Assembly (NCBI GenBank): GCA_015039465.1
Contig: MU130702.1
Span: 332,861 to 396,860 of the forward strand
Length of the DNA stretch: 64,000 bases
From: Phlegmacium glaucopus
Lineage: Eukaryota; Basidiomycota; Agaricomycetes; Agaricales; Cortinariaceae
Direction of reading: 5' to 3'
The notes under the pieces were generated by a model. That model searched no databases. It saw nothing but the letters and a program-made list of their open reading frames with translations, and was not told where the DNA came from. Below are positions 1-64,000 of this stretch, in pieces. The position numbers were made by a program, and so were the translations under genes. Position 1 is the first letter of the stretch; the number at the start of each line of letters is the position of its first letter.

Positions 1-35
1 TCCAACAGTTTGTCTTTTTCATATCATGTTTTCAG

Positions 36-2007
36 AACAGTCTCATTCGACCTTCAAGATGGGAGAAGGGGCAATCATTGGGCGATGAAAATATTGCGGC
101 TGAGAATCTACGACGATTTTTTGAGCAGCATTTTCATGAGAACAATGATTCGTGAGTATCTCTTCCCAACGGCTGTTAGGGTCAATACTTGAACAGATCT
201 AAGTGGTGTTCGCCAACATGCCTTGCTCAACCTTGTCCGAATGCATTATGTCCGAGGAGAATACGTTGCGGCTCGTAAGGTAAAGCGTAGCTTTAGGCAT
301 CCATCCGTCGCCCGTTGGTTGTTGATTTTTTCGTCCAGCTGTTGTCAGAAGCTATCACTGTTGCGCGGACGAGCAACGACAGGATAACGCTTCATCACTG
401 TACGAGGTTAGGAATGCGATGTGCAAAATATCCTTTTCTTCATTAAAGTCCATCTTAGCATACTCCGTCGATTACCCCAGACTATTCCAGGCCAAAAACC
501 GGTTCTTCACGAGATACAGCCTGACCTTCATCCGCTCGAAGTTCTCTATGACGTTAGCAAGCTTTTGGATGAAAAAAACGTAGAATGACATCCCATTTCG
601 AATTCTGGAGAAAGCCATTCTGATCTTCTCTTTTAGGACCAACCTTTAACCGCAGCCTTCATCAAAATATTTCAAGCGGTCGGCCTCTATGACCATTGGT
701 TAGATGTTCAACTTGCGCTTCCCGTTGAGGATCAACAGTGGGCACAACACGCTATCCAGTCTATCATTTGGAATGAGGCAGGTAAGTAATTCGTCATGAG
801 TTTTGCGGGGTAACAGCTTACAAAGCACATATAGGTTGTGATAAACTGTCAACTGTGGAAGGGAATATTGTAATGGCCTTCACGGAACCAGGGGGTGAAA
901 GTACCAACAGACTTTCTGTTATTCTCAACAAAAGTTATAAGGTATTTCTCAAGCTCCTCTTATCCGAGTTGGAGGGTTCAACACAATACAGAACGCGAGG
1001 CAGGGAAATTATAATGAATCCTTAGCAATGCTTCTAGACCCGTCTGTCTGGCGTGGTTTATCAATCCATGATTACTCTTCCTGGGCTCATCAGATTTGGC
1101 ACATATTGGCCTTGCGTACTACCCGGAGGTTTGTTTATGCAATTATCCTCATGAAACTACTGTCCGATGTCTGTAGGGGACAATTTCGAATGTACCACGA
1201 ATTTCTTCTCCCTCAGAGGCCAGCAGGGTCATTCGAGGAGAAAGATTATCTTTTCAACGCTGGATGGAGCGGTACGTCGACTATCCGGGAGTCACTGTAC
1301 CAGATGTTGTATTTGAGGGTGAGTGCTTCGGTTCGAGTCATCCTTAGAATTTCATAATTACACAGCAAGTTCCAGCAACATGAACAAGCTATATCGGGGG
1401 TTGAGCATCTTTTAAGAGCCCTGTGGCATTCTGAATTCCTCTGCCGATTCAATTTCTACAGGACAGGTATAATTCTTCTGGCAGACGTTGGCCTCGAGTT
1501 TGGAATGTCAAAAAAGTCCAGACAACTTCTAGAGGAAATTATGCCTCAAGTACGGAGTAGCTTGTTGTCTTTCCGTTCCCGCCTGACATCTGTTCTTAAG
1601 GTCATCAACGGCGAGGATCTCGAGCAACGAGCAGTTGCTTGCCTAACCTTCGCAAGATGCATTATTCTCGCAGAAGATTCGACTCGTAAGCTCTTCGTTT
1701 GTAGATATGTAACCCAAGCTAACACATTGCGGAAGCTTCTGCTTTACGGGAAGCACTTCCGTACGTATCCATGGCCGAGGTAGACTTCCGGAACTTGGAA
1801 ATATCCCGCTCGATGAAGGACGCGCAATACCTGCTCTCGATCATCTATTATAATCTTGACATGGAGAATGAAGGAAGTGAGGTAGCTGTACGATGCTCAC
1901 AGACGGAGCAGTTACAACAGGACATGGAAAAGGCTATCGTTGATGAGGAGACCCGTGAAATATTTGACCTTGTGGGAACAATAGGCGCGGCTTTGGCAGC
2001 TAGATAG
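36..2007 (+). CDS. APC5: Anaphase-promoting complex subunit 5-like protein, C-terminal part (5' end outside window)
   Basis: This is the C-terminal part of a TPR-type protein that resembles APC/C subunit 5, a scaffold of the ubiquitin ligase that drives mitotic exit. The first visible exon begins after an acceptor AG at 34-35. The predicted reading runs through helical repeat stretches such as 'RQHALLNLVRMHYVRGEYVAARK' (TPR-like) and 'TGIILLADVGLEFG', then 'EQRAVACLTFARCIILAED' and 'AQYLLSIIYYNLDMENE'. At least seven short introns are needed. The join near 1321-1366 keeps the frame only if the acceptor GCAAG is used rather than the CAG just before it. The stop TAG ends 139 bp before the next gene on the same strand. 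The family call rests on the TPR pattern and remembered similarity to fungal APC5. Another TPR protein is possible because the N-terminal domain is missing. Confidence 0.68.
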
Positions 2008-2146
2008 ATGATTAGAAGGAGTTCAAGTTTGTTGCCAAGTCACGTGGTGTGCAATATAGCACTTGTGACTTGAACTTCCGAGGCGGCGAGGCCACAATTG
2101 AACTTGAATTCCGTAATACTCTGGTCCTATTTCACCTCTCTTGGGC

Positions 2147-5100
2147 ATGGATGGTCCACCACCACAAGAGGAAGACTTTACGTCTATTCCAGTAGCAGAG
2201 AGGTTATCCCACAAGAATTGGAAGGCTCGCGTAAATGGATATGAATCTCTCGTCAAGACCTTCGAAAACACGGTATCTGATACTGATCCAGCTTTCAAGC
2301 CTTACCTCAACAACTTGGATATGCTGAAAAAGTTTGCTACGGACTCCAATGCAGTGGCTCAGGAAAAGGGCGTCGAGTGCCTTGTTGCCCTTGTTAAGTT
2401 TGCTGGGGAGACTGCTGTTAAAACGCGAGATGGGATTGTCCCTGCTCTTGTGGACAAGTGCTTAGGCTCCACGCGAGCCGGGACTAAGAATCAAGCCCTT
2501 GAACTTATATTGCAGTATATTGAGATAGAAAACGGAGGCGTTGGGGTCGTGGTACGTTTTTAGGTGTGCTTCAAGCTTGCAGCGTAGATCTCATTCTCAC
2601 CTTCCAACTAGACGGACGTTCTTGTTGGTTTAAATGCGAAACAACCTAAAGCCGTAGCAGGATGTATCTTGGCCTTGAAAGAAGCCGTACGGTAAGTTTG
2701 CGGGCCATGTTAATGTCATTGGCCGTTTTTACCGTGTTATCTAGAGTATTTGGAACGCAAGTGGTCCCAGCTCCTCCGATCTTGAAAGTACTTCCCAAGA
2801 TTTTTGCCCATTCTGATAAGACCGTTCGTGCCGAGGGTTCTAGTCTCGCCACGACCTTGTATCAGTATATTGGTCCTGGCATCGAGCCATGGTTAGCGGA
2901 TCTCAAGCCTGTGCAGGTAAAAGAATTGAAGGATTCTTTTGATGCCTTGGAGCAAGGGGGCAAAGGACATAAGACACTAAAACCCGATCGACTTACACGA
3001 GCTCATGCACGAGAAGTTGCTCTGCAAGGCGACGATGAGACACCCTTGGATGAGGAATCAGGTGAGTTTATTTTTCTAGTTTGATCTATCTTTATTGAGA
3101 CGATATCGTAGATGTTGTCCCTCCCGACCCACGCTCTTTCGCCGAGCTTGTGGATATCGTTCCAAAATTATCACCCTCACTGCATACTGATCTGAAGTCA
3201 TCGAAATGGAAGGAACGTAAGGAAGCCCTTGATGGTTTGGCAACCCTACTTTCAAGCACTCCTAGAATAAAGGATGCTGGCGAATTATCCGAGCTAGCGA
3301 AGTCACTTGCTTCGTGCATCGCAAAGGACGCAAATATCAATTGTGTCATCGTTGCTGCTAATTGCCTGGAAGAACTAGCGAAAGGCATGATGGAGACCTT
3401 CGGAAAATATCGTGAAGCAGTCGTACCTCTCATGTTAGAAAGATTGAAGGAGAGAAAGGTGAACGTCACAGATGCAATCGGTGCAGCGTTGGATGCTGTT
3501 TTTGCCACAGTCCGTTACTCTTCGCTTCACACTTGATTCCGATGGATAAACTTGTCCTATTTTGCAGACGTCATTGGCCAATATAATCCCCGACCTGGAT
3601 GGTGCTCTCAAATCGAAGAATCCGCAGGTGAAGGAAGGGACACTCAAATTCTTGGGAAGATGCTTTACTTCGGCTACTTCACCAATTCAGCCTGCCCAAA
3701 TTAAACCAATGGCAGAGTCATTAGCCATTTTACTAGAAGACGGTTTTGAAGGTGCTCGTAATGAAGCTGCTACTTGCTTTGGTTGTCTGATGAAAATGGT
3801 CGGAGAGCGACCTCTTAACGCTACCATGGACACTCTTCAAGATATGCGGAAGGCCAAAGTAAAAGAGGCTTTCGAAAAGGCCGTGGTAAAATGCAAAGCT
3901 GGAGCTCCTCCCTCGCGAGCCCCTGCTGCTCCTGTGAAAAAAGGTGCCCAAAAGGTGTCATCCCCAGATGAAGTGGAGGCTCCCCCAGCAAAAAAGCCTA
4001 TTCCTCCATCTAAACCGTCTGCGAAACCCGTGGTATGATGCACATTCTCTCTTTCCTTCGTTTTTGTTAAGCATTCTAAATCTGTCAGCCGAAAAAGTCA
4101 GCAACAACCGCTCCTCCTGCAAAAAAGCCAGCTGCAACTACAAATACTACCAAGGCAGGTAAAGCTGGTGCTACGACAACGGCAGAGAATCTTGATGCGG
4201 TCAAATACAAACACACGCCTGAAGATGCAGAGGCCCTCGCTGTTGACTTAATTCCTTCGTCTATCATGACCGATTTCTGCGATGCAAACTGGAAGATCCG
4301 GCTTGCCGCCTTAGAGGAAATGTCTGGGTGGCTGGAGAAAGAAGTTGAATCTCTTGACGCGGAGGTTTTAGTCCGTGCTCTAGCCAAGAAGGGCTGGGGG
4401 GAGAAGAACTTCCAGGTTCGCCAAACTTTTTCATCAGTGAAAATGTAACGTTGACAGTTTCATGTACGCCAGGTTACTGCAAAATTATACAGTATCTTGA
4501 GCATGTTGGCTGAGCAATGCCCTTCTTTCGGACGATCTTGTGTTGCTCTTTGTGTTGCTCATCTGACTGAAAAACTTGGTGATTTAAAACTGAAAAAACC
4601 GGCTGGAGATGCACTTCTTGCATGTTCAGAGAAAACCTCGTTGCAGTTTGTTCTTGGACAAGGTATAATCTTCTTTTATCTCCCGTAAGCTGCAATATTT
4701 ATGTGGTATACCATAGCGTATGAGCCTTTATCCAAACAGAAAGCACCTAAACTTCTCGCTGATGCGATAACTTGGGTAAACACCGCTTTGACCGAATTCG
4801 GCTGTGCAGGGCTATCCTTGCGAAGTCTGATAGAGTTTCTCAAGACCGCCTTGCAAAATTCCAATGCATCTGTTCGGACAAGCGCTACCAAAGCGCTTGT
4901 GACTCTGAAGCTGTTCGCGGGATCGGGTAAGGAAGCAGGTTGACCATAATTATGCCAAATTCTGAACCCGTCACAATTCTAGGCATCAAGGACTTGCTTG
5001 AAGATCTGAATCCTCAATTACTCAACACCATTACGGCTGAGTTCGACAAGGTAGAAGGCCAAGCGGCGCCGGATCCCTGTAGGACTTCAGCAGATCTAGC

Positions 5101-8100
5101 CAGCCTTGGTACAGCTGGATCCTCAAAGGAAGCCGGGGTCGTTGAGGGAGATCCTCTTGACGATCTCTTTCCACGCGTTGAGATAGACACCCTTTTTAAG
5201 GGAACCACCGTGTTAACTGACGCAAAGAGTGATGCATGGAAGACCAAAAAAGACGCCCTCGAGGCTTTACAAGCAATCCTCGATCAGGGTAACAACAAAC
5301 GGTTGAAACCTGCCATGGGTAAATGATTTCTTACTCTTGTTGACATTTTACCCAATAACATATGAATATCCTTGCTTCTAGGTGAAATCGGGCAAATTCT
5401 CAAGGCAAGAGTAACTGATACGAATAAAGCCGTTCAGACCTTAGCTCTTGATATCGTGTCACGAATAGCAACGGGAATGGGGAAGGCTTTTGAGAGGCAT
5501 TCACGTCTCTTCACATTACCTATCTCTACTGTCCTCTCGGATCAAAAGGCCACTATCCGCTCTGCGGCTTTGCAAACCCTAACGGCAATAGCAGTAGCAT
5601 GTGACGGTGTCGAATCTATGGTCCCTGGCTTCACGACGGCACTTGAAACCACCAATCCATTACAAAAGGCAACCCTGTGTCAGTGGATTGTTGATTGGTT
5701 CAAGGACCATGATGCACCCTCCTCTCTCGATCTACATCCCTGGGCGGCTTTGGTTGTGTCGTCTCTTGACGATCGTAACAGTGATGTTCGAAAAGCAGCG
5801 CAAGCTCTTTTGCCTACCGTCATACAATGTGCTGGCTTTGATTTTGTTATGCAACAAACAAATTCATTAAAGCCAGCTTCACGGTCAGGTGCCGTACGTC
5901 TTGTCCAAGCCGCCAAGCCTGCAGCCCCGGCTAATGCCTCAAAACCAACAACAATAGGAAAGGCCTCAACTGTTTCAGACATCACTCCCCCTCCTCCGAG
6001 TCCTGCTGAATCACCACCGCCCGCTACAGTTCCTGACAACAAGCTTGCTAACAAAGGTTTAGGTGTTCGCCGAAAGTTGCCTCAGGGTATCAGCAGACCT
6101 GATTCTCGTGCCGACAATTCCGATGGGGCGACCAAGCCTATTCCAACCAGCAACAAGTCAATGACAACCCCCACAACAGCGACCAAAGCCCAAATCGTTA
6201 ATCATGTGCCGCAGACCTCCCTTCCTTTCTCTACTGTCAATCCTGAAGTTAAAAGGGCCAGGTTGATAAAAGACGCCAATCGATGGGTGAATGAAAGTGG
6301 TCCAACTAGGAAGGATCTCGCTGACTTGCTTCAAAGTCAGATGGAACCTTGCACTTCTAAAGACTTGGTAGCTCGATTATTCAGTCACGACCACAGTGCT
6401 GTTAATGACCACATCAATGGTTTGGGCGTTATGGCTGATTTCTACTCGGAAGCCTCAGGTGCTAACGAGAACATCGAAAAGCTATGTATTGCAAATCTCG
6501 ACCTTCCTCTCAAATACGTATCCATCAAAGCTCACGAGCCACAACCTAATCTTATCTCAAAATGCTTGGATGTCGTAGAAGCAGTGCTTGCATTCCTTCG
6601 CCATACCAATTACCAGTTCACCGATAATGAAGCAATGTGTTTTGTGCCTACCATGATTTATAAAGTAAGTTCGTTATTTCCTTCTGAGTACCATTCTCTT
6701 ACCAAACGTTAGCTTGGTGATGCCCGTGAACAAGTTCGGATGCGAGTACAGCAGATTATAAGAACCCTTCCAATGTTGTATGCGTACAGTCGAGTCTTTC
6801 AGATGCTATTGGATTACGGTTTAAAGGCCAAAGTAGCTAAAACACGCCAAGGCACATTGGACGAGCTATCTGCCATATTGAAAAAGTCTGGCATGGATGC
6901 ATGTGAACCCTCAAAGGCTTTTCCTTCAGTTGCATCCTTGCTTTCAGACAAGGATCCACAAGTACGTAAATCAGCACTTGGGACACTCAGGCAAGTCCTT
7001 TCTCCTCAGATCCGATGACTTTCCTTTGATATCATGTTCCAGTGAAGCGTACTCTCTTGTGGGCGAGAAGGTGTGGTCTCATGTGGGCCCTCTGTCATCT
7101 AAAGACAAGACGCAGCTTGAAGAGCGTTTACGTCGGGTACCAGGCCCAAGCACCCAGGGGAAAACCGAACCCCCTCCCATCGCACCTGTTGCACCAAGTG
7201 GCGTTGCGCGCCTAACCGCCAATGCTCCAAGGCCGGCCAGTCCATCTATTACGGCTGCCTCTCGAATAGCTCGGCCCTCATCTCCCGCAAACACACTTAG
7301 AACAGCTTCTCCCGTTCCTTCGCAAGCACGACCTGAGTCCCCTCTCCGTCAAGGTGGATCCAATCCAGCTACAACGTCTGTTGCGAGTTCTCCTGGAAAG
7401 GCAAGACCTCGAAGCATGTTACCTTCGCGGCTGGGCCGACCTCGACCCAACATTCCTCAACCACCTGTTGCCAATCTCCCTCAGGATCACGAGGAAGCCG
7501 AAGAGCTACGGCCTTCTTCCAATCCCAAATCTCCCCTTGATGACATCGCAGCTGATCCCGAAGTCAATTCTCGACCGGACGCCCCCGACGACATCACACT
7601 TACAATATCTAGTATATTGAGTAGCGATCCTACACGCAGCGTTGATGCCCTCAAGAAAATTCAAAAAATACTCTCTGTCGGTCCTGACAATGGGCCGTCA
7701 TCGCCCCTGTATCGTGAACTTGCAGAGCACACCGAGGGCCTTATAGAGACGATAACCCTACAAATGGCTCATATATTTGAACATCCCGACGATCTCATTG
7801 TGGAAGATAACTTTAGGTTGGCTAAACATCTCATACAGACTCTCAATAATTTCTGCGATCATGCATTCTTGGCTGAATCTCTGACAGTCGACATTTTAAC
7901 TGCACTGCTAGAGGAGTTGACTCTGCGACTTCTCGAGACTGACGATAGTCCTGTCAAGAAGATAAAAGAATTATCTCGCTTCATCAATATGATCATATTG
8001 CGTCTATTCGCGACAGGAAGAAGAATGTCTATATTCCGGTGGGTACCTTGCACCGACATCGATCATACTGGCTGATAAATTTAAAAGGGCTCTTTTCGCT

Positions 8101-9253
8101 CTTTTGCTGCAAATCATCAAGCCATTCCCGAGCAATGGAGTCCTACCCGATTCTAAAGAAGCTAAAGTGGCAGAACTAGTGTTGAAATGCGTTTGGAAGT
8201 TGGCAAGGAACATACCCCAAGATCTCAGCGATTCAATGCTAGATCCCGTTGAGCTGTTTCCTGCCATTGAACACTTCTTGCAATCCGTCCCCCCAAATGA
8301 ATGGAGAGCACGGGCTACCAATAAAGTACCATGTGGAGACATGCCTCTCAGAACAATCAAGGTCATTATACAGCATATTGTTGGTGAGTTAAGTCAGGAA
8401 CGATTTGTTCAGTCACTCATGTGTTTACCCAGCGCATTACGGTGATGACGTCTATGAGTTGCTTTCTGCGTCTTTCGATGATCCATCGGCCACCATCGTA
8501 TATCCATATGTATATCGAATTCTCAATTCCGGCACTCGGAATGCTACCGAAGCACCACCTACATCTCGTCGCATTGGAAATGGAAATCTTGTGGAAAGTG
8601 CTGTGCCAACATCTCCAGGGCCCAGTCGACCAATATCTCCGTCAGTGCAGTCCGCCCACCGCCCACCCAGTCACAGGACCAGTCCAAGTTCGTCGTCCAC
8701 GCACGGTCATGGACAGTATTCTCCCAATGTTGAAGAACCCGACCCTGATGCCCAACTACTTGTTATCATCGGCCATATCTCAAGTGAAACGACAGGCGCT
8801 CTCCATAAAGAAGGCATTACCGAGCTGCACCACTTTTTGAAAGCCTATCCTCATAAAAAGCCCCGTGTAGAGAAAATACTGGAGTCCACAGGTGCTGCTT
8901 TTAGAAAATATATTAATCGAGCTCTTGCTACCCGTGCTGCTGAAGACCAAGAACGCAATGTTGCTGTGGCTGATACATTATCAAGTGAGCTTAGAGTTAT
9001 ATTACATAAAGTCTTGAACTTACCAGTTACAGAGTTGGAGTTCAATGCTCACGATAGTGGCTCAAATGCCACCAACTCGCCGCCAGACACAATCCCAAAA
9101 TCTCCGTCCCGAGGAACGTCAGTTTTGGAAGGTACTGATCAACAAGAGAAGCTCTCTAGGCTGCATGACATCTTCCAATATCGTTCAAGTACTTTGAGTG
9201 CTGGTTCTTCACAGGGACGGACAACTCCTGGTTTACGCACTTCGTTGGGATAG
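2147..9253 (+). CDS. XMAP215/Dis1/Stu2-family microtubule polymerase with multiple TOG domains
   Basis: This protein of roughly 2,100 residues is spread over about a dozen exons. TOG-type HEAT arrays are visible in order. TOG1 covers about 2190-3070 ('KNWKARVNGYESL'). TOG2 covers 3150-3900 ('SKWKERKEALDGLATLL'). TOG3 covers 4240-4930 ('ANWKIRLAALEEMSGWL'). TOG4 covers 5200-5870 ('DAWKTKKDALEALQAIL'). A fifth array lies at about 6350-7010 ('HSAVNDHINGLGVMADFY ... YGLKAKVAKTRQGTLDEL'). Basic or Ser/Pro/Ala-rich linkers at about 3900-4170, 5900-6250 and 7130-7570 look disordered and suited to lattice binding. A helical region at 8100-9050 may be the C-terminal TACC-binding part. The family adds tubulin at microtubule plus ends and spindle poles. 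The start is the ATG at 2147; the upstream in-frame codon is TTG. Exact exon ends are inferred. Confidence 0.9.
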
Positions 9254-9754
9254 CTATTGTACTGAACTTTCTTGACCATATTATGTTGTACAATAATTGA
9301 TTTTTCGTTGATGATAAATTATTCCTTTGCAAGGCCCTCAGATGCCGTATCCAGATGGCGGATATACTCCATCCCACCGGTCGCAAAATATCTTCAGACG
9401 ATTGGAAACGGGCTTTGAGAACGCCTTCAGAAGATAAGGAGTAGTACATAGGCCTTATTTTGATGTAAATCATTTTTTACATTCTCTTCTGCGACGTCCA
9501 TAGCATGTGTATGGGTGCGCCAGAGAGCGCGGCGAGCGCGAAATCAACGATTTTTACTATTAGTGTCCCGTAGGTGCTCAATTTCTGAGTGGGCTTTCAG
9601 GGGTCCTTCCTTTGCTTTTTCAGCAAGTGTCGCATATTATATAAGACTGAATCCACGCGTGATCAATGACCCCTTTGTGCAACAGCCGTTTCATGTTCGA
9701 ACGACCTCCTTGATTTTAGGAACCTTTCGTTAAATCTCTGCTTGTGTTTAGACC
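9254..9754. other. Intergenic region upstream of the acyltransferase gene
   Basis: No convincing coding sequence is present. The short open frame at 9515-9733 has no recognisable content. A TATA-like ATTATATAAG lies at about 9635-9644, roughly 110 bp before the acyltransferase start, and could be a core promoter element. Confidence 0.4.
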
Positions 9755-12547
9755 ATGTCGCGTTCAGGAAATGAACTCAAAAAATCGGTCGTCTACGATG
9801 CTGCCATGCTTTTCTGGAGGACAATAACTCAAATCTTCTTTCGAGAAATACGACCTCGCGGCGCTTTCCATATTCCTCGAGAAGGACCAGTCATATTTGT
9901 TGGTGCCCCTCATAATAATCAAGTATGTTGAATTGAAGCATTTTCCGATTGTTGATTAAAAATAACTCCCTCGTAGTTTCTTGACCCTTTGCTTCTCAGC
10001 TTGGAAGTATATCGGGAAACACATCGACACGTCCAATTTCTTACTGCTGCCAAGAGCATGGAAAGAAAAGCCGTTGGATTTTTTGCCCGACTTATGGATA
10101 GTAGTAAGTATTGTATTTCATGAATCCATCTAAATGAAAATACCATCCCTCAAACCTTCCACATAGTTCCTGTCTCTCGCGCAGCAGATTCAGCGAAGCC
10201 TGGCACAGGTCGAGTTTGGCTTTCGCCAGATGATCCATGTCTCGTAATTGGTGAAGGAACCAAGTTTCTCAGCGATTTCTCTCCTCGAATGCAAATTTTG
10301 CTCCCCAAGTCTGTCAATTCAGCCATCGCGGAAGTAAGCGAGGTCCTCTCAAATACGGAACTGAGAGTGAAGCGAGAATTCGGTGGTGAAAGTGGGAAGG
10401 GTACTGCGCGGATCAGGGAGAAACTCCTTGAATTGCGTCATGACGGCGTCGAAGGTCTGGAATACAAGAAATTACCTTTCGTGGATCAGCAGGAGATGTA
10501 TCGACATGTGTATCAATGCCTTAACATGGGAGGAAGCATTGGAATATTTCCAGAAGGTAAGACTGCCATTCCATTTTTGGCAAAAGCTCAGCAATCTATC
10601 ACATCGATAAGGTGGTAGTCACGATCGAACGGACCTTTTACCGCTCAAAGCTGGAGTATCGGTCATGGCACTCGGAGCAATGGCCAATGATCCGAATGTG
10701 CGAGTCAAGATTGTACCAGTTGGACTTTCTTACTTCCATGCCCATCGATTCCGTTCTCGAGCAGTGGTGGAGTTCGGGACAGCCCTAGATGTCCCTTCGG
10801 AACTTGTGGATATGTTCAAACTAGGCGGTCCCCAGAAGAGAGAGGCAGTGGCAAAATTTCTCGACCTCGTATATGATGCTCTAAAAACTGTGACCATCAG
10901 AGCACCTGATTATGATACACTAATGGTGAGCGTGCATGACAACTTTCCCATTTATTTATTTATCATATAACTTCAACTTGAACAGCTTATCCAAGCTGTT
11001 AGACGATTGTACAAAACACCCGGACAACACCTGACTTTAGGACAAGTCGTTGAACTCAATCGAAGACTACTTGAAGGTTATGTGCACTTTCAAAATGAGC
11101 CCCAGGTGCAAAAGCTCCGGAAAGATGTCCTCAAGTATAATCGGCTAGTTCGGGATCTTGGTCTTCGAGATCATCAGGTCAGCAAAAAATTGGACTATAT
11201 GAAGGCTAATCTCATGTCTCAGCTAGGTCCCGCGCGCGCAGAAGGCGAGTTGGAAGACATTGGGTTTACTGGCGTATCGCATTTGTCTACTTCTCATCTG
11301 GACACTTCTTGCCCTACCGGGGACTATACTAAACGGACCAATGTTCATTTTGGCATCTATCATTTCGAGGAGAAAGGCCAAAGGTACGCCCTCTATATCA
11401 ACTTGATCTAAATATATTGAATCGCTATCAGAGGCCCTTGCTGCATCTGTTGTCAAAATAGCGGGCCGAGATGTTTTGGCGACCTGGAAAGTACTCATTG
11501 CGTTGGGTGTGACGCCCGTGCTTTATGCATTATATGCAATCCTCGCCACCGTGGTAGCAACCCGTGCCAATGCACCCGTCAAATGGAGGATACTTACCCC
11601 CCTTTTAGTCATCATATCATTGCCTTTCATGAATTATGCAGCCCTTAAATTTGGTGAGGCTGGTATGGATGTTCTCAAGTATGTGGAATTTATCCGTCTA
11701 TGTAGTCTTTAGTACTTTACTAAAGTCATTGAAAGGTCCCTTCCCCCCTTGATAGTTGCTCTCATTCCTGGACAACAACGGTCTCTTGATAAGCTCAAGA
11801 CTATGAGAGTTCAGCTTTCGAACGAAGTTGCGAGTCTAATTAATCACTTTGGACCTCAATTGTATGAGGATTTCAATGAGGTTTGTTTCCATGCTAAATT
11901 TCCATTGTTTGGAATCTTTATTCGATTTTTGTTAGTCTCGCATTCTAGTGCCTTCCGCAAGTGCTCCACCTTCAAGTGGGACGTCTGGTTTATGGCGTCG
12001 AACAAGCAGTACTGGTGCCGTGGATGCCCAAGGACTAGGACTCACACATCCTATGACATGGATCGATGAGCGGCTTTTCGGATGGACTCGCAGTTCAAAC
12101 CGAGGGACTAGCGCATGGAGCGGTGTCGACGATCATAGCAGAGCTAATACTCCTGACGAGACAGACGACGAAGACGCTGGGGATTATGACAACGTCGTCG
12201 GATTAATACCGGCAAACGACGATCAAGGACTTGCGCCAAACAAAGCTCGCAGCCGTCAAAGTTCATATGCTGACTTGCAAAGACTTCGTCTGAACCCTAT
12301 GGCTGCTAGCAGCCACACCACCCATCAATCAAAGCCTCATGCCAAAATTTCAAACACCCTGAACGAGAATCGCCAGCACGATCAGCTCGAGGAGTCCAGT
12401 CAACTTCTACACCGACCACGAAGGCCAAGCTTGTCAGACGACGTACCGGTCGAACGCATCGCTGCTATTGATCCAACAACGAGCTTCAGTGATGCGACAG
12501 AGTCTCTAAATGAAGGGATCACGCAAGCCAAATATAAAAGTAGTTAG
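9755..12547 (+). CDS. Glycerol-3-phosphate O-acyltransferase (Sct1/Gpt2 family)
   Basis: This enzyme is predicted to acylate glycerol-3-phosphate (or dihydroxyacetone phosphate) at sn-1, the first step of phospholipid and triglyceride synthesis, at the ER membrane. The acyltransferase domain shows the His-Asp motif 'PHNNQFLDP', which spans the first intron. '[23 protein letters not shown]' spans another intron whose acceptor is ATAAG at 10610-10611, and 'VKIVPVGLSYFHAHRFRSR' follows. A long insertion between these motifs, with 'IREKLLELRHDG', is typical of fungal Sct1/Gpt2. Two hydrophobic segments follow near 11490-11660. The C-terminal 200 residues (about 11950-12547) are hydrophilic, acidic and Ser-rich, as expected for the regulated cytosolic tail of yeast Sct1. 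About seven short introns are predicted. The start ATG at 9755 gives the canonical short N-terminus ahead of the catalytic domain. Confidence 0.93.
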
Positions 12548-12751
12548 AGTGATCAAGAAGATACTGAGCCAATAATTCTCGAACATTTGGACCTATGATA
12601 CGGCATTCAACTGGACAATCAGTGACACGAAAAGTATCCATGCATGACATGAAACCACAGCCCCCATCATCCGATACTGATACAGCATGCAAATGTTACA
12701 TACTACTAGTAGTATACAGACCACTGATATTCCTAAACGTAGTCACGATCT

Positions 12752-14599
12752 TTATTGATTCCTTTTCGTTAATATTTCAACCCCTGTCTCAGTGATCCTG
12801 ACCAACAGATGAGGTCAGGTTTCAATGAAATCAATCGAATAAACTCACAGAAGGGTATCCTCGAATTGTGCACTTCTCTTGCCATCAACGGTGGTTGCTG
12901 TCCAATTATCGGGCCAATGTACATCATCCCAGCTGTGACCCAAATTAAGCATCTTTGTTAGACGGTAAGCATCAGCCGAGTTGTCAATACAAAGGACAAA
13001 ATACAGACCGGTTCTATGCTGAAGGCCTAACGGAAGAAAGATTAAACGCTGGGACAACATGGGCTACTAATGGGCTTACCATCCCGCGTTTCATTGTACC
13101 GACCGCCTTGTTTTTCGCGTAATGTGGTATGTTAGGTGCACAATGAAAGAGGTCATTTATACCATGACCGGTGTAAGTGCGGACAACTGCACACCCATTG
13201 GCACGCGCAATAGGCTCTCTTTGGATAAAAAGACAAACATTAGACCTAAAGCAGAAAGAATTACTATGAAGACAGCCCACATCACTTTGCCGATATCTCG
13301 GAATAGAGCTCCTGGTTTGCATATTTTAATGGCCTCATCGAGGCACTCCCGCGTGGTACGAATCAGCCTTTCTGAATCTTCATCTATTTTACCAACTGGG
13401 TAAGTCTCATTGAGATCACCATGGTAACCTAAGGTGAACCATAATCCATGAGTGTTTGTAGTCAAGAGGACACCTTGTACTTGCCGTCATAATACAGCGA
13501 CACGTCTAAGTATCATTCAGTTCAGGTATGTAAGAGTGCATGGGCAAAAAATACCGATGTTAATGATGTCGCCTTCCCGCAACTTCCGCTGATCAGGAAT
13601 GCCGTGACAGATTACTTCATTTACAGATCTGGCCAAAAAGATATGCGTATCGAAATCAGATAAAAATGGGTTTGCTTTGCACAAGGACGTACGTGCAGAC
13701 TGATTTTGGAAATTTGCGATAATTCAACGGAGACGGGTATGCATTACGTTCAATGGTCGCGTTATGTACTATCTCGTCAAGCTCGTCGGTCGAGATTCCT
13801 GGTCGAATGTGAGAAGCAGCAATATCAAGTACCTCCCTCGTAAGCTAGACACAGAAAAGTTACTAAAAAGGCCATTTGGGCAAGTATGAGCGCCCTCACT
13901 CGACAGACGGTACGCAGTTTTTCTTGTTCCTCTTTGGTCAGAAGCTTCGGCGGTTGGCCTGCGCGCTGAGCTTCGGACAACGGAACTCCTAGAGCAACGT
14001 GGTTCAACATCAAACCTTTGAGCACGGAATATCTGAATAGGTCGCTGACCATCTTGGGCATAATCTGGGCGAGGAATATGATCGGGAACTTTACGAGTTA
14101 CCGAAAGTGGGTATACTGGTCGCATTGTTCCTGTGAAATTGTAATTAGGGAAGGGGTTATGAGTTCCATCTGGAAAAACAAGGATATCAAAAACTTTAGA
14201 CATCAGCAATACAGAAGAGAAGGTATGACCTGGATAGGGTGCAAGGGCTCCGCCAGACTTTGCAAGATCATGGATAATTTTATGTGTTTTCTAGCGACGG
14301 CGTTCAGCCCATCTATCCTTTTTCTTAACGCTCGATCACCAGAAAACTGACCCCTTTACTGAGTTTAGATTGTGATCAACCAGAGTCAAGCAGAAAAAAG
14401 AGCTCACATCCTGCCTTGAAACACTCTTGACCGCAGTAGAAAGAACCGCGAATTCCTAGCCTGAAGATTACACAAGTGTGTGAGCTTAGCAAAATACCAA
14501 GTGAGCAACGACCGACTTGCTACATGTGGGGCATTCTAGACGAGAGACAGGATTACCATTAGGACAAGATTGACTTTGACACAAGATTCCCGAAGACAT
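12752..14599 (-). CDS. MAP1: Methionine aminopeptidase 1
   Basis: This enzyme removes the initiator methionine from nascent proteins at the ribosome. The N-terminus (14599 downwards) has a MYND-like zinc finger: 'CQSQSCPNG' and 'LECPTC', then '[12 protein letters not shown]' in the next exon. The pita-bread catalytic fold follows with '[13 protein letters not shown]', '[21 protein letters not shown]' and '[23 protein letters not shown]'. A naive reading stops at 12845, right after 'DTLL'. Splicing the intron from about 12848 back to 12797 adds a last exon encoding '[14 protein letters not shown]', which matches the expected family C-terminus, so the true stop is placed at 12752. Several introns of about 50 bp interrupt the gene. 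Its 3' end faces the acyltransferase gene at a distance of 204 bp. Confidence 0.92.
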
Positions 14600-15066
14600 T
14601 GTAGTACCTCGTCAACTGGTCTAGGTCACGTCCGAGTGTGTCGGTCACTTGGTCAGTTTCCTATTTTGATCAAACAAAAAAAAAACTTCCTGAATCGGTG
14701 TGTCGAAAGACTTATTGAGCACTAAAGCTGACAAGCATAATAAAGTAGTCTGTGAAGTTTAGCACTAGAAGTATATAGGGTCGTAGGGGTGAGATACGGA
14801 CTGTAAAAGTAAGGTAAGTTATAATATGATATAGACAGGGAAACTAGTGGTTTCGAGTGGTTTCGAGGGATATGATGGCAGGAAGATGCAGGGCGGATTA
14901 AATGGAGCAAATAAAAATATATGTAAGGGTTGAAACAGTGTTAGGTTCTTCTAAGTTGGTTCAAGAGTGGACACAAGGGTCGAAAGCAATACAACAGAGC
15001 AATTAAAGGGAAGATAGGGTGATAACTAAAAAGGCACCTTGACCTGCGAGATTGACGAATGAGCCG
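14600..15066. other. Intergenic region, no gene seen
   Basis: This AT-leaning sequence holds a short A-run near 14678-14687 and GGTTTCGAG-type short repeats near 14849-14867. No coding or RNA feature is supported. It holds the upstream region of the methionine aminopeptidase gene and the 3' flank of the gene at 15067. Confidence 0.4.
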
Positions 15067-15687
15067 TCAATGGTGGGGGAGAACTTCCAGTCTGAAAGCT
15101 GTTTTTGTATCGTTACAGGCCTTGCGCAAAGCCTTGAAACGAGATTGACCAAAAATATCAACGAGGGAGGACTCGTTGGCGGTTATCCATTGAATAGGGG
15201 GTAAACCACGGGTTGTGCGATAAATGCCGTCAGGCATACGCTCGTCAAAAACAAAAGTGACGAGGCCAGTGAGGAGGCACTGAATAAGGTTGAGAATGTC
15301 GTTGATGGGTGTGCAAATTTTTCGGACTGATTCAAAGGTATCACTATGAAAAACCATTTGCCATTGTATTCTTCTTTCTGGTGAAAAAAAGGAACTAGCA
15401 TGAACAGGGAGGTGAAGTTTGAGCTTCGGCCCAGCTGGCACGTCGACGGAAGAACGCCAAATAGAGGGTGTTTCGAGGGAAAACAGCAGACGATTGTCTT
15501 GAGAGGGAACCTCTGTCCAATGATAGTCACGAATTAATTGAAGTTTTAGGGCTTGAAACCAACGATGGGCTCGAGCATAAGTTGCACCTAGTGCGTCTGC
15601 CGTTGTAAGAGGGATATTTGTTCGTCTGGCCCAGTCGTCCATGTTGGCGACATCGCTAGAAAAAACGACCTCTGGTTGCCGTGACAT
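15067..15687 (-). CDS. Uncharacterised protein, about 206 residues, single exon
   Basis: One uninterrupted reading frame runs from ATG (15687) to stop (15067), which is unusual here because nearly all neighbours carry several introns. The protein is soluble, with no signal peptide or membrane segment visible. Its composition is normal and it has coherent segments such as 'DALGATYARAHRWFQALKLQ', 'PSIWRSSVDVPAGPKLKLHL' and 'VTFVFDERMPDGIYRTTRGL'. I do not recognise a family. The mixed aliphatic/aromatic pattern and the absence of low complexity argue for a real folded protein rather than a chance frame. It could be a lineage-restricted gene. It sits between the methionine aminopeptidase gene and eIF2B alpha, with which it is divergent, and neither suggests a role. 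Confidence 0.6.
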   Translation of the reverse strand: MSRQPEVVFSSDVANMDDWARRTNIPLTTADALGATYARAHRWFQALKLQLIRDYHWTEVPSQDNRLLFSLETPSIWRSSVDVPAGPKLKLHLPVHASSFFSPERRIQWQMVFHSDTFESVRKICTPINDILNLIQCLLTGLVTFVFDERMPDGIYRTTRGLPPIQWITANESSLVDIFGQSRFKALRKACNDTKTAFRLEVLPHH

Positions 15688-15942
15688 TGGTATTGAATGC
15701 TATAGAAAGGAGATAAGTAATAGGGGAGGGGGGAGGAAGAGGAGGAAAGCATACCCGAAAGGGAGACTCAAATAAGAAGCATAGCTGAGCAAGGAGGATA
15801 GGAAAATAAAGGAAAATAATTAAAAAGGATCACCGATGGAAAAGGGCCGTCGGTCGAAAATACACGTGTATTCACCCCCGACACTAAGAAAGACCCCAGA
15901 TACCACATGGTTAAAGGTCAAAGCAACCACCACTAAAGTCAC

Positions 15943-17398
15943 ATGTCACGTCTCCATATGTTTGATATCTACTCCGCCTTTCAACTTATCCTCAAGGATG
16001 AACAGGTTGCTATCTCCATTTCAATATAATCCTGTACTCTTTTATGGTCTCATTCATAGATCTCACCACCTCTCGCAGCTATCCTTGCACTTACCCAAGT
16101 AATACAAAATTCAGATGGTAATGACCCCCCATGTACACTTCATTTCTATAACTCATCAAATTCAAGCTGGAACAATGTTCGAACTCGTCAAGGCCCTCAA
16201 TCATGGTGCCGAAACTCTCAAAAACCAGACATCGAATTCCATCAGTCTCAACGCAGGTTGTGAATTGTTCATCGCCTTTGTAACATTATTTCCTCATGAC
16301 TCTGACGTATGCCTATTCAGTCTTTCCTAAATCACATTTTCATATCCTTCTTTCAGAATTTCACGGACCTGAAAAAGGAACTTATCCAACATGGTCAAAA
16401 TTATGCTACTGAGGCTCTCACGTATCGCAAAAAGATCGCAGAATTGGCATTTGGTTTCATAAAGGACGGATCTGTCGTACGTCCATCTAAACCCAAATTC
16501 TGCTTTTGAACGTATATTTATGTAGTATCACATTTACCAGATACTCACACATTCTTATTCACGAGTTGTAATGCAAACTCTCCTCCTAGCTCACAAGCGG
16601 AAACGCATATCAGGTATAGCCTTCCCGGCGGATATATATATATATGCTTTTACTCAATCTTTTCAAGTTTTTGTCACAGAAGCACGCCCTCGCGGTTTAG
16701 GGTACGTGATTATGACGCCTTTTTCAGCTCAACTTTAATACATTTTCTGCAAATCACAGAATTAAGACTGCTGAGGCCCTCACTGCAGCAGGTGTACCCA
16801 GCACGGTGATACTTGACTCGGCAGTCGCATACGTCATGGATAAGGTGGACTTCGTGTTGGTTGGCTCAGAAGCTGTTGTTGAGAGTGGTGGCCTTGTCAA
16901 TGCCGTGGGGAGCAATCAGATAGCTATTATCGCCCGAGCAGCACACAAGCCCTTCTATGCACTGGCTGAAAGGTATTTTCATCTTCTTTAAACGATAAAG
17001 ATCAATCACAGATCCAACTTTCTATATTAGTTACAAATTCCACCGTTTGTTTCCCTTATCGCAGTATGATCTCCCAAGTCACAATTCAAAAATTCTTTCA
17101 TTTCCTCGCCCCTTGCCCGAGCGTTCTCCCCAATCACTTGATATTTCCACGGAATCGTCTCCCACTCCCATCATCAATCATCCGGATCTCATCTCTCCAA
17201 GAATAACACAAGAGCAAATTTCCCAAAACAACCCAGATGTGGATTATACGAGGTTAGTTGTATGTTTGTTGCAACTCCCTTTTGAGTCTGTGATTTCATT
17301 GTTCTAGACCCGATCTCATTTCACTTGTATTTTCGGATGTGGGAAGTCTGACACCAGAGGGTGTCAGTCAATACCTTGTCGGAATGTTTGCAGACTGA
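15943..17398 (+). CDS. GCN3: Translation initiation factor eIF2B subunit alpha
   Basis: This is a regulatory subunit of the eIF2 guanine nucleotide exchange factor, which senses phosphorylated eIF2 and controls general translation. Exon 1 begins at ATG 15943 ('MSRLHMFDIYSAFQLILKDEQ'), followed by 'ISPPLAAILALTQVIQNSD' and then 'SISLNAGCELFIAFVTLF'. The Rossmann-like half follows with 'LTHSYSRVVMQTLLLAHK', 'TEARPRGLGIKTAEALTAAG', 'DFVLVGSEAVVESGGLVNAVG' and 'HKPFYALAERYKFHRLFPL'. The end is 'YLVGMFAD', close to the usual C-terminus of the family. At least eight small introns split the gene. A Ser/Pro-rich insert ('PRPLPERSPQSLDISTESSP') lies just before the last conserved block. A (TA)n tract near 16630 is intronic. 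Confidence 0.94.
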
Positions 17399-18073
17399 TC
17401 TTAGCTCCTCTCGAGAAGATACACAATGAACAATTATGTCAGATCCATGATTTGCGGCTCATTCAACTCGTGTCAGATTTGAAGATGGATTGGTGTGATA
17501 ACACGATAATCTGTTTTTTCTAACTCAGATTTCCGTGTTTTATCATGCTTCCAGATAATTTACATGATAAAATCGAAGCCAACTTTTAGCGCCAACATTA
17601 CCAGAATGGTCTACATTAAGATAACACTCAGCCAGCTCATCATTATGAATGTGGCAAAAGGCGCGAGATCTTATGCCTATTTCACCCCTTTCAGCTTCCC
17701 GGTGCTAATACTACTAGTAATGAGCAAGTCAACTCTTTCTCTTACCGACCACTCCGACATCATAGGCCTGTTGCCACATGAGTTTTGGATTTTAGCTATA
17801 GGGTTTAACAGATTACACCGGTTGACTCCATTGGAATTGCATTTGGTTCCAGCACTTTTTGTGACAGGAATATGGATCCTAATTCAGTGTAAGTAGACGA
17901 TCCTCAGTTTTGGCGGTCCGAATCAGACCTTTGATTGGCACGCCGCATCCCTCCACTTGAAACTTTAAAAAACTAGCTTCTTCAAAACATATAAAATCCA
18001 GAACAACTGGGTCAGTTGACCCCAGATCCATCCAACCAATTTTACAATCCAGCTTTCAGAAACTGCTTCGACG
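17399..18073. other. Intergenic region, no supported gene
   Basis: An open frame at 17564-17896 (+) has hydrophobic stretches but no family resemblance and no matching codon continuity beyond its ends, so I do not call it a gene. Confidence 0.35.
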
Positions 18074-18581
18074 ATGTGTAGATGGCGCCAGTCAGTGAAC
18101 CTTCTGGTGGATTACTACAACGCTGACGCGCTATGTTGTAGAATCGAAGATACATACGCCCATTGCAACCACACCTACAGACTGGTGCGCGTCATCCCCC
18201 CCTTTACATGTCTATGTTGTTGAGCTCCTTCTACAGCCTGACGAGATGGTTGCAATATTTTTACCCTCTCCATCCATTATTGACGCTATCCCAGGTCTAT
18301 TGTCCCGAACGAGATTGCAAGTTCAGCCCAAACCACCCGCCGGACTGCGGTCCTAATTGCAGGACGACCTGTTGGCAATAGTAAGAACCCCCGCCGCCAT
18401 CTCATAGCCTACGATTTGACCCAGTTTGTTAATCAGTCGGCGTTTCCCCGAGCAGATAGGTTCGCAGAATTGAACCTTCCCCCCACCAGAAATTGAAAGT
18501 ACTGATGACTCTGAAGACCGCAGGCTTGACCGGTTGTGCCCAAAGTGCCAACATGCCCAGCAGCTTCAGCAACAGCAGTAG
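18074..18581 (+). CDS. Tiny Cys/His-rich protein, about 86 residues in five exons (member A of a pair)
   Basis: I reconstructed this gene because splice sites and phases join perfectly. The exons are about 18074-18090, 18143-18183, 18295-18380, 18437-18468 and 18499-18581 (stop TAG). The product begins 'MCRWRQIEDTYAHCNHTYRL', continues with the core 'CPERDCKFSPNHPPDCGPNC' and 'CWQYRRFPEQ', and ends with 'LCPKC' and a Gln-rich tail. The core pattern is C-x4-C-x2-S-x2-H-x3-C plus a terminal C-x2-C, which suggests a small zinc-binding fold. The fourth intron would be only 30 bp, which is short even for a fungus. I do not know a function. A second gene with the same signature lies at 22252-22546 on the other strand. 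The alternative is a decayed or non-coding locus, but the phase agreement across four introns argues against chance. Confidence 0.5.
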
Positions 18582-18713
18582 AATACCGGAAGATAACCAC
18601 GACAGCATGCAGCCACGAAACGTGTGGACTTACAGTAGCGAAATTTAATTTTGTTGTGGCCTTTTACTAGTTAGTCTAAGTGTCCATGAGGTTTGAAAGC
18701 CGAATTCCTTCCC

Positions 18714-20354
18714 ATGGCCACGACCGCCACAGTTATGACTCCAACGCTTCCTCGCCATCCCACACACACACCAGATAAGATTTATCAGGAGTCGTGGATA
18801 TTTTGCTGGGTCATATGAACAAGGTTCGCCTTGTGGGTATCGGCATCAGATCAAGACAAGATAGCGATTATTGGAGTGTCAATAAACTTGAACGTGAAGT
18901 CCTAAGCCGTGAGTTGGATGTTTCCATAAAAGTAAGACACAGACGATCTGGCCAGGCAAATCCGCGTGACGCAATGTATGTATGTCACAAATCTTGGAAA
19001 TGACTTCTACTTCACAATGGTTTTTTTCAATACCAGCATTGAATTCTACGCCTTCCACCTGCTCCCTTGAGAAAGAGCTCTATGACAGGGCCAGGGGTGT
19101 AGAATTTCTTTTCCGACTGGGTTCCTCATTAGCGCTGTTCGTCTTCAACTACAGTGAATCTTGAGCTCGTATTCACTCTAACGCAGTCCAACATCTGCAA
19201 TGTGTACAGCAGCAACCTGGTTTCACAGATTCTACATGCGTTATCCCATGGATGACTTTCACCGTCAGGTATATTTCAGTCCGGCAATTTCCCCCATTCA
19301 ACTCACATATTCGACCTAGGATGTAGCAGCCACTTGCATCTTCTTATCCACTAAAACCGAAGAATGTGGTCGAAAACTTCGTGATGTGGCCAGAGTTTAT
19401 CAAGCAAAGGTGAACAACATGGACATTACACAAATCGCTGTCGATAGTAAGGTATGTACTACAGGGTTTTTAGTCATGCTAGGATCTGACCCCTTTCCAG
19501 GAGGTTGATCAATGTCAATCAGCAATCCTATTGACAGAAGAAGTGCTGCTCGAAGCTCTTTGCTTTGATTTCGTTGTTGAAAGCCCTCACGCCGAACTTC
19601 TGGAACTTTTTGAATCATGCAGCCCCGATTCTGACGTACAAGAATATGCCTGGAGTCTCGCTCATGATTCGTAAGTATAAAAATATCGACAAAGTTTTCT
19701 GTTGTGAGTTTACTATGACCTTTTACAGTTATCGGACACCAGTATGTATATTGTATCCACCTAGAGTCATAGCGACTGCTTGTTATGTGCTCGCCCAACG
19801 CATCGTCGACGGTCCTAACTCCCCATCACTCGATGCACGTATATCAGCAGCTGCGCCATCCAAATCTCTCCCCACCCCACCTTCCAATAAGCCACCGTCA
19901 CCAGATGCCGCTCGAGCTGCTATCGAGCATTACAATTTAAATGAAGAAGAACTTTCAAATATCTCAGGTCTGTTGAGTACTTGTTCGATTACCCTAAATC
20001 TGACGACTATCAAATAGAGACCCTCAGTATCTTACTTGAATTTTATTCTGCACAGGATCAGATAACATATCCATATTTAGCGTCCATCACTGCGGTGGGT
20101 GTTGACGTCCTCTTCTCTTTATAATTAATTAACTATTCCTTTAGGTACCTCCTCCCGCCCGACGGAGAAATCGAAACACGCTCTTTGTAACGCAGTCTGT
20201 TCTAAACTCGGCACAAGTAGGAGGAGATTCACATCCGTCTCAACAGGATGGTCTAGGCAGGACTCCAAGCTCATCGCATGGCGGTCGTACACCTTCAACT
20301 CAAACATCGCAGGAGAGTCATAAAGTGCCATTACAACAGCATCCAATGAATTAA
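18714..20354 (+). CDS. Cyclin K/Ctk2-like transcriptional cyclin
   Basis: This is the cyclin partner of a transcriptional CDK of the CTDK-1/P-TEFb type, which phosphorylates the RNA polymerase II C-terminal domain. The cyclin box is clear: 'SLEKELYDRARGVEFLFRLG', then 'AATWFHRFYMRYPMDDFHRQ', 'DVAATCIFLSTKTEECGRKL' and 'EVLLEALCFDFVVESPHAEL'. The second cyclin fold includes 'PPRVIATACYVLAQRIVDGP'. The tail is hydrophilic and rich in Ser, Gln and His. The N-terminus is uncertain. An ATG at 18714 opens a family-like leader ('TPTLPRHPTHTPDKIYQ') whose splice to the box I could not phase cleanly. The first ATG continuous with the box is at 19000 or 18982. The stop TAA at 20352-20354 lies 20 bp from the convergent gene's stop. 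Confidence 0.85.
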
Positions 20355-20374
20355 TGTAAAATACGAGTTTGTTT

Positions 20375-22065
20375 TCAAATCAACCAATCTCCACAGGCCT
20401 CTTCAAGTGTCGGCTCGACGAAAGGAAAGGAACGTTTAATCACGGGGTATGGATAAGTTCCTTGGCGACCATCTCTGGCCTGATCATTGACCCATCCTTC
20501 TACAATTTCATGTCGATCTGTGTCATGTGGTTCGAATCCCGAAACCATGGAGCCTTCGTCCGACCACTGTGATTCTGTATCGAGTTCTTCTAGCGAGTCA
20601 ACTTCCTGTAACAATCCGACTTCTATCGATCCGACTGTTGTGAGCTGTCGTCATAAGGTATGAAGAGGTCACTCTGACCTCTATCTATTTGACCCCATGC
20701 GACGTCAGATTTCACTTTACAACCGAGTGCATTACTAGGTCTTCCTATCTCAACTGTACTGTAGATAACAGGCTCTAGCACCTTCCAAAACCATGATAAA
20801 GGTCAGATTATTAATAAACGATAAATTGCCGATGCTCTGCAAATGAACCTACCTTCGGCAAGTTGCAAGTGCCTGGCAGGCGGGCTGATGAAGCTATCCA
20901 ATATGCCAAAAGTTCGACGATGGTAGGCGAGGAGGAGTCGTGTTTGTAGATTGGTGAGACAAATCCCACCTTATAGCCTACAGAATCATCAATAAAACAA
21001 ATACTTTACACTTGGGGTTGTACAAACTTTTTGAAAACCCTCCGAAGACCCATTGTTTATAGTTCGTCAAAACAAAACGATGCGCTTTTGATTGGACACA
21101 GGCATCCCATATCTATCAACAATTAGTTAGACAAGAGATTACAGAACCAACAACAAAAAATCTGTTCAGACTTTACTCCATATTTTATATCTATTATTTA
21201 TCTCCGATTCCGATGGGTTCCCATCACCAGAAAAGGTAGGATACTGTATAGATTATAATTGCCTGTCTTTGAATAAGAGTAGTTCGCAAACCTTACCGCT
21301 CTGCAGTCCACGAACTGTTCTATGTCAGGTTCTTCAAGAACCCAATGTGGCTGAATGGCGACGATTAGGGTAGTTTTACACTCATTGCCATTGTCTCGTG
21401 GATCGCGTTGAGCTCGACACCAGAGAAATTCTGCAAAGATGTTTTCATCGAAATCAATCCCTCTACCACGTCGGCGTTCAACAAAGGCCCATTCACGCAG
21501 TGCAGGGACAGAATGGTGCAAAACCTGGGTCGCAGTGACTAGAGCTAGGTCCACCCAGGCGATCTGACTAGGAAGTAATATATATATATGATGGTTTACA
21601 TAGGATAAAGTTAACAACTGACTTACGAAGAGATCTTTCCTGGTTTATCTGCATATAATTCTGGAATTTCAGTTCGGAGGGTGAGTCGAGCGTCTATTCT
21701 ATGACCGATATGAGTTGCGAAAGAATTCACTGGTGTTCTAGGAATGTGGGAATCCAGCCCTGTCACAGTTAGACGGGTATACTAATTTCGACGTAGAAAA
21801 CAAGCTTACATGCCAACGAAAGAGATGTCCACTGCGATGGAATCGAATATATCAGCTCGAGTAGGCGCCATGACTCAGGACGAATTTGAAGGCTGTTTGG
21901 ACAATTCTGCGGATCTATTCGGGTATTATAAAACGGGCCATCATAGTTCGAGCGGTATAGGTTGGGTAGAATACAATTCTTGATAAACGCCCGAAGGTTT
22001 AAAAGCGCATCAGCGTCAATAAGTGGGAAGTTCAAATCCTGCGGTGCCCTTCTTGATAATGGCAT
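20375..22065 (-). CDS. Uncharacterised multi-exon protein
   Basis: The start ATG is at 22065 ('MPLSRRAPQDLNFPLIDADA'). Coding blocks continue through 'RPESWRLLELIYSIPSQWTS', 'RIDARLTLRTEIPELYADKP', 'IAWVDLALVTATQVLHHSVP', 'ALREWAFVERRRGRGIDFDE' and 'KTTLIVAIQPHWVLEEPDIE'. After further exons comes 'SPTIVELLAYWIASSARLPG'. The last two exons join in frame over a 40-bp intron ending at about 20629, giving 'QEVDSLEELDTESQWSDEGS' and the end 'TLEEACGDWLI'. About six introns are needed. No signal peptide or membrane segment is obvious, and the C-terminal third is acidic. I do not recognise the family. It is tail-to-tail with the cyclin gene at 20 bp. Frame continuity across introns supports a real gene. 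Confidence 0.6.
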
Positions 22066-22251
22066 GGTGAATGGGATTTGAAGCAGAGGTCATAGCGAGC
22101 CGTCTTATATTACAAGAAGAACAAGACTGGAAAGGGTTAAGCTTTTAAGTATTAGAACAAGGTTGTTATGTGCAACACTGGAAGCGAAATTCAGTCATCC
22201 AATTTTGGAATCCCTTATACCATCATGAATCACGTGCCTGCTGCATGACTC

Positions 22252-22546
22252 TTATCGATGATCACCACTGGCGCCAATCGTCGTGCCTTCCCTTGCTCTG
22301 ATCATGCACTCTGCACACGTCGTATTACTGATTCGTATTGGGTTGTGGGTTGGTGCATTCATCTTCTGAATACAGCTCGATGCTTGGCATCCTACACTCA
22401 CGGTAAGCCTGGTCTCTATCATCCACGCATGACGAACCAGGCGCATGCCGTGAGCTAAACAAGCAGTTGTTTCTGCCACAATCCTTTTGAAACGTAGACA
22501 TTGAATAGAAATGACCACATTCGGTATGATAACGGCCGTCGATAAT
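22252..22546 (-). CDS. Small Cys/His-rich protein, 3' part (member B of a pair)
   Basis: The upstream exon or exons were not found. The visible exon starts after an acceptor at about 22547 and reads 'IIDGRYHTECGHFYSMSTFQ', then 'CGRNNCLFSSRHAPGSSC'. A donor GTGGAT is followed by an intron of about 55 bp, and the last exon reads 'KMNAPTHNPIRISNTTCAEC' and ends with 'GASGDHR' at the stop (22252). The motif C-x4-C-x2-S-x2-H-x5-C followed by C-x2-C parallels the gene at 18074-18581. Small zinc-binding-like proteins with this spacing are likely a family, but no function is known to me. If no upstream ATG exon exists, this copy would be a remnant. Confidence 0.4.
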
Positions 22547-23867
22547 CTGCGTAGATGTCAAAAAGTTATCATGACACTTCCGATAAGACAAATACGAACG
22601 TTATGGCACATGGGCTAATATTTGGGAGTGTCACTGGACTTTGAGAAAGTTGGGGGGATTCGGAGTCATTATGGTACGACCTTCAATATTCAATTTAACC
22701 CTTGCTGCAGCTGCATGCAGCCTGCCTCGTTCTGGATGGCACGCATACTTTTTGGCGTGAGGCTTCAGTTTAGGCTGGCGTGTATTACTCGTGCTGTTCA
22801 TAAGTCCCTCTATATCAGAAAAAAACCCTAAAGCTTGGTAGGTGTTTTCATTCCTCAATCTCCATTGCATTGATGCATAATTCCCAAGAAAAAGATGTGA
22901 ACCTGCAAATGATAAAGTTTAGTTCGTTGGAAAGGATCGCTCCTATCCTCACTTAGTTGTATCCGATTGCGTAAATAGATGGACTATTGACACAGGGTGC
23001 AAAGATTTGCCAATTCATGATGAGACAGCTCATCTTGCAAGATCCGGCTTAAGGAGTGCATAGATGGAATAATATAACTTGCTGGTTTCAATTAAAGGCT
23101 TCTTTTCATTCACCTATGCGAGAATATCACTAGCCAGATGGGATCCAGGTCAAAAGACATGAATCGACTACTATGCTCCACGTTTGCGGATTTTGACAAC
23201 TAATTCAACTTTTTTCCGGACCTAAAGCCACAAAAGTTTCAAACGTCGCTATTGAAACAAAAAAGAATAGGGACACACTTCATTTGCGAACTGCTTTCTC
23301 CATCGCTCACTACTCAGTCGACGACGTTTTGCTCCCTTCTTCTCGTGTCTTTCTGTCAGTCTCAATTGCTGACGGACTCTGTTGCGGGCAAGGATACCGT
23401 CAAGGTGCCGGAAGGTGTCACCCAAGTCACGCGGGTTGTTAACAGTACGACCTGGAGTGGATATTTAGAGACTATATGGAAAGATGAAGGATGGCAATCT
23501 ACCTGAGTATGCGTTTGCTGGTGGGGAGCGTGTCATCTCTTCCATTGCACGTTTCGATCTATCACCCCATACGACCTCAGAGGAAGAAACAGCCAGAGTC
23601 GAGGCCCGCTCTGCTGTGTTCGTGATCATGTTCTCGAGATGTCGTGGGAGTCTGTTTCTTGAGTTGAAACGCGCAGACATCAGAAAAGAACATGGTGGTG
23701 CACAAGTCAGTGGTCGAGAACGAATACACGATGACAACAGTAGTCGCTGCATGGGTGTTATGAGATTCAAGAGAGATTTTGAGATCCCGTGACTCTTGAA
23801 TTCCTCAGACTGTCACCTGGGCCAGCACAGTGCACACTTATCGTACGCCTTTTGTGTAACAGAAATC
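22547..23867. other. Region with weak open frames only
   Basis: An open frame at 23252-23506 (+) starts with a moderately hydrophobic stretch ('FCSLLLVSFCQSQLL'), and another at 23484-23792 overlaps it in a second frame. The opposite strand is also open at 23465-23770. I recognise no family and could not build a consistent spliced gene. This may hold the missing 5' exon of the gene ending at 22252 and the promoter of the RWD gene. Confidence 0.3.
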
Positions 23868-24919
23868 ATGTCTGATGTTCTCCTTGAAGAGTTAGAGGTA
23901 GTTATCAGAGTTACTTCTACATTTCGACCTCTCAAATGTATACCTTCATAGGTGCTGGAATCCATATATCCCACTGAGCTTCTAAGTTTGTCTTATCGAC
24001 ATCATCTAGTTTGACCCTCACCAAGCTTCTACCAACTCAAGGACTATCGCAGCACAAGATTCAAATAGAGGCTGAAGCAGATGATATTCCTGACGGCGCT
24101 ATCAATCGTAAGTAATACTAGAAAATTTCCTGATTCCAACTTCCTTTCCCCTCTGCCTGTATAGTCCAAGTGAGATTATGTGTTGAATATTCTGGAGGAT
24201 ATCCCGATGAACTACCAAGCTTGTCGCTGGAACATGATGGTGATGAACGTATTCAGGAAGCTGACTCGGAAAATATTTTGGAAAATCTGCGAAAAGTGGT
24301 CCGTGGATACCTTTGATCGACTGCTGGCCAGGACGTGTTACGCATCCTTTTAATTAGGGAGAAGAAAATCTCGGAATGGCGATGACCTTCACTTTGGTAT
24401 CCCATCTTCGTGAACAACTTTCTGAACTAGTCCGGTCAAAGCTTGAAGAACAAAGGCAGCGCGAATCAGAAAAGGAACGCTTAGCCTTGGAGGTAAAGCA
24501 TTTTTCCCTTTCCCTAGGCGAAGACAAATAACTCAGACTTCGTTTAGGCGGAAGAGAGACGCACCGTTGGTACTCCTGTGACGGTGGAATCATTCAAGGC
24601 ATGGAAAGAAAAGTTCGACAAGGAACTTGCCATAAAAAAGTCACAAGAAGATGAGGAACAACTCAGAAATATGTCCCCAAAAGAGCGTGAGGAGTGGAAA
24701 AAATCGGGCACAAGATTGACTGGTAAAGCTGAATGCCGGAAGAAAGATGTAAGCTAATTCATGGGTTCTCTAGGGCGTCAATTATTCGAACGTAACAAGA
24801 ACCTCGAGGACGAAAACCTCTTAGAAGAAGGGGTCGTTTCCGTTGATTTCAGTCAATATGAAAGAACAAGAGAGGAAGAGGATCAGGAAGCAGGCTTGAC
24901 ATTTAGCGACAGCGATTGA
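23868..24919 (+). CDS. RWD domain protein, RWDD1/Gir2 (DFRP2) family
   Basis: The ATG at 23868 gives 'MSDVLLEELEVLESIYPTEL', the standard start of an RWD domain. The RWD core continues with 'VEYSGGYPDELPSLSLEHDG' and 'EENLGMAMTFTLVSHLREQL'. After it come a charged coiled coil, 'GTPVTVESFKAWKEKFDKEL', 'RQLFERNKNLEDENLLEEGV' and an acidic C-terminus, in the same order as human RWDD1. In yeast the homologue Gir2 binds the translational GTPase Rbg2 and the Gcn1 activator, so a cytosolic role around stalled or stressed ribosomes is expected. About five introns of 45-60 bp are present. The gene converges on the hydrolase gene, with 58 bp between the stops. Confidence 0.9.
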
Positions 24920-24977
24920 AATCCTGAAATCTAATCTAGCTTCATGTACTGATTAAAGAAACCAAATTCGTAACTGA

Positions 24978-26760
24978 TCACAGGCCTTGTAGCATACCAC
25001 CTTCGTCGCCATTGTAATTGCCACCAATTAGTCCTCCTCCTTCGATTTCTTTGCATCCAAGGTTATCTACCCCCTCTTCGCGCAGGAAGCCGTCCTCTCC
25101 GACAAACAAAGGGCGTCCTCGAGATTTAGGTTCATGCACCACATCCTGACCGAAAAGCTTTAACCATTCAAGTACAGGTTCTGTCGACCATCGATCAAGA
25201 TAACCTGGGCCCGCTTGAAACCAACCAAGATGTCCTCCGCCTTTCGTCAATGCCATAACAGCGAAGCCGTTACCACCACCATCCATAGGAACATGTCTAA
25301 CAATTGGATCGTCACCAGAATTTATGGCCAGGAAGGGAACCGTAACGTGTTGAACCATATGATGACTGGAGCCCCATGCATAGTACGCACTGGCATCTTC
25401 GAAGGGGAAATGAGGAGAGGGGCCTCCTGCAACCTTCGTGAAAGTGTCATCAAACTTGTGAAGAGTTGGGTTCTTTAGACTGAGTGTAGCAGCAGTGGCT
25501 TTGGCTACTATATGTTCGGGATCCTGTATCAACACCTTGAGATGTTTCTTCACGAGCCTGAGAAGGTTGTTGCCCATGCCCTTTGAATATATGTGCTTTC
25601 CAATAAACGAATTAAGGAGACTGCAAGGTGATTAGAAAATTTCGTGACGGTAAGAACAATTTCTAAAAGTTACCCGTCACTGTTGTGTTGGAGATCCCAG
25701 GGCTAGTTGGGGTTATGATGAGCAACGAACCACGGTTTAGTTGGGTTAAAAATCATACACAAGCAAGTACACATGCTGAGGATATGCGGGTTTGCGCGCC
25801 TTCTTCTCCCAGATATCTTGTCAGGACATTTGCACCTAAGGAGAAACCGATGCCCAAAAGAGGGGCGTTTGGATATCGATGAGCGATATACATTAAAGCC
25901 TGCCGAGTATCATCCGTATGGCCAGCAGAATACAACAATGGGGTAGTGAGGGGAACCCCAGCACCTGCGCAAAGAATAGGGATTCAAAGAGGGGAGCTAA
26001 CTTTGTGGTGACGTACATCCCCTGAAATTGATGACAGCAGCGCGATATCCCAGACCTCCTTCTTCTACCGGAGTACAAGCACGCCTTAGAATGGCTCTAA
26101 CATAAGATTCGTGGGATCCTATCATAATACCTTCAGGATCCGAAAGAAGCCCATCCTATACGAACATACCTCCAGTCAAACCGTGTTGCACCACTACAAT
26201 TGGCGCATCCTCTGGAACTTTAGACTGATCTGAAGGGGCAAAATCAATCCCCCTGCAAAACTAGCATAAATGTCATTAAAACAATTGGGGATTATCGACG
26301 CACAATGTGCCACCTTCCGCTAGTCGAAGGTATTTACTGGGGATGACATTATTAGGCTGACGAATCATCCTCAAAATCATGGTTCCAGGCCTCACCGGTC
26401 GTACCACATGCAATCATTCTTGGAAAAATCTCCCAGGACACAGTATATCGTCTGTAAGTGACCACTACAGAGAATGATTTGGCTAGCTAAATAGGGCGAA
26501 GGCGGAATATCTACTTACTTGAAAAGCCACCACAAGGGACGAAAATCGCTGAAGAGGCTTTTACACCTCGTCTCTAGTAAGGTACGTATAGAAATATATT
26601 GAACTTCGTTCGACTCCTTATCCTTCCTAACTGGCAAGATAGCAGGCTTGGAGGCGAAATGGATCTCCGGTGATGAGTTCGAATAGTGGTTACTAGCGAC
26701 AGAAAAGATTCCGCCCAACAATCCAAGGCCTATCAGGCTCGCAGGAATTTCAATACCCAT
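24978..26760 (-). CDS. Alpha/beta hydrolase, YheT (Eht1/Eeb1/ABHD1-3) family
   Basis: The start ATG at 26760 is followed by a hydrophobic segment ('IPASLIGLGLLGGIFSVAS') that could anchor the protein in a membrane. Family blocks follow in order: 'APIVVVQHGLTGG' (oxyanion region), 'GYRAAVINFRGC', 'PNAPLLGIGFSLGANVLTRY' (nucleophile Ser in GFSLGAN), 'TVPFLAINSGDDPIVRHVPM' (catalytic Asp) and 'ALTKGGGHLGWFQAG' (catalytic His). The triad is complete. Yeast members Eht1 and Eeb1 make and cleave medium-chain fatty acid ethyl esters, and animal members are phospholipases, so the substrate here is not certain. The tail beyond the triad is Gly-rich and acidic. The gene has about six introns. Confidence 0.9.
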
Positions 26761-27198
26761 GGTGTAGGAAGAAGGTCGTCAGATTTACGTAAGAAAATAA
26801 AGGTGTACGCGTAACAGGTGGTCCAGGTCAAAAGAAGTGGGAGATAAAGTTAAGTAGTTCGGCTTGCGACGGTGGGTCTTAAGTACTGTAGTAGTGCCAG
26901 TGCTCAGTCAGGGCGGGACGTTAGATCTCCGAGTTACTCCGGGTAACTACAAATTTACAATCTCCCGCGAAGGGTCATTCCCGTGGGAGTTCCTTGCACT
27001 CGTTGTTCAAATGCAGCGATTACTAGTCGTTAGACTTGAATTCAGTCGTGTTGAATATGAGCTCTGCAATGAGACCCCAATATATTATATAATCGAGTGT
27101 TATCTTATCTCTTCCTTCCTCGATGCCGAAGACGCGATGTCGAGTTCGTATTTACTACATACACATTTCGTCAACTAATTCCCTTGACTTTCAGTATT
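26761..27198. other. Divergent intergenic region
   Basis: This stretch separates the hydrolase gene (-) from the coiled-coil gene (+). An open frame at 26864-27178 lacks recognisable protein features. It probably carries the promoters of both genes, but no element stands out. Confidence 0.35.
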
Positions 27199-28661
27199 AT
27201 GACCAGGAAGGGCGACCATTATCCCCCTCTTGCCCGCAAGGCAATAGCTGTTGGTGCGTACTACAATAATTTAGCTCTCCATTTAGCCGACTCAAACTTT
27301 CTGAGTAGCTTTCTCCATCCGAATGATCCAGGTTGGAACAAAAGTGAGGACTAATCGCCAAATCTCCAGGAGATATCCCGAGCAGACCTGTTTTATTCTA
27401 CAGCACCCTCATATAAATTTCAAGATGGCAGCCACATGAATGATCCAGACAGTGCAGCGAGAACCTATCGCTCAGCACCTTTAGCCCCGCAATCTGCATT
27501 GTTCCTCCGTCATAAAAATGAAGACCTACCGATGAATGCTCGAGGAAGAAACAATCGCCAGTATTCTGAAGGCAGTGGTACCAAACGGGATTATAAGTTT
27601 ATTGGCCATAGCGAAAGTGCGGGCTCTCGAAGGAAAACCTCAACAAAGCATGAAATAGCTTTGAGAGATTCCCCTGCGTCTCGCGCTGGTCGATCCGACT
27701 CCGAAATAGACAATTTCGGCATGCAGGTTGTATAATTTTTCGAATATTGCATGACACTGGCTGAAAGTTGCTATACTTCTAGATCAGTCCAAGGAGCCTT
27801 GACAACCGTAAGAAATTACAGAGATATTCCGACACTTCCAGGACCCAAGAAATTAAGCTCGAATCAAAGAGCGATTTGCTTCCTCAAAGTCTGGAACAAT
27901 TCACGAAACTAGCACCGCATTCCCGACTACCTATTAGCCTCTTCCGTGACCTCGCTCGGTTTGTCTTCTTTTGATGGAATGCCTTCCACAGAGTTTATGA
28001 TCAACGAATATAGACTTTCCAGAGAAGTTGACGACCTGGGCGAAGTTCAACGGAAAGAAGAAGCGAATACCCAGACATACAAAAAGATTTTAGCCACACT
28101 CGAAAATATTTCAGCATCAGCAACCACTACCATTGAACCTCAGCTATCTCGTTCACTTGTCGCTCAGGCAGACTGCAAGAAGGTTATCGAAGAAAAAGAA
28201 AAGATTATGCAGAAAATTTGGACGGATGCAGTCGAGGCGTTCATTACAGATGTAACACGTGAAGTTGACGTTGGCTTGCAGGCAGCATTGATTTCGATTA
28301 GACAAGAGGCAAGACAGGTTGTGTATTCGGTCCCTGGGAGGAGCCACAGGCGACAAAGGGATGAGGATGACGTTGCACATCCAGAAGAGAGAGAGAAGAA
28401 AAAAAAAGACAGAAATACATCATCAGAAGGGATCATACGAGAGCACAAACGTCGGAGAGTGCATGAGCCGAGCCCAGCTGGACTGCAAGACGATAATAGG
28501 GGTCCTTTTGACGAAATTTACGATATGAAATTGAAGATTGAGCAACAGGCTCAGATGCTTGCCCTGTTGGTACAAGAAAACAACGAGGTGAGAGGGATCA
28601 GGGTTGTGATGATCGATATACTCGAGGCTAACATGAGCAGTTGCGGGTGACTCTTGGATAG
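27199..28661 (+). CDS. Uncharacterised coiled-coil protein
   Basis: The probable start is the ATG at 27199 ('MTRKGDHYPPLARKAIAVGA'); an alternative is 27436. A Ser/Arg-rich charged middle ('SGTKRDYKFIGHSESAGSRR') precedes a helical region of about 110 residues ('EYRLSREVDDLGEVQRKEEA', 'QADCKKVIEEKEKIMQKIWT'). A basic nuclear-localisation-like stretch ('REHKRRRVHEP') and a terminal coiled coil ('DMKLKIEQQAQMLALLVQEN') follow. Splicing the intron 28588-28640 ends the protein with 'NNELRVTLG' (stop 28661). Reading through that intron gives a different end, so the splice is preferred. No known family is recognised. The basic patch suggests a nuclear protein, by inference only. A decayed copy of its 3' end follows directly. 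Confidence 0.55.
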
Positions 28662-28678
28662 ACTATCCTGTATGAAGG

Positions 28679-28962
28679 CAGGTTCTGTCCCTGGCAGGCG
28701 ATGAAGAGATGAAGATGACATTGCACATTCAGAAAAGAGAGAGAAGATCAAAAAAGGGACATTATCGGAGGGCGATCATACGAGAATGGCACGAGTGCGT
28801 GATTAAAGCCCAGGCTGGATTGCAAAACGGTAAAGGGGAGGGATTCTTTGGATGAAATTAGCGATATGAGATAGAATTGAGAAAATGGTTGCCCTGTCGG
28901 CGCAAGAAAACAACGAGGCGAGAGGGATGTCATGATCGATAAATAGGCTCGAGGCAAACATG
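28679..28962 (+). pseudogene. Decayed tandem copy of the 3' end of the preceding coiled-coil gene
   Basis: This stretch aligns by eye with 28316-28636. Shared blocks include 'TCCCTGG', 'GATGACNTTGCACATNCAGAA', 'GATCATACGAGA', 'CTGGANTGCAANACG', 'GAAAACAACGAG', 'AGAGGGAT' and 'CTCGAGGC', all in the same order and spacing apart from small gaps. The copy has several short indels and in-frame stops. The intron donor equivalent to 28588 has changed from GT to GC. It therefore looks like a non-functional tandem duplicate and not a second gene. Confidence 0.75.
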
Positions 28963-29091
28963 ATACAAGTAACAGTGGTGCACTGAAAGATCACGTGGGT
29001 AGTGTTAGACTGTGTCAGTTTGTTGGATTAGCACGTCCTTTGAGTTGAACTCTTTTGTATTGAATAATAGTCATATGCTTCAACTCTACAG

Positions 29092-32000
29092 ATGGAAGAC
29101 ATATCTATATCATCTCCACCATCGTCAGCTTCAGCTTCCGACAGTGACACCTACAACACAGAATCAGCGCGTCTTTATTTTGGCCCTCTTAAGACTCCGG
29201 AACGCAATTTTGTTGATAATTCCAAAGGTCTTTTCCCTCCAACTCAAACAACTTTCCTCCGCCGATCTCCAAGATTATCAAGCCCTCGCTCGAGATCGTC
29301 TTCACAACCAACAGACGACAATGGAGACATAGAGCTTGTCGCGCGACTTATTAAAGCACCAGACAGAGATGAGGAGTACTACTCGGATTCTGCAACTCCA
29401 CAGGCCGGAGATGGCGTAGAAGATGGTTTGTTGCATCCAAAATGACATATTTACTACTGTAATGATGCTCGTCTGCTTAGAACCATCATCCGTATTGGCC
29501 GACAGAGTCATGCACGCCTTGGATAATCCTTCTCCACCGCCCAGTCCAACTCTACCTTTGAGCTTTTTTGACCCGTACCACACGACCACCCCACAATCGC
29601 CGACCGATTACCAGAACGATCTTTTCTCACTCAGTATGAACAACCGTCCCGAACACGATATTGATAATCCATTATTACTTTCCACGACCGTTTACTCGAA
29701 ACCACAGAATTCTGAGGTGCATTCTAACATGCCATCGCCACCTCAAGTTCTACAACACAACTTAATCTCTCTCGATGCCATCCCGAGTCTACAGCCGTCC
29801 AAAGAAGCCAACAGCAGTGACCTTCTTTGCCCAATCTCCATCACGTCTCCCCAGATTCAACAAAATTTTGAAATTCCTGACCTAGTTGTGGAGCCTCCGC
29901 TCGAAAACCTCCTCGTAGAATTTGCAACCGTCATGGATCTCGCCCAAACGGTAGGGGGCGTAGGGGAGGACTCTGAGGTCGTACTACACAATTCCGAGCC
30001 CCAGGTAGCCCAATTGGGTGTTGGCCATGTTTTACCCCAGCCATCGAATGTTGAGACGCCAGTACGACGGTCTTTGCGTCCTCGAACGAGCGTTACACCA
30101 AATTTAGTATCACCTCCAGCTGTGTTTTCATTGCCGCCGTCGGGTGCTCGGACGCAGATCAAGAGAAGGCTAAGCGTTGGCCCTTCACATAAAATCATCG
30201 ACGATCCGCAAGAAGAACAAGACATAGAAGAGGAAATTGTTCAACAAGCACCGTCTCATACTGGGCCCAGTGCCCTGTGGTCGGCAAGGCAGCGAAGTCC
30301 TACGAGGTCGCCCATGTCATTTAATCGAGTGCTTGGATCACTTTCTCCACAGTCTACCGATCTGCTTTCCAAGCTTGCCTTTATTGAGGAACCCAACAAT
30401 ATGTCCGTGGGCCACGCCGAGCCTTCTTCCAACAGCCAAACACCATTTACATTTTCCATGTTCCCGACGTTGCCTGAATGTGTGCCCCCGAAGACCCCTT
30501 CTCGTTCAACCGGACCCATACGATTCTCAAGCCCAACAAGGTCTACCTCCCCGCACAAGATTCGTCTACAGACCCCAGTGCCTAACGATCCAATGAATAC
30601 GCCTGCTCGCAGGATACCCATCGAGCAAGGCATTGCTCAGGGCCATGTTTCCCCGCAGAAGGCTGCTCAGCTTGGTTTCAAATCAGACGGGACGCCGCTA
30701 ACCTCTATACAAACTCCTGCAAGACGTGTGCTGGTTTCTGAACATTTGGCCAAAGTTACAAGGCCGGGCGGTATTCGGTTTGGAAGTCCTTCGAAGGGAA
30801 AGGAAAGAGAACGATCTATAGAGCCGAGTTCTCAACCTGTTGTCGCTAGGAGAAAGGATAAAGACGAAATATCAGGGCAGACATCCACAGAAACGCTAGC
30901 CACGTCCTCATCAGTGCAACCTGATAGACTGCCCTTCCCACTTGTTGCCTCCAACCCAGCGCCCTCTACGTCTTCAATGGTCCCGGAAATATGTCAAGGC
31001 AATCTGCCTCAAACACAACCTGCTAAGGTGACATCTTCTCTCAGGCAGCCTACAAGCAGAATTCCGAGGATTGGTACCAAACCGTATGCGCGTCCACCTG
31101 CTTTAAATTCAAGAGAGAAAGATTCAAGTACACTTCCTAAGAGAACTGTTGATAGTGCAAAGGTAAGCCTTATTGAATGCTGCCATAATATACGCATGTT
31201 GACCTAGACCATGCATCAGTCAGCACCTATGGAAAGCGCTTCTATTCCCCCAAATGCTAGTAGAAGTACCACAAGTTTAATTTCTCGTGTAAAGCCGACC
31301 GTTTCAACGTCGACGTCCCTTTTGAAGCGCAAGAGAGAAGTGGAGAAGCCGTCGCCAGTTAAACCACGCATTGTCACGCTACGTCAAGTCCCGAAAGTTG
31401 TTCTCTCAACTACCGCAAGCTCAAAGACTCGAACTGAGCCTTCAACCGTCCCGAATCTCAAGAAAACGCCACAAAATTCGGCTCTCCGACCTAGTAGGGT
31501 TATAGATTCCGAATCAAGCAAGGCGTCCCATCCCATGCCCCAACAACAAGAGGCACCAAGAATTGCCTACAATCCTCGGCCTGACGAAACGGTCATGAAG
31601 AGTCCAGAACCCGCGGAATCATCGCCTCCGCTTCCACCAGGTTCTCCAATGATGCAAGACCCGCCTGGTCTTCTGCCCGACATACTTGAATCGCAGCCAA
31701 AGCCCGATAATATTCCAGCATCGGACGCGTCTTACACTTCCAATCTACGGCGCACAACACGGTCGCGGCGGACTCCCGTTAACGAGGGAAGCTCACGGCC
31801 TCTGTCAATTCGTCGGAAACCTGCATCGAGTCGATCGGATGATGTCTTCTCCGGGATGAGTATAACCGCACTGAAGGATTTGACGACATCCAATACCGCT
31901 CGCAATCAACAATATCTTATTGCTAAATTAGAAACGGAGGTTGTTCGAAAAGAGGGTGTCAGACCTGAGAGTCCAGCCGTCAAAATTCGTACGATTGTCC

Positions 32001-32631
32001 AACGTCAAACGGAAGAGAAATTGAAGGACAGAGCAGAGCGGGCGATTCGAAGAGCAAGAAGGAGCGATGGAGGTGTGGCGTCGAGCGATATTGAAGGTTA
32101 CAGTGACGTTGGATATTCTAGTCCATGTGAAGACCGTTCTGGGGAAAGCCCACTCACTAAACATCGGAGAGGCCCTGGAGATGAAGAGGATTATGAAACA
32201 CCAGAAAGACCTGGCCTACACAAGAAGACAAAGCTATTTGCAGAAGCTGATAATCAAGATGGCGAGCCCGAACGGCGGGTAAAATGGGATCGGGGGTTGT
32301 TTACTACCGTGTATCTTGATGAAGTCAAACTTGGAACCCGACAACCTCTCAAGGAGAACAGATCTTTGAAGGGTATATTAGCCCCAACAGCCAAGGTGTG
32401 TTGTTCTGAGTTATCTCCACTTTTGGCCGGTCTAAATCAAGTTTGGTTTAGGCTCTTCGATTAGATACACTAGGCAATCTACCTCAAGCAGACTTACCGC
32501 TCACTGATCTTGTGCAAGAAAATATCACGATCAAAAAATTTGTATACGACAACGACTCGGACGTCTTACCTGCGCCGGAGGCCATTGTAGTCAAGCATAC
32601 GCGGTCAAAAAGCAAAAAATCCAGGTCTTGA
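29092..32631 (+). CDS. Large intrinsically disordered protein, unknown function
   Basis: The protein has about 1,100 residues in four exons, with introns near 29424-29480, 31163-31220 and 32396-32451. It begins 'MEDISISSPPSSASASDSD' and is dominated by Ser, Pro, Thr and Arg, with many S/T-P sites. Two related blocks begin with 'TPARR' ('TPARRIPIEQGIAQGHVSPQ' and 'TPARRVLVSEHLAKV'). A more ordered helical part follows near 31870-32060 ('NQQYLIAKLETEVVRKEGVR', 'VQRQTEEKLKDRAERAIRRA'). The C-terminal block looks conserved ('VKWDRGLFTTVYLDEVKLGT', 'LKGILAPTAK'). The many proline-directed phosphorylation sites and basic patches suggest a cell-cycle-regulated nuclear scaffold, by inference only. 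No catalytic domain is visible. Confidence 0.75.
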
Positions 32632-32799
32632 GGAGGGTTTACCGTCGCCATTGTACAAACTTATAGATATCTTCCCCCTTGCTTTAACATTTGCTTTATA
32701 TTTGCTTTCCATTTCTACAAAGCACTACGCCGTACAACGGAACTGGCACTTCTAGATATGTATTTGGATCTCGGGAGATATTTTTTTTTGCAATACTCC

Positions 32800-33936
32800 T
32801 TACTTTGGTGCTTGGTATTTGATACCAGCGCTGGCTTGGTTTACAGGGAACACCAGAACTTCGGCAATGTTCACATGCGGAGGCCGGGCAGCGGCCCAGA
32901 CAATTTCCTCAGCGATATCTTCCGCAGTCACTACGAGAATATCCTGTCAAATCGAGCCAAAAAACCTTTTATGGCGGTTGAAGACTCACGAGGGTCGAGG
33001 CCGGTATAGACCTTCTTAGCTGCATCGACGTCTCCTCGGTACCGTACAATTGAGAATTCGGTCTCGACCATCCCTTTAAAGATTTGTTATATGAAGGTCG
33101 CCCTAGGAGTTTCTGTGCTTTACCTGGTTGGATTTCCGTTACACGAATGGGTGTGTTCACTAGCTCTCTCAAGAGAGATCCAGTGAATGCATTTACAGCA
33201 TGCTTGGTGGCAGTGTAGATACTACCACCCGCATATGCTTCGCGGCCAGCAATCGAGCCAAGATTGATAACGTGTCCCGAATTATTTTTTTTGAAGTCTG
33301 CACAGATGGACATGGGTATCGGGGTGATGTCCGAATCAATATTGCGAACCTTTGACTAGAAGCTGCGTCATAGAGATGAGACCGAGGACGTTTGTCGCGA
33401 ACATTCCCTCAATATCTTCGTCTTTGATGTCTCCCACATGCTCTACGCCTAGAACATACCCAGCGTTATTCACTGTGAAAAGAGCATTAATCCAGATCGA
33501 TGTTCTCAAGTCCGTCCGAGTAATAGATTTACCGAGAATGTCAACATTACGAAGATCTTGGGGAACTTTAGTCCAGAGAGAAGCAATTTGCTGCTTATCG
33601 GATACGTCCAATTGGATAGACGCGAATTTCCCGCCTTGCTGCAGGCCAGACTCTTTGTGAGCAGCAACACACGCATCGGAGACTTTGGAAAGTGCATCTG
33701 CTCTTCTAGCAATCAGGATAACGTTTGCTCCTCCCTGTAATCTTTGACAATGACAGTAAGCTTGACCAGAGAGTGTGGAATACCTTGGCGAAAAGTACAG
33801 CAGTGGCCTGAGAATTTTACATATAGTATACAGGGAAAAGAGGAAGACGAATTGAACCCACTGCACCGATTCCGCTGCTGGCTCCTGTAACCAACACGGT
33901 CTTTCCAAAGAGACGAGTGGCGTTGAAGATGGACAT
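32800..33936 (-). CDS. Short-chain dehydrogenase, YMR226c/YdfG type
   Basis: This is a classical SDR. The start ATG (33936) opens into 'ATRLFGKTVLVTGASSGIGA', the glycine-rich NADP-binding motif. 'GGANVILIARRADALSKV', 'VNNAGYVLGVEHVGDI', 'GHVINLGSIAGREAYAGGS' (catalytic Ser) and 'YTATKHAV' (the YxxxK pair) follow. The C-terminus 'EVLVFPVNQASAGIKYQAP' matches the YMR226c group, which oxidises serine and other 3-hydroxy acids with NADP. The catalytic set is intact. About six introns are present. The gene is divergent from the SET gene, with only 73 bp between the two start codons. Confidence 0.93.
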
Positions 33937-34009
33937 TCAAGGTTAGAGTTGTGTCAAGATAACTTAGGGAGAGAACGGTGGTGTTGCCATATCAGGTAAT
34001 CCACTTTTC

Positions 34010-35598
34010 ATGTACGCTCAACTGCTTCAATGGCTTTCTACCCATGGAAGGGACATCTCTGAGGATAATATTCTTGTTGAACCGAGACTAGTACCTGGTT
34101 GGTTCTTAAGAACGTTGAGAATATCCTTCTCTAAACCATTTCTCAGGTTCAGGTAATGGATTGTTCGCGAAAAAAATGATTGATCCATCTTCACCCCTGT
34201 TCACCATTCCCTCAAGCGCGTTGCTCAATACTCTCACACTTTCACCTCACTATCCACAGACCCACCCGAAGCTCACATGTACTCAATATATCTCACTCCA
34301 TCTTTTCCTCCATCGTCCAGTCTCTGGCAATCAATCCCGTGATCCTCTCTTTGGCCCATACATCTCTGTGCTTCCTAAAAATTTTGACTCTCATCCTTTG
34401 ACCTGGTTATGGAGACAACAGCATGGCCGAGCTGGGTCGAGTTTCGAGTTTCAATTGCTTGATGCTCTTCCCTCGCAAGTCATGCTTAAACTCAACCGAA
34501 TCCTTGGCTTATTCAAGAATGATTTGACCAGAATCCAAGATTACTTGGTTCGTTGTTATTCCATGGGCTGAACTGAACCGTTTCGCTTGACAGCAGCCCC
34601 GCAGCAACGAAACCCTAGCGTGCAGGATCAGAAGAGCAAGTCACCCGGTCAATCCATGGACGAAGATTATCTATGGGCCTGGCTGAATGGTTGGTCCTCA
34701 TCTCTATGGGTAGTAATTTAATGTTAATTTGTAAAGTGAATACTAGATGCATTTACCATAGATTAGCCCGCTCTCGTTCCGATCCCGACAACATGACGCT
34801 CTGTCCCATCCTTGATTTTGCCAACCACGCTGCCAACCCACCATATACACTTCCGCGAGCTTCTCCCGCTGACATATGGCATATCGCACCACCCATGAAA
34901 CACAAATTTGGGCATGATTTTACTCTCCTGTCTCCCTCAGTCTCGGTCACATCTCCGGATGCCGAATTATTCTTGAAGTACGGTTCGCATCCAAACTCAA
35001 CCCTTTTTACAGAGTATGGTTTCGTCGAGCTCAATAGTGAAGGAGAGATCATGTTGGACTATGCGGTCGAAGCTTTGTTCAAGCTGAGAGGGCGTGTTGG
35101 ACTGTGGATGAAAGATATTCTCGTTTCGGAAGGATATTGGGGGTAGGCTGCACTTCTTGCATTTGCTGAGGTAATTTAATTTAATTCTTTGTGCCTTACA
35201 GAGACTGGACACTTCACTCTACGCCTGCATCTGCTTATCCGTCATACCGTCTGATCACTGCATTGCGGCTGTATCATATATTTTCGAACGACGTCGACAC
35301 CGTACCCCTGGGCTCCGATCGTCTAGTAGATATGTGGAGAGATACAACGCTGGGAAGAAGGGACGCCATATCACAAGAGAATGAATGTCACTGGAGACTG
35401 ACACTGAAGCATTTATGCAATGACTTAGTTCAAGATGCAAAAAGAGGGTTAATCAGAGTCCGTGATATCCAAGTACCGGAGCTTCATGAAAACGGTTGGG
35501 TGGAATTCGTAAAAGTCTCTATTGAGATGTTGTGGAGAGAAGAGGTCGATGTAGGTTGTGCGGTGTTGAAGAGCCTTGAGGAAGGTGCGGATTTCTGA
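34010..35598 (+). CDS. SET-domain protein, probable lysine methyltransferase (Rubisco LSMT/SETD6-like)
   Basis: The ATG at 34010 opens 'MYAQLLQWLSTHGRDISEDN'. After an intron comes 'GNGLFAKKMIDPSSPLFTIP', the usual start of the SET fold in this class. Near 34780 the motif 'LCPILDFANHAANPP' holds the conserved Asn-His of the S-adenosylmethionine pocket. 'HPNSTLFTEYGFVE' contains the conserved Tyr-Gly stretch. The helical C-terminal part (35190-35598) resembles the LSMT substrate-binding domain. Relatives methylate ribosomal proteins or translation factors, so the target here cannot be named. About four introns are predicted. The joins around 34555-34740 are uncertain. Confidence 0.82.
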
Positions 35599-36134
35599 AC
35601 AGAGGCTCGGCGATTGATGCCGTTATCATATTTTCTCGGTCAAAACCTCTTGATATGTTCTCGGACTTGCACAGCCACAGCCGCTGTCCTTCTATAGGTA
35701 TTAGATTTTTATTTTTATTGAATGCCTGTATGCATTAATGTTTCTGCAAAGTGGGTTTGGTGGAAGGCTGTGACACCAGAACACTAGATTCCACTGCATT
35801 CCAGTATTCCCTTACGGCCTCTCGCGGCGTGTCTGTCCCAATAAAGGACCAGTGTTTCTTTAGGTTTCTTTCAATTTTTGCTCACCAACGTCGTTAAGCA
35901 GTCACCCAACACTTAAACATAGTTTATGATTTGTAGAGGTCACTTTCAAGGTTGTGGTTCCTGACCAGGGGAATTCTTAATTTCCTTTTTTTTTGGGTGA
36001 AAAGGTGGTAAACCGAAATACCTGTGATCACTCCTTTGATTAGCGTGGGACCATCACAATCTACAGCGAACGTTGTTGCTCCGAATCACCTACCATCTCT
36101 CTCTACCTATTTTCCTCCCTTCCTCTCTGCGGTC
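35599..36134. other. Intergenic region, no gene seen
   Basis: This is upstream sequence of the UPF0658 gene, with a T-run near 35989-35996 and pyrimidine-rich sequence at 36090-36130 just before the start codon. No coding content is supported. Confidence 0.35.
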
Positions 36135-38001
36135 ATGGCTGTCGAGCCCTTTCTTGCAACCAGAGCGCAACGCGCTTTCATCGCTACAGGTGAGAGCAGC
36201 TTACTTGGTTCCCTTGACATACGGTCGCTAATTGACTTAGTTACCATTCGTCAGTACTAACAGCGCCGAATCTACATACATAAATTAACAGCGATTTTTT
36301 TGGGTAGAGGCCATTGTTGTGCTTGTGATGGTTGCAATTACCTTCAGACTGGTGAGTTTATTAATGAAATGATTTAAACTTTGAACATACTCCTATCTCG
36401 ACCCTTGTAGGTTGAAGAAAACGTTCCTATAAGAGAAGGAGGATACAAGGTCTGAGCAGCTTACATTTATTTGACTTATTCGAACTCGTTGTCTATAGAC
36501 CTTGCCATGCTATCTGGCGTTGTATGCGTTAGCCGAGTAAGCTAGCCTTTCGCCTCCAGTCATAAAATTTATTCAGTACATCGGTTCCCTAGGTTGTTTG
36601 AGCTCTTCATGGCCTTCGACGCTTTACGGTTGCGAAATATCATCCAACTCTTGGGAATTCTCGGTAAGTCACTCCCCAACTGTTGTCTATCGAACACGAG
36701 CCCTCAATTTTTCGCAGTATTTCACTTGGCGCTCATGGTAGCCGCTGCCCTCCAAGTACATCAGACGAAGACGGCTCTTGTTACCATGGGAGACGACTGT
36801 GATGGATCAACAGACTTTGTTGTAAGTCACTGCTGTGTGCTTTTGATTATCACCTGATTGGGCATCTCTGATATCTCCCAAGGCATGTGGAGGACCAGAC
36901 ACACTTTGGCGAAAAGTTGAACCTTTCCTTATTGTTTCGCCTTGCATCATTGCTGCATCTTGGTTCTTCATGCTTTTCTGGATCAAACAGCTGTACGCTG
37001 AATTTGGGTCTGTCGTTCTGTCCTTCATACTTTGCTGCCATCATTCATACCCATTTCCCAAATTAGCTGGGCAATCTTCCATGTTGTTGGAGCTAATCCC
37101 AAAATGAAATGTAAGTTAATTTCCACTGACGCGCTTGCGGTTGTATTACTCATAAACTACAGCCATGTATCAATGGTACCAGATCATGATTTGCCTGTTG
37201 AAATTTGACTTCTTTTTCTTCGCTGGAGTGACAATGCAGGTGAGTCCTCCCAGCACTTTGTTTCTCCCTTGATTTAGTCACTCATTGATTCCCTAGCTTC
37301 TCATTGTTGTTCTTCAAGTGAATTCCGCGGAGTTCGGTGTAACTATTGCTGCGATACCCGTTGTCCTGGTTCTTCTCATCTTCTGTGGTCTGGCGGTTCA
37401 GCGAGAGATCAAAACGTGGATTGCTTCTGTTCCTATCGCACAAAGCCGGTTTTCTGACTAATTTTCAGAGTCATGACTCTTTCGTTGATAATGATGGCGT
37501 GTGCTCTTACCTACTGTATGTCCTCTGATAAATTTCAAGGGATGACTTATTAACTCTGATGTCTTTCATTTTCTACAGTCGGTGTGTAAACCCCTTGTCA
37601 TTGCGTTACGTTGTCGGACATTCAATTAGCATTCATGCAGTGTACAAACTCGTTCGATTCTACCAACCTGCCTCAAGCGGCGCTTACGTAACGACTCGAG
37701 CAACGCTGACTGTCTTTAGTATGTCTTTTTTTCCGTGTGATATATTACCCACCTGACGGTCTGACTTGTAGCTATCATCGCTTTCATCTTGCTTCTAGGA
37801 ACTTTTGCAGTTGGCGTTCGGTGTTTCCATGACTTCGATCGCGGCCTAAAAAGTTCCAAAACCAGTTGTCAGTATTCCTTTTTCTTACTCTCTGGTTCGG
37901 TGCTGAAAGTTGAGTCAATAAGCCGTTTCACGCCGACCTGGATTCGGCAGCCACAAATCATCAAACTTGTCGGGAGAGATGAGCCAAAAACTTCCCGCTG
38001 A
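36135..38001 (+). CDS. UPF0658 Golgi apparatus membrane protein
   Basis: This is a multi-pass membrane protein split into about a dozen very small exons. Exon 1 ('MAVEPFLATRAQRAFIAT') joins in phase to 'EAIVVLVMVAITFRL' through the acceptor TAG at 36304-36306. Then come 'VEENVPIREGGYK', 'LALYALAELFELFMAFDALR', 'NIIQLLGILVFHLALMVAAA', 'FFMLFWIKQLYAEFGW', 'WYQIMICLLKFDFFFFAGVT' and 'IIAFILLLGTFAVGVRCFHD'. The last exon is hydrophilic and ends 'QIIKLVGRDEPKTSR'. At least six membrane spans are visible. The pattern matches the fungal UPF0658 family, placed in the Golgi in fission yeast. Its molecular activity is unknown. ORF fragments alone hide this gene because no exon is long. Confidence 0.8.
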
Positions 38002-38264
38002 CCAAAGCGGGGTTCCTCTCGGCCCCAGGATATCTATAGAGTGATGTAGCGGCCTTTAAACGGCTCATGTACTCCTGCTTTGTAGTCCATTGTCATCTTA
38101 TTATTACCAGACATCTATCGGACAGGTTTCGAGAGAATTGCTTTATTTCACGACGCTAATCAGATAGGCTACCTTTGTACACTTATTTAAGTAATTTACT
38201 TTGATTGTTGTTACTTTGATTCTTTGTCAAGTGACGTTTGGATGGTATCCTCTCATTTATTCCC

Positions 38265-38933
38265 ATGACCCGTTCAAGTAATTATGCATGGGATGCATGG
38301 CTTGCTTTCCTCGACAGGGTAAGTGGCTTGTGATTCTACCTAAAGTCCGGTTGCATGTTTTATGAAAAGGTCAACTTCACAATACCTGCCTTGACTGCGT
38401 GTTTTATCCTGTACACCCGTGTGTGTGCAGGGGTAGTCTATTTCACGACAGGAGCTGTACTTTGCAGCATCTCTGTTAAACTGGTCAAAAGAATCATTCG
38501 TCAGCCACGGCCGCCAAATCTTCCAGGACGAAAGTCGAAGGTCTCCTATGGGTGTGTAAGGCCTTTACAAACCAGGGGTTATCACTGATACTAGTATACT
38601 GTCCTCAGCATGCCGAGTACTCACTCTGCTACAATCAGCTACTACGCGGCGTACATCTTCCTAGGATGTCTATATCTTCCTGTCCATCCAACGCTTCCGT
38701 CAGGCCTAGCCATTCGCATACTTCCTCCACTCATCATACTTCCATGTGCAATATCGGTTATCATGTCTAGAGTGTGGCTTGGGCACCATACAATGCCCCA
38801 AGTTGTTGCTGGTATCTCATATGGTGTTGCTTATGCATCTGTGTGGTTCGTTCTATGGACGAGGGGGTTAAATAGTTGGGGTATGTATGCAGAGCAACTT
38901 TTGCACCATTGGATCAACGCAACTTTACATTAG
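38265..38933 (+). CDS. PAP2-type phosphatase, dolichyldiphosphatase-like
   Basis: This small membrane phosphatase carries all three PAP2 signature blocks: 'KRIIRQPRP' (KxxxxxxRP), 'YGMPSTHS' (PSGH-like, with Thr replacing Gly as in dolichyldiphosphatases) and 'SRVWLGHHT' (SRxxxxxH). Hydrophobic spans surround them. Three exons join cleanly: exon 1 ends '...AWLAFLDR', and the second intron splits the Gly codon of 'YGMPSTHS'. The expected reaction is hydrolysis of dolichyl diphosphate, or a similar lipid phosphate, on the lumenal side of the ER, which recycles the carrier for N-glycosylation. The start at 38265 gives a short N-terminus, and an upstream exon is possible. Confidence 0.82.
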
Positions 38934-39158
38934 ATATTATCATTTCGAAAAAAAAAGAGAGTATCCTTGATGTTGCATGGATAGGCGAGACACCCGTGAA
39001 ATTGGAGACGGTTCAAAATAAACGGTAAGTAGTACATATCTGTAGTATGTACATATCCTCGAACCCGGTGTGACGCGTCGCGTCAGTCACGTGGTAGAAC
39101 ACGATATTAAATGACATCGTAACGAGTCACATTCATCATACTTATCTTCTCTCTTGAT

Positions 39159-40255
39159 ATGGATGAGAATGATCCCATAACTCAGTTCTTCCCAGGAGAA
39201 GAGGATGTTGACCTTTATAATGTTCTTTCTCTCGAAAGAGACGCTACCCTGGACGCCGTCAAGAAGGCGTACCGCCGTCTGGCACTCATATACCACCCCG
39301 ACAAGCACGCGACAAGTACTGATCAAATAAGAGAAGACGCGTCGACTAAATTCCAACAAATTGGGTTTGCGTACGCTGTATTAAGCGACTCAAAGAGGAA
39401 AGCGCGCTATGACTCGACAGGCAAAACGGATGAAGGGCTCGATCTGGAACCAGGCGAGGGCGGCTGGGACGCCTACTTCGAGGACCTATTTGATCGTGTA
39501 ACGCGTGGAAAGCTAGACGAAATGAAGAAAGAATATCAAGGTAGGTGCCTCGCTTGAAAAATATGCTCAGTACCACACTATTCTGCATCCTAGGTTCCAC
39601 TGAGGAAATTGAAGACTTGAAAACTGCTTACCACAACACCAATGGCTCATTAGGCGAACTTATGTCCTTTGTTCCACATTCAACACACGACGATGAATCT
39701 CGTTTCATCATCATTATATCTGATTTGATTAAGAAGGGTCAACTCTCGGCTACACCCACCTGGCTCTCGAGCTCGAAAGATGAAAAGGCCAAACTGGGTC
39801 GCAAGAAGCAAGGAGAAAAGGAGGCAAAGGAGGCTGAGATGGCCGCTAAGGAATTGGGTGTTTGGGATGAGTTTTATGGCAGTGGCAAAAAAACTGAGAG
39901 GAAAGAGAAGGGTAAACGAAAGGACGATACTGAGGCGACAGCCGATGAAGATCATTCAGCGCTTCAGGCTCTTATAATGAGAAAAAAACAGAAGAACATG
40001 GATGTATTCTTTGACAGCCTTGCTGCCAAGTATTCAGAACCAACCCCGAAAGACAATTCACGAAGTAAAGGCAAGAAACGAGTCAATGACACGGCGGAGG
40101 ACAAGTCCTCAAAGAAGAAATCTCGTTCGAATGTTCCTCCTGCGCCTGAGATAGATGACGAAGAGTTTGCAAAACTGCAGGAGAAACTGTTCGGGGACAA
40201 GGTCACACCTTCCGCGCCTGAGGGCAGAAAAGGCAAAGGGAAGCGGGCGAAGTAG
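39159..40255 (+). CDS. J-domain protein, DNAJC9-like
   Basis: The N-terminal J domain has 'DLYNVLSLERDATLDAVKKA' and the catalytic His-Pro-Asp in 'YHPDKH', followed by 'FAYAVLSDSKRKARYDSTG'. The rest matches the DNAJC9 layout: 'GWDAYFEDLFDRVTRGKLDE', 'EIEDLKTAYHNTNGSL' and a long Lys/Glu-rich helical C-terminus. Human DNAJC9 is both an HSP70 co-chaperone and a histone H3-H4 chaperone, so a nuclear role is likely. The tail contains basic clusters ('KGKKRVND', 'KKKSRS') fitting nuclear import. One intron (39541-39593) is present, and the start ATG at 39159 is clear. The gene converges on the FHIP-like gene, with 101 bp between stops. Confidence 0.9.
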
Positions 40256-40356
40256 TCTAGCTGTACACTTATTGTAGATGCTCTAGTATTTAACTGTAAA
40301 TGTTTGTGCAATGCGAAAGAAGCAAGCAAATTGAACAAAGAGAGGATCCTAGGACA

Positions 40357-43300
40357 TCAAAGGTAACGAAGCGAGTCTATTCCAAGACTCCTCCTCGCAT
40401 GGATAATGGCTACCAATTCTTTAATGTTTTCTTCTAAAATCACGACGTTGTCTAGTAACTGAGATAAGGTCACGGAACTCATCTGTGTTGTCTTCTCGTC
40501 CTGATGAGTCTGTTCCGTCTTCTCCATCCACCCAGATCCAAAGACGTCGTCCTCCATTACTGGCCAACTCTTATATTTAGAGGGGGTCCAAGGTCCAGAA
40601 CTTGGAATAGGAGCAATAAATGGTTCGACTTTGACCGAGCTAGTGTGTTGATAGTGCGTGCCGAAAGGACTTGCTGATACAGATTTAGATACCAGTTTCT
40701 GAGGTGGCGTCGATGGTTCGGGTGGTGCTGCCGGTTTGGCAGGTCTGCTCTTCTTTGGCGTAAGGAACGAGACAAAGGATGAGGAAGCGGATGATTTAGG
40801 TTTCGTTTTTGGTTTCTGAACCACCTCTGCAACTGGTTTCGACAGTTGTGGTTCATTGGTGATATCCAACGCCAGACTGAGCGCATCAGTCAGGTTCTCG
40901 GAGAAGAGCAGTCCTTGCCGTCTTTCAGCCAAAAACTTGTCAAAATTATCAACTGTGTGGCGATAGCGTTCAAGCTGAGTGACGAGCCCGTGGAAAATAG
41001 TATGCATCACAGGCCGAGTGTTTTCGTTCAAAGTGGCTGCTGGTAGATAGTTTGTATCATTCGCAAGTTTTTCCTCTATTTCGAAATCGAATGAACGATC
41101 ATCTTCGTCTTGGTCATTGTCAGCGGTTTCATAGAAACGTTTATTCAGAGAAGATGAGTCATTCAGATTGAACGTTAACCAGCCAGCCAATGATCTATCG
41201 GGATGAGTTGCAAGTGTTGCAAACACTCCCGTCAAGCCGATATTGAAGTCAGGGGTGTTGGAGAAGAACGTTGTCAGTGATTCAAGTAGGAGAGAAACAA
41301 TGGGGTCATTGACATTCAAACGATGCTTCAATCTTGGTTTTGGGTCTCCACCTTCGAGATCTTCAAGGCTCTCCCAATACACAGGCTGACTCTGAATCGT
41401 GACCAGCGCGTCATGGAGATAGTGGTCGTATCCTGTGCTGAAGCTGTCGCCGTCATGAGATGGGTCCACTCGAGATATTAAGGCAAGATACAGGCCCATT
41501 TCGCGTTCATGTGTTGAATAGGTTATTTCTGGTTGCACAAAAAGCGGACCATTCAGGGAAGAAGACAGAGAATTTGATTCATCAGCATCAGGATACTTGA
41601 ACTCCACATCCTCGTCCTCTTCCTCTATTGTCGAACTAATTTCCGGTCGTTGGGGTTGTTTAATAATGGCCGGGTGAGGAAACGCAGTTGCAAAGGAATC
41701 AGGAGTAACGATGAGAATGCGTTCGATGGTAAGTCGAGGATGGTAGAGGAGCATCGTCTGGAATAATTGCAAAGTAGCGGTTGTAGTTGGCTGAGACTTG
41801 GACCGTAGGTTGGTCAGCAGAAGATCCTTGAGCGTAAATCGACCCATGGATGTAAAATAATCTGAAGGTTTTCGTGATGCAGGAGCTTCCATCTCCAAAA
41901 GGGTCATCGCACTGCTTTGCCTTCGTCGGTGCCTCGTCCGTTTATCATCAGATGATTGAGAGGGTGGAACGCCAACCCCCAACGTTAACATGGCGTGTGA
42001 CCGTTGCTTTGAACGAGGATCGTCATTGTCCTCGCTAATGAGAAAATCTACTAGCAGATTGGCGAGAGGGCCCTCGCGCAGAGTTCTTACCATGACCTCT
42101 ATGTAGGACATAACGGCAACAGCACTTCCGTCCGTGTCAGAACATTCCAAAATGGAAGGATACAGAATGTTCTCAAGAAATATTCGCCGCACGGCGTCCA
42201 AGATGGATTGTACGATGGCCGTTCCTACGAGAGCTGAAGCATTCGCATTTTCATTGGTAACGTTCCGTCTTAGGACGTCCTGCAGAAACATGAGAAGCTT
42301 GAGCAAATGGTCGATCTTTGCTTTGAATTCAGGGTTCCTCGCGTCTTCAATACCCATGGCAAGATTTTTCTCCCTTTGGGAGGCGAGTTGCTCCCTCTCT
42401 TCGTCCGCTGCCAAACCAGTTCCGCCGATCTTCATCGCGTTATCTGATTCAGAGGTCGCGGTTTGAGGGAAGAAACCTAGTTTGGTGGGTAAAAGGGAAT
42501 ATACAGCTCCGAGGCCGGCTCCTAAAACTTCTGAGAAGTCGCCATCTAGAATGTATTCTGCTAGCGCTAGCGCAGCATCGTTGATAGGATCAAGGACAGG
42601 CAAGTTTTCGTCGCTCTTTGTCGTCTCCGTTTCAGATTCCCCTGTGGACATTGCGACATCCATGAGAAATAGTAATCCCGCTCGAGCAAATTCCCCAATG
42701 TGGCCTTCTCTGTGAACAAACCGCAGAAGGTAGTTGAATAAGAGAAATTCATATTCCGTTTTTTTGGTGCCTGGAGGTTGGGCGGACTCGGAAGTGACGG
42801 CTGTATGAGATGGAATCAAGCTTGAGTCGCCCGTATCCTTGTCAGAGCTCCCAATTCTGATTCCTTTCAGCGTAGCATCGGGGTCGTCCTGCTCATTTTC
42901 CTCATCCTCATCCTCATCCTCGTCCTCGTCCTCGTCCTCTTCAACAGAGAACAAGGGTTCAGATCGATACCAATGTTTGTCGTGAAAGAAGATCATAAGT
43001 AATTCACGATATGTCCGGATTCGACTGCATAAAATGCAGAGTAAATGAACCACTAAAGAACCAAAAATGAGAAATGAGGAATTTTTAGACAGAAAAAATA
43101 CAGCATTACAATCTTCTTCATGTTCTGAAGGTTGCGCACGAGTAACATTACGTGCTGCACCCATTAATTTACTTCGACCATCCAATTGTTCCTGCAAGTC
43201 ATCCCCGACACAATTACGAAGTAACCGAAGAACAGCCTTGTGTACCGCAGAATGTACAAGGAATTGTTCGTCCAATAGCACGACCATATTGGAGACGGCT

Positions 43301-43813
43301 CGTAGGACTTCGGCTTGAATACCAGCAGGACGATCCGATTCACTCAATCGAACAAGGGTTCCCAATACATCTATCGAGCAGTCAGAATTTTGCGGGCTCC
43401 GCCCAAAATAGCGATATCCAGACCATTCTTGAGAAGATATTCCAGGCAAGCACCAGTGCCTCTATCCAGTAATAGTTGAGGTGTCAGAAAGTTTAGTCGT
43501 CTGAATTAGAACACAGACGTACCCTTCCTCAATCCTTGTTGATTCCCAGACCAGAGAATCAACCATAGACCGTAGGTGGATAGGGACATCCGTCGAGTTG
43601 ATTCCCTTGGTCAGTTGACGTTCATCTGGCATCAACAAAGTGTTCTACAGAACATAATGATGGTCAGCCTGAAGACAAAGGATGATTTTCGACTTTTTAA
43701 GGCTAGTGACCTTGACGGAATTCCACGAATTGTGAAATGCTTGTGCATGATCAACTTGAGCCTTTGGAGATGGTTGACCAGTGGTTCTGAGGAACTTTGA
43801 AAAGTAATCCATG
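40357..43813 (-). CDS. FHF complex subunit HOOK-interacting protein (FHIP/RAI16-like)
   Basis: Exon 1 begins at 43813 ('MDYFSKFLRTTGQ'). Two further introns lead into the long body. 'CSRIRTYRELLMIFFHDKHW' and 'EYEFLLFNYLLRFVHREGHI' plus 'EFARAGLLFLMDVAM' are family hallmarks, and the protein ends 'LVAIIHARRSLGIDSLRYL'. FHIP links the dynein adaptor Hook and the FTS protein to early endosomes for long-range hyphal transport. A 57-bp segment at 43053-43109 has GT...AG ends, is divisible by three and has no in-frame stop; family continuity says it is an intron. A simple acidic repeat encoding Glu-Asp runs lies at 42901-42940. Two low-complexity Pro/Ser stretches lie near 40700-40800. Confidence 0.88.
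42901..42940. repeat. Trinucleotide-pair microsatellite inside the FHIP-like gene
   Basis: Six near-perfect copies of CTCATC/CTCGTC encode alternating Glu and Asp on the minus strand. Length changes would keep the frame in steps of 3 or 6 bp. Confidence 0.85.
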
Positions 43814-44130
43814 ACATTGAGACACTAGCAATGGGGACCAGTTATCTACACATCCCTCATGTGATCCGAGTCGGCTGTCATTGAAACTCATCATTTACAT
43901 TCATGCGCCACACCCAAGAAGATTATGCTACAAAAATCACAGCTAGGGAGCGAGGCACAATACGGTAGACATATCCAGCGGGAGCTTCCACTGACTGCAC
44001 ACACCGACGTCCGAAAATTATGTTGATACACAGGAATGTTCCACCAGCCCCAACTGGGTATATTGGGGGTTACGACGGTTATTGTAAAGAGAAGTACTAT
44101 ATAAAGAGAAAAGAGTCTTAGATTTGTTGG
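43814..44130. other. Intergenic region between the FHIP-like and glucan synthase genes
   Basis: Both neighbours are on the minus strand, so this is the FHIP-like promoter and the glucan synthase 3' flank. No gene is visible. Confidence 0.4.
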
Positions 44131-47100
44131 TTAAATATTCCCGCAGATGGAACAGTTAAAGTGTATACGTTCCCGGAATAAAGCAGCTGCAGAGGTTGTC
44201 ATGTCAGATGGCGGAGCCAACAAGAGGGTTGAGCAACAACTTACGCAGGACGATCAATGATGCGAGAAGAGAGACAATGAAGACGTAGACCACTGTGTAT
44301 TTGATGACTATCCAGCGTCGTTGCCTCTTCTGTTTGGTCGAGAACAACGGGGCGCGAATCTGTTTCGACGGCCGAAGCCAGACTGTAAACCAAATGTCAG
44401 GGAAAAAAAGGTTTAAATATGAGAGAGACACGTACACAGCATCATCGAATGCAAGCTATTCACATACGGTATAAGAACCGGTGGCGTCAAGATAATAAGC
44501 AACAGATGCCCAAGCAAGAAATCCGAGCTCCAAAGTGACATCTCCACAACCTTGACGATGAACTCTCTGGCAGGCTGGGACATGGCAGAATTACCAAGTC
44601 CACGTCCATACCATTTACCCGTCCACCAAGCACGATTGGTCTCGTCGTGTTTGAATTCACGAGTAAGAAAAGCGGCGATCAGGATCTTCTGAATAGCACG
44701 CTGGATGGCGATGATGGCGATGACACCCAGCACAGCATGTGAGGCATCCCAAAGTTCAAGGAACCACTATACAGTCAAGGTCAGTTGTCAAGGGACGAGA
44801 ATTTTTTGGACTGTAACGCACGAAGAACTCAAAGATAGCCACCAATCCGAATAGACACAAGCCATGCGCCAAAAAAGCCATCAATGACCCAAACTTGGTC
44901 CACGACTCCATCATAGGTCCTAAAAACAACGAGATGAAGAAGAGTGTAATAAGGACGGCAGCATTCCATGCAATTGGTCCAATGGCGACAACCCCAATCC
45001 TGACTAACGGACTAGGATGCTGGTTCCCATTCCTGTCCGGGAACGACTTGACAAACATATACGCAATCACAAACAAAATCGCAACGCATATAGGCCAAAT
45101 AATCTCTGAAAAAATGACAGTCCTCCATGTTGCTCGGGGAACATCGCCAGACAACTTTTCAGAAGGATGGCCTAGTTTCTTCTTTTTGAACCCAGTAATC
45201 ATAGTTCTTGATAATCGGCAATAGCCATACCAGCTGCTCGCCTTGGTTCTTGAGTTACCACGCGACATCCAGCGGAGGAATTCACGATAATCGATGATGA
45301 AATCCGCGTATGAGAATTGGTGGGGGTTGAAGAAGAAGGGCGCAATGCAGAGCGACAGGACGGATAGCCAGAAGTAGATGAGATGAGGAATCCAGACTGA
45401 CATGGTGGCATAGAGTAAGATAAGAAGATTCCGCATGCCCATGTATATGCTAGGACCAGCAAATCGGGAATAGAGGATACTGAAAGAGATTCGGCTAGTG
45501 GCGAATCCACGACCGGTTGCGATGTATCGGGCACCACCGAACGTCAGATTGCTCAGAATGGAGTTGGAGTAGATCTGTGTTGAAAAGACCTCGAATACTG
45601 GTGATAATGAAAGGAAATGTTTGCCTAGTCGAAGGAGCGCCTTGCCTGTACCTCTTTCCACGAGTTCTAGACACATTGATTAACAGACAAAGAAAAAGTA
45701 TCGGAAGGAGAAGACATACCTTGCAAGAACAAAGGCAAGAAAGCGATGATGAAAACCAAAAAGATGGATATAATGCAACGTCTAATCCAATCAAAGACCG
45801 GAATAAGATTGTAGCATCCAGGTTGGCCGCCAATAACATTCCCCTGCGAATCAACTCTACAAATAGCCAGCTGTTTGTTGAGGGTACCGATGAAGAGCAC
45901 TGGAGGGTATTAAAACATACAGTAAAGGAAAGAAAGAAAGAACGACGCACAAGTGATCATAAACACCTGAATGGAATAAATGACCAGAATATTGTTAATA
46001 TGGAACCCAGGATGTCCATAATAAAAAGTCAGAAATCGATCAATCGGAAGCTGCGTTCCCAAATAATAATACTCCCGACTGAGCATTTGTTCACCCATAC
46101 CAGTCCCAATCTTCGTCTGGAAGTTCAAGATCGTACCAAACCCTAAATCACGTCCTTTGCCACATTGATAGTACTCGGAATGTTTGATTCGACCACCACG
46201 TCCGAACGCGTTCATGCCCGCAAAGATATCTTCGTTGAGATGAAGTCCTTTCTGTGCTTTAGATACCCCTCCACGAGTGTTCATGAATGTAGCGTTCAAG
46301 AAATCAGGATGTCCATAATGCAATTTGCCTCCAATCCATGCTAGTGCACGCGCCGTAAGTGTCCCAAACGTCTGCTCCTTCCCTGCAGCGATATCACCTA
46401 AAACACCAATATTCTCCGAAAAGATATACTCCCTCGTACCCACAATCGCCACGGGAGATCTTGTAAACTCTTTATGTCCCCACTGAGCATACGGGCTCTG
46501 ACTAGACACCGAATATTCCTCAAACTCTCCAAGAATATTCCGGATCTTCAAACATTCCTCCAGATAATTATCTTGATTCGCATCGATGAGTTGCAGATAT
46601 TCTCCTCTATAGAAAATCATAGCGTGGTTCTGATTATCTGATTTTCCATCTCCAAGGATAGGGTTTCCAGGAAGTTCAACTCGAAATTTAGGTTTCCTCT
46701 TGCCAGTCTTCTCATCCAACTCGGAATGTCCATCGATCAGCGCACTAAACAACCTCGCCTCTCCACCCTTCTTCGTACTAGGCTCTTCATCCAAATATGC
46801 GATCTGTAAATCCGGATAAGCACGTAGCAGAAACTCGGCATTCTCTTGTTCCTCTTTATTGAACTTGGAGAACCGTTGCATCGAAATGGTCACTTTGAAT
46901 TTACGTCTAGCCATCCTCTCCAATTCACGTTCGAGGCGCTCGGTGTTGCTCCCGAAATTATGCACGATATCGGGATTCTCGACACGGTAGAGCAATTTGA
47001 TAGCTTTCGAATAATTCATCATACCAGAAACGGTTCTATAAAGCGTCTGTGCACGCAACGAAGCCCAAATCCGAGTACGCAAGGTATATTCTGGCGAGGA

Positions 47101-49758
47101 AGTCTTGAATCCAATGCAGTAGAAAGGCAGATCATCTGTCTTGCTAGATTTCTCATCGCCTTCTGTCTCTTCAGCTAGGATCTTGGTATCTTTGACGAAA
47201 TTATCCCATTCCACAGGGTGCAGCTGTTTGAGATACTCCAAAAGCGTCACCCGAGTATTATGATCTTCTTCCCTGATGATCTCACGAAGACTGAGCAAGA
47301 TCTTTTCTGAATAATGGGGGATGAGAACCGTGAATGTAGGCATGGCGTCAACGGGGAGAGGTTCAGGGAGAGCAGTCGTCAATGAAGAAGCAAAGAAGGA
47401 AATGCGACGTTCAGCTTCGCCTCCAGCCGGGAAAAAGTTGCCTTTAAATCCAGCACCATCTTGATTTGTGAAAAAGGGTGGCGCTCGAAGTGCGCGACTG
47501 CCGTTAGGCCCGTCTACTTGATGATACAATAATCGTTGGACGTGGCCGATGGAGAGGAGATGTTCACGATACATGGAAATAATAACCGCATTCCAGATCT
47601 GGGAGACGAGAACTTTAGGCTTATACTTGACCTCCATCTCAGCAGTAGCGAGGAGCTTGGCGTAAATCCTTTTCGGAAGCCTGGTGTAAATATCCTTCCA
47701 CGGTGTCCAAATGGAAAGACCAAGGGAGAACGAACGGCCAATGCTGAAGATGACGATCCAGATGATGTACCAAAGGTAGGTGTCCAGGAAAAAGAGGACA
47801 AGATCCATGACATACATGATGGCCAATGTAAATGGGACATGGTTAGTGCACAAAGCATTGCCGAAGAATTTGTCGGTACAGCCTTGTACTCTCATCCTTG
47901 CCATGACAGTAATAGGGCTACTGAAGGACGAGGTTAAGAAAAAATAGGATTCGGTAAACTTGCATCCAAAAATGAGGAGCCACAGGGAGATGGAAGCAAT
48001 GCGCGAGCTGCGAGTTAATGTAGGGTACGAGGCCGTAAAAGTCTGCGAAGCCATGTACTTGCGCGACTTGCCCGCCACCCTATCACCAAACATGCGGCCT
48101 GACGGAATGATACCAAAGGCGATTGTGACCACAACTGAGATGAAGAACTGAACGATAGCCACAATAAGTGGAATTTGAGTCTTGGCGGGCAAATGGTCCA
48201 CCATGGCGACGTAAAAAGTGGGTCCAGCCGTAAGGGCAAGGATGACAAGGAGGAAGATGAGACGTGTGGTGAGATGAGAAGCGTTGTTCCAAGTCGTAGG
48301 AATGTATGAAAATTCAGCAAGAGTGGCAAAAATCATGATGAGGGTGGAGACGGCACCACCCAAAGCTACAGCAGACCAGGTCATTTCTTGAGAAGGATTG
48401 GCTTGGTTGGCTGGCGCGTAAACGCGGGGTGAGTTGAAGGACGTGTAAAAGTAGTAGACGGAGACGTGGAGGATCCAGATCCGGTTAAAGTTGACCAAAA
48501 GGTGGGCAATGGAGCGTTTCTCGTAGTAGGTTTTAAAGAAGACTTTATCCCATTCAATCTGACTGAATTTCATGTAACGTTGGGCAGGTGGGATATCGAC
48601 GAGACGTTGCTAAATATATAAATTAGATAGGAAAGAAGGAGTAATTGTGAAACTTTACATGGCTTTTAAGAACAATCTTAGCAAGACCTTCTGGGTACCA
48701 AAAGAGCTGATTGACGTCGTCGTAACCAATAATTTGAGCGTGATCCTTTTCCTTTCGTACGAATTTACCGTCCATGACTTCATAACCTTGGTCGCGCATG
48801 AAACGGTAGAGGGGTTTGATAACTGTTTCAAGATAGAGACCCTCTTGGACTGGTTCGACCCTGCTCTGGCATTCTGGGCTGCGATAGTAGTCGTCTGCAC
48901 ATTTGAAGATAAAACAGAGGCATTCTGGAACAAAACGGACATTTCCAGCCTCGCCCCAGCACAAGAGGTAGAGTGCGATTTGACGAAGGCGATCATACTG
49001 ACTCATGTTGTTCATGGCGTTTCTCCAGCGGTTAAGAGCGGTATCAAGAGATTTTGTACCTGCAGATTTGGAGCCCCCCTTTGAAGATTTGAGACGCTGG
49101 AGACCTGGGTTTTGAGATTGACCGACTGCGTCGTCTAGGTTTAATTGAGCTGCAAAGTACCATTTACGGTAATTTGCATGTTGACCGCCTATGTAGTCGG
49201 CGTGGAGTGTGAGAAGGGCCTGGTTTGGAGACATGCGAGAAGCGCGAGAGTCGAGGAGGTGCATAGTAAAATCGAACTGAACAAGAGGGGGTGAGTTAAA
49301 GGGATTATTTTAAAATATGGGAAGAAAAGTGGTTACCATGTTTCGCATTGAGTCTCTCTGAAAGCCAAACTTCTGAGTAAGGTCGAGAAAGATGTCTTCT
49401 ATTTCTTCTGCGGACATGGGAATTTGGCGGTCTGCAGACCAAGCCGGGTAATGGTCTGAAGAACCAAGACCTGGGTCTGCAAAGGGAGAAATGCTGGGTA
49501 TACTCGAATGAGAGTCGACGGAAGGATTGTAAGAGCGACCATATAGATCTGAGGTTGGATCTCCTGGAAAAGAGGGGTGAGATGTAGGACAATAAAGGGA
49601 TGAAATGTAAGGTAACCAGGATGGTCTAAGAAAGGATTTGCGCCAGCGAGTCTAGTAGTAGTACTCGAGTTTATAGAATAATGGTCTCCTGTATCAGAAT
49701 CAGCTTCATCATGAGATGAAATGAATTGTTGGGAGAAAGGATAGTGATTCTGTGACAT
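44131..49758 (-). CDS. FKS1: 1,3-beta-glucan synthase catalytic subunit
   Basis: This polytopic plasma-membrane GT48 enzyme polymerises UDP-glucose into the main cell-wall glucan and is controlled by Rho1. Exon 1 starts at 49758 ('[20 protein letters not shown]'). The cytosolic N-terminal domain has '[20 protein letters not shown]' and '[20 protein letters not shown]'. The central catalytic domain shows '[20 protein letters not shown]', '[20 protein letters not shown]' and '[20 protein letters not shown]' with '[14 protein letters not shown]'. About sixteen hydrophobic spans flank it. The last intron at about 44186-44242 restores the C-terminus '[17 protein letters not shown]' (stop 44131). 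The length of roughly 1,750-1,800 residues is normal. Echinocandin hotspot regions lie at 47914-47940 and 45766-45792. Its start is only 73 bp from a divergent gene. Confidence 0.96.
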
Positions 49759-49831
49759 TAGAGAAAGTTAAAAAAAAAAAGGAGCGTTAGGGTGGTAGAC
49801 AAGAGAAAGGCGGTCGTGGGAATTTGGTATT

Positions 49832-51747
49832 ATGTCTCTTGTGTCTCTGTGCATTCAGAGTCTAATCCCTTTTGCTGATCAAATACACCATCTCCCTATC
49901 AAACTCCAACTTCGTTCGACTCAAGACCTTGCTGACCTCGACCTCGACGTTGGTCTCTGGGCTGTTCTCATTCAAGTATACGACACTTTGCCACCTGACT
50001 TTGAGTCTTATTCGATCTCCTTGGCAGATACTCATTTGCCTCTCCTCCAGTCCATTCCATCTACAGCTTCATTCTCTCTCATCACCCTCCTAGACCTGCC
50101 TTCATGTCCCCATCTTACAGACACTACCGTCCTTCAACTTAGGCTTATCAACACCCTCACTGCCTTCGATGCTGCTCATTCATCACTCTCTTCATATGCT
50201 ATAAAGAAGCTAGCTTCTTTTACAGGTTCATGGCCACTTCGCATTCTCTCCCTTAGAAATTGCAAACATATCACAAACGACGCCTTTCCTCACTTTATCA
50301 AATTCCCTCTTCTGTCAGTCCTCGGTCAGTCTTATTTTTTGGCCCACTCATCATTCGTTTAAATAAATTCCCAGATCTCCGTGGTACCCGTTGCAATACT
50401 GACAACGCATCTCTCCCTTTCCAACCATCTTCTCACCATCATCTCTATCACCCCGCTCCCCTAAAATCTGCCTTGACGACCCTCTATACTCTACATTCTA
50501 ATTTATATTCATCTGCAAATCCATACTTTCTCCATATCAACGCTCTCAGATACCGTCCAACTCACCGTCCAAAAATACCTACAGTCACACCTCAAAATGC
50601 ATTCTTCGTTATTCCTTCAGATAATTCCAAGATTCAAGTCGGCAGTTGTCATGATATTGAGGAAAGAGAAAGAGAATTGGCTCATCAACGCAACAAAGAT
50701 GCTTGGTATGAAAGACGCGATCAAATCGAGTCTCTCAATGTATGCCCTTGTTCAAGTCTTTTTACCATCACTCATTTTGTAATTTAGAGTTATGCTATGG
50801 ACCCCGACTTAACTCGCCGTCTTCCAAGGCATGCTGACCCTTCAGTAAAACATATCCCTTCAGCAACTCGTATAACAAATTCTTCATGGATTGGCGCCTC
50901 CAAAAACGATCTACCAAAACCTCGGCATTCCTTCCCCTCCAACACGCTGCCCACGCCAATTCCCCTAGCCAATGTCACATCTCCAACCCCTGCTCAATCA
51001 TTCTACAATCCCAACCCTCGACGTTCCCTACCTTCCAACGTGCTGCCCGCGCCAATACCCCAAGGCAATGTCAGGCCTTCAACTTCTGCTAAATCATTCT
51101 ACCGTCCTCTACCAAAGAAATCCTCCTTTTGCAAATCCCGGACGCTCTCTTCCCACGACGATCATCTCAAACTCTACCGCCCTGCTCCCCCATGGTCGAC
51201 CCTCAACGAATACCTAACTCAGGTACAGGCGGAAGAAGCAGCCGCAATGGAACGACAAGAACAACGAACCCGAACCATCGCTCCAGAAGAGGAAGTAGCT
51301 AGGGTTGATATGTCGAATACTAAGGCGACACTTGTGAAACAGCAACTGGATAAATGGGCATTGGCCCAAACTCGGATGCATAGGGATGAGAAGGAAAAAA
51401 CTGTGGTTGCGTGCGTGATGGATGCAGAAACAAGTCTTTTGTCTCGGAATCCATTTCGGAGACAACAACAAGGAGCGACGAAGACGACGAAGACTTTAAA
51501 ACCTCTGATACCGATCTCGACAGTCAAAGTGCCTATCCTAACACCACAGATTAGAAAAGTGGCATTGGCACGTGAAGAAATGGAGAGTGGGTCGAACTTG
51601 AAGAGGAAGAAGATTACAGCGGAGGTGCAAGAGTTGGACGAAGCCGAATTAAAGATCAAACCTAGGCCCAGATCAAAGAACGTTATGAAAGAAGCGACTA
51701 GCTCGAGAGGGTTTGACTGGAAAGAGTGGAGTAAGAACGCATCTTGA
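49832..51747 (+). CDS. Leucine-rich-repeat-like protein, unknown function
   Basis: There are three exons. Exon 1 holds a Leu-rich region with AMN1/F-box-LRR-like units: 'ITLLDLPSCPHLTDTTVLQL', 'AAHSSLSSYAIKKLASF' and 'RILSLRNCKHITNDAFPHF'. The intron after 'LLSVL' (50324-50373) joins to 'DLRGTRCN', continuing the repeat. The second intron, near 50739-50789, joins to 'SYAMDPDLTRRLPR'. The second half is Pro/Ser-rich and basic, with two related segments ('RHSFPSNTLPTPIPLANVTS' and 'RRSLPSNVLPAPIPQGNVRP') that form an internal repeat. A charged C-terminus ends 'FDWKEWSKNAS'. No F-box is visible, so substrate-receptor function is not claimed. Its start is 73 bp from FKS1 on the opposite strand. 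Confidence 0.7.
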
Positions 51748-51830
51748 ATACTATAGCGTACGTTTTGTACTGTACTGTGTACATATTTACCTTTGTCCAA
51801 TCACGTGACTTGAATGCGCGTTGAATTCTG

Positions 51831-53599
51831 ATGTGGACACTAGCCGCCAAACATGGCACTGCCAACGTCTCCCTCCTCCTTATGAATATCTACAGCCCTA
51901 ATTTGGCGCGCAACATCCTACGTAAAATTCCCCGGTCACGACAACGATTTCATTCAGATTCTTCGATACCACAAAATGCCACAACACTACCGCGACCGTA
52001 TACATTTCATATAGGTGCCAGCTGGGCTGGCAAATCTGTTAATGGAAATCAGATGCTAAAAATCGCTTTCCCTCCTGATACACTTATTGGGACGTGGAGA
52101 GACAAGACACTATCAAGGCCGAAAGCTGTTAGAAGCTTGGACGCTGGTGAAGATTTTTTCTTTGTACAAGAGGTAATGGTGTGTTTATGTTACGCGACTT
52201 TTAACCTCTTTTTAAAAAATATTAGATGCGGAATCAATCAGTAAGCCATCTACTTACTGGTTCAGCTGAAACTCAATCCCTCGTCTAACCCATGCGTTCT
52301 TCTGGTATTGGAGGGTGTATCCTTCGGTCTCGCCGACGGTGTAGGAGGTTGGGTTGAAAGCGGCGTAGACCCCTCCCTCTTCTCTCAAGCTCTCATGTAT
52401 CACGCCCATCGTTACTCTCGCAACGCATGGGCCGGTGAACCTGAGATAGACCCAACCATGGATTACGAAGAACGTGAACAAATTGAAGGATGGGAAATGA
52501 CACCGTATGAATGTTTGGATTTGGCTTATGGGGGTGTGTTGAGAGAGAAGTATGTGCAGGCAGGTGAGAGCTTGTTTAGCTGGCGCACACACCTCTCCTT
52601 GTCTTTTAGGTGTACTTAAGTTGATGATATTTACCAAGGTTCAAGTACAGCATGTATCATCAGCTTAAACGCAACTTCTGGTCTCCTCCGGTCCGCAAAG
52701 TCAGTTCGCATATATCCACTTCATAAACTGTTCAAAACAAAGCATCCAAACAGTCTAGGAGACAGCGGCTTCTCAATAGTCCGTTCAACATCTGTAATCC
52801 ACCGGCAACTTTCACAAACTCATTATTTTAATTGCCCAAAGTAAATCCTCTTTTTTCTTTTCCCTTTCTTGTGTTTTCCTCTCACGATATAAATTACACC
52901 ACAACTCTCCCTTCTTTTCTTAAACTTAGACAGCTGACCAAACTTCCGACGAACCATGGTCGCAAATTCTCGCTCGCTTGTGTTGATTCGCCACAGGAAG
53001 CTGATACCTTCGAGATGAAATTGAGAGATGGTGATATCGTTGTGGCGTATGTAAGTCACCTTCTATCAGATCACTTTTTTTGCTATCTCGTCCAATATTG
53101 ATATGAACGTACACCTCTCTTTTCTTTTAGACGGACGGTTTTTCGGATAACGTGTTTCAGGCCGAATTGTTGACTATCTGTTCGCTTGTTGCTCGAGCTG
53201 GTGGTTCAGAGGATGAACAAGTTCAGGCTATGGCAGATCGTATGGTGGAATATTCCCGTCAATGTATGAAAAACAAAAATAGAGTCAGCCCATTTGAGAG
53301 TGCGTTGTTTTGCGGGTCCTTTTCTTCTTCGTTTCTCATCTTTCCCTTTTTTCTAATGGTTTTCTGTTCACAGGAGAAGCTTCGAGACAAGGCATGTATT
53401 TCCGAGGAGGGGTGAGTGCACGTTTTTTCTTTCTCTTATCGATGTATGACAAGATGGCTAATCAAGATACTCTCCTCTCTATCACAGAAGCCAGATGAGT
53501 TCGTGACCATCCTTCTCTCATGGCTAAACTGCTCGCGGAGCGTCTTACGACATGCACAGTGTGACCGTAATTGTTGGTCTCGTTCGGGAGACTTCTTAA
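51831..53599 (+). CDS. PP2C-type protein phosphatase, PTC7-like
   Basis: This metal-dependent Ser/Thr phosphatase carries the metal-binding motifs in order: 'EDFFFVQ', 'SFGLADGVGGWVESGVDP', 'LGDSGFSIVRSTSV', 'VAYTDGFSDNVF' and the C-terminal 'PDDVTVIVGLVRETS'. The last block only appears after removing the intron 53490-53559; otherwise an unrelated frame continues to about 53976. The N-terminus ('MWTLAAKHGTANVSLLL...RSRQRFHSDSS') is basic and Ser-rich like a mitochondrial presequence. That agrees with yeast Ptc7, a mitochondrial phosphatase linked to coenzyme Q synthesis. About seven introns are present. Its 3' end faces DPP3 at a distance of 219 bp. Confidence 0.9.
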
Positions 53600-53818
53600 A
53601 GTTTGACAATATCAGCTGTTATTGTCGCTCACACACTTTTTCTCTGACAGTTAATACCGCAAGTGAATTCTTGACCGCGACTAATTTTACTTTACATTTA
53701 TCGGTCTTGTATGTTTGGACAACTTACAAAAATACCTTCATGAACCCCCCACTTTTTGCTGCGAGATACGTGATCATCGCGTTGAGATCGAGATATTGCA
53801 TGCGTGCCGTGCCCCACT

Positions 53819-56800
53819 TTATAGGTTCCGCTCAACGAAACTCTGGATTACCCCTGATGGCGTCAGAGGGTACTCCTTCAGAACAGCTTTGTCATCCACT
53901 AGAATCGTATTCGGCTGCACGAATATTTTGCGAGGCTATAAAAAGGAAGAAGGCAAAGTCGGTGCCGTTTCGATAGGAATCTTTTCAAAATGAAGAAAGA
54001 TGAATATCACAAGACGTACTAGTTTCTTGCGTAGCACTAGGTCTCTGATCTCGCCTTCCCAGCCTTGAATGGGTTTAGTGAGACTGTTATAGAACTCTCG
54101 GGAGCCTGTGGCGTCTGCGGTGCTCTTGCGAACTTGTAACTCAACGAGCAGCTTGCCTGCGGCCTCCTTTCCTTTTGACAGAACAAGGGAGCGATCGACC
54201 TGTGTGTATTCAGGGAGAGGCGTTTCCAGTGGGTCAGTTGACTAATATATATGATGACATGAGAACAAGAATCGTACCCGCACGTAGAGGTTCTCAAGTC
54301 CGCCATTGACGTCTCGTACTTCTTCGAGGCGGACTATTCCTGAATGTATTAGGTGTTGAGTGATCCCAAGCCTGGATATATTTTAATATTAACAGTCACA
54401 TGAATGGAAGGGAACCCAGGAAATCGTACCGTGCCTGCATATGGGCTTGTCCGTGTTTTTGAGTTGCAGGGTCATAAAACTCGAGCCCTCTTAAACCAGC
54501 ACGAGCCATGAGCAAGAAAGTGACGTATTGGATATCTTCGATGTCTTGCTTGTTGGTATACTATGTAACAGGGAGTCAGCGTCGCAATCAGGAGGGAGAG
54601 TCACGATGTAAACGACAAACATTAAAGATCTTGAGGATGTCAGGATTGCTGACCACTAAAGGATAAAGTCCTCCTGTAAGCGTTCTGCATACTTAGGGAA
54701 ATAATTGGCTACTTACAGTATAAAGCTACGGTCTCAGCACGACATTCTTCCATTGACGAAGACACCTCTCCCAGAACGGATCCAGGGGTCTGACCCGGCT
54801 TGTACCAAGAGGTGCTAGTATACATAGTTCAGTCGATGTCAAACACGTGTCGAGTGAGATTTGGGGTACATTTTTTTGCCTGTGAGAGGATTGACAACCT
54901 GAAAGCGTAACGGAGTTTAAGATTTTCGTCATTAACTGAAAACAATAACCCCGAGATACCTTCTCAGGATCAAAATTCTTCTTCCCATTAGCGTCCTCTT
55001 CAAAGAGTTTTCCCGAGCCATGTCCAAGAAGTTCATGATTGGCAACCTGTAATTCAAACGCCCTACTGTCCCAGGCATTGTAAAGTTCCACATCACTTGG
55101 ATGAACGAAGGTTAATTCCTCATCTATATCCGGTCCGCGATGTCATCAAGCAATAGTTCGGAGTAATCTGATACGTACTCGGGGCTTTGGCTGCAAGAAC
55201 ATTCTGGAATGTATGGCGATTAGAAGACGATGACGATGAGTGTGACCATTACATACAGCCAAGGAGACGTTTTTGAACCCTATAGATTCTCGGATGTCAT
55301 AATAGTTCTACAAATCCATCAGACTGTCAATAGCCTTGGGAAGACAGGATCAAACTCACGGGAATCTACAGTAAGGCAGAAAATCTGACATCTATAATTG
55401 ATGATGATCACAGAACCGGAGCTTACATTGATTCCCGCCGGAATTCCTAAGGTAGAGTTAGCGACATCCAAGCATCAATGTACCAATTTCCACTGACCTC
55501 CAGTAGCAAAGGACAATACCTCCAAAGCTGTGAAATCGGGCTTTCTAAATACATCAACTTCAAAATCTGGTCCCCAAGGAAGAGCCTTAATGAGATTTGG
55601 GGCACTATCGACTAGAATCTCGTATTTCGCGCTTAGTTCTTTGTTCACGATTGCGGTGAACCCTGCACACACAGAGAAATGCGTCAGTACACCTACCAAG
55701 AACAAAAATGAATACCTTCCCATTCAGCTCGACCGCCATATGGGTCAACATAGGTTTCAATGAACTGCACGATGGATACTATGAGCATGCGGCAAAAGTC
55801 AACTATTAAAAAAACCCACGCCAATGTATGATTCCACGACTGGACTGACATCCTTGACCCACCATTTGGATCCTTCCTTGTGGTCTTGAATAGAACCAGT
55901 GTTGAATCTTGCGCGAAATCAGAAATGAGCACAACAACGAACAATGACCCTTACGATTTGATGTAGGCCTCGATCATCTTCGTTTGATTGTCGTTCGCAG
56001 TATATATTTTTGCCTAAGAGATCAATGTTAGAAAGGTAAAAAAACAATCATCTTTCACATACTTCATCTAATGCTCGCACTACTTTTGTAAGATCTGCAG
56101 AGAAATCCCCATATTGGACCTTTAGTTTTGCTTTATCTCCCTGCTTGGTATCAATTTCATGAAAAACGTGGGCTTGGGTTTGAGCGGAAGCCACAAGGAG
56201 TGTAAAGTCATTCGGGCCATTCTTGACAACCCTAACTTTCTGTTGAGAAAGAATAAGTTGCGAATCTTAGAAGGATAAAAACCGTGTATTCAAGACATCG
56301 ACGCCAATTTTCTCAGCAGCAGCTTGTACAGCAGCGACTTCGTTGTCGTTGATCGGTTCTCCGAGGTAATAGTTAGATATGTGGCCAAGATTAGGCTTGC
56401 CGACAAATAAACTGGCTTCGGGACTGAGAGCGTAGATGTGATCTTTCAACTAGATACATGTTGATTTGAGTAAAGAGTCTGGATCAGTGACTGAACATAC
56501 AGTTTTCCATAAAGACAGTGCTCGAGTCTTGTTTGCACCACTGGTGATGACGGCTTCAAACTTGTCAGCAGGAACGCGGGGCACGATCTTGGTAAAGCCG
56601 AAAGACTTGAAATTGACCAAATTGCTAAAAACCTAATGATCCAGACACCATCCTTAGTGCAATTTGTATATAAATTTATGGCTCCTCAAGGCATACCTGT
56701 ATTGTGTATTGCAACAGATCATCCCAGTCAGTTGAGGGAAGTCCTGAGGTGCTCTGAAGCGCCGCCAGATCGGCCATGGCGCCTTGAGTATCCGTGAAAG

Positions 56801-57236
56801 TCAAAATCAGTAGATCATAGATGTCTCTGGCCTGAGATGTCCATTGTCCTATGCCTAGATGAATACAGATATGATTCGTAGGACGTTCAAACTCCACCTT
56901 GTATAATTCGAGCTCCTGCCCACGAAGCCTGTCCAACGTAATGCACATATTTCTTCTCCTTTTCACTAACATAAAGAGACAGATGACCAATGAGTTAGAC
57001 TGCAACTAATATATTACGAACCTCAATTGGGCGAACGATTTGGTGACATCAAGGCTGCACAAAGGAGCTGAACGGTCAGCCAAAAAACGGTCCGCATGTA
57101 TTGCAGCGGTATTCGTCATATTTCTAATTGATTTTCTGGTAATGGTATAGGGCGCCGATGGTGCTTGATGGACGCGATTGCGATAAAAGCCTCGTGTAGA
57201 TGCCAATCTGAGGGAGGTGAATCGAACTTGAACCAT
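53819..57236 (-). CDS. DPP3: Dipeptidyl peptidase III
   Basis: This M49 zinc metallopeptidase removes dipeptides from the N-terminus of short peptides. The signature 'HELLGHGSG' (near 55010-55040) and the third ligand in 'EECRAE' (near 54745) are intact, as are 'GINIPNYYDIRE' and 'SAPNLIKALPWG'. More than a dozen tiny introns split the gene. The C-terminus was rebuilt by splicing over about 53911-54014: 'GEIRDLVLRKKL' joins to 'PRKIFVQPNTILVDDKAVL' and ends 'IQSFVERNL' at 53819, as the family requires. The first ATG (57236) adds about 39 Arg/Ser-rich residues before 'MTNTAAIHADRFLADRSAPL', the usual cytosolic start (57119). This suggests alternative mitochondrial and cytosolic forms. Confidence 0.94.
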
Positions 57237-58184
57237 CTGACCTTCACCGTGACGTAAGGTAATATTATTCTCATGAACAATTGACGCTTATACTTAGGTT
57301 TAATATTTTCATAATTAGTTTCCTTTCCTTCATTGATATTACTTGAGGCCTATGTCGCCGGAAACTACTATGTACAAGGTTCAGACTTATTTAAGGTGTG
57401 ACAACTCGAGCCTAGGCCATTACCTGCCATTACCTTATGAGATCACATGCACGACTTGCTCGAAATAGTCAAGACTCAAAGGGTGACCGTCACTGTGCGA
57501 TCTTTATAAATGATGCCGTAAAACGTGCACCCCGCAACAGAGCGCTATTCCTGTGGGTATTTTTAGGTCTCAGACAAGGCCGTTCCTTCTGATTAACAGA
57601 ACCTGGGAGTGCGCTTGAGAAATTGGTAGTAAGCGCACAGGCTCTGAGAGGACCATCAATTAGTTGGACGACCGTTGGCATGCGGAATTTTTGCAAGATG
57701 TATAGATTTGTTGAAGTAGATATAGGAGTAAATAAAGCCTCGGCTTTTGCCAACTCGCTAAAAATACTGAATTAGAAACACATGATTTTGGCTGTTGAAC
57801 TTATCTAACAAGTTGTTCCGCCACCACCACTACCACCACCACTACCACCACCACCACCACAGAGCATCATGCATCATCATTCGTGTTAAGCATCAGGAGG
57901 ACTGCGGCAGCGAGAGTATCGGGGACCTTCGGGTGGTGAGAGAAAGGAGTTGGCGCCTTAATTTCAACTGCGGTCCTGGCTCCGACTGTATGCAGCTGTA
58001 TGCTTGAAAGTGACAGATTAATAATAATAAATTACGTATTAATAAATACCATATGGCGATGAGGCTATGTCAGCGCTATGTATCTCTTTGACCTCCATTT
58101 TGATTTTATTATGACATTATTATCGCCGAGCAGACATATAATCCTCACCCAAATCCCGCTTTCCACCCCCTGTCCTTGTCACCC
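57237..58184. other. Intergenic region with a microsatellite and a weak open frame
   Basis: An open frame at 57490-57753 (-) has no recognised family and is not called. A (CCA/CTA)n tract lies at 57821-57860. The remainder is the upstream region of DPP3 and of the GH5-like gene. Confidence 0.4.
57821..57860. repeat. CCA/CTA trinucleotide microsatellite
   Basis: About thirteen CCA units with two CTA interruptions are present. The tract is intergenic and no coding frame is supported around it. Confidence 0.9.
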
Positions 58185-60561
58185 ATGTTACTGTCTCTCC
58201 TTGGGCAGGTCGTCCTCGCCGCCCTCCTGGCGTCTGCATTTACCCCAACGCCGACATTGACCAGAAGGACCAATGGACCCCTCCCACCTTCCCAGTTTGT
58301 TACGACTCAGAACGGCCAGTTTTTCTTCAACGGGACGTAAGGCCATCTTCGTGATCTTGCTTTCAACGGGAGCTCATCGAATAATTTAGTCCTATAGCAT
58401 TTGTTGGCACAAACGCATATTGGTTGCCGATATTGAATTCGGATCAGGACATAGACTTCACTTTGGGCAACATGTCGAAGGCAGGGATCACGGTGGTTAG
58501 AACGTGGGCGTTCAATGGTCAATCTCTTCCTCGTCTTAGCAATTTTATCGTTCAACTATGCTCTTACAGATGTTCAGACAATTCCTGAAAATGGGACTTG
58601 GTTTCAGTTGATCGCCAATGGTGCCACCACTATCAACAATGGAACCAATGGTCTTCAGAAGCTTGATACAGTGGTCCGGCTCGCGGAGAAGCACAATATA
58701 TTCTTGCAATTAGCACTTACAAATAATTGGAATCCCCTTCCCCTCCTGGATAACGTTGCCGCGGGCCTATCGATCAGCGCCAGAGATGTGACCAATGGTA
58801 CAAATACCACTCTTCCGAGAAACACACTCAGTAACGATTATGGTCAGCAATTTATTAATTATCTTGCATTCGAACTCACGGGGATTGTACAGGAGGGATG
58901 GATGTCTATGTCCGAGCGCTCAGTAATTCTACCACGCAGTCGCACGATGACTTCTATTCAAACCCAATGATTCTTAATACCTTCATGAATTACACAACTC
59001 AAATCGTAACTCGATACGCCAACAGCCCCGCGATATTTGGCTGGTAAGTATTCTTGGTTCCTCGCCTTCACCAGAGCATACTAACCTCGGTCCCGATTTT
59101 TACAGGGAACTTGCCAATGATCCCAGGTACCTAAAATACTTCTGTCACCTATTCTTCCTCACCTTGTGATAGGTGTAACTCGAGTATCTCTGGGACCTCG
59201 CAATGCTCGACACTAACCGTTACGCAGTGGCATTCCCAAGTTGCTCAACACGTCAGCACTGTTGACCCCAATCATCTTGTGACTTCTGGGTAAGTCGATG
59301 TGGTCATTGACCAAGTTCTTCTTTCAATTAATATCTTCTCCAGCAATCACGGTTTCTTCTGTGTCGATTGTCCTAAACTGTTCCCCAGAGTCACGCCTCA
59401 ACCATCGCCATCGCCATCGCCTGCTCCTGGTGTCAGACGTCGTTCGCCGAAACCGAAACCTTTGACCAAGTATAGGTTGTTACAAGAACGAAGAGCTGCA
59501 TGGAAGAGGTTTAGGGACGCAAAGAAACGTTCAGCGCCGGGTCAAACTATTCGAGGAAGATGGATCGCTCCAGGTATACTATTTCTTTTGTACGGTTTAC
59601 CAATTTATAGCTCGATTTTCTCTTACAGAAACAAGACGTCAATTTGATCAGGGTATGGGATCGGCCTTCGATGGTTCTTCAGGTGTAGACAGTGAAGATA
59701 TCATTAACATCCCACAAATTGGATATGGATCTTTCCAACTCTTCCCAGATCAAAATAGCTATGGTCCCGACGACCCAAATCTTCCTGCTTTCAATAATAC
59801 GGTACAACAAGGCTTGTTATGGATTCAAAAACATGCCCAGCTTGGTCAATTGTAACTATATTTTGTTCATATTTTTCTTAATTTTTCTTGATATCTATCC
59901 TCCCAGGTTCGGTAAACCCGTGTCTCTGACAGGTTTTGGTCTTGTAACGCAAAACAATACCCCCTTTTTCGTCCCCTTCAACACTACAGAAGCCCCTTTC
60001 GCTTCTGACAATCGTGTGTTTAACTAATTGTCCTTTTTATTGGCACCAAGTACTCACTCCTTATTCTAGCACCCACTGCAACGCCAGTTCAACAACCCTT
60101 TGTCACCGATGATCAACGAGATGACGCTTATACCCAATGGCTGGAAGGTTTGATCCAACCCTTTTATGCACCATATCACGACTTGATTTTTTTCCCGCAA
60201 AACAGCTGGTTTGCAAAATGGATTGAACGGGATGCTTCAATATCAGGTACATCATTCTCTTTTGATGCATCATCATTCTTTGTCTAATAGCTCTGCTGTT
60301 TTTAGTGGTCACAAGACAATCTGACAACACAAGTGGGTACGGCAATTCAACCCACAGTTAGCGGTACAGATGTTCAACCTACCGTCACCGGAACCGGGCT
60401 ATCTCCCAACGATGGTTATTCAATCCAGGGTCAAGGGTGAGCTTATTTTATGAAATAGATTCCATAGTACTCACTCCATCACATCTCTCAGGCTAGCGAG
60501 TGTTGTCAATACTATCATGGTAGCTGCACAGGGATTTGCAGCAGACACGCCTGGGAGATGA
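58185..60561 (+). CDS. Secreted GH5 (mannanase-like) protein, probable pseudoenzyme
   Basis: The ATG at 58185 starts a signal peptide ('MLLSLLGQVVLAALLASAF') with a possible dibasic processing site (TRR). The GH5 barrel follows: 'AFVGTNAYWLPILNSDQDID', 'MSKAGITVVRTWAFND', 'DVYVRAL', 'NTFMNYTTQIVTRYANSP', 'GWELANDPRC', 'HVSTVDPNHLVTSG', 'NIPQIGYGSFQLFPDQ' and 'GKPVSLTGFGLVTQNN'. In active GH5_7 mannanases the acid/base Glu sits in 'NEP' and the nucleophile in 'EE(F/Y)G'. Here these are Asn-Asp-Pro (59116-59124) and Thr-Gly-Phe-Gly (59929-59940). An extra Pro-rich, strongly basic insert of roughly 80 residues (about 59390-59645, 'PSPSPSPAPGVRRRSPKPKP') interrupts the barrel. About ten introns are present. 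It may bind mannan or wall sugar without cutting it, by inference. Confidence 0.85.
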
Positions 60562-60969
60562 GGAAAATCTGCAATACGAACTTTGAAATCGCTATGTTTT
60601 TATCTGCAGCGACATGGTCTTTTTCTCACGAACACTTCAACGGACACGTCACGATCGTACTAATACTTTTGTTCTTCATGCGCATCGTCTGAATGTGACT
60701 CCTTGTACAAATATTGCAGAACGATGCGGGATATTTAGACTCACTTACCTTTGATTTACACTTACCTTTGATTTACACTTACCTTTGATTTACGTACTTA
60801 CTCATTTCAAAGCACGGCTACCTCTTGGTGAAGCGCAAAAAATATATTTTTGATATTTTGAAACATGCCGAGGACATCCTGCTCAGTACGACACTCCCTA
60901 TCACATATCACGCGACGCGTTTGTGACTCAGATGCTTAATCCCACTAACATTGGTTACTCAGTTCAACC
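60562..60969. other. Intergenic region upstream of RAD3
   Basis: No coding content is supported. It contains the 17-bp triple repeat described separately and an A/T-rich stretch at about 60838-60866. Confidence 0.4.
60743..60793. repeat. Three perfect tandem copies of a 17-bp unit
   Basis: The unit ACTTACCTTTGATTTAC occurs at 60743-60759, 60760-60776 and 60777-60793 without mismatches, about 180 bp before the RAD3 start codon and 180 bp after the GH5-like stop. Confidence 0.97.
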
Positions 60970-63900
60970 ATGAAGTTCTTCATTGATAATTTACCAGTAG
61001 GTCCGCTTTCAATTGTGCATGAGCACTGACCTCGTATTCCGTAGATCATTTTCCCTTACGACCGCATCTATCCTGGTAAGGGCACTCCCCACCCATTATA
61101 ACCACTATGAAGCCTTTTCTAAAAAGTCGATGTCAGAACAATATGCTTACATGTGTGATCTCAAAAGAACTCTAGATGCAACTGTGATTTCCTTTTCCTA
61201 CCTTTCAGGCATCCTTCATGAAATCATCATTAGGGTCATTGTGTGCTGGAAATGCCCTCGGGGACGGGCAAGACGGTCTCTTTGTTATCTTTAATTGTAT
61301 CTTATCAACAGGTGCCTCTGCCCTTTCATTTTCATCCCAATTATTGACTAGTTGTCCTTCTAGTTTTTCCCTTCACGTCGGAAACTCATTTATTGTTCAC
61401 GTACAGTTCCTGAAATCGAGAAAGCACTCACGGAACTCAAAAGACTAATGGAATACCGAATATTGTGTGCCGAAACCGAGGAACAGAAAGCCAAGGAACA
61501 GAACTTCATGGGCTTAGGTCTGACAAGTCGCAAAAATCTATGCATCAATCCAGAGGTATCATTCTCGCCCATCTGTTCTATATTAATAAATCAAATTCAC
61601 CTCAACTTGAAAGGTTGCCAAGGAGAAGAAAGGCAAAGTCGTAGACGCACGATGTCGAGACTTGACTAATTCGGCTGCTTGTGAGAAAGGACGGGCAAAT
61701 CCAGGTTCTGTTGAAATGTGTGATTGGCATGAGGTTTCTCATAATATAAATGTCTCCCCTCGTTTTGGTTGTTCATGGTCTTTCAGAATCTGGGGAAAAT
61801 GGAAACTGGCAGTTTCATACCTTCCGGAATATGGACTTTAGCCGACGTCTTGCAATACGGTCGGAATAAAGGCGTATGCCCTTATTTTGCGGTTCGTAGG
61901 ATGGTGCGTGATTCTATTTCTGTATGAGGTGCTTATGATTATTGATAGTGAAAGATAGATGCCTTTTGTTGACATTATTATTTACTCCTTCCACTACCTA
62001 CTTGATCCCAAAGTCGCCGAACAAGTTTCTAAAGAAATATCCAAAGATGCTATCGTGGTCTTCGATGAAGCCCACAACATTGGTCTGTCTGGTGCTACAC
62101 TACCTAGCGAACCTACTGAAGCTGAGAACCCTTGCAGACAATGTTTGCATCGAATCATTGAGCATTGATCTTACAAGGCCGATGCTAGATGCCGCTGGCC
62201 GCAGTGTAATAAAGTTGTCGGACAAAATTGATGAGCAAGTTTTTTTTCAGTGTCACAGGAGCATTTGTTCAACTGACATAGAGTCAAGACAAATGATGCT
62301 GCCAAGCTACAGGATGAATACGCCAGGCTGGTTGAAGGTCTGGAGGAATCGATGTCAGACCATAATGATACCGACAGCTTCGTGGGTAATCCATGTACGT
62401 CGAACAAAACTTTATGTCGCATATTCTTATGGTGTTCAGTGTTACCTGATGATCTCTTGAACGAGGCAATCCCGGGAAATATTCGAAAAGCAGAGCACTT
62501 TGTAGCATTTCTGAAACGATTTGTTGAATATCTGAAGGTAGTCTTCCCGCTTTGAATAACAATGTGATTACTTAAAGTTATCCAGACCCGAATGCGCGTT
62601 CTTCATGTTGTGGCCGAAACTCCTCTATCATTCCTGCAACACCTGAAAGACATAACCTACATTGAAAGACGGCCGTTACGGTATGGATTGGACGTTCTTC
62701 ATTGAATGTCTCGATGCTAATTCTGACCTGACAAGGTTTTGTGCCGAAAGATTACAATCTCTCATTCGAACTTTAGAGCTCAATCGCCTTGATGAATATG
62801 CGAGCCTCCAGAAAGTTGCAAGTTTTGCGACCTTAGTCGCTACCTACGAGAAAGGTATAATCTATAACCCTTTTCAACCTGTCAAACTCAAAACGTTTTT
62901 GATTCAGGCTTTCTGCTCATTCTTGAGCCCTTCGAGACCGACAATGCAACGGTTCCAAATCCAGTCTTCCATTTCACGTCAGCCCATTCCTTCGTGTCTT
63001 TTCAGTCTCTCACACAATCTGCAGGTGCTTAGACCCATCTCTTGCTATCAAGCCCGTCTTTGAACGGTTCAGCAGTGTCGTCATTACATCAGGGACAATA
63101 TCCCCGTTAGATATGTATCCCAAGATGTTGCAATTCACGCCTGTTGTGCAGGAAACCTATCCCATGACATTGACGCGCAATGCTTTTCTACCCTTAGTCA
63201 GTTCGTGACTGAACGCCACATTTTTCAGACTAACATTCATGTAGGTTATCACTCGTGGTAGCGATCAAGTCGCAATTAGTTCCCGGTTTGAAGTCAGAAA
63301 TGACCCCGCCGTGGTTCGCAACTTTGGAAGTATCTTGATAGAATATAGTAAAATTGTTCCGGATGGCATTGTGGCGTTCTTTCCAAGCTATCTCTACATG
63401 GAGTCAATAGTAGCTGCATGGAATGACATGGTAGGTGCAATATCCACCCTCTGTTTATAGAATTTGTTGCTTATCAATGTATCAGGGCATTCTTAACGAA
63501 GTGTGGAAACACAAGTTGATCTTTGTAGAGACGCCAGATGCCAATGAAACAAGTATTGCCCTGGAAAACTACAGGAGGGTGCGTAAGGATCTCTGGCAAC
63601 TTACAGCATATTCAAAGACCATTTGACAGGCCTGTGACAATGGTCGTGGAGCTGTTCTTTTGTCCGTTGCTCGAGGCAAAGTGTCGGAGGGAATCGATTT
63701 CGATCATAATTATGGACGCGCTGTGATTATGTTTGGGTATGTCGGATCCAGGTTTTCCACCTTCTCCCCTAAACAACGGGTTGGCAGGGTTCCCTATCAA
63801 TACACTGAAAGTCGGATTCTGAAAGCTCGCCTAGAATACCTCCGCGACGCTTATCGAATACGAGAATCTGAATTTCTTGGATTTGATGCAATGCGAAATG

Positions 63901-64000
63901 CCGCTCAATGTGTAGGGCGTGTGCTAAGGGGTAAAACAGATTGGGGACTAATGATATTTGCTGATAAGGTTTGTTGTTTCTCTTTAACAGCCATCCTATA
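60970..64000 (+). CDS. RAD3: RAD3/XPD DNA helicase of TFIIH (3' end outside window)
   Basis: This ATP-dependent 5'-3' helicase acts in nucleotide excision repair and is a structural subunit of TFIIH. The start ATG is at 60970 ('MKFFIDNLP'), followed after small introns by '[20 protein letters not shown]'. Helicase motif I reads '[20 protein letters not shown]' after removing an intron that ends CATTAG at 61232. '[16 protein letters not shown]' follows. Iron-sulphur ligands are visible in '[10 protein letters not shown]', 'ARCRDL' and 'GVCPYF', and motif II is 'VVFDEAHNI'. Later blocks include '[20 protein letters not shown]', '[14 protein letters not shown]', '[20 protein letters not shown]' and '[19 protein letters not shown]'. 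The intron 62235-62281 appears to use a GC donor. The gene looks intact, with more than ten introns. Confidence 0.96.

What the first reader, a model, noticed from the sequence alone, without database searches (positions are those of the whole stretch)
58185..60561. GH5 mannanase-like protein that has lost both catalytic glutamates
The barrel and signal peptide look well kept, and the reading frame is maintained over about eleven exons. Even so, the acid/base motif reads Asn-Asp-Pro rather than Asn-Glu-Pro, and the nucleophile motif reads Leu-Thr-Gly-Phe-Gly rather than Leu-Glu-Glu-(Phe/Tyr)-Gly. Both changed codons lie inside exons, so mis-splicing at the codon itself is not the cause. Loss of both residues with an otherwise conserved fold suggests selection for a non-catalytic role, such as glucomannan or wall binding, sensing or decoying. 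This is inference.
Basis: partly seen in the sequence, partly recalled or inferred. Interest (0 to 1): 0.75.

Follow-up and report, generated by a model that had tools for sequence, protein, structure and literature searches.

The report
Ancient dead mannanase of mushroom fungi
This mushroom gene makes a secreted relative of a mannan-cutting enzyme that has lost its cutting residues; the same loss is shared by relatives in several fungal orders, so it looks like an old, preserved protein with another, still unknown, job rather than a quirk of one gene.

Summary
In detail: the gene (58185-60561, 13 exons, 573 aa, identical to an NCBI protein of Phlegmacium glaucopus) reads NDP at the GH5 acid/base and LTGFG at the nucleophile. 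It is not peculiar to this gene. In the 152 listed relatives the acid/base column is Asp in all 150 with a residue, and none has an acid around the nucleophile strand; 120 intact mannanases have Glu in both columns. The 32 relatives treed form one clade (100/100) spanning several Agaricomycete orders. Three more positions of the catalytic set changed, and the conserved Trp became Tyr. The same genome keeps an intact GH5_7. The clade fits the description of CAZy GH5_30, called in 2012 the only GH5 subfamily wholly without catalytic residues; no reference sequence was available to confirm this. New here: a basic insert of about 84 residues (8 in intact enzymes) with invariant Cys, Lys, Arg and Trp and two conserved dibasic, Kex2-type sites ([KR]R in 149/152, [KR]RQ in 140/152), motifs rare in intact enzymes. 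Best reading: a secreted non-hydrolytic GH5 scaffold or binder, possibly matured by Kex2.

The parts
58185..60561 (+). whole gene, ATG to stop; 13 exons: 58185-58336, 58390-58517, 58570-58842, 58893-59043, 59106-59126, 59173-59289, 59344-59573, 59629-59851, 59907-60013, 60070-60147, 60206-60246, 60306-60436, 60492-60561
   Evidence: splice model, 573 aa, introns GT-AG; 100% identical database protein P0001
58185..58268 (+). N-terminal signal-peptide-like region and short pro-region ending in a dibasic RR (residues 1-28)
   Evidence: sequence; helix 4-16 in the model; crude hydrophobicity rule met by 130 of 152 clade members, dibasic at 20-36 in 98 of 152
58734..58832 (+). clade-specific insert 1 (residues 149-181) after the NNW motif; median 34 aa (15-48) in the clade, 0 in 120 of 120 intact enzymes; P149, R177, L180, S181 invariant
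   Evidence: block pLDDT 51-72 over 151-180
59119..59121 (+). D240 (GAT), acid/base position, Glu in intact GH5_7
   Evidence: D in 150/150 clade rows with a residue (2 gapped), E in 120/120 intact
59345..59350 (+). N282-H283, the GDE loop (D-E in 120/120 intact enzymes), variable in the clade
59360..59377 (+). C287-V-D-C290-P-K292: C287, C290 and K292 invariant in 152 of 152; the two Cys columns hold no Cys among the commonest residues of intact enzymes
59363..59663 (+). clade-specific basic insert 2 (residues 288-369, exons 7-8 with the intron between); median 84 aa (76-94) against 8 in 120 of 120; median net charge +14 over 300-362; modelled helix 323-344
59426..59449 (+). dibasic site 1 (residues 309-316, RRR in this protein), [KR]R in 149 of 152
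   Evidence: shuffles: mean 35.6, maximum 53 of 152
59634..59642 (+). dibasic site 2, R360-R361-Q362; [KR]RQ in 140 of 152 (141 with a window two residues wider)
   Evidence: shuffles: mean 2.4, maximum 7
59760..59762 (+). Y402 (TAT), invariant in 152 of 152; placed on the Trp of S-W-G in some solved enzymes (alignment here is loose)
59929..59934 (+). T440-G441 (ACA GGT), nucleophile position; Glu-Glu in 120/120 intact enzymes
60241..60243 (+). Y506, beta-8 position of the conserved active-site Trp; Tyr in 150/150 clade rows with a residue, Trp in 118/118 intact

Best explanation
The gene encodes a secreted GH5_7-like (beta/alpha)8 barrel that no longer hydrolyses mannan: it belongs to one old agaricomycete clade, most likely CAZy GH5_30, in which the nucleophile is lost, the acid/base Glu is fixed as Asp and neighbouring catalytic residues are replaced (shown by alignment; inactivity is inferred). 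Because the fold and a new set of residues are kept, it most likely works as a non-catalytic scaffold or binder in the fungus's own wall or extracellular matrix (inferred), presenting a clade-specific basic insert. The two conserved dibasic sites suggest that it is cut by a Kex2-type protease in the Golgi, either nicking the barrel before Gln362 or releasing the basic segment of about 315-361 (inferred, untested). The GH5_7 with intact residues in the same genome is the better candidate for mannan breakdown.
Against: I found no expression, proteomic, binding or activity data tied to a named clade member. D240 is invariant, more than an idle pocket needs, which leaves room for altered chemistry. 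Dibasic site 1 and the insert helix are modelled as ordered (block pLDDT 86-95 over 301-340), so release of a peptide is less likely than nicking. Other [KR]R pairs occur inside that helix, and 92 of 152 clade proteins have one or more outside 290-365, mostly in insert 1 or near columns 420 and 220, so not every dibasic can be a cut site. In the Kex2 paper, peptides were still made in all kex mutants and six kep knockouts had no phenotype. The 152 and 120 proteins are the best-listed hits of three searches and related by descent, so counts are not independent and transitional forms ranked lower would be unseen. GH5_30 membership rests on description only.
Confidence: 0.63

Rival explanations
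1. Retained lectin: the protein kept mannan or glucomannan binding without cutting and acts as a wall-binding, sensing or decoy protein on plant polymers.
For: Fold kept. N146, W147, R88, N239 and R242 kept. The aromatic platform is largely kept as Trp or Tyr: W147 151/152, Y506 150/150, Y402 152/152. A GH5 that lost its acid/base and binds cellulose as a sensor (Rsi24C) is described in PMC3526467 section 31.
Against: No measurement. Two columns that are Trp in 120 of 120 intact basidiomycete enzymes hold no Trp in the clade (108 and 400), but this is weak: the solved ascomycete enzymes lack Trp at 108, and at 400 the alternative alignment puts their Trp on Y402. CBM1 motif in 0 of 152 against 83 of 120 intact enzymes. 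Two inserts lie in loops next to cleft motifs in the sequence.
Confidence: 0.26
2. Re-tooled enzyme: the clade catalyses a different reaction, with invariant Asp240 as general acid and either water activated by another clade residue (an inverting or lyase-like route) or the substrate itself helping; the nucleophile is not needed.
For: D240 is invariant (150/150) beside invariant N239, with R88 145/149 and R242 148/150; Y506, D398, Q399, D372 and D381 are at least 95% conserved in the clade and differ from the commonest residue of intact basidiomycete enzymes. Aspeborg et al. allow 'alternate mechanisms' (PMC3526467 section 31).
Against: No acidic residue at or near the nucleophile strand in any of 152; His and Tyr of the catalytic set are replaced and the GDE loop is variable; Asp is shorter than Glu; D398 is not new, since solved ascomycete mannanases have PD there too.
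Confidence: 0.17
3. Ordinary mannanase with low residual activity, Asp doing the job of Glu.
For: A carboxylate remains at the acid/base position.
Against: No acid at the nucleophile in 152 of 152 and further active-site positions changed.
Confidence: 0.03
4. Pseudogene, sequencing error or mis-spliced model.
For: None beyond an exon of only 21 nt carrying D240.
Against: Open over 13 exons, identical to a public annotation, same residues in relatives of several orders.
Confidence: 0.01

Closest known systems
CAZy GH5_30 (Aspeborg et al. 2012, PMC3526467)
   Same: In that paper: 5 sequences, fungi only, all lacking the essential GH5 catalytic residues, several annotated as mannanases, in a tree block lying between mannan-acting subfamilies that include GH5_7. 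The clade here fits: for example the Coprinopsis cinerea member P0064 is called 'CEL4b mannanase'. A 2025 paper still lists GH5_30 as uncharacterised (PMC12751061, one passage).
   Different: No difference found, but no GH5_30 reference sequence was available, so the match is by description. The basic insert and dibasic sites are not mentioned in the passages I saw.
GH5_7 endo-beta-1,4-mannanases (e.g. PDB 1qno, 3wh9, 3ziz; intact paralogue P0121)
   Different: Both catalytic Glu, the GDE Glu, the His and the Tyr are replaced and the beta-8 Trp is Tyr; two inserts of about 34 and 84 aa; CBM1 motif in 0 of 152.
KEX2-processed secreted proteins of Agaricomycetes (PMC9769878), especially the GH128-domain protein 365456 of C. 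cinerea
   Same: Secreted protein with a glycoside-hydrolase domain and dibasic sites, one followed by Gln as in the pyro-Gln peptide found there.
   Different: No repeats, so not a KEP; site 2 lies between barrel strands (277-279 and 391-395 in the model), not in front of the domain; the paper's main text does not mention GH5 or mannan.

Membership tests
GH5_30 | all members lack the essential catalytic residues | tested here: met
   acid/base Asp in 150 of 150 rows with a residue (2 of 152 gapped), nucleophile column acidic in 0 of 152; listed rows only
GH5_30 | fungal only | tested here: met
GH5_30 | members annotated as mannanases | tested here: met
   names 'mannan endo-1,4-beta-mannosidase' or 'CEL4b mannanase'
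GH5_30 | separate clade near GH5_7 in the GH5 tree | tested here: inconclusive
   one clade at 100/100 beside GH5_7 (32 of 152 clade rows, 19 of 120 intact, 15 of 80 bacterial); other GH5 subfamilies were not in the tree
GH5_30 | sequence match to the reference members listed by CAZy | not testable with these tools
   sequences are in a supplementary figure that could not be read here; the main text holds none of six fungal names tried
GH5_7 beta-mannanase | (beta/alpha)8 mannanase fold | tested here: met
   (predicted model)
GH5_7 beta-mannanase | acid/base Glu after beta-4 | tested here: not met
   Asp240
GH5_7 beta-mannanase | nucleophile Glu on beta-7 | tested here: not met
   Thr440; no acid in 436-446 in any of 152
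GH5_7 beta-mannanase | hydrolysis of beta-mannan | not testable with these tools
   needs purified protein
GH5_7 beta-mannanase | nests inside intact fungal GH5_7 in a tree | tested here: inconclusive
   clade and intact basidiomycete enzymes join at 87/43 only; ascomycete enzymes were not knowingly sampled
Kex2-processed secretory protein | signal-peptide-like N-terminus and conserved dibasic sites | tested here: met
   130 of 152 by a crude hydrophobicity rule; both dibasic sites in 138 of 152, shuffles at most 4
Kex2-processed secretory protein | cleavage in the cell | not testable with these tools
   needs N-terminal sequencing or peptidomics
KEX2-processed repeat protein (KEP) | several repeated core peptides between cleavage sites | tested here: not met
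   single insert; no repeat seen by eye in its column profile; no repeat finder was run on the protein

The most novel reading that the evidence does not exclude
The clade is a Kex2-matured pseudo-mannanase: a catalytically dead GH5 barrel whose real product is either a nicked two-chain wall protein with a pyroglutamate at position 362 or a basic, RGRW-bearing peptide of about 47 residues cut out of the barrel between two conserved dibasic sites. It would then be a candidate for the unknown Kex2/Kex1 substrates whose loss blocks fruiting in Coprinopsis cinerea kex mutants (PMC9769878).
Probability: 0.28. Interest if true: 0.72.

Novelty: new member of a known kind. Interest (0 to 1): 0.5.

Why it matters
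GH5_30 was listed in 2012 as the only wholly non-catalytic GH5 subfamily and in 2025 as still uncharacterised (PMC12751061, one passage); the three papers in the held library that name it give no function in the passages I saw, one gives expression. Showing that such a loss is old and shared by several fungal orders, and that the clade also carries a basic insert with two near-invariant dibasic sites, turns 'dead enzyme, function unknown' into specific tests in a tractable mushroom. It also warns that these proteins, often named mannan endo-1,4-beta-mannosidase in databases, should not be counted as mannan-degrading capacity of mushroom or mycorrhizal genomes.

Tried and rejected

Limits of the counts. 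Searches each scored the 7993 candidates sharing most words, found 380 and 378 proteins and listed 120; the union, 152, is the clade set, all kept, fragments and likely gene-model errors included (P0053 reads H-W and P0090 M-G at the nucleophile pair, P0024 and P0045 have a gap at the acid/base column). One search found 2070 and listed 120, the intact set. Rows below the lists were not seen, so transitional forms may exist. The bacterial outgroup was found with patterns one of which contains NEP, so its Glu is no evidence. The tree used 66 of 352 available rows; its deep forks in the clade are weak, and Lentinula, Moniliophthora and Marasmius rows (Agaricales) join Boletales and Russulales rows at 89/88, which does not follow the orders. 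The CBM1 pattern was recalled.

Errors of mine. One search was a first exon guess in the wrong phase; one search replaced it. One search printed the acid/base column one residue early (it shows N); its motif windows are right and one search has the correct column.

Full report
What is there. The window lies on contig C242 of a 60.5-Mb assembly. The gene at 58185-60561 (+) splices into 13 exons with GT-AG introns of 46-62 nt and a 573-residue open frame. A database protein annotated 'glycoside hydrolase family 5 protein [Phlegmacium glaucopus]' is 100% identical over all 573 residues (P0001); the species is in Agaricales, Cortinariaceae. D240 is encoded in the 21-nt exon 5 and T440-G441 in exon 9, neither codon split by a splice junction.

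Is the change real? In the five alignments shown to solved GH5_7 sequences D240 falls on the Glu of NEP; the nucleophile stretch is aligned in four of the five and only below significance, so I rely on the 272-protein alignment. In it (152 clade members, 120 intact enzymes) the acid/base column is D in 150 of 150 clade rows with a residue and E in 120 of 120 intact rows; the nucleophile column is T 107, N 16, S 10, A 4, V 4, L 4, I 3, G 2, H 1, M 1 against E in 120 of 120; the following column is G 124, A 21, S 6, W 1 against E in 120 of 120. No clade row has any acid in 436-446. Other members of the catalytic set changed as well: the E of GDEG became Q, G, S, H or A; the His of F-H-x-Y became Gln in 136 of 151; the Tyr became Phe in 149 of 152; the beta-8 Trp became Tyr in 150 of 150. 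That these residues form the GH5 catalytic set is recalled knowledge of the family. So the active site was rebuilt as a whole and kept that way. Conservation is uneven: D240, N239, N146 and Y506 are invariant in the clade, while the nucleophile column (1.66 bits, 70th percentile of entropy among 335 core columns) and the GDE loop (85th and 68th percentile) drift. That argues against a nucleophile-based reaction and for a structural, binding or altered role of the Asp side.

How old and how constrained? The named relatives come from Agaricales, Boletales, Hymenochaetales, Russulales and other orders (names; their orders are recalled). In a tree of 66 rows (32 of 152 clade, 19 of 120 intact, 15 of 80 bacterial) the clade is one branch at 100/100 with a long stem (1.02 changes per column), and the Boletales, Russulales and Hymenochaetales rows each form a group within it at 100/99 or 100/100. 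Deep forks are weak, and Lentinula, Moniliophthora and Marasmius rows join Boletales and Russulales rows at 89/88, against the orders. One origin followed by mostly vertical inheritance is the simplest reading, not a proof. Whether the clade is sister to the intact basidiomycete enzymes is unresolved (87/43). Over 351 pairs of 27 species that have both proteins in my lists the clade protein is 64% and the intact enzyme 74% identical on average over 370 shared columns, the clade being more diverged in 341 pairs, median distance ratio 1.45: faster than the enzyme, far from free drift. P. glaucopus itself keeps a GH5_7 with NEP and LEEFG (L019, P0121).

Sugar platform. Trp147 is kept in 151 of 152. 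Column 108 and column 400 are Trp in 120 of 120 intact basidiomycete enzymes and hold no Trp in the clade. I first took this as loss of the platform. On recheck it is weak evidence: the solved ascomycete enzymes also lack Trp at 108, and at 400 the alignments shift their Trp (S-W-G) onto Tyr402, which is invariant in the clade (152 of 152). With Tyr506 in place of the beta-8 Trp, the clade may keep an aromatic platform of Trp and Tyr, so carbohydrate binding remains open.

What is new in the clade. Two inserts separate it from intact enzymes. Insert 1 (149-181) has a median of 34 residues (15-48) against 0 in 120 of 120. Insert 2 (288-369) has a median of 84 (76-94) against 8 in 120 of 120, and a median net charge of +14 over 300-362. 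In insert 2 and at its edges C287, C290, K292, R351, W354, G373 and G376 are invariant in 152 of 152. A dibasic [KR]R stands at 309-316 in 149 of 152, and [KR]RQ ends at 362 in 140 of 152; both in 138 (141 and 139 with a window two residues wider). When the residues of 300-362 are shuffled within each protein, site 1 appears in 35.6 of 152 on average (maximum 53 in 500 rounds), site 2 in 2.4 (maximum 7), both in 0.5 (maximum 4). Among intact enzymes 6 of 120 have any [KR]R after residue 25 and none has [KR]RQ. Against this: the rows are related by descent; [KR]R pairs also occur inside the helix of the insert, and 92 of 152 clade proteins have one or more outside 290-365; and site 1 and the helix are modelled as ordered (block pLDDT 86-95 over 301-340; 65-79 over 341-370), so nicking at 361/362 is more plausible than release of a free peptide. 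A CBM1-type motif is found in 0 of 152 clade proteins and 83 of 120 intact ones.

How it most likely works. Shown: secreted-looking N-terminus, mannanase fold in a model, no retaining machinery, deep conservation, a conserved basic insert with dibasic sites. Inferred: it does not cut mannan; it acts as a scaffold or binder in the fungus's own wall or matrix, because it lacks the usual CBM1 anchor of the intact enzymes and is kept across fungi of different lifestyles (recalled); and it is matured by Kex2. The precedent: in C. cinerea a GH128-domain protein is cut at Kex2 sites and its peptide is found as pyro-Q, and loss of kex1, kex2b or kex2c abolishes fruiting through targets that the authors could not name, for which they suggest screening proteins with carbohydrate-active domains (PMC9769878, abstract and passages seen). 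Against a peptide role, the same paper found the peptides still present in all kex mutants and no phenotype in six kep knockouts.

What is known. Aspeborg et al. 2012 (PMC3526467; [quoted passage not shown] The clade fits this description. I could not compare with a GH5_30 reference sequence, so the label is very likely but not proved. Three papers in the held library name GH5_30: the 2012 paper; one that lists it among uncharacterised subfamilies (PMC12751061, one passage); and one on Phlebopus portentosus that lists it among genes lower in stage P than in stage S (PMC8511702, one passage). A search for 'non-catalytic GH5', 'inactive GH5' and similar phrases returned only the 2012 paper. That I found no description of the insert and its dibasic sites is a statement about these searches and only.

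Verdict. The part worth following is the conserved, apparently Kex2-directed insert.

Noticed in passing
44756-48609 (-), with a further frame 48623-49309 (-): A 1,3-beta-glucan synthase (FKS1 type) gene about 9 kb from the finding: Pfam PF02364 in two frames and PF23605 in one; the third frame looks like its N-terminal part by eye.
   Followed up: partly
40357-43461 (-): Large frame with RAI16-like (PF10257) and DUF5917 (PF19314) domains.
   Followed up: no
5366-6712 (+): Frame with CLASP/TOG-type matches (PF12348, PF21041), likely a CLASP/Stu1-like gene.
   Followed up: no
about 60970-62460 (+): Frames downstream of the finding look like an XPD/Rad3-type helicase by eye (recalled resemblance); the one 37-aa piece tested gave no Pfam match.
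   Followed up: no
60744-60794: Three head-to-tail copies of a 17-base unit 3' of the gene (starts 60744, 60761, 60778).
   Followed up: partly
57818-57859: CCA-rich simple repeat upstream of the gene.
   Followed up: no
L021 (own genome C50:33000-38000): Two adjacent, very similar GH5-type gene segments (NNEPH motif) suggest a tandem duplication of another GH5 gene.
   Followed up: no
database proteins P0053, P0090, P0024, P0045: Clade members whose public gene models deviate or have gaps at the active-site columns, possibly exon-prediction errors.
   Followed up: no
P0229: A protein whose name quotes a Neosartorya fischeri database header sits inside the intact basidiomycete GH5_7 group next to Ceratobasidium; a transferred name on a basidiomycete protein seems likelier than gene transfer.
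   Followed up: no
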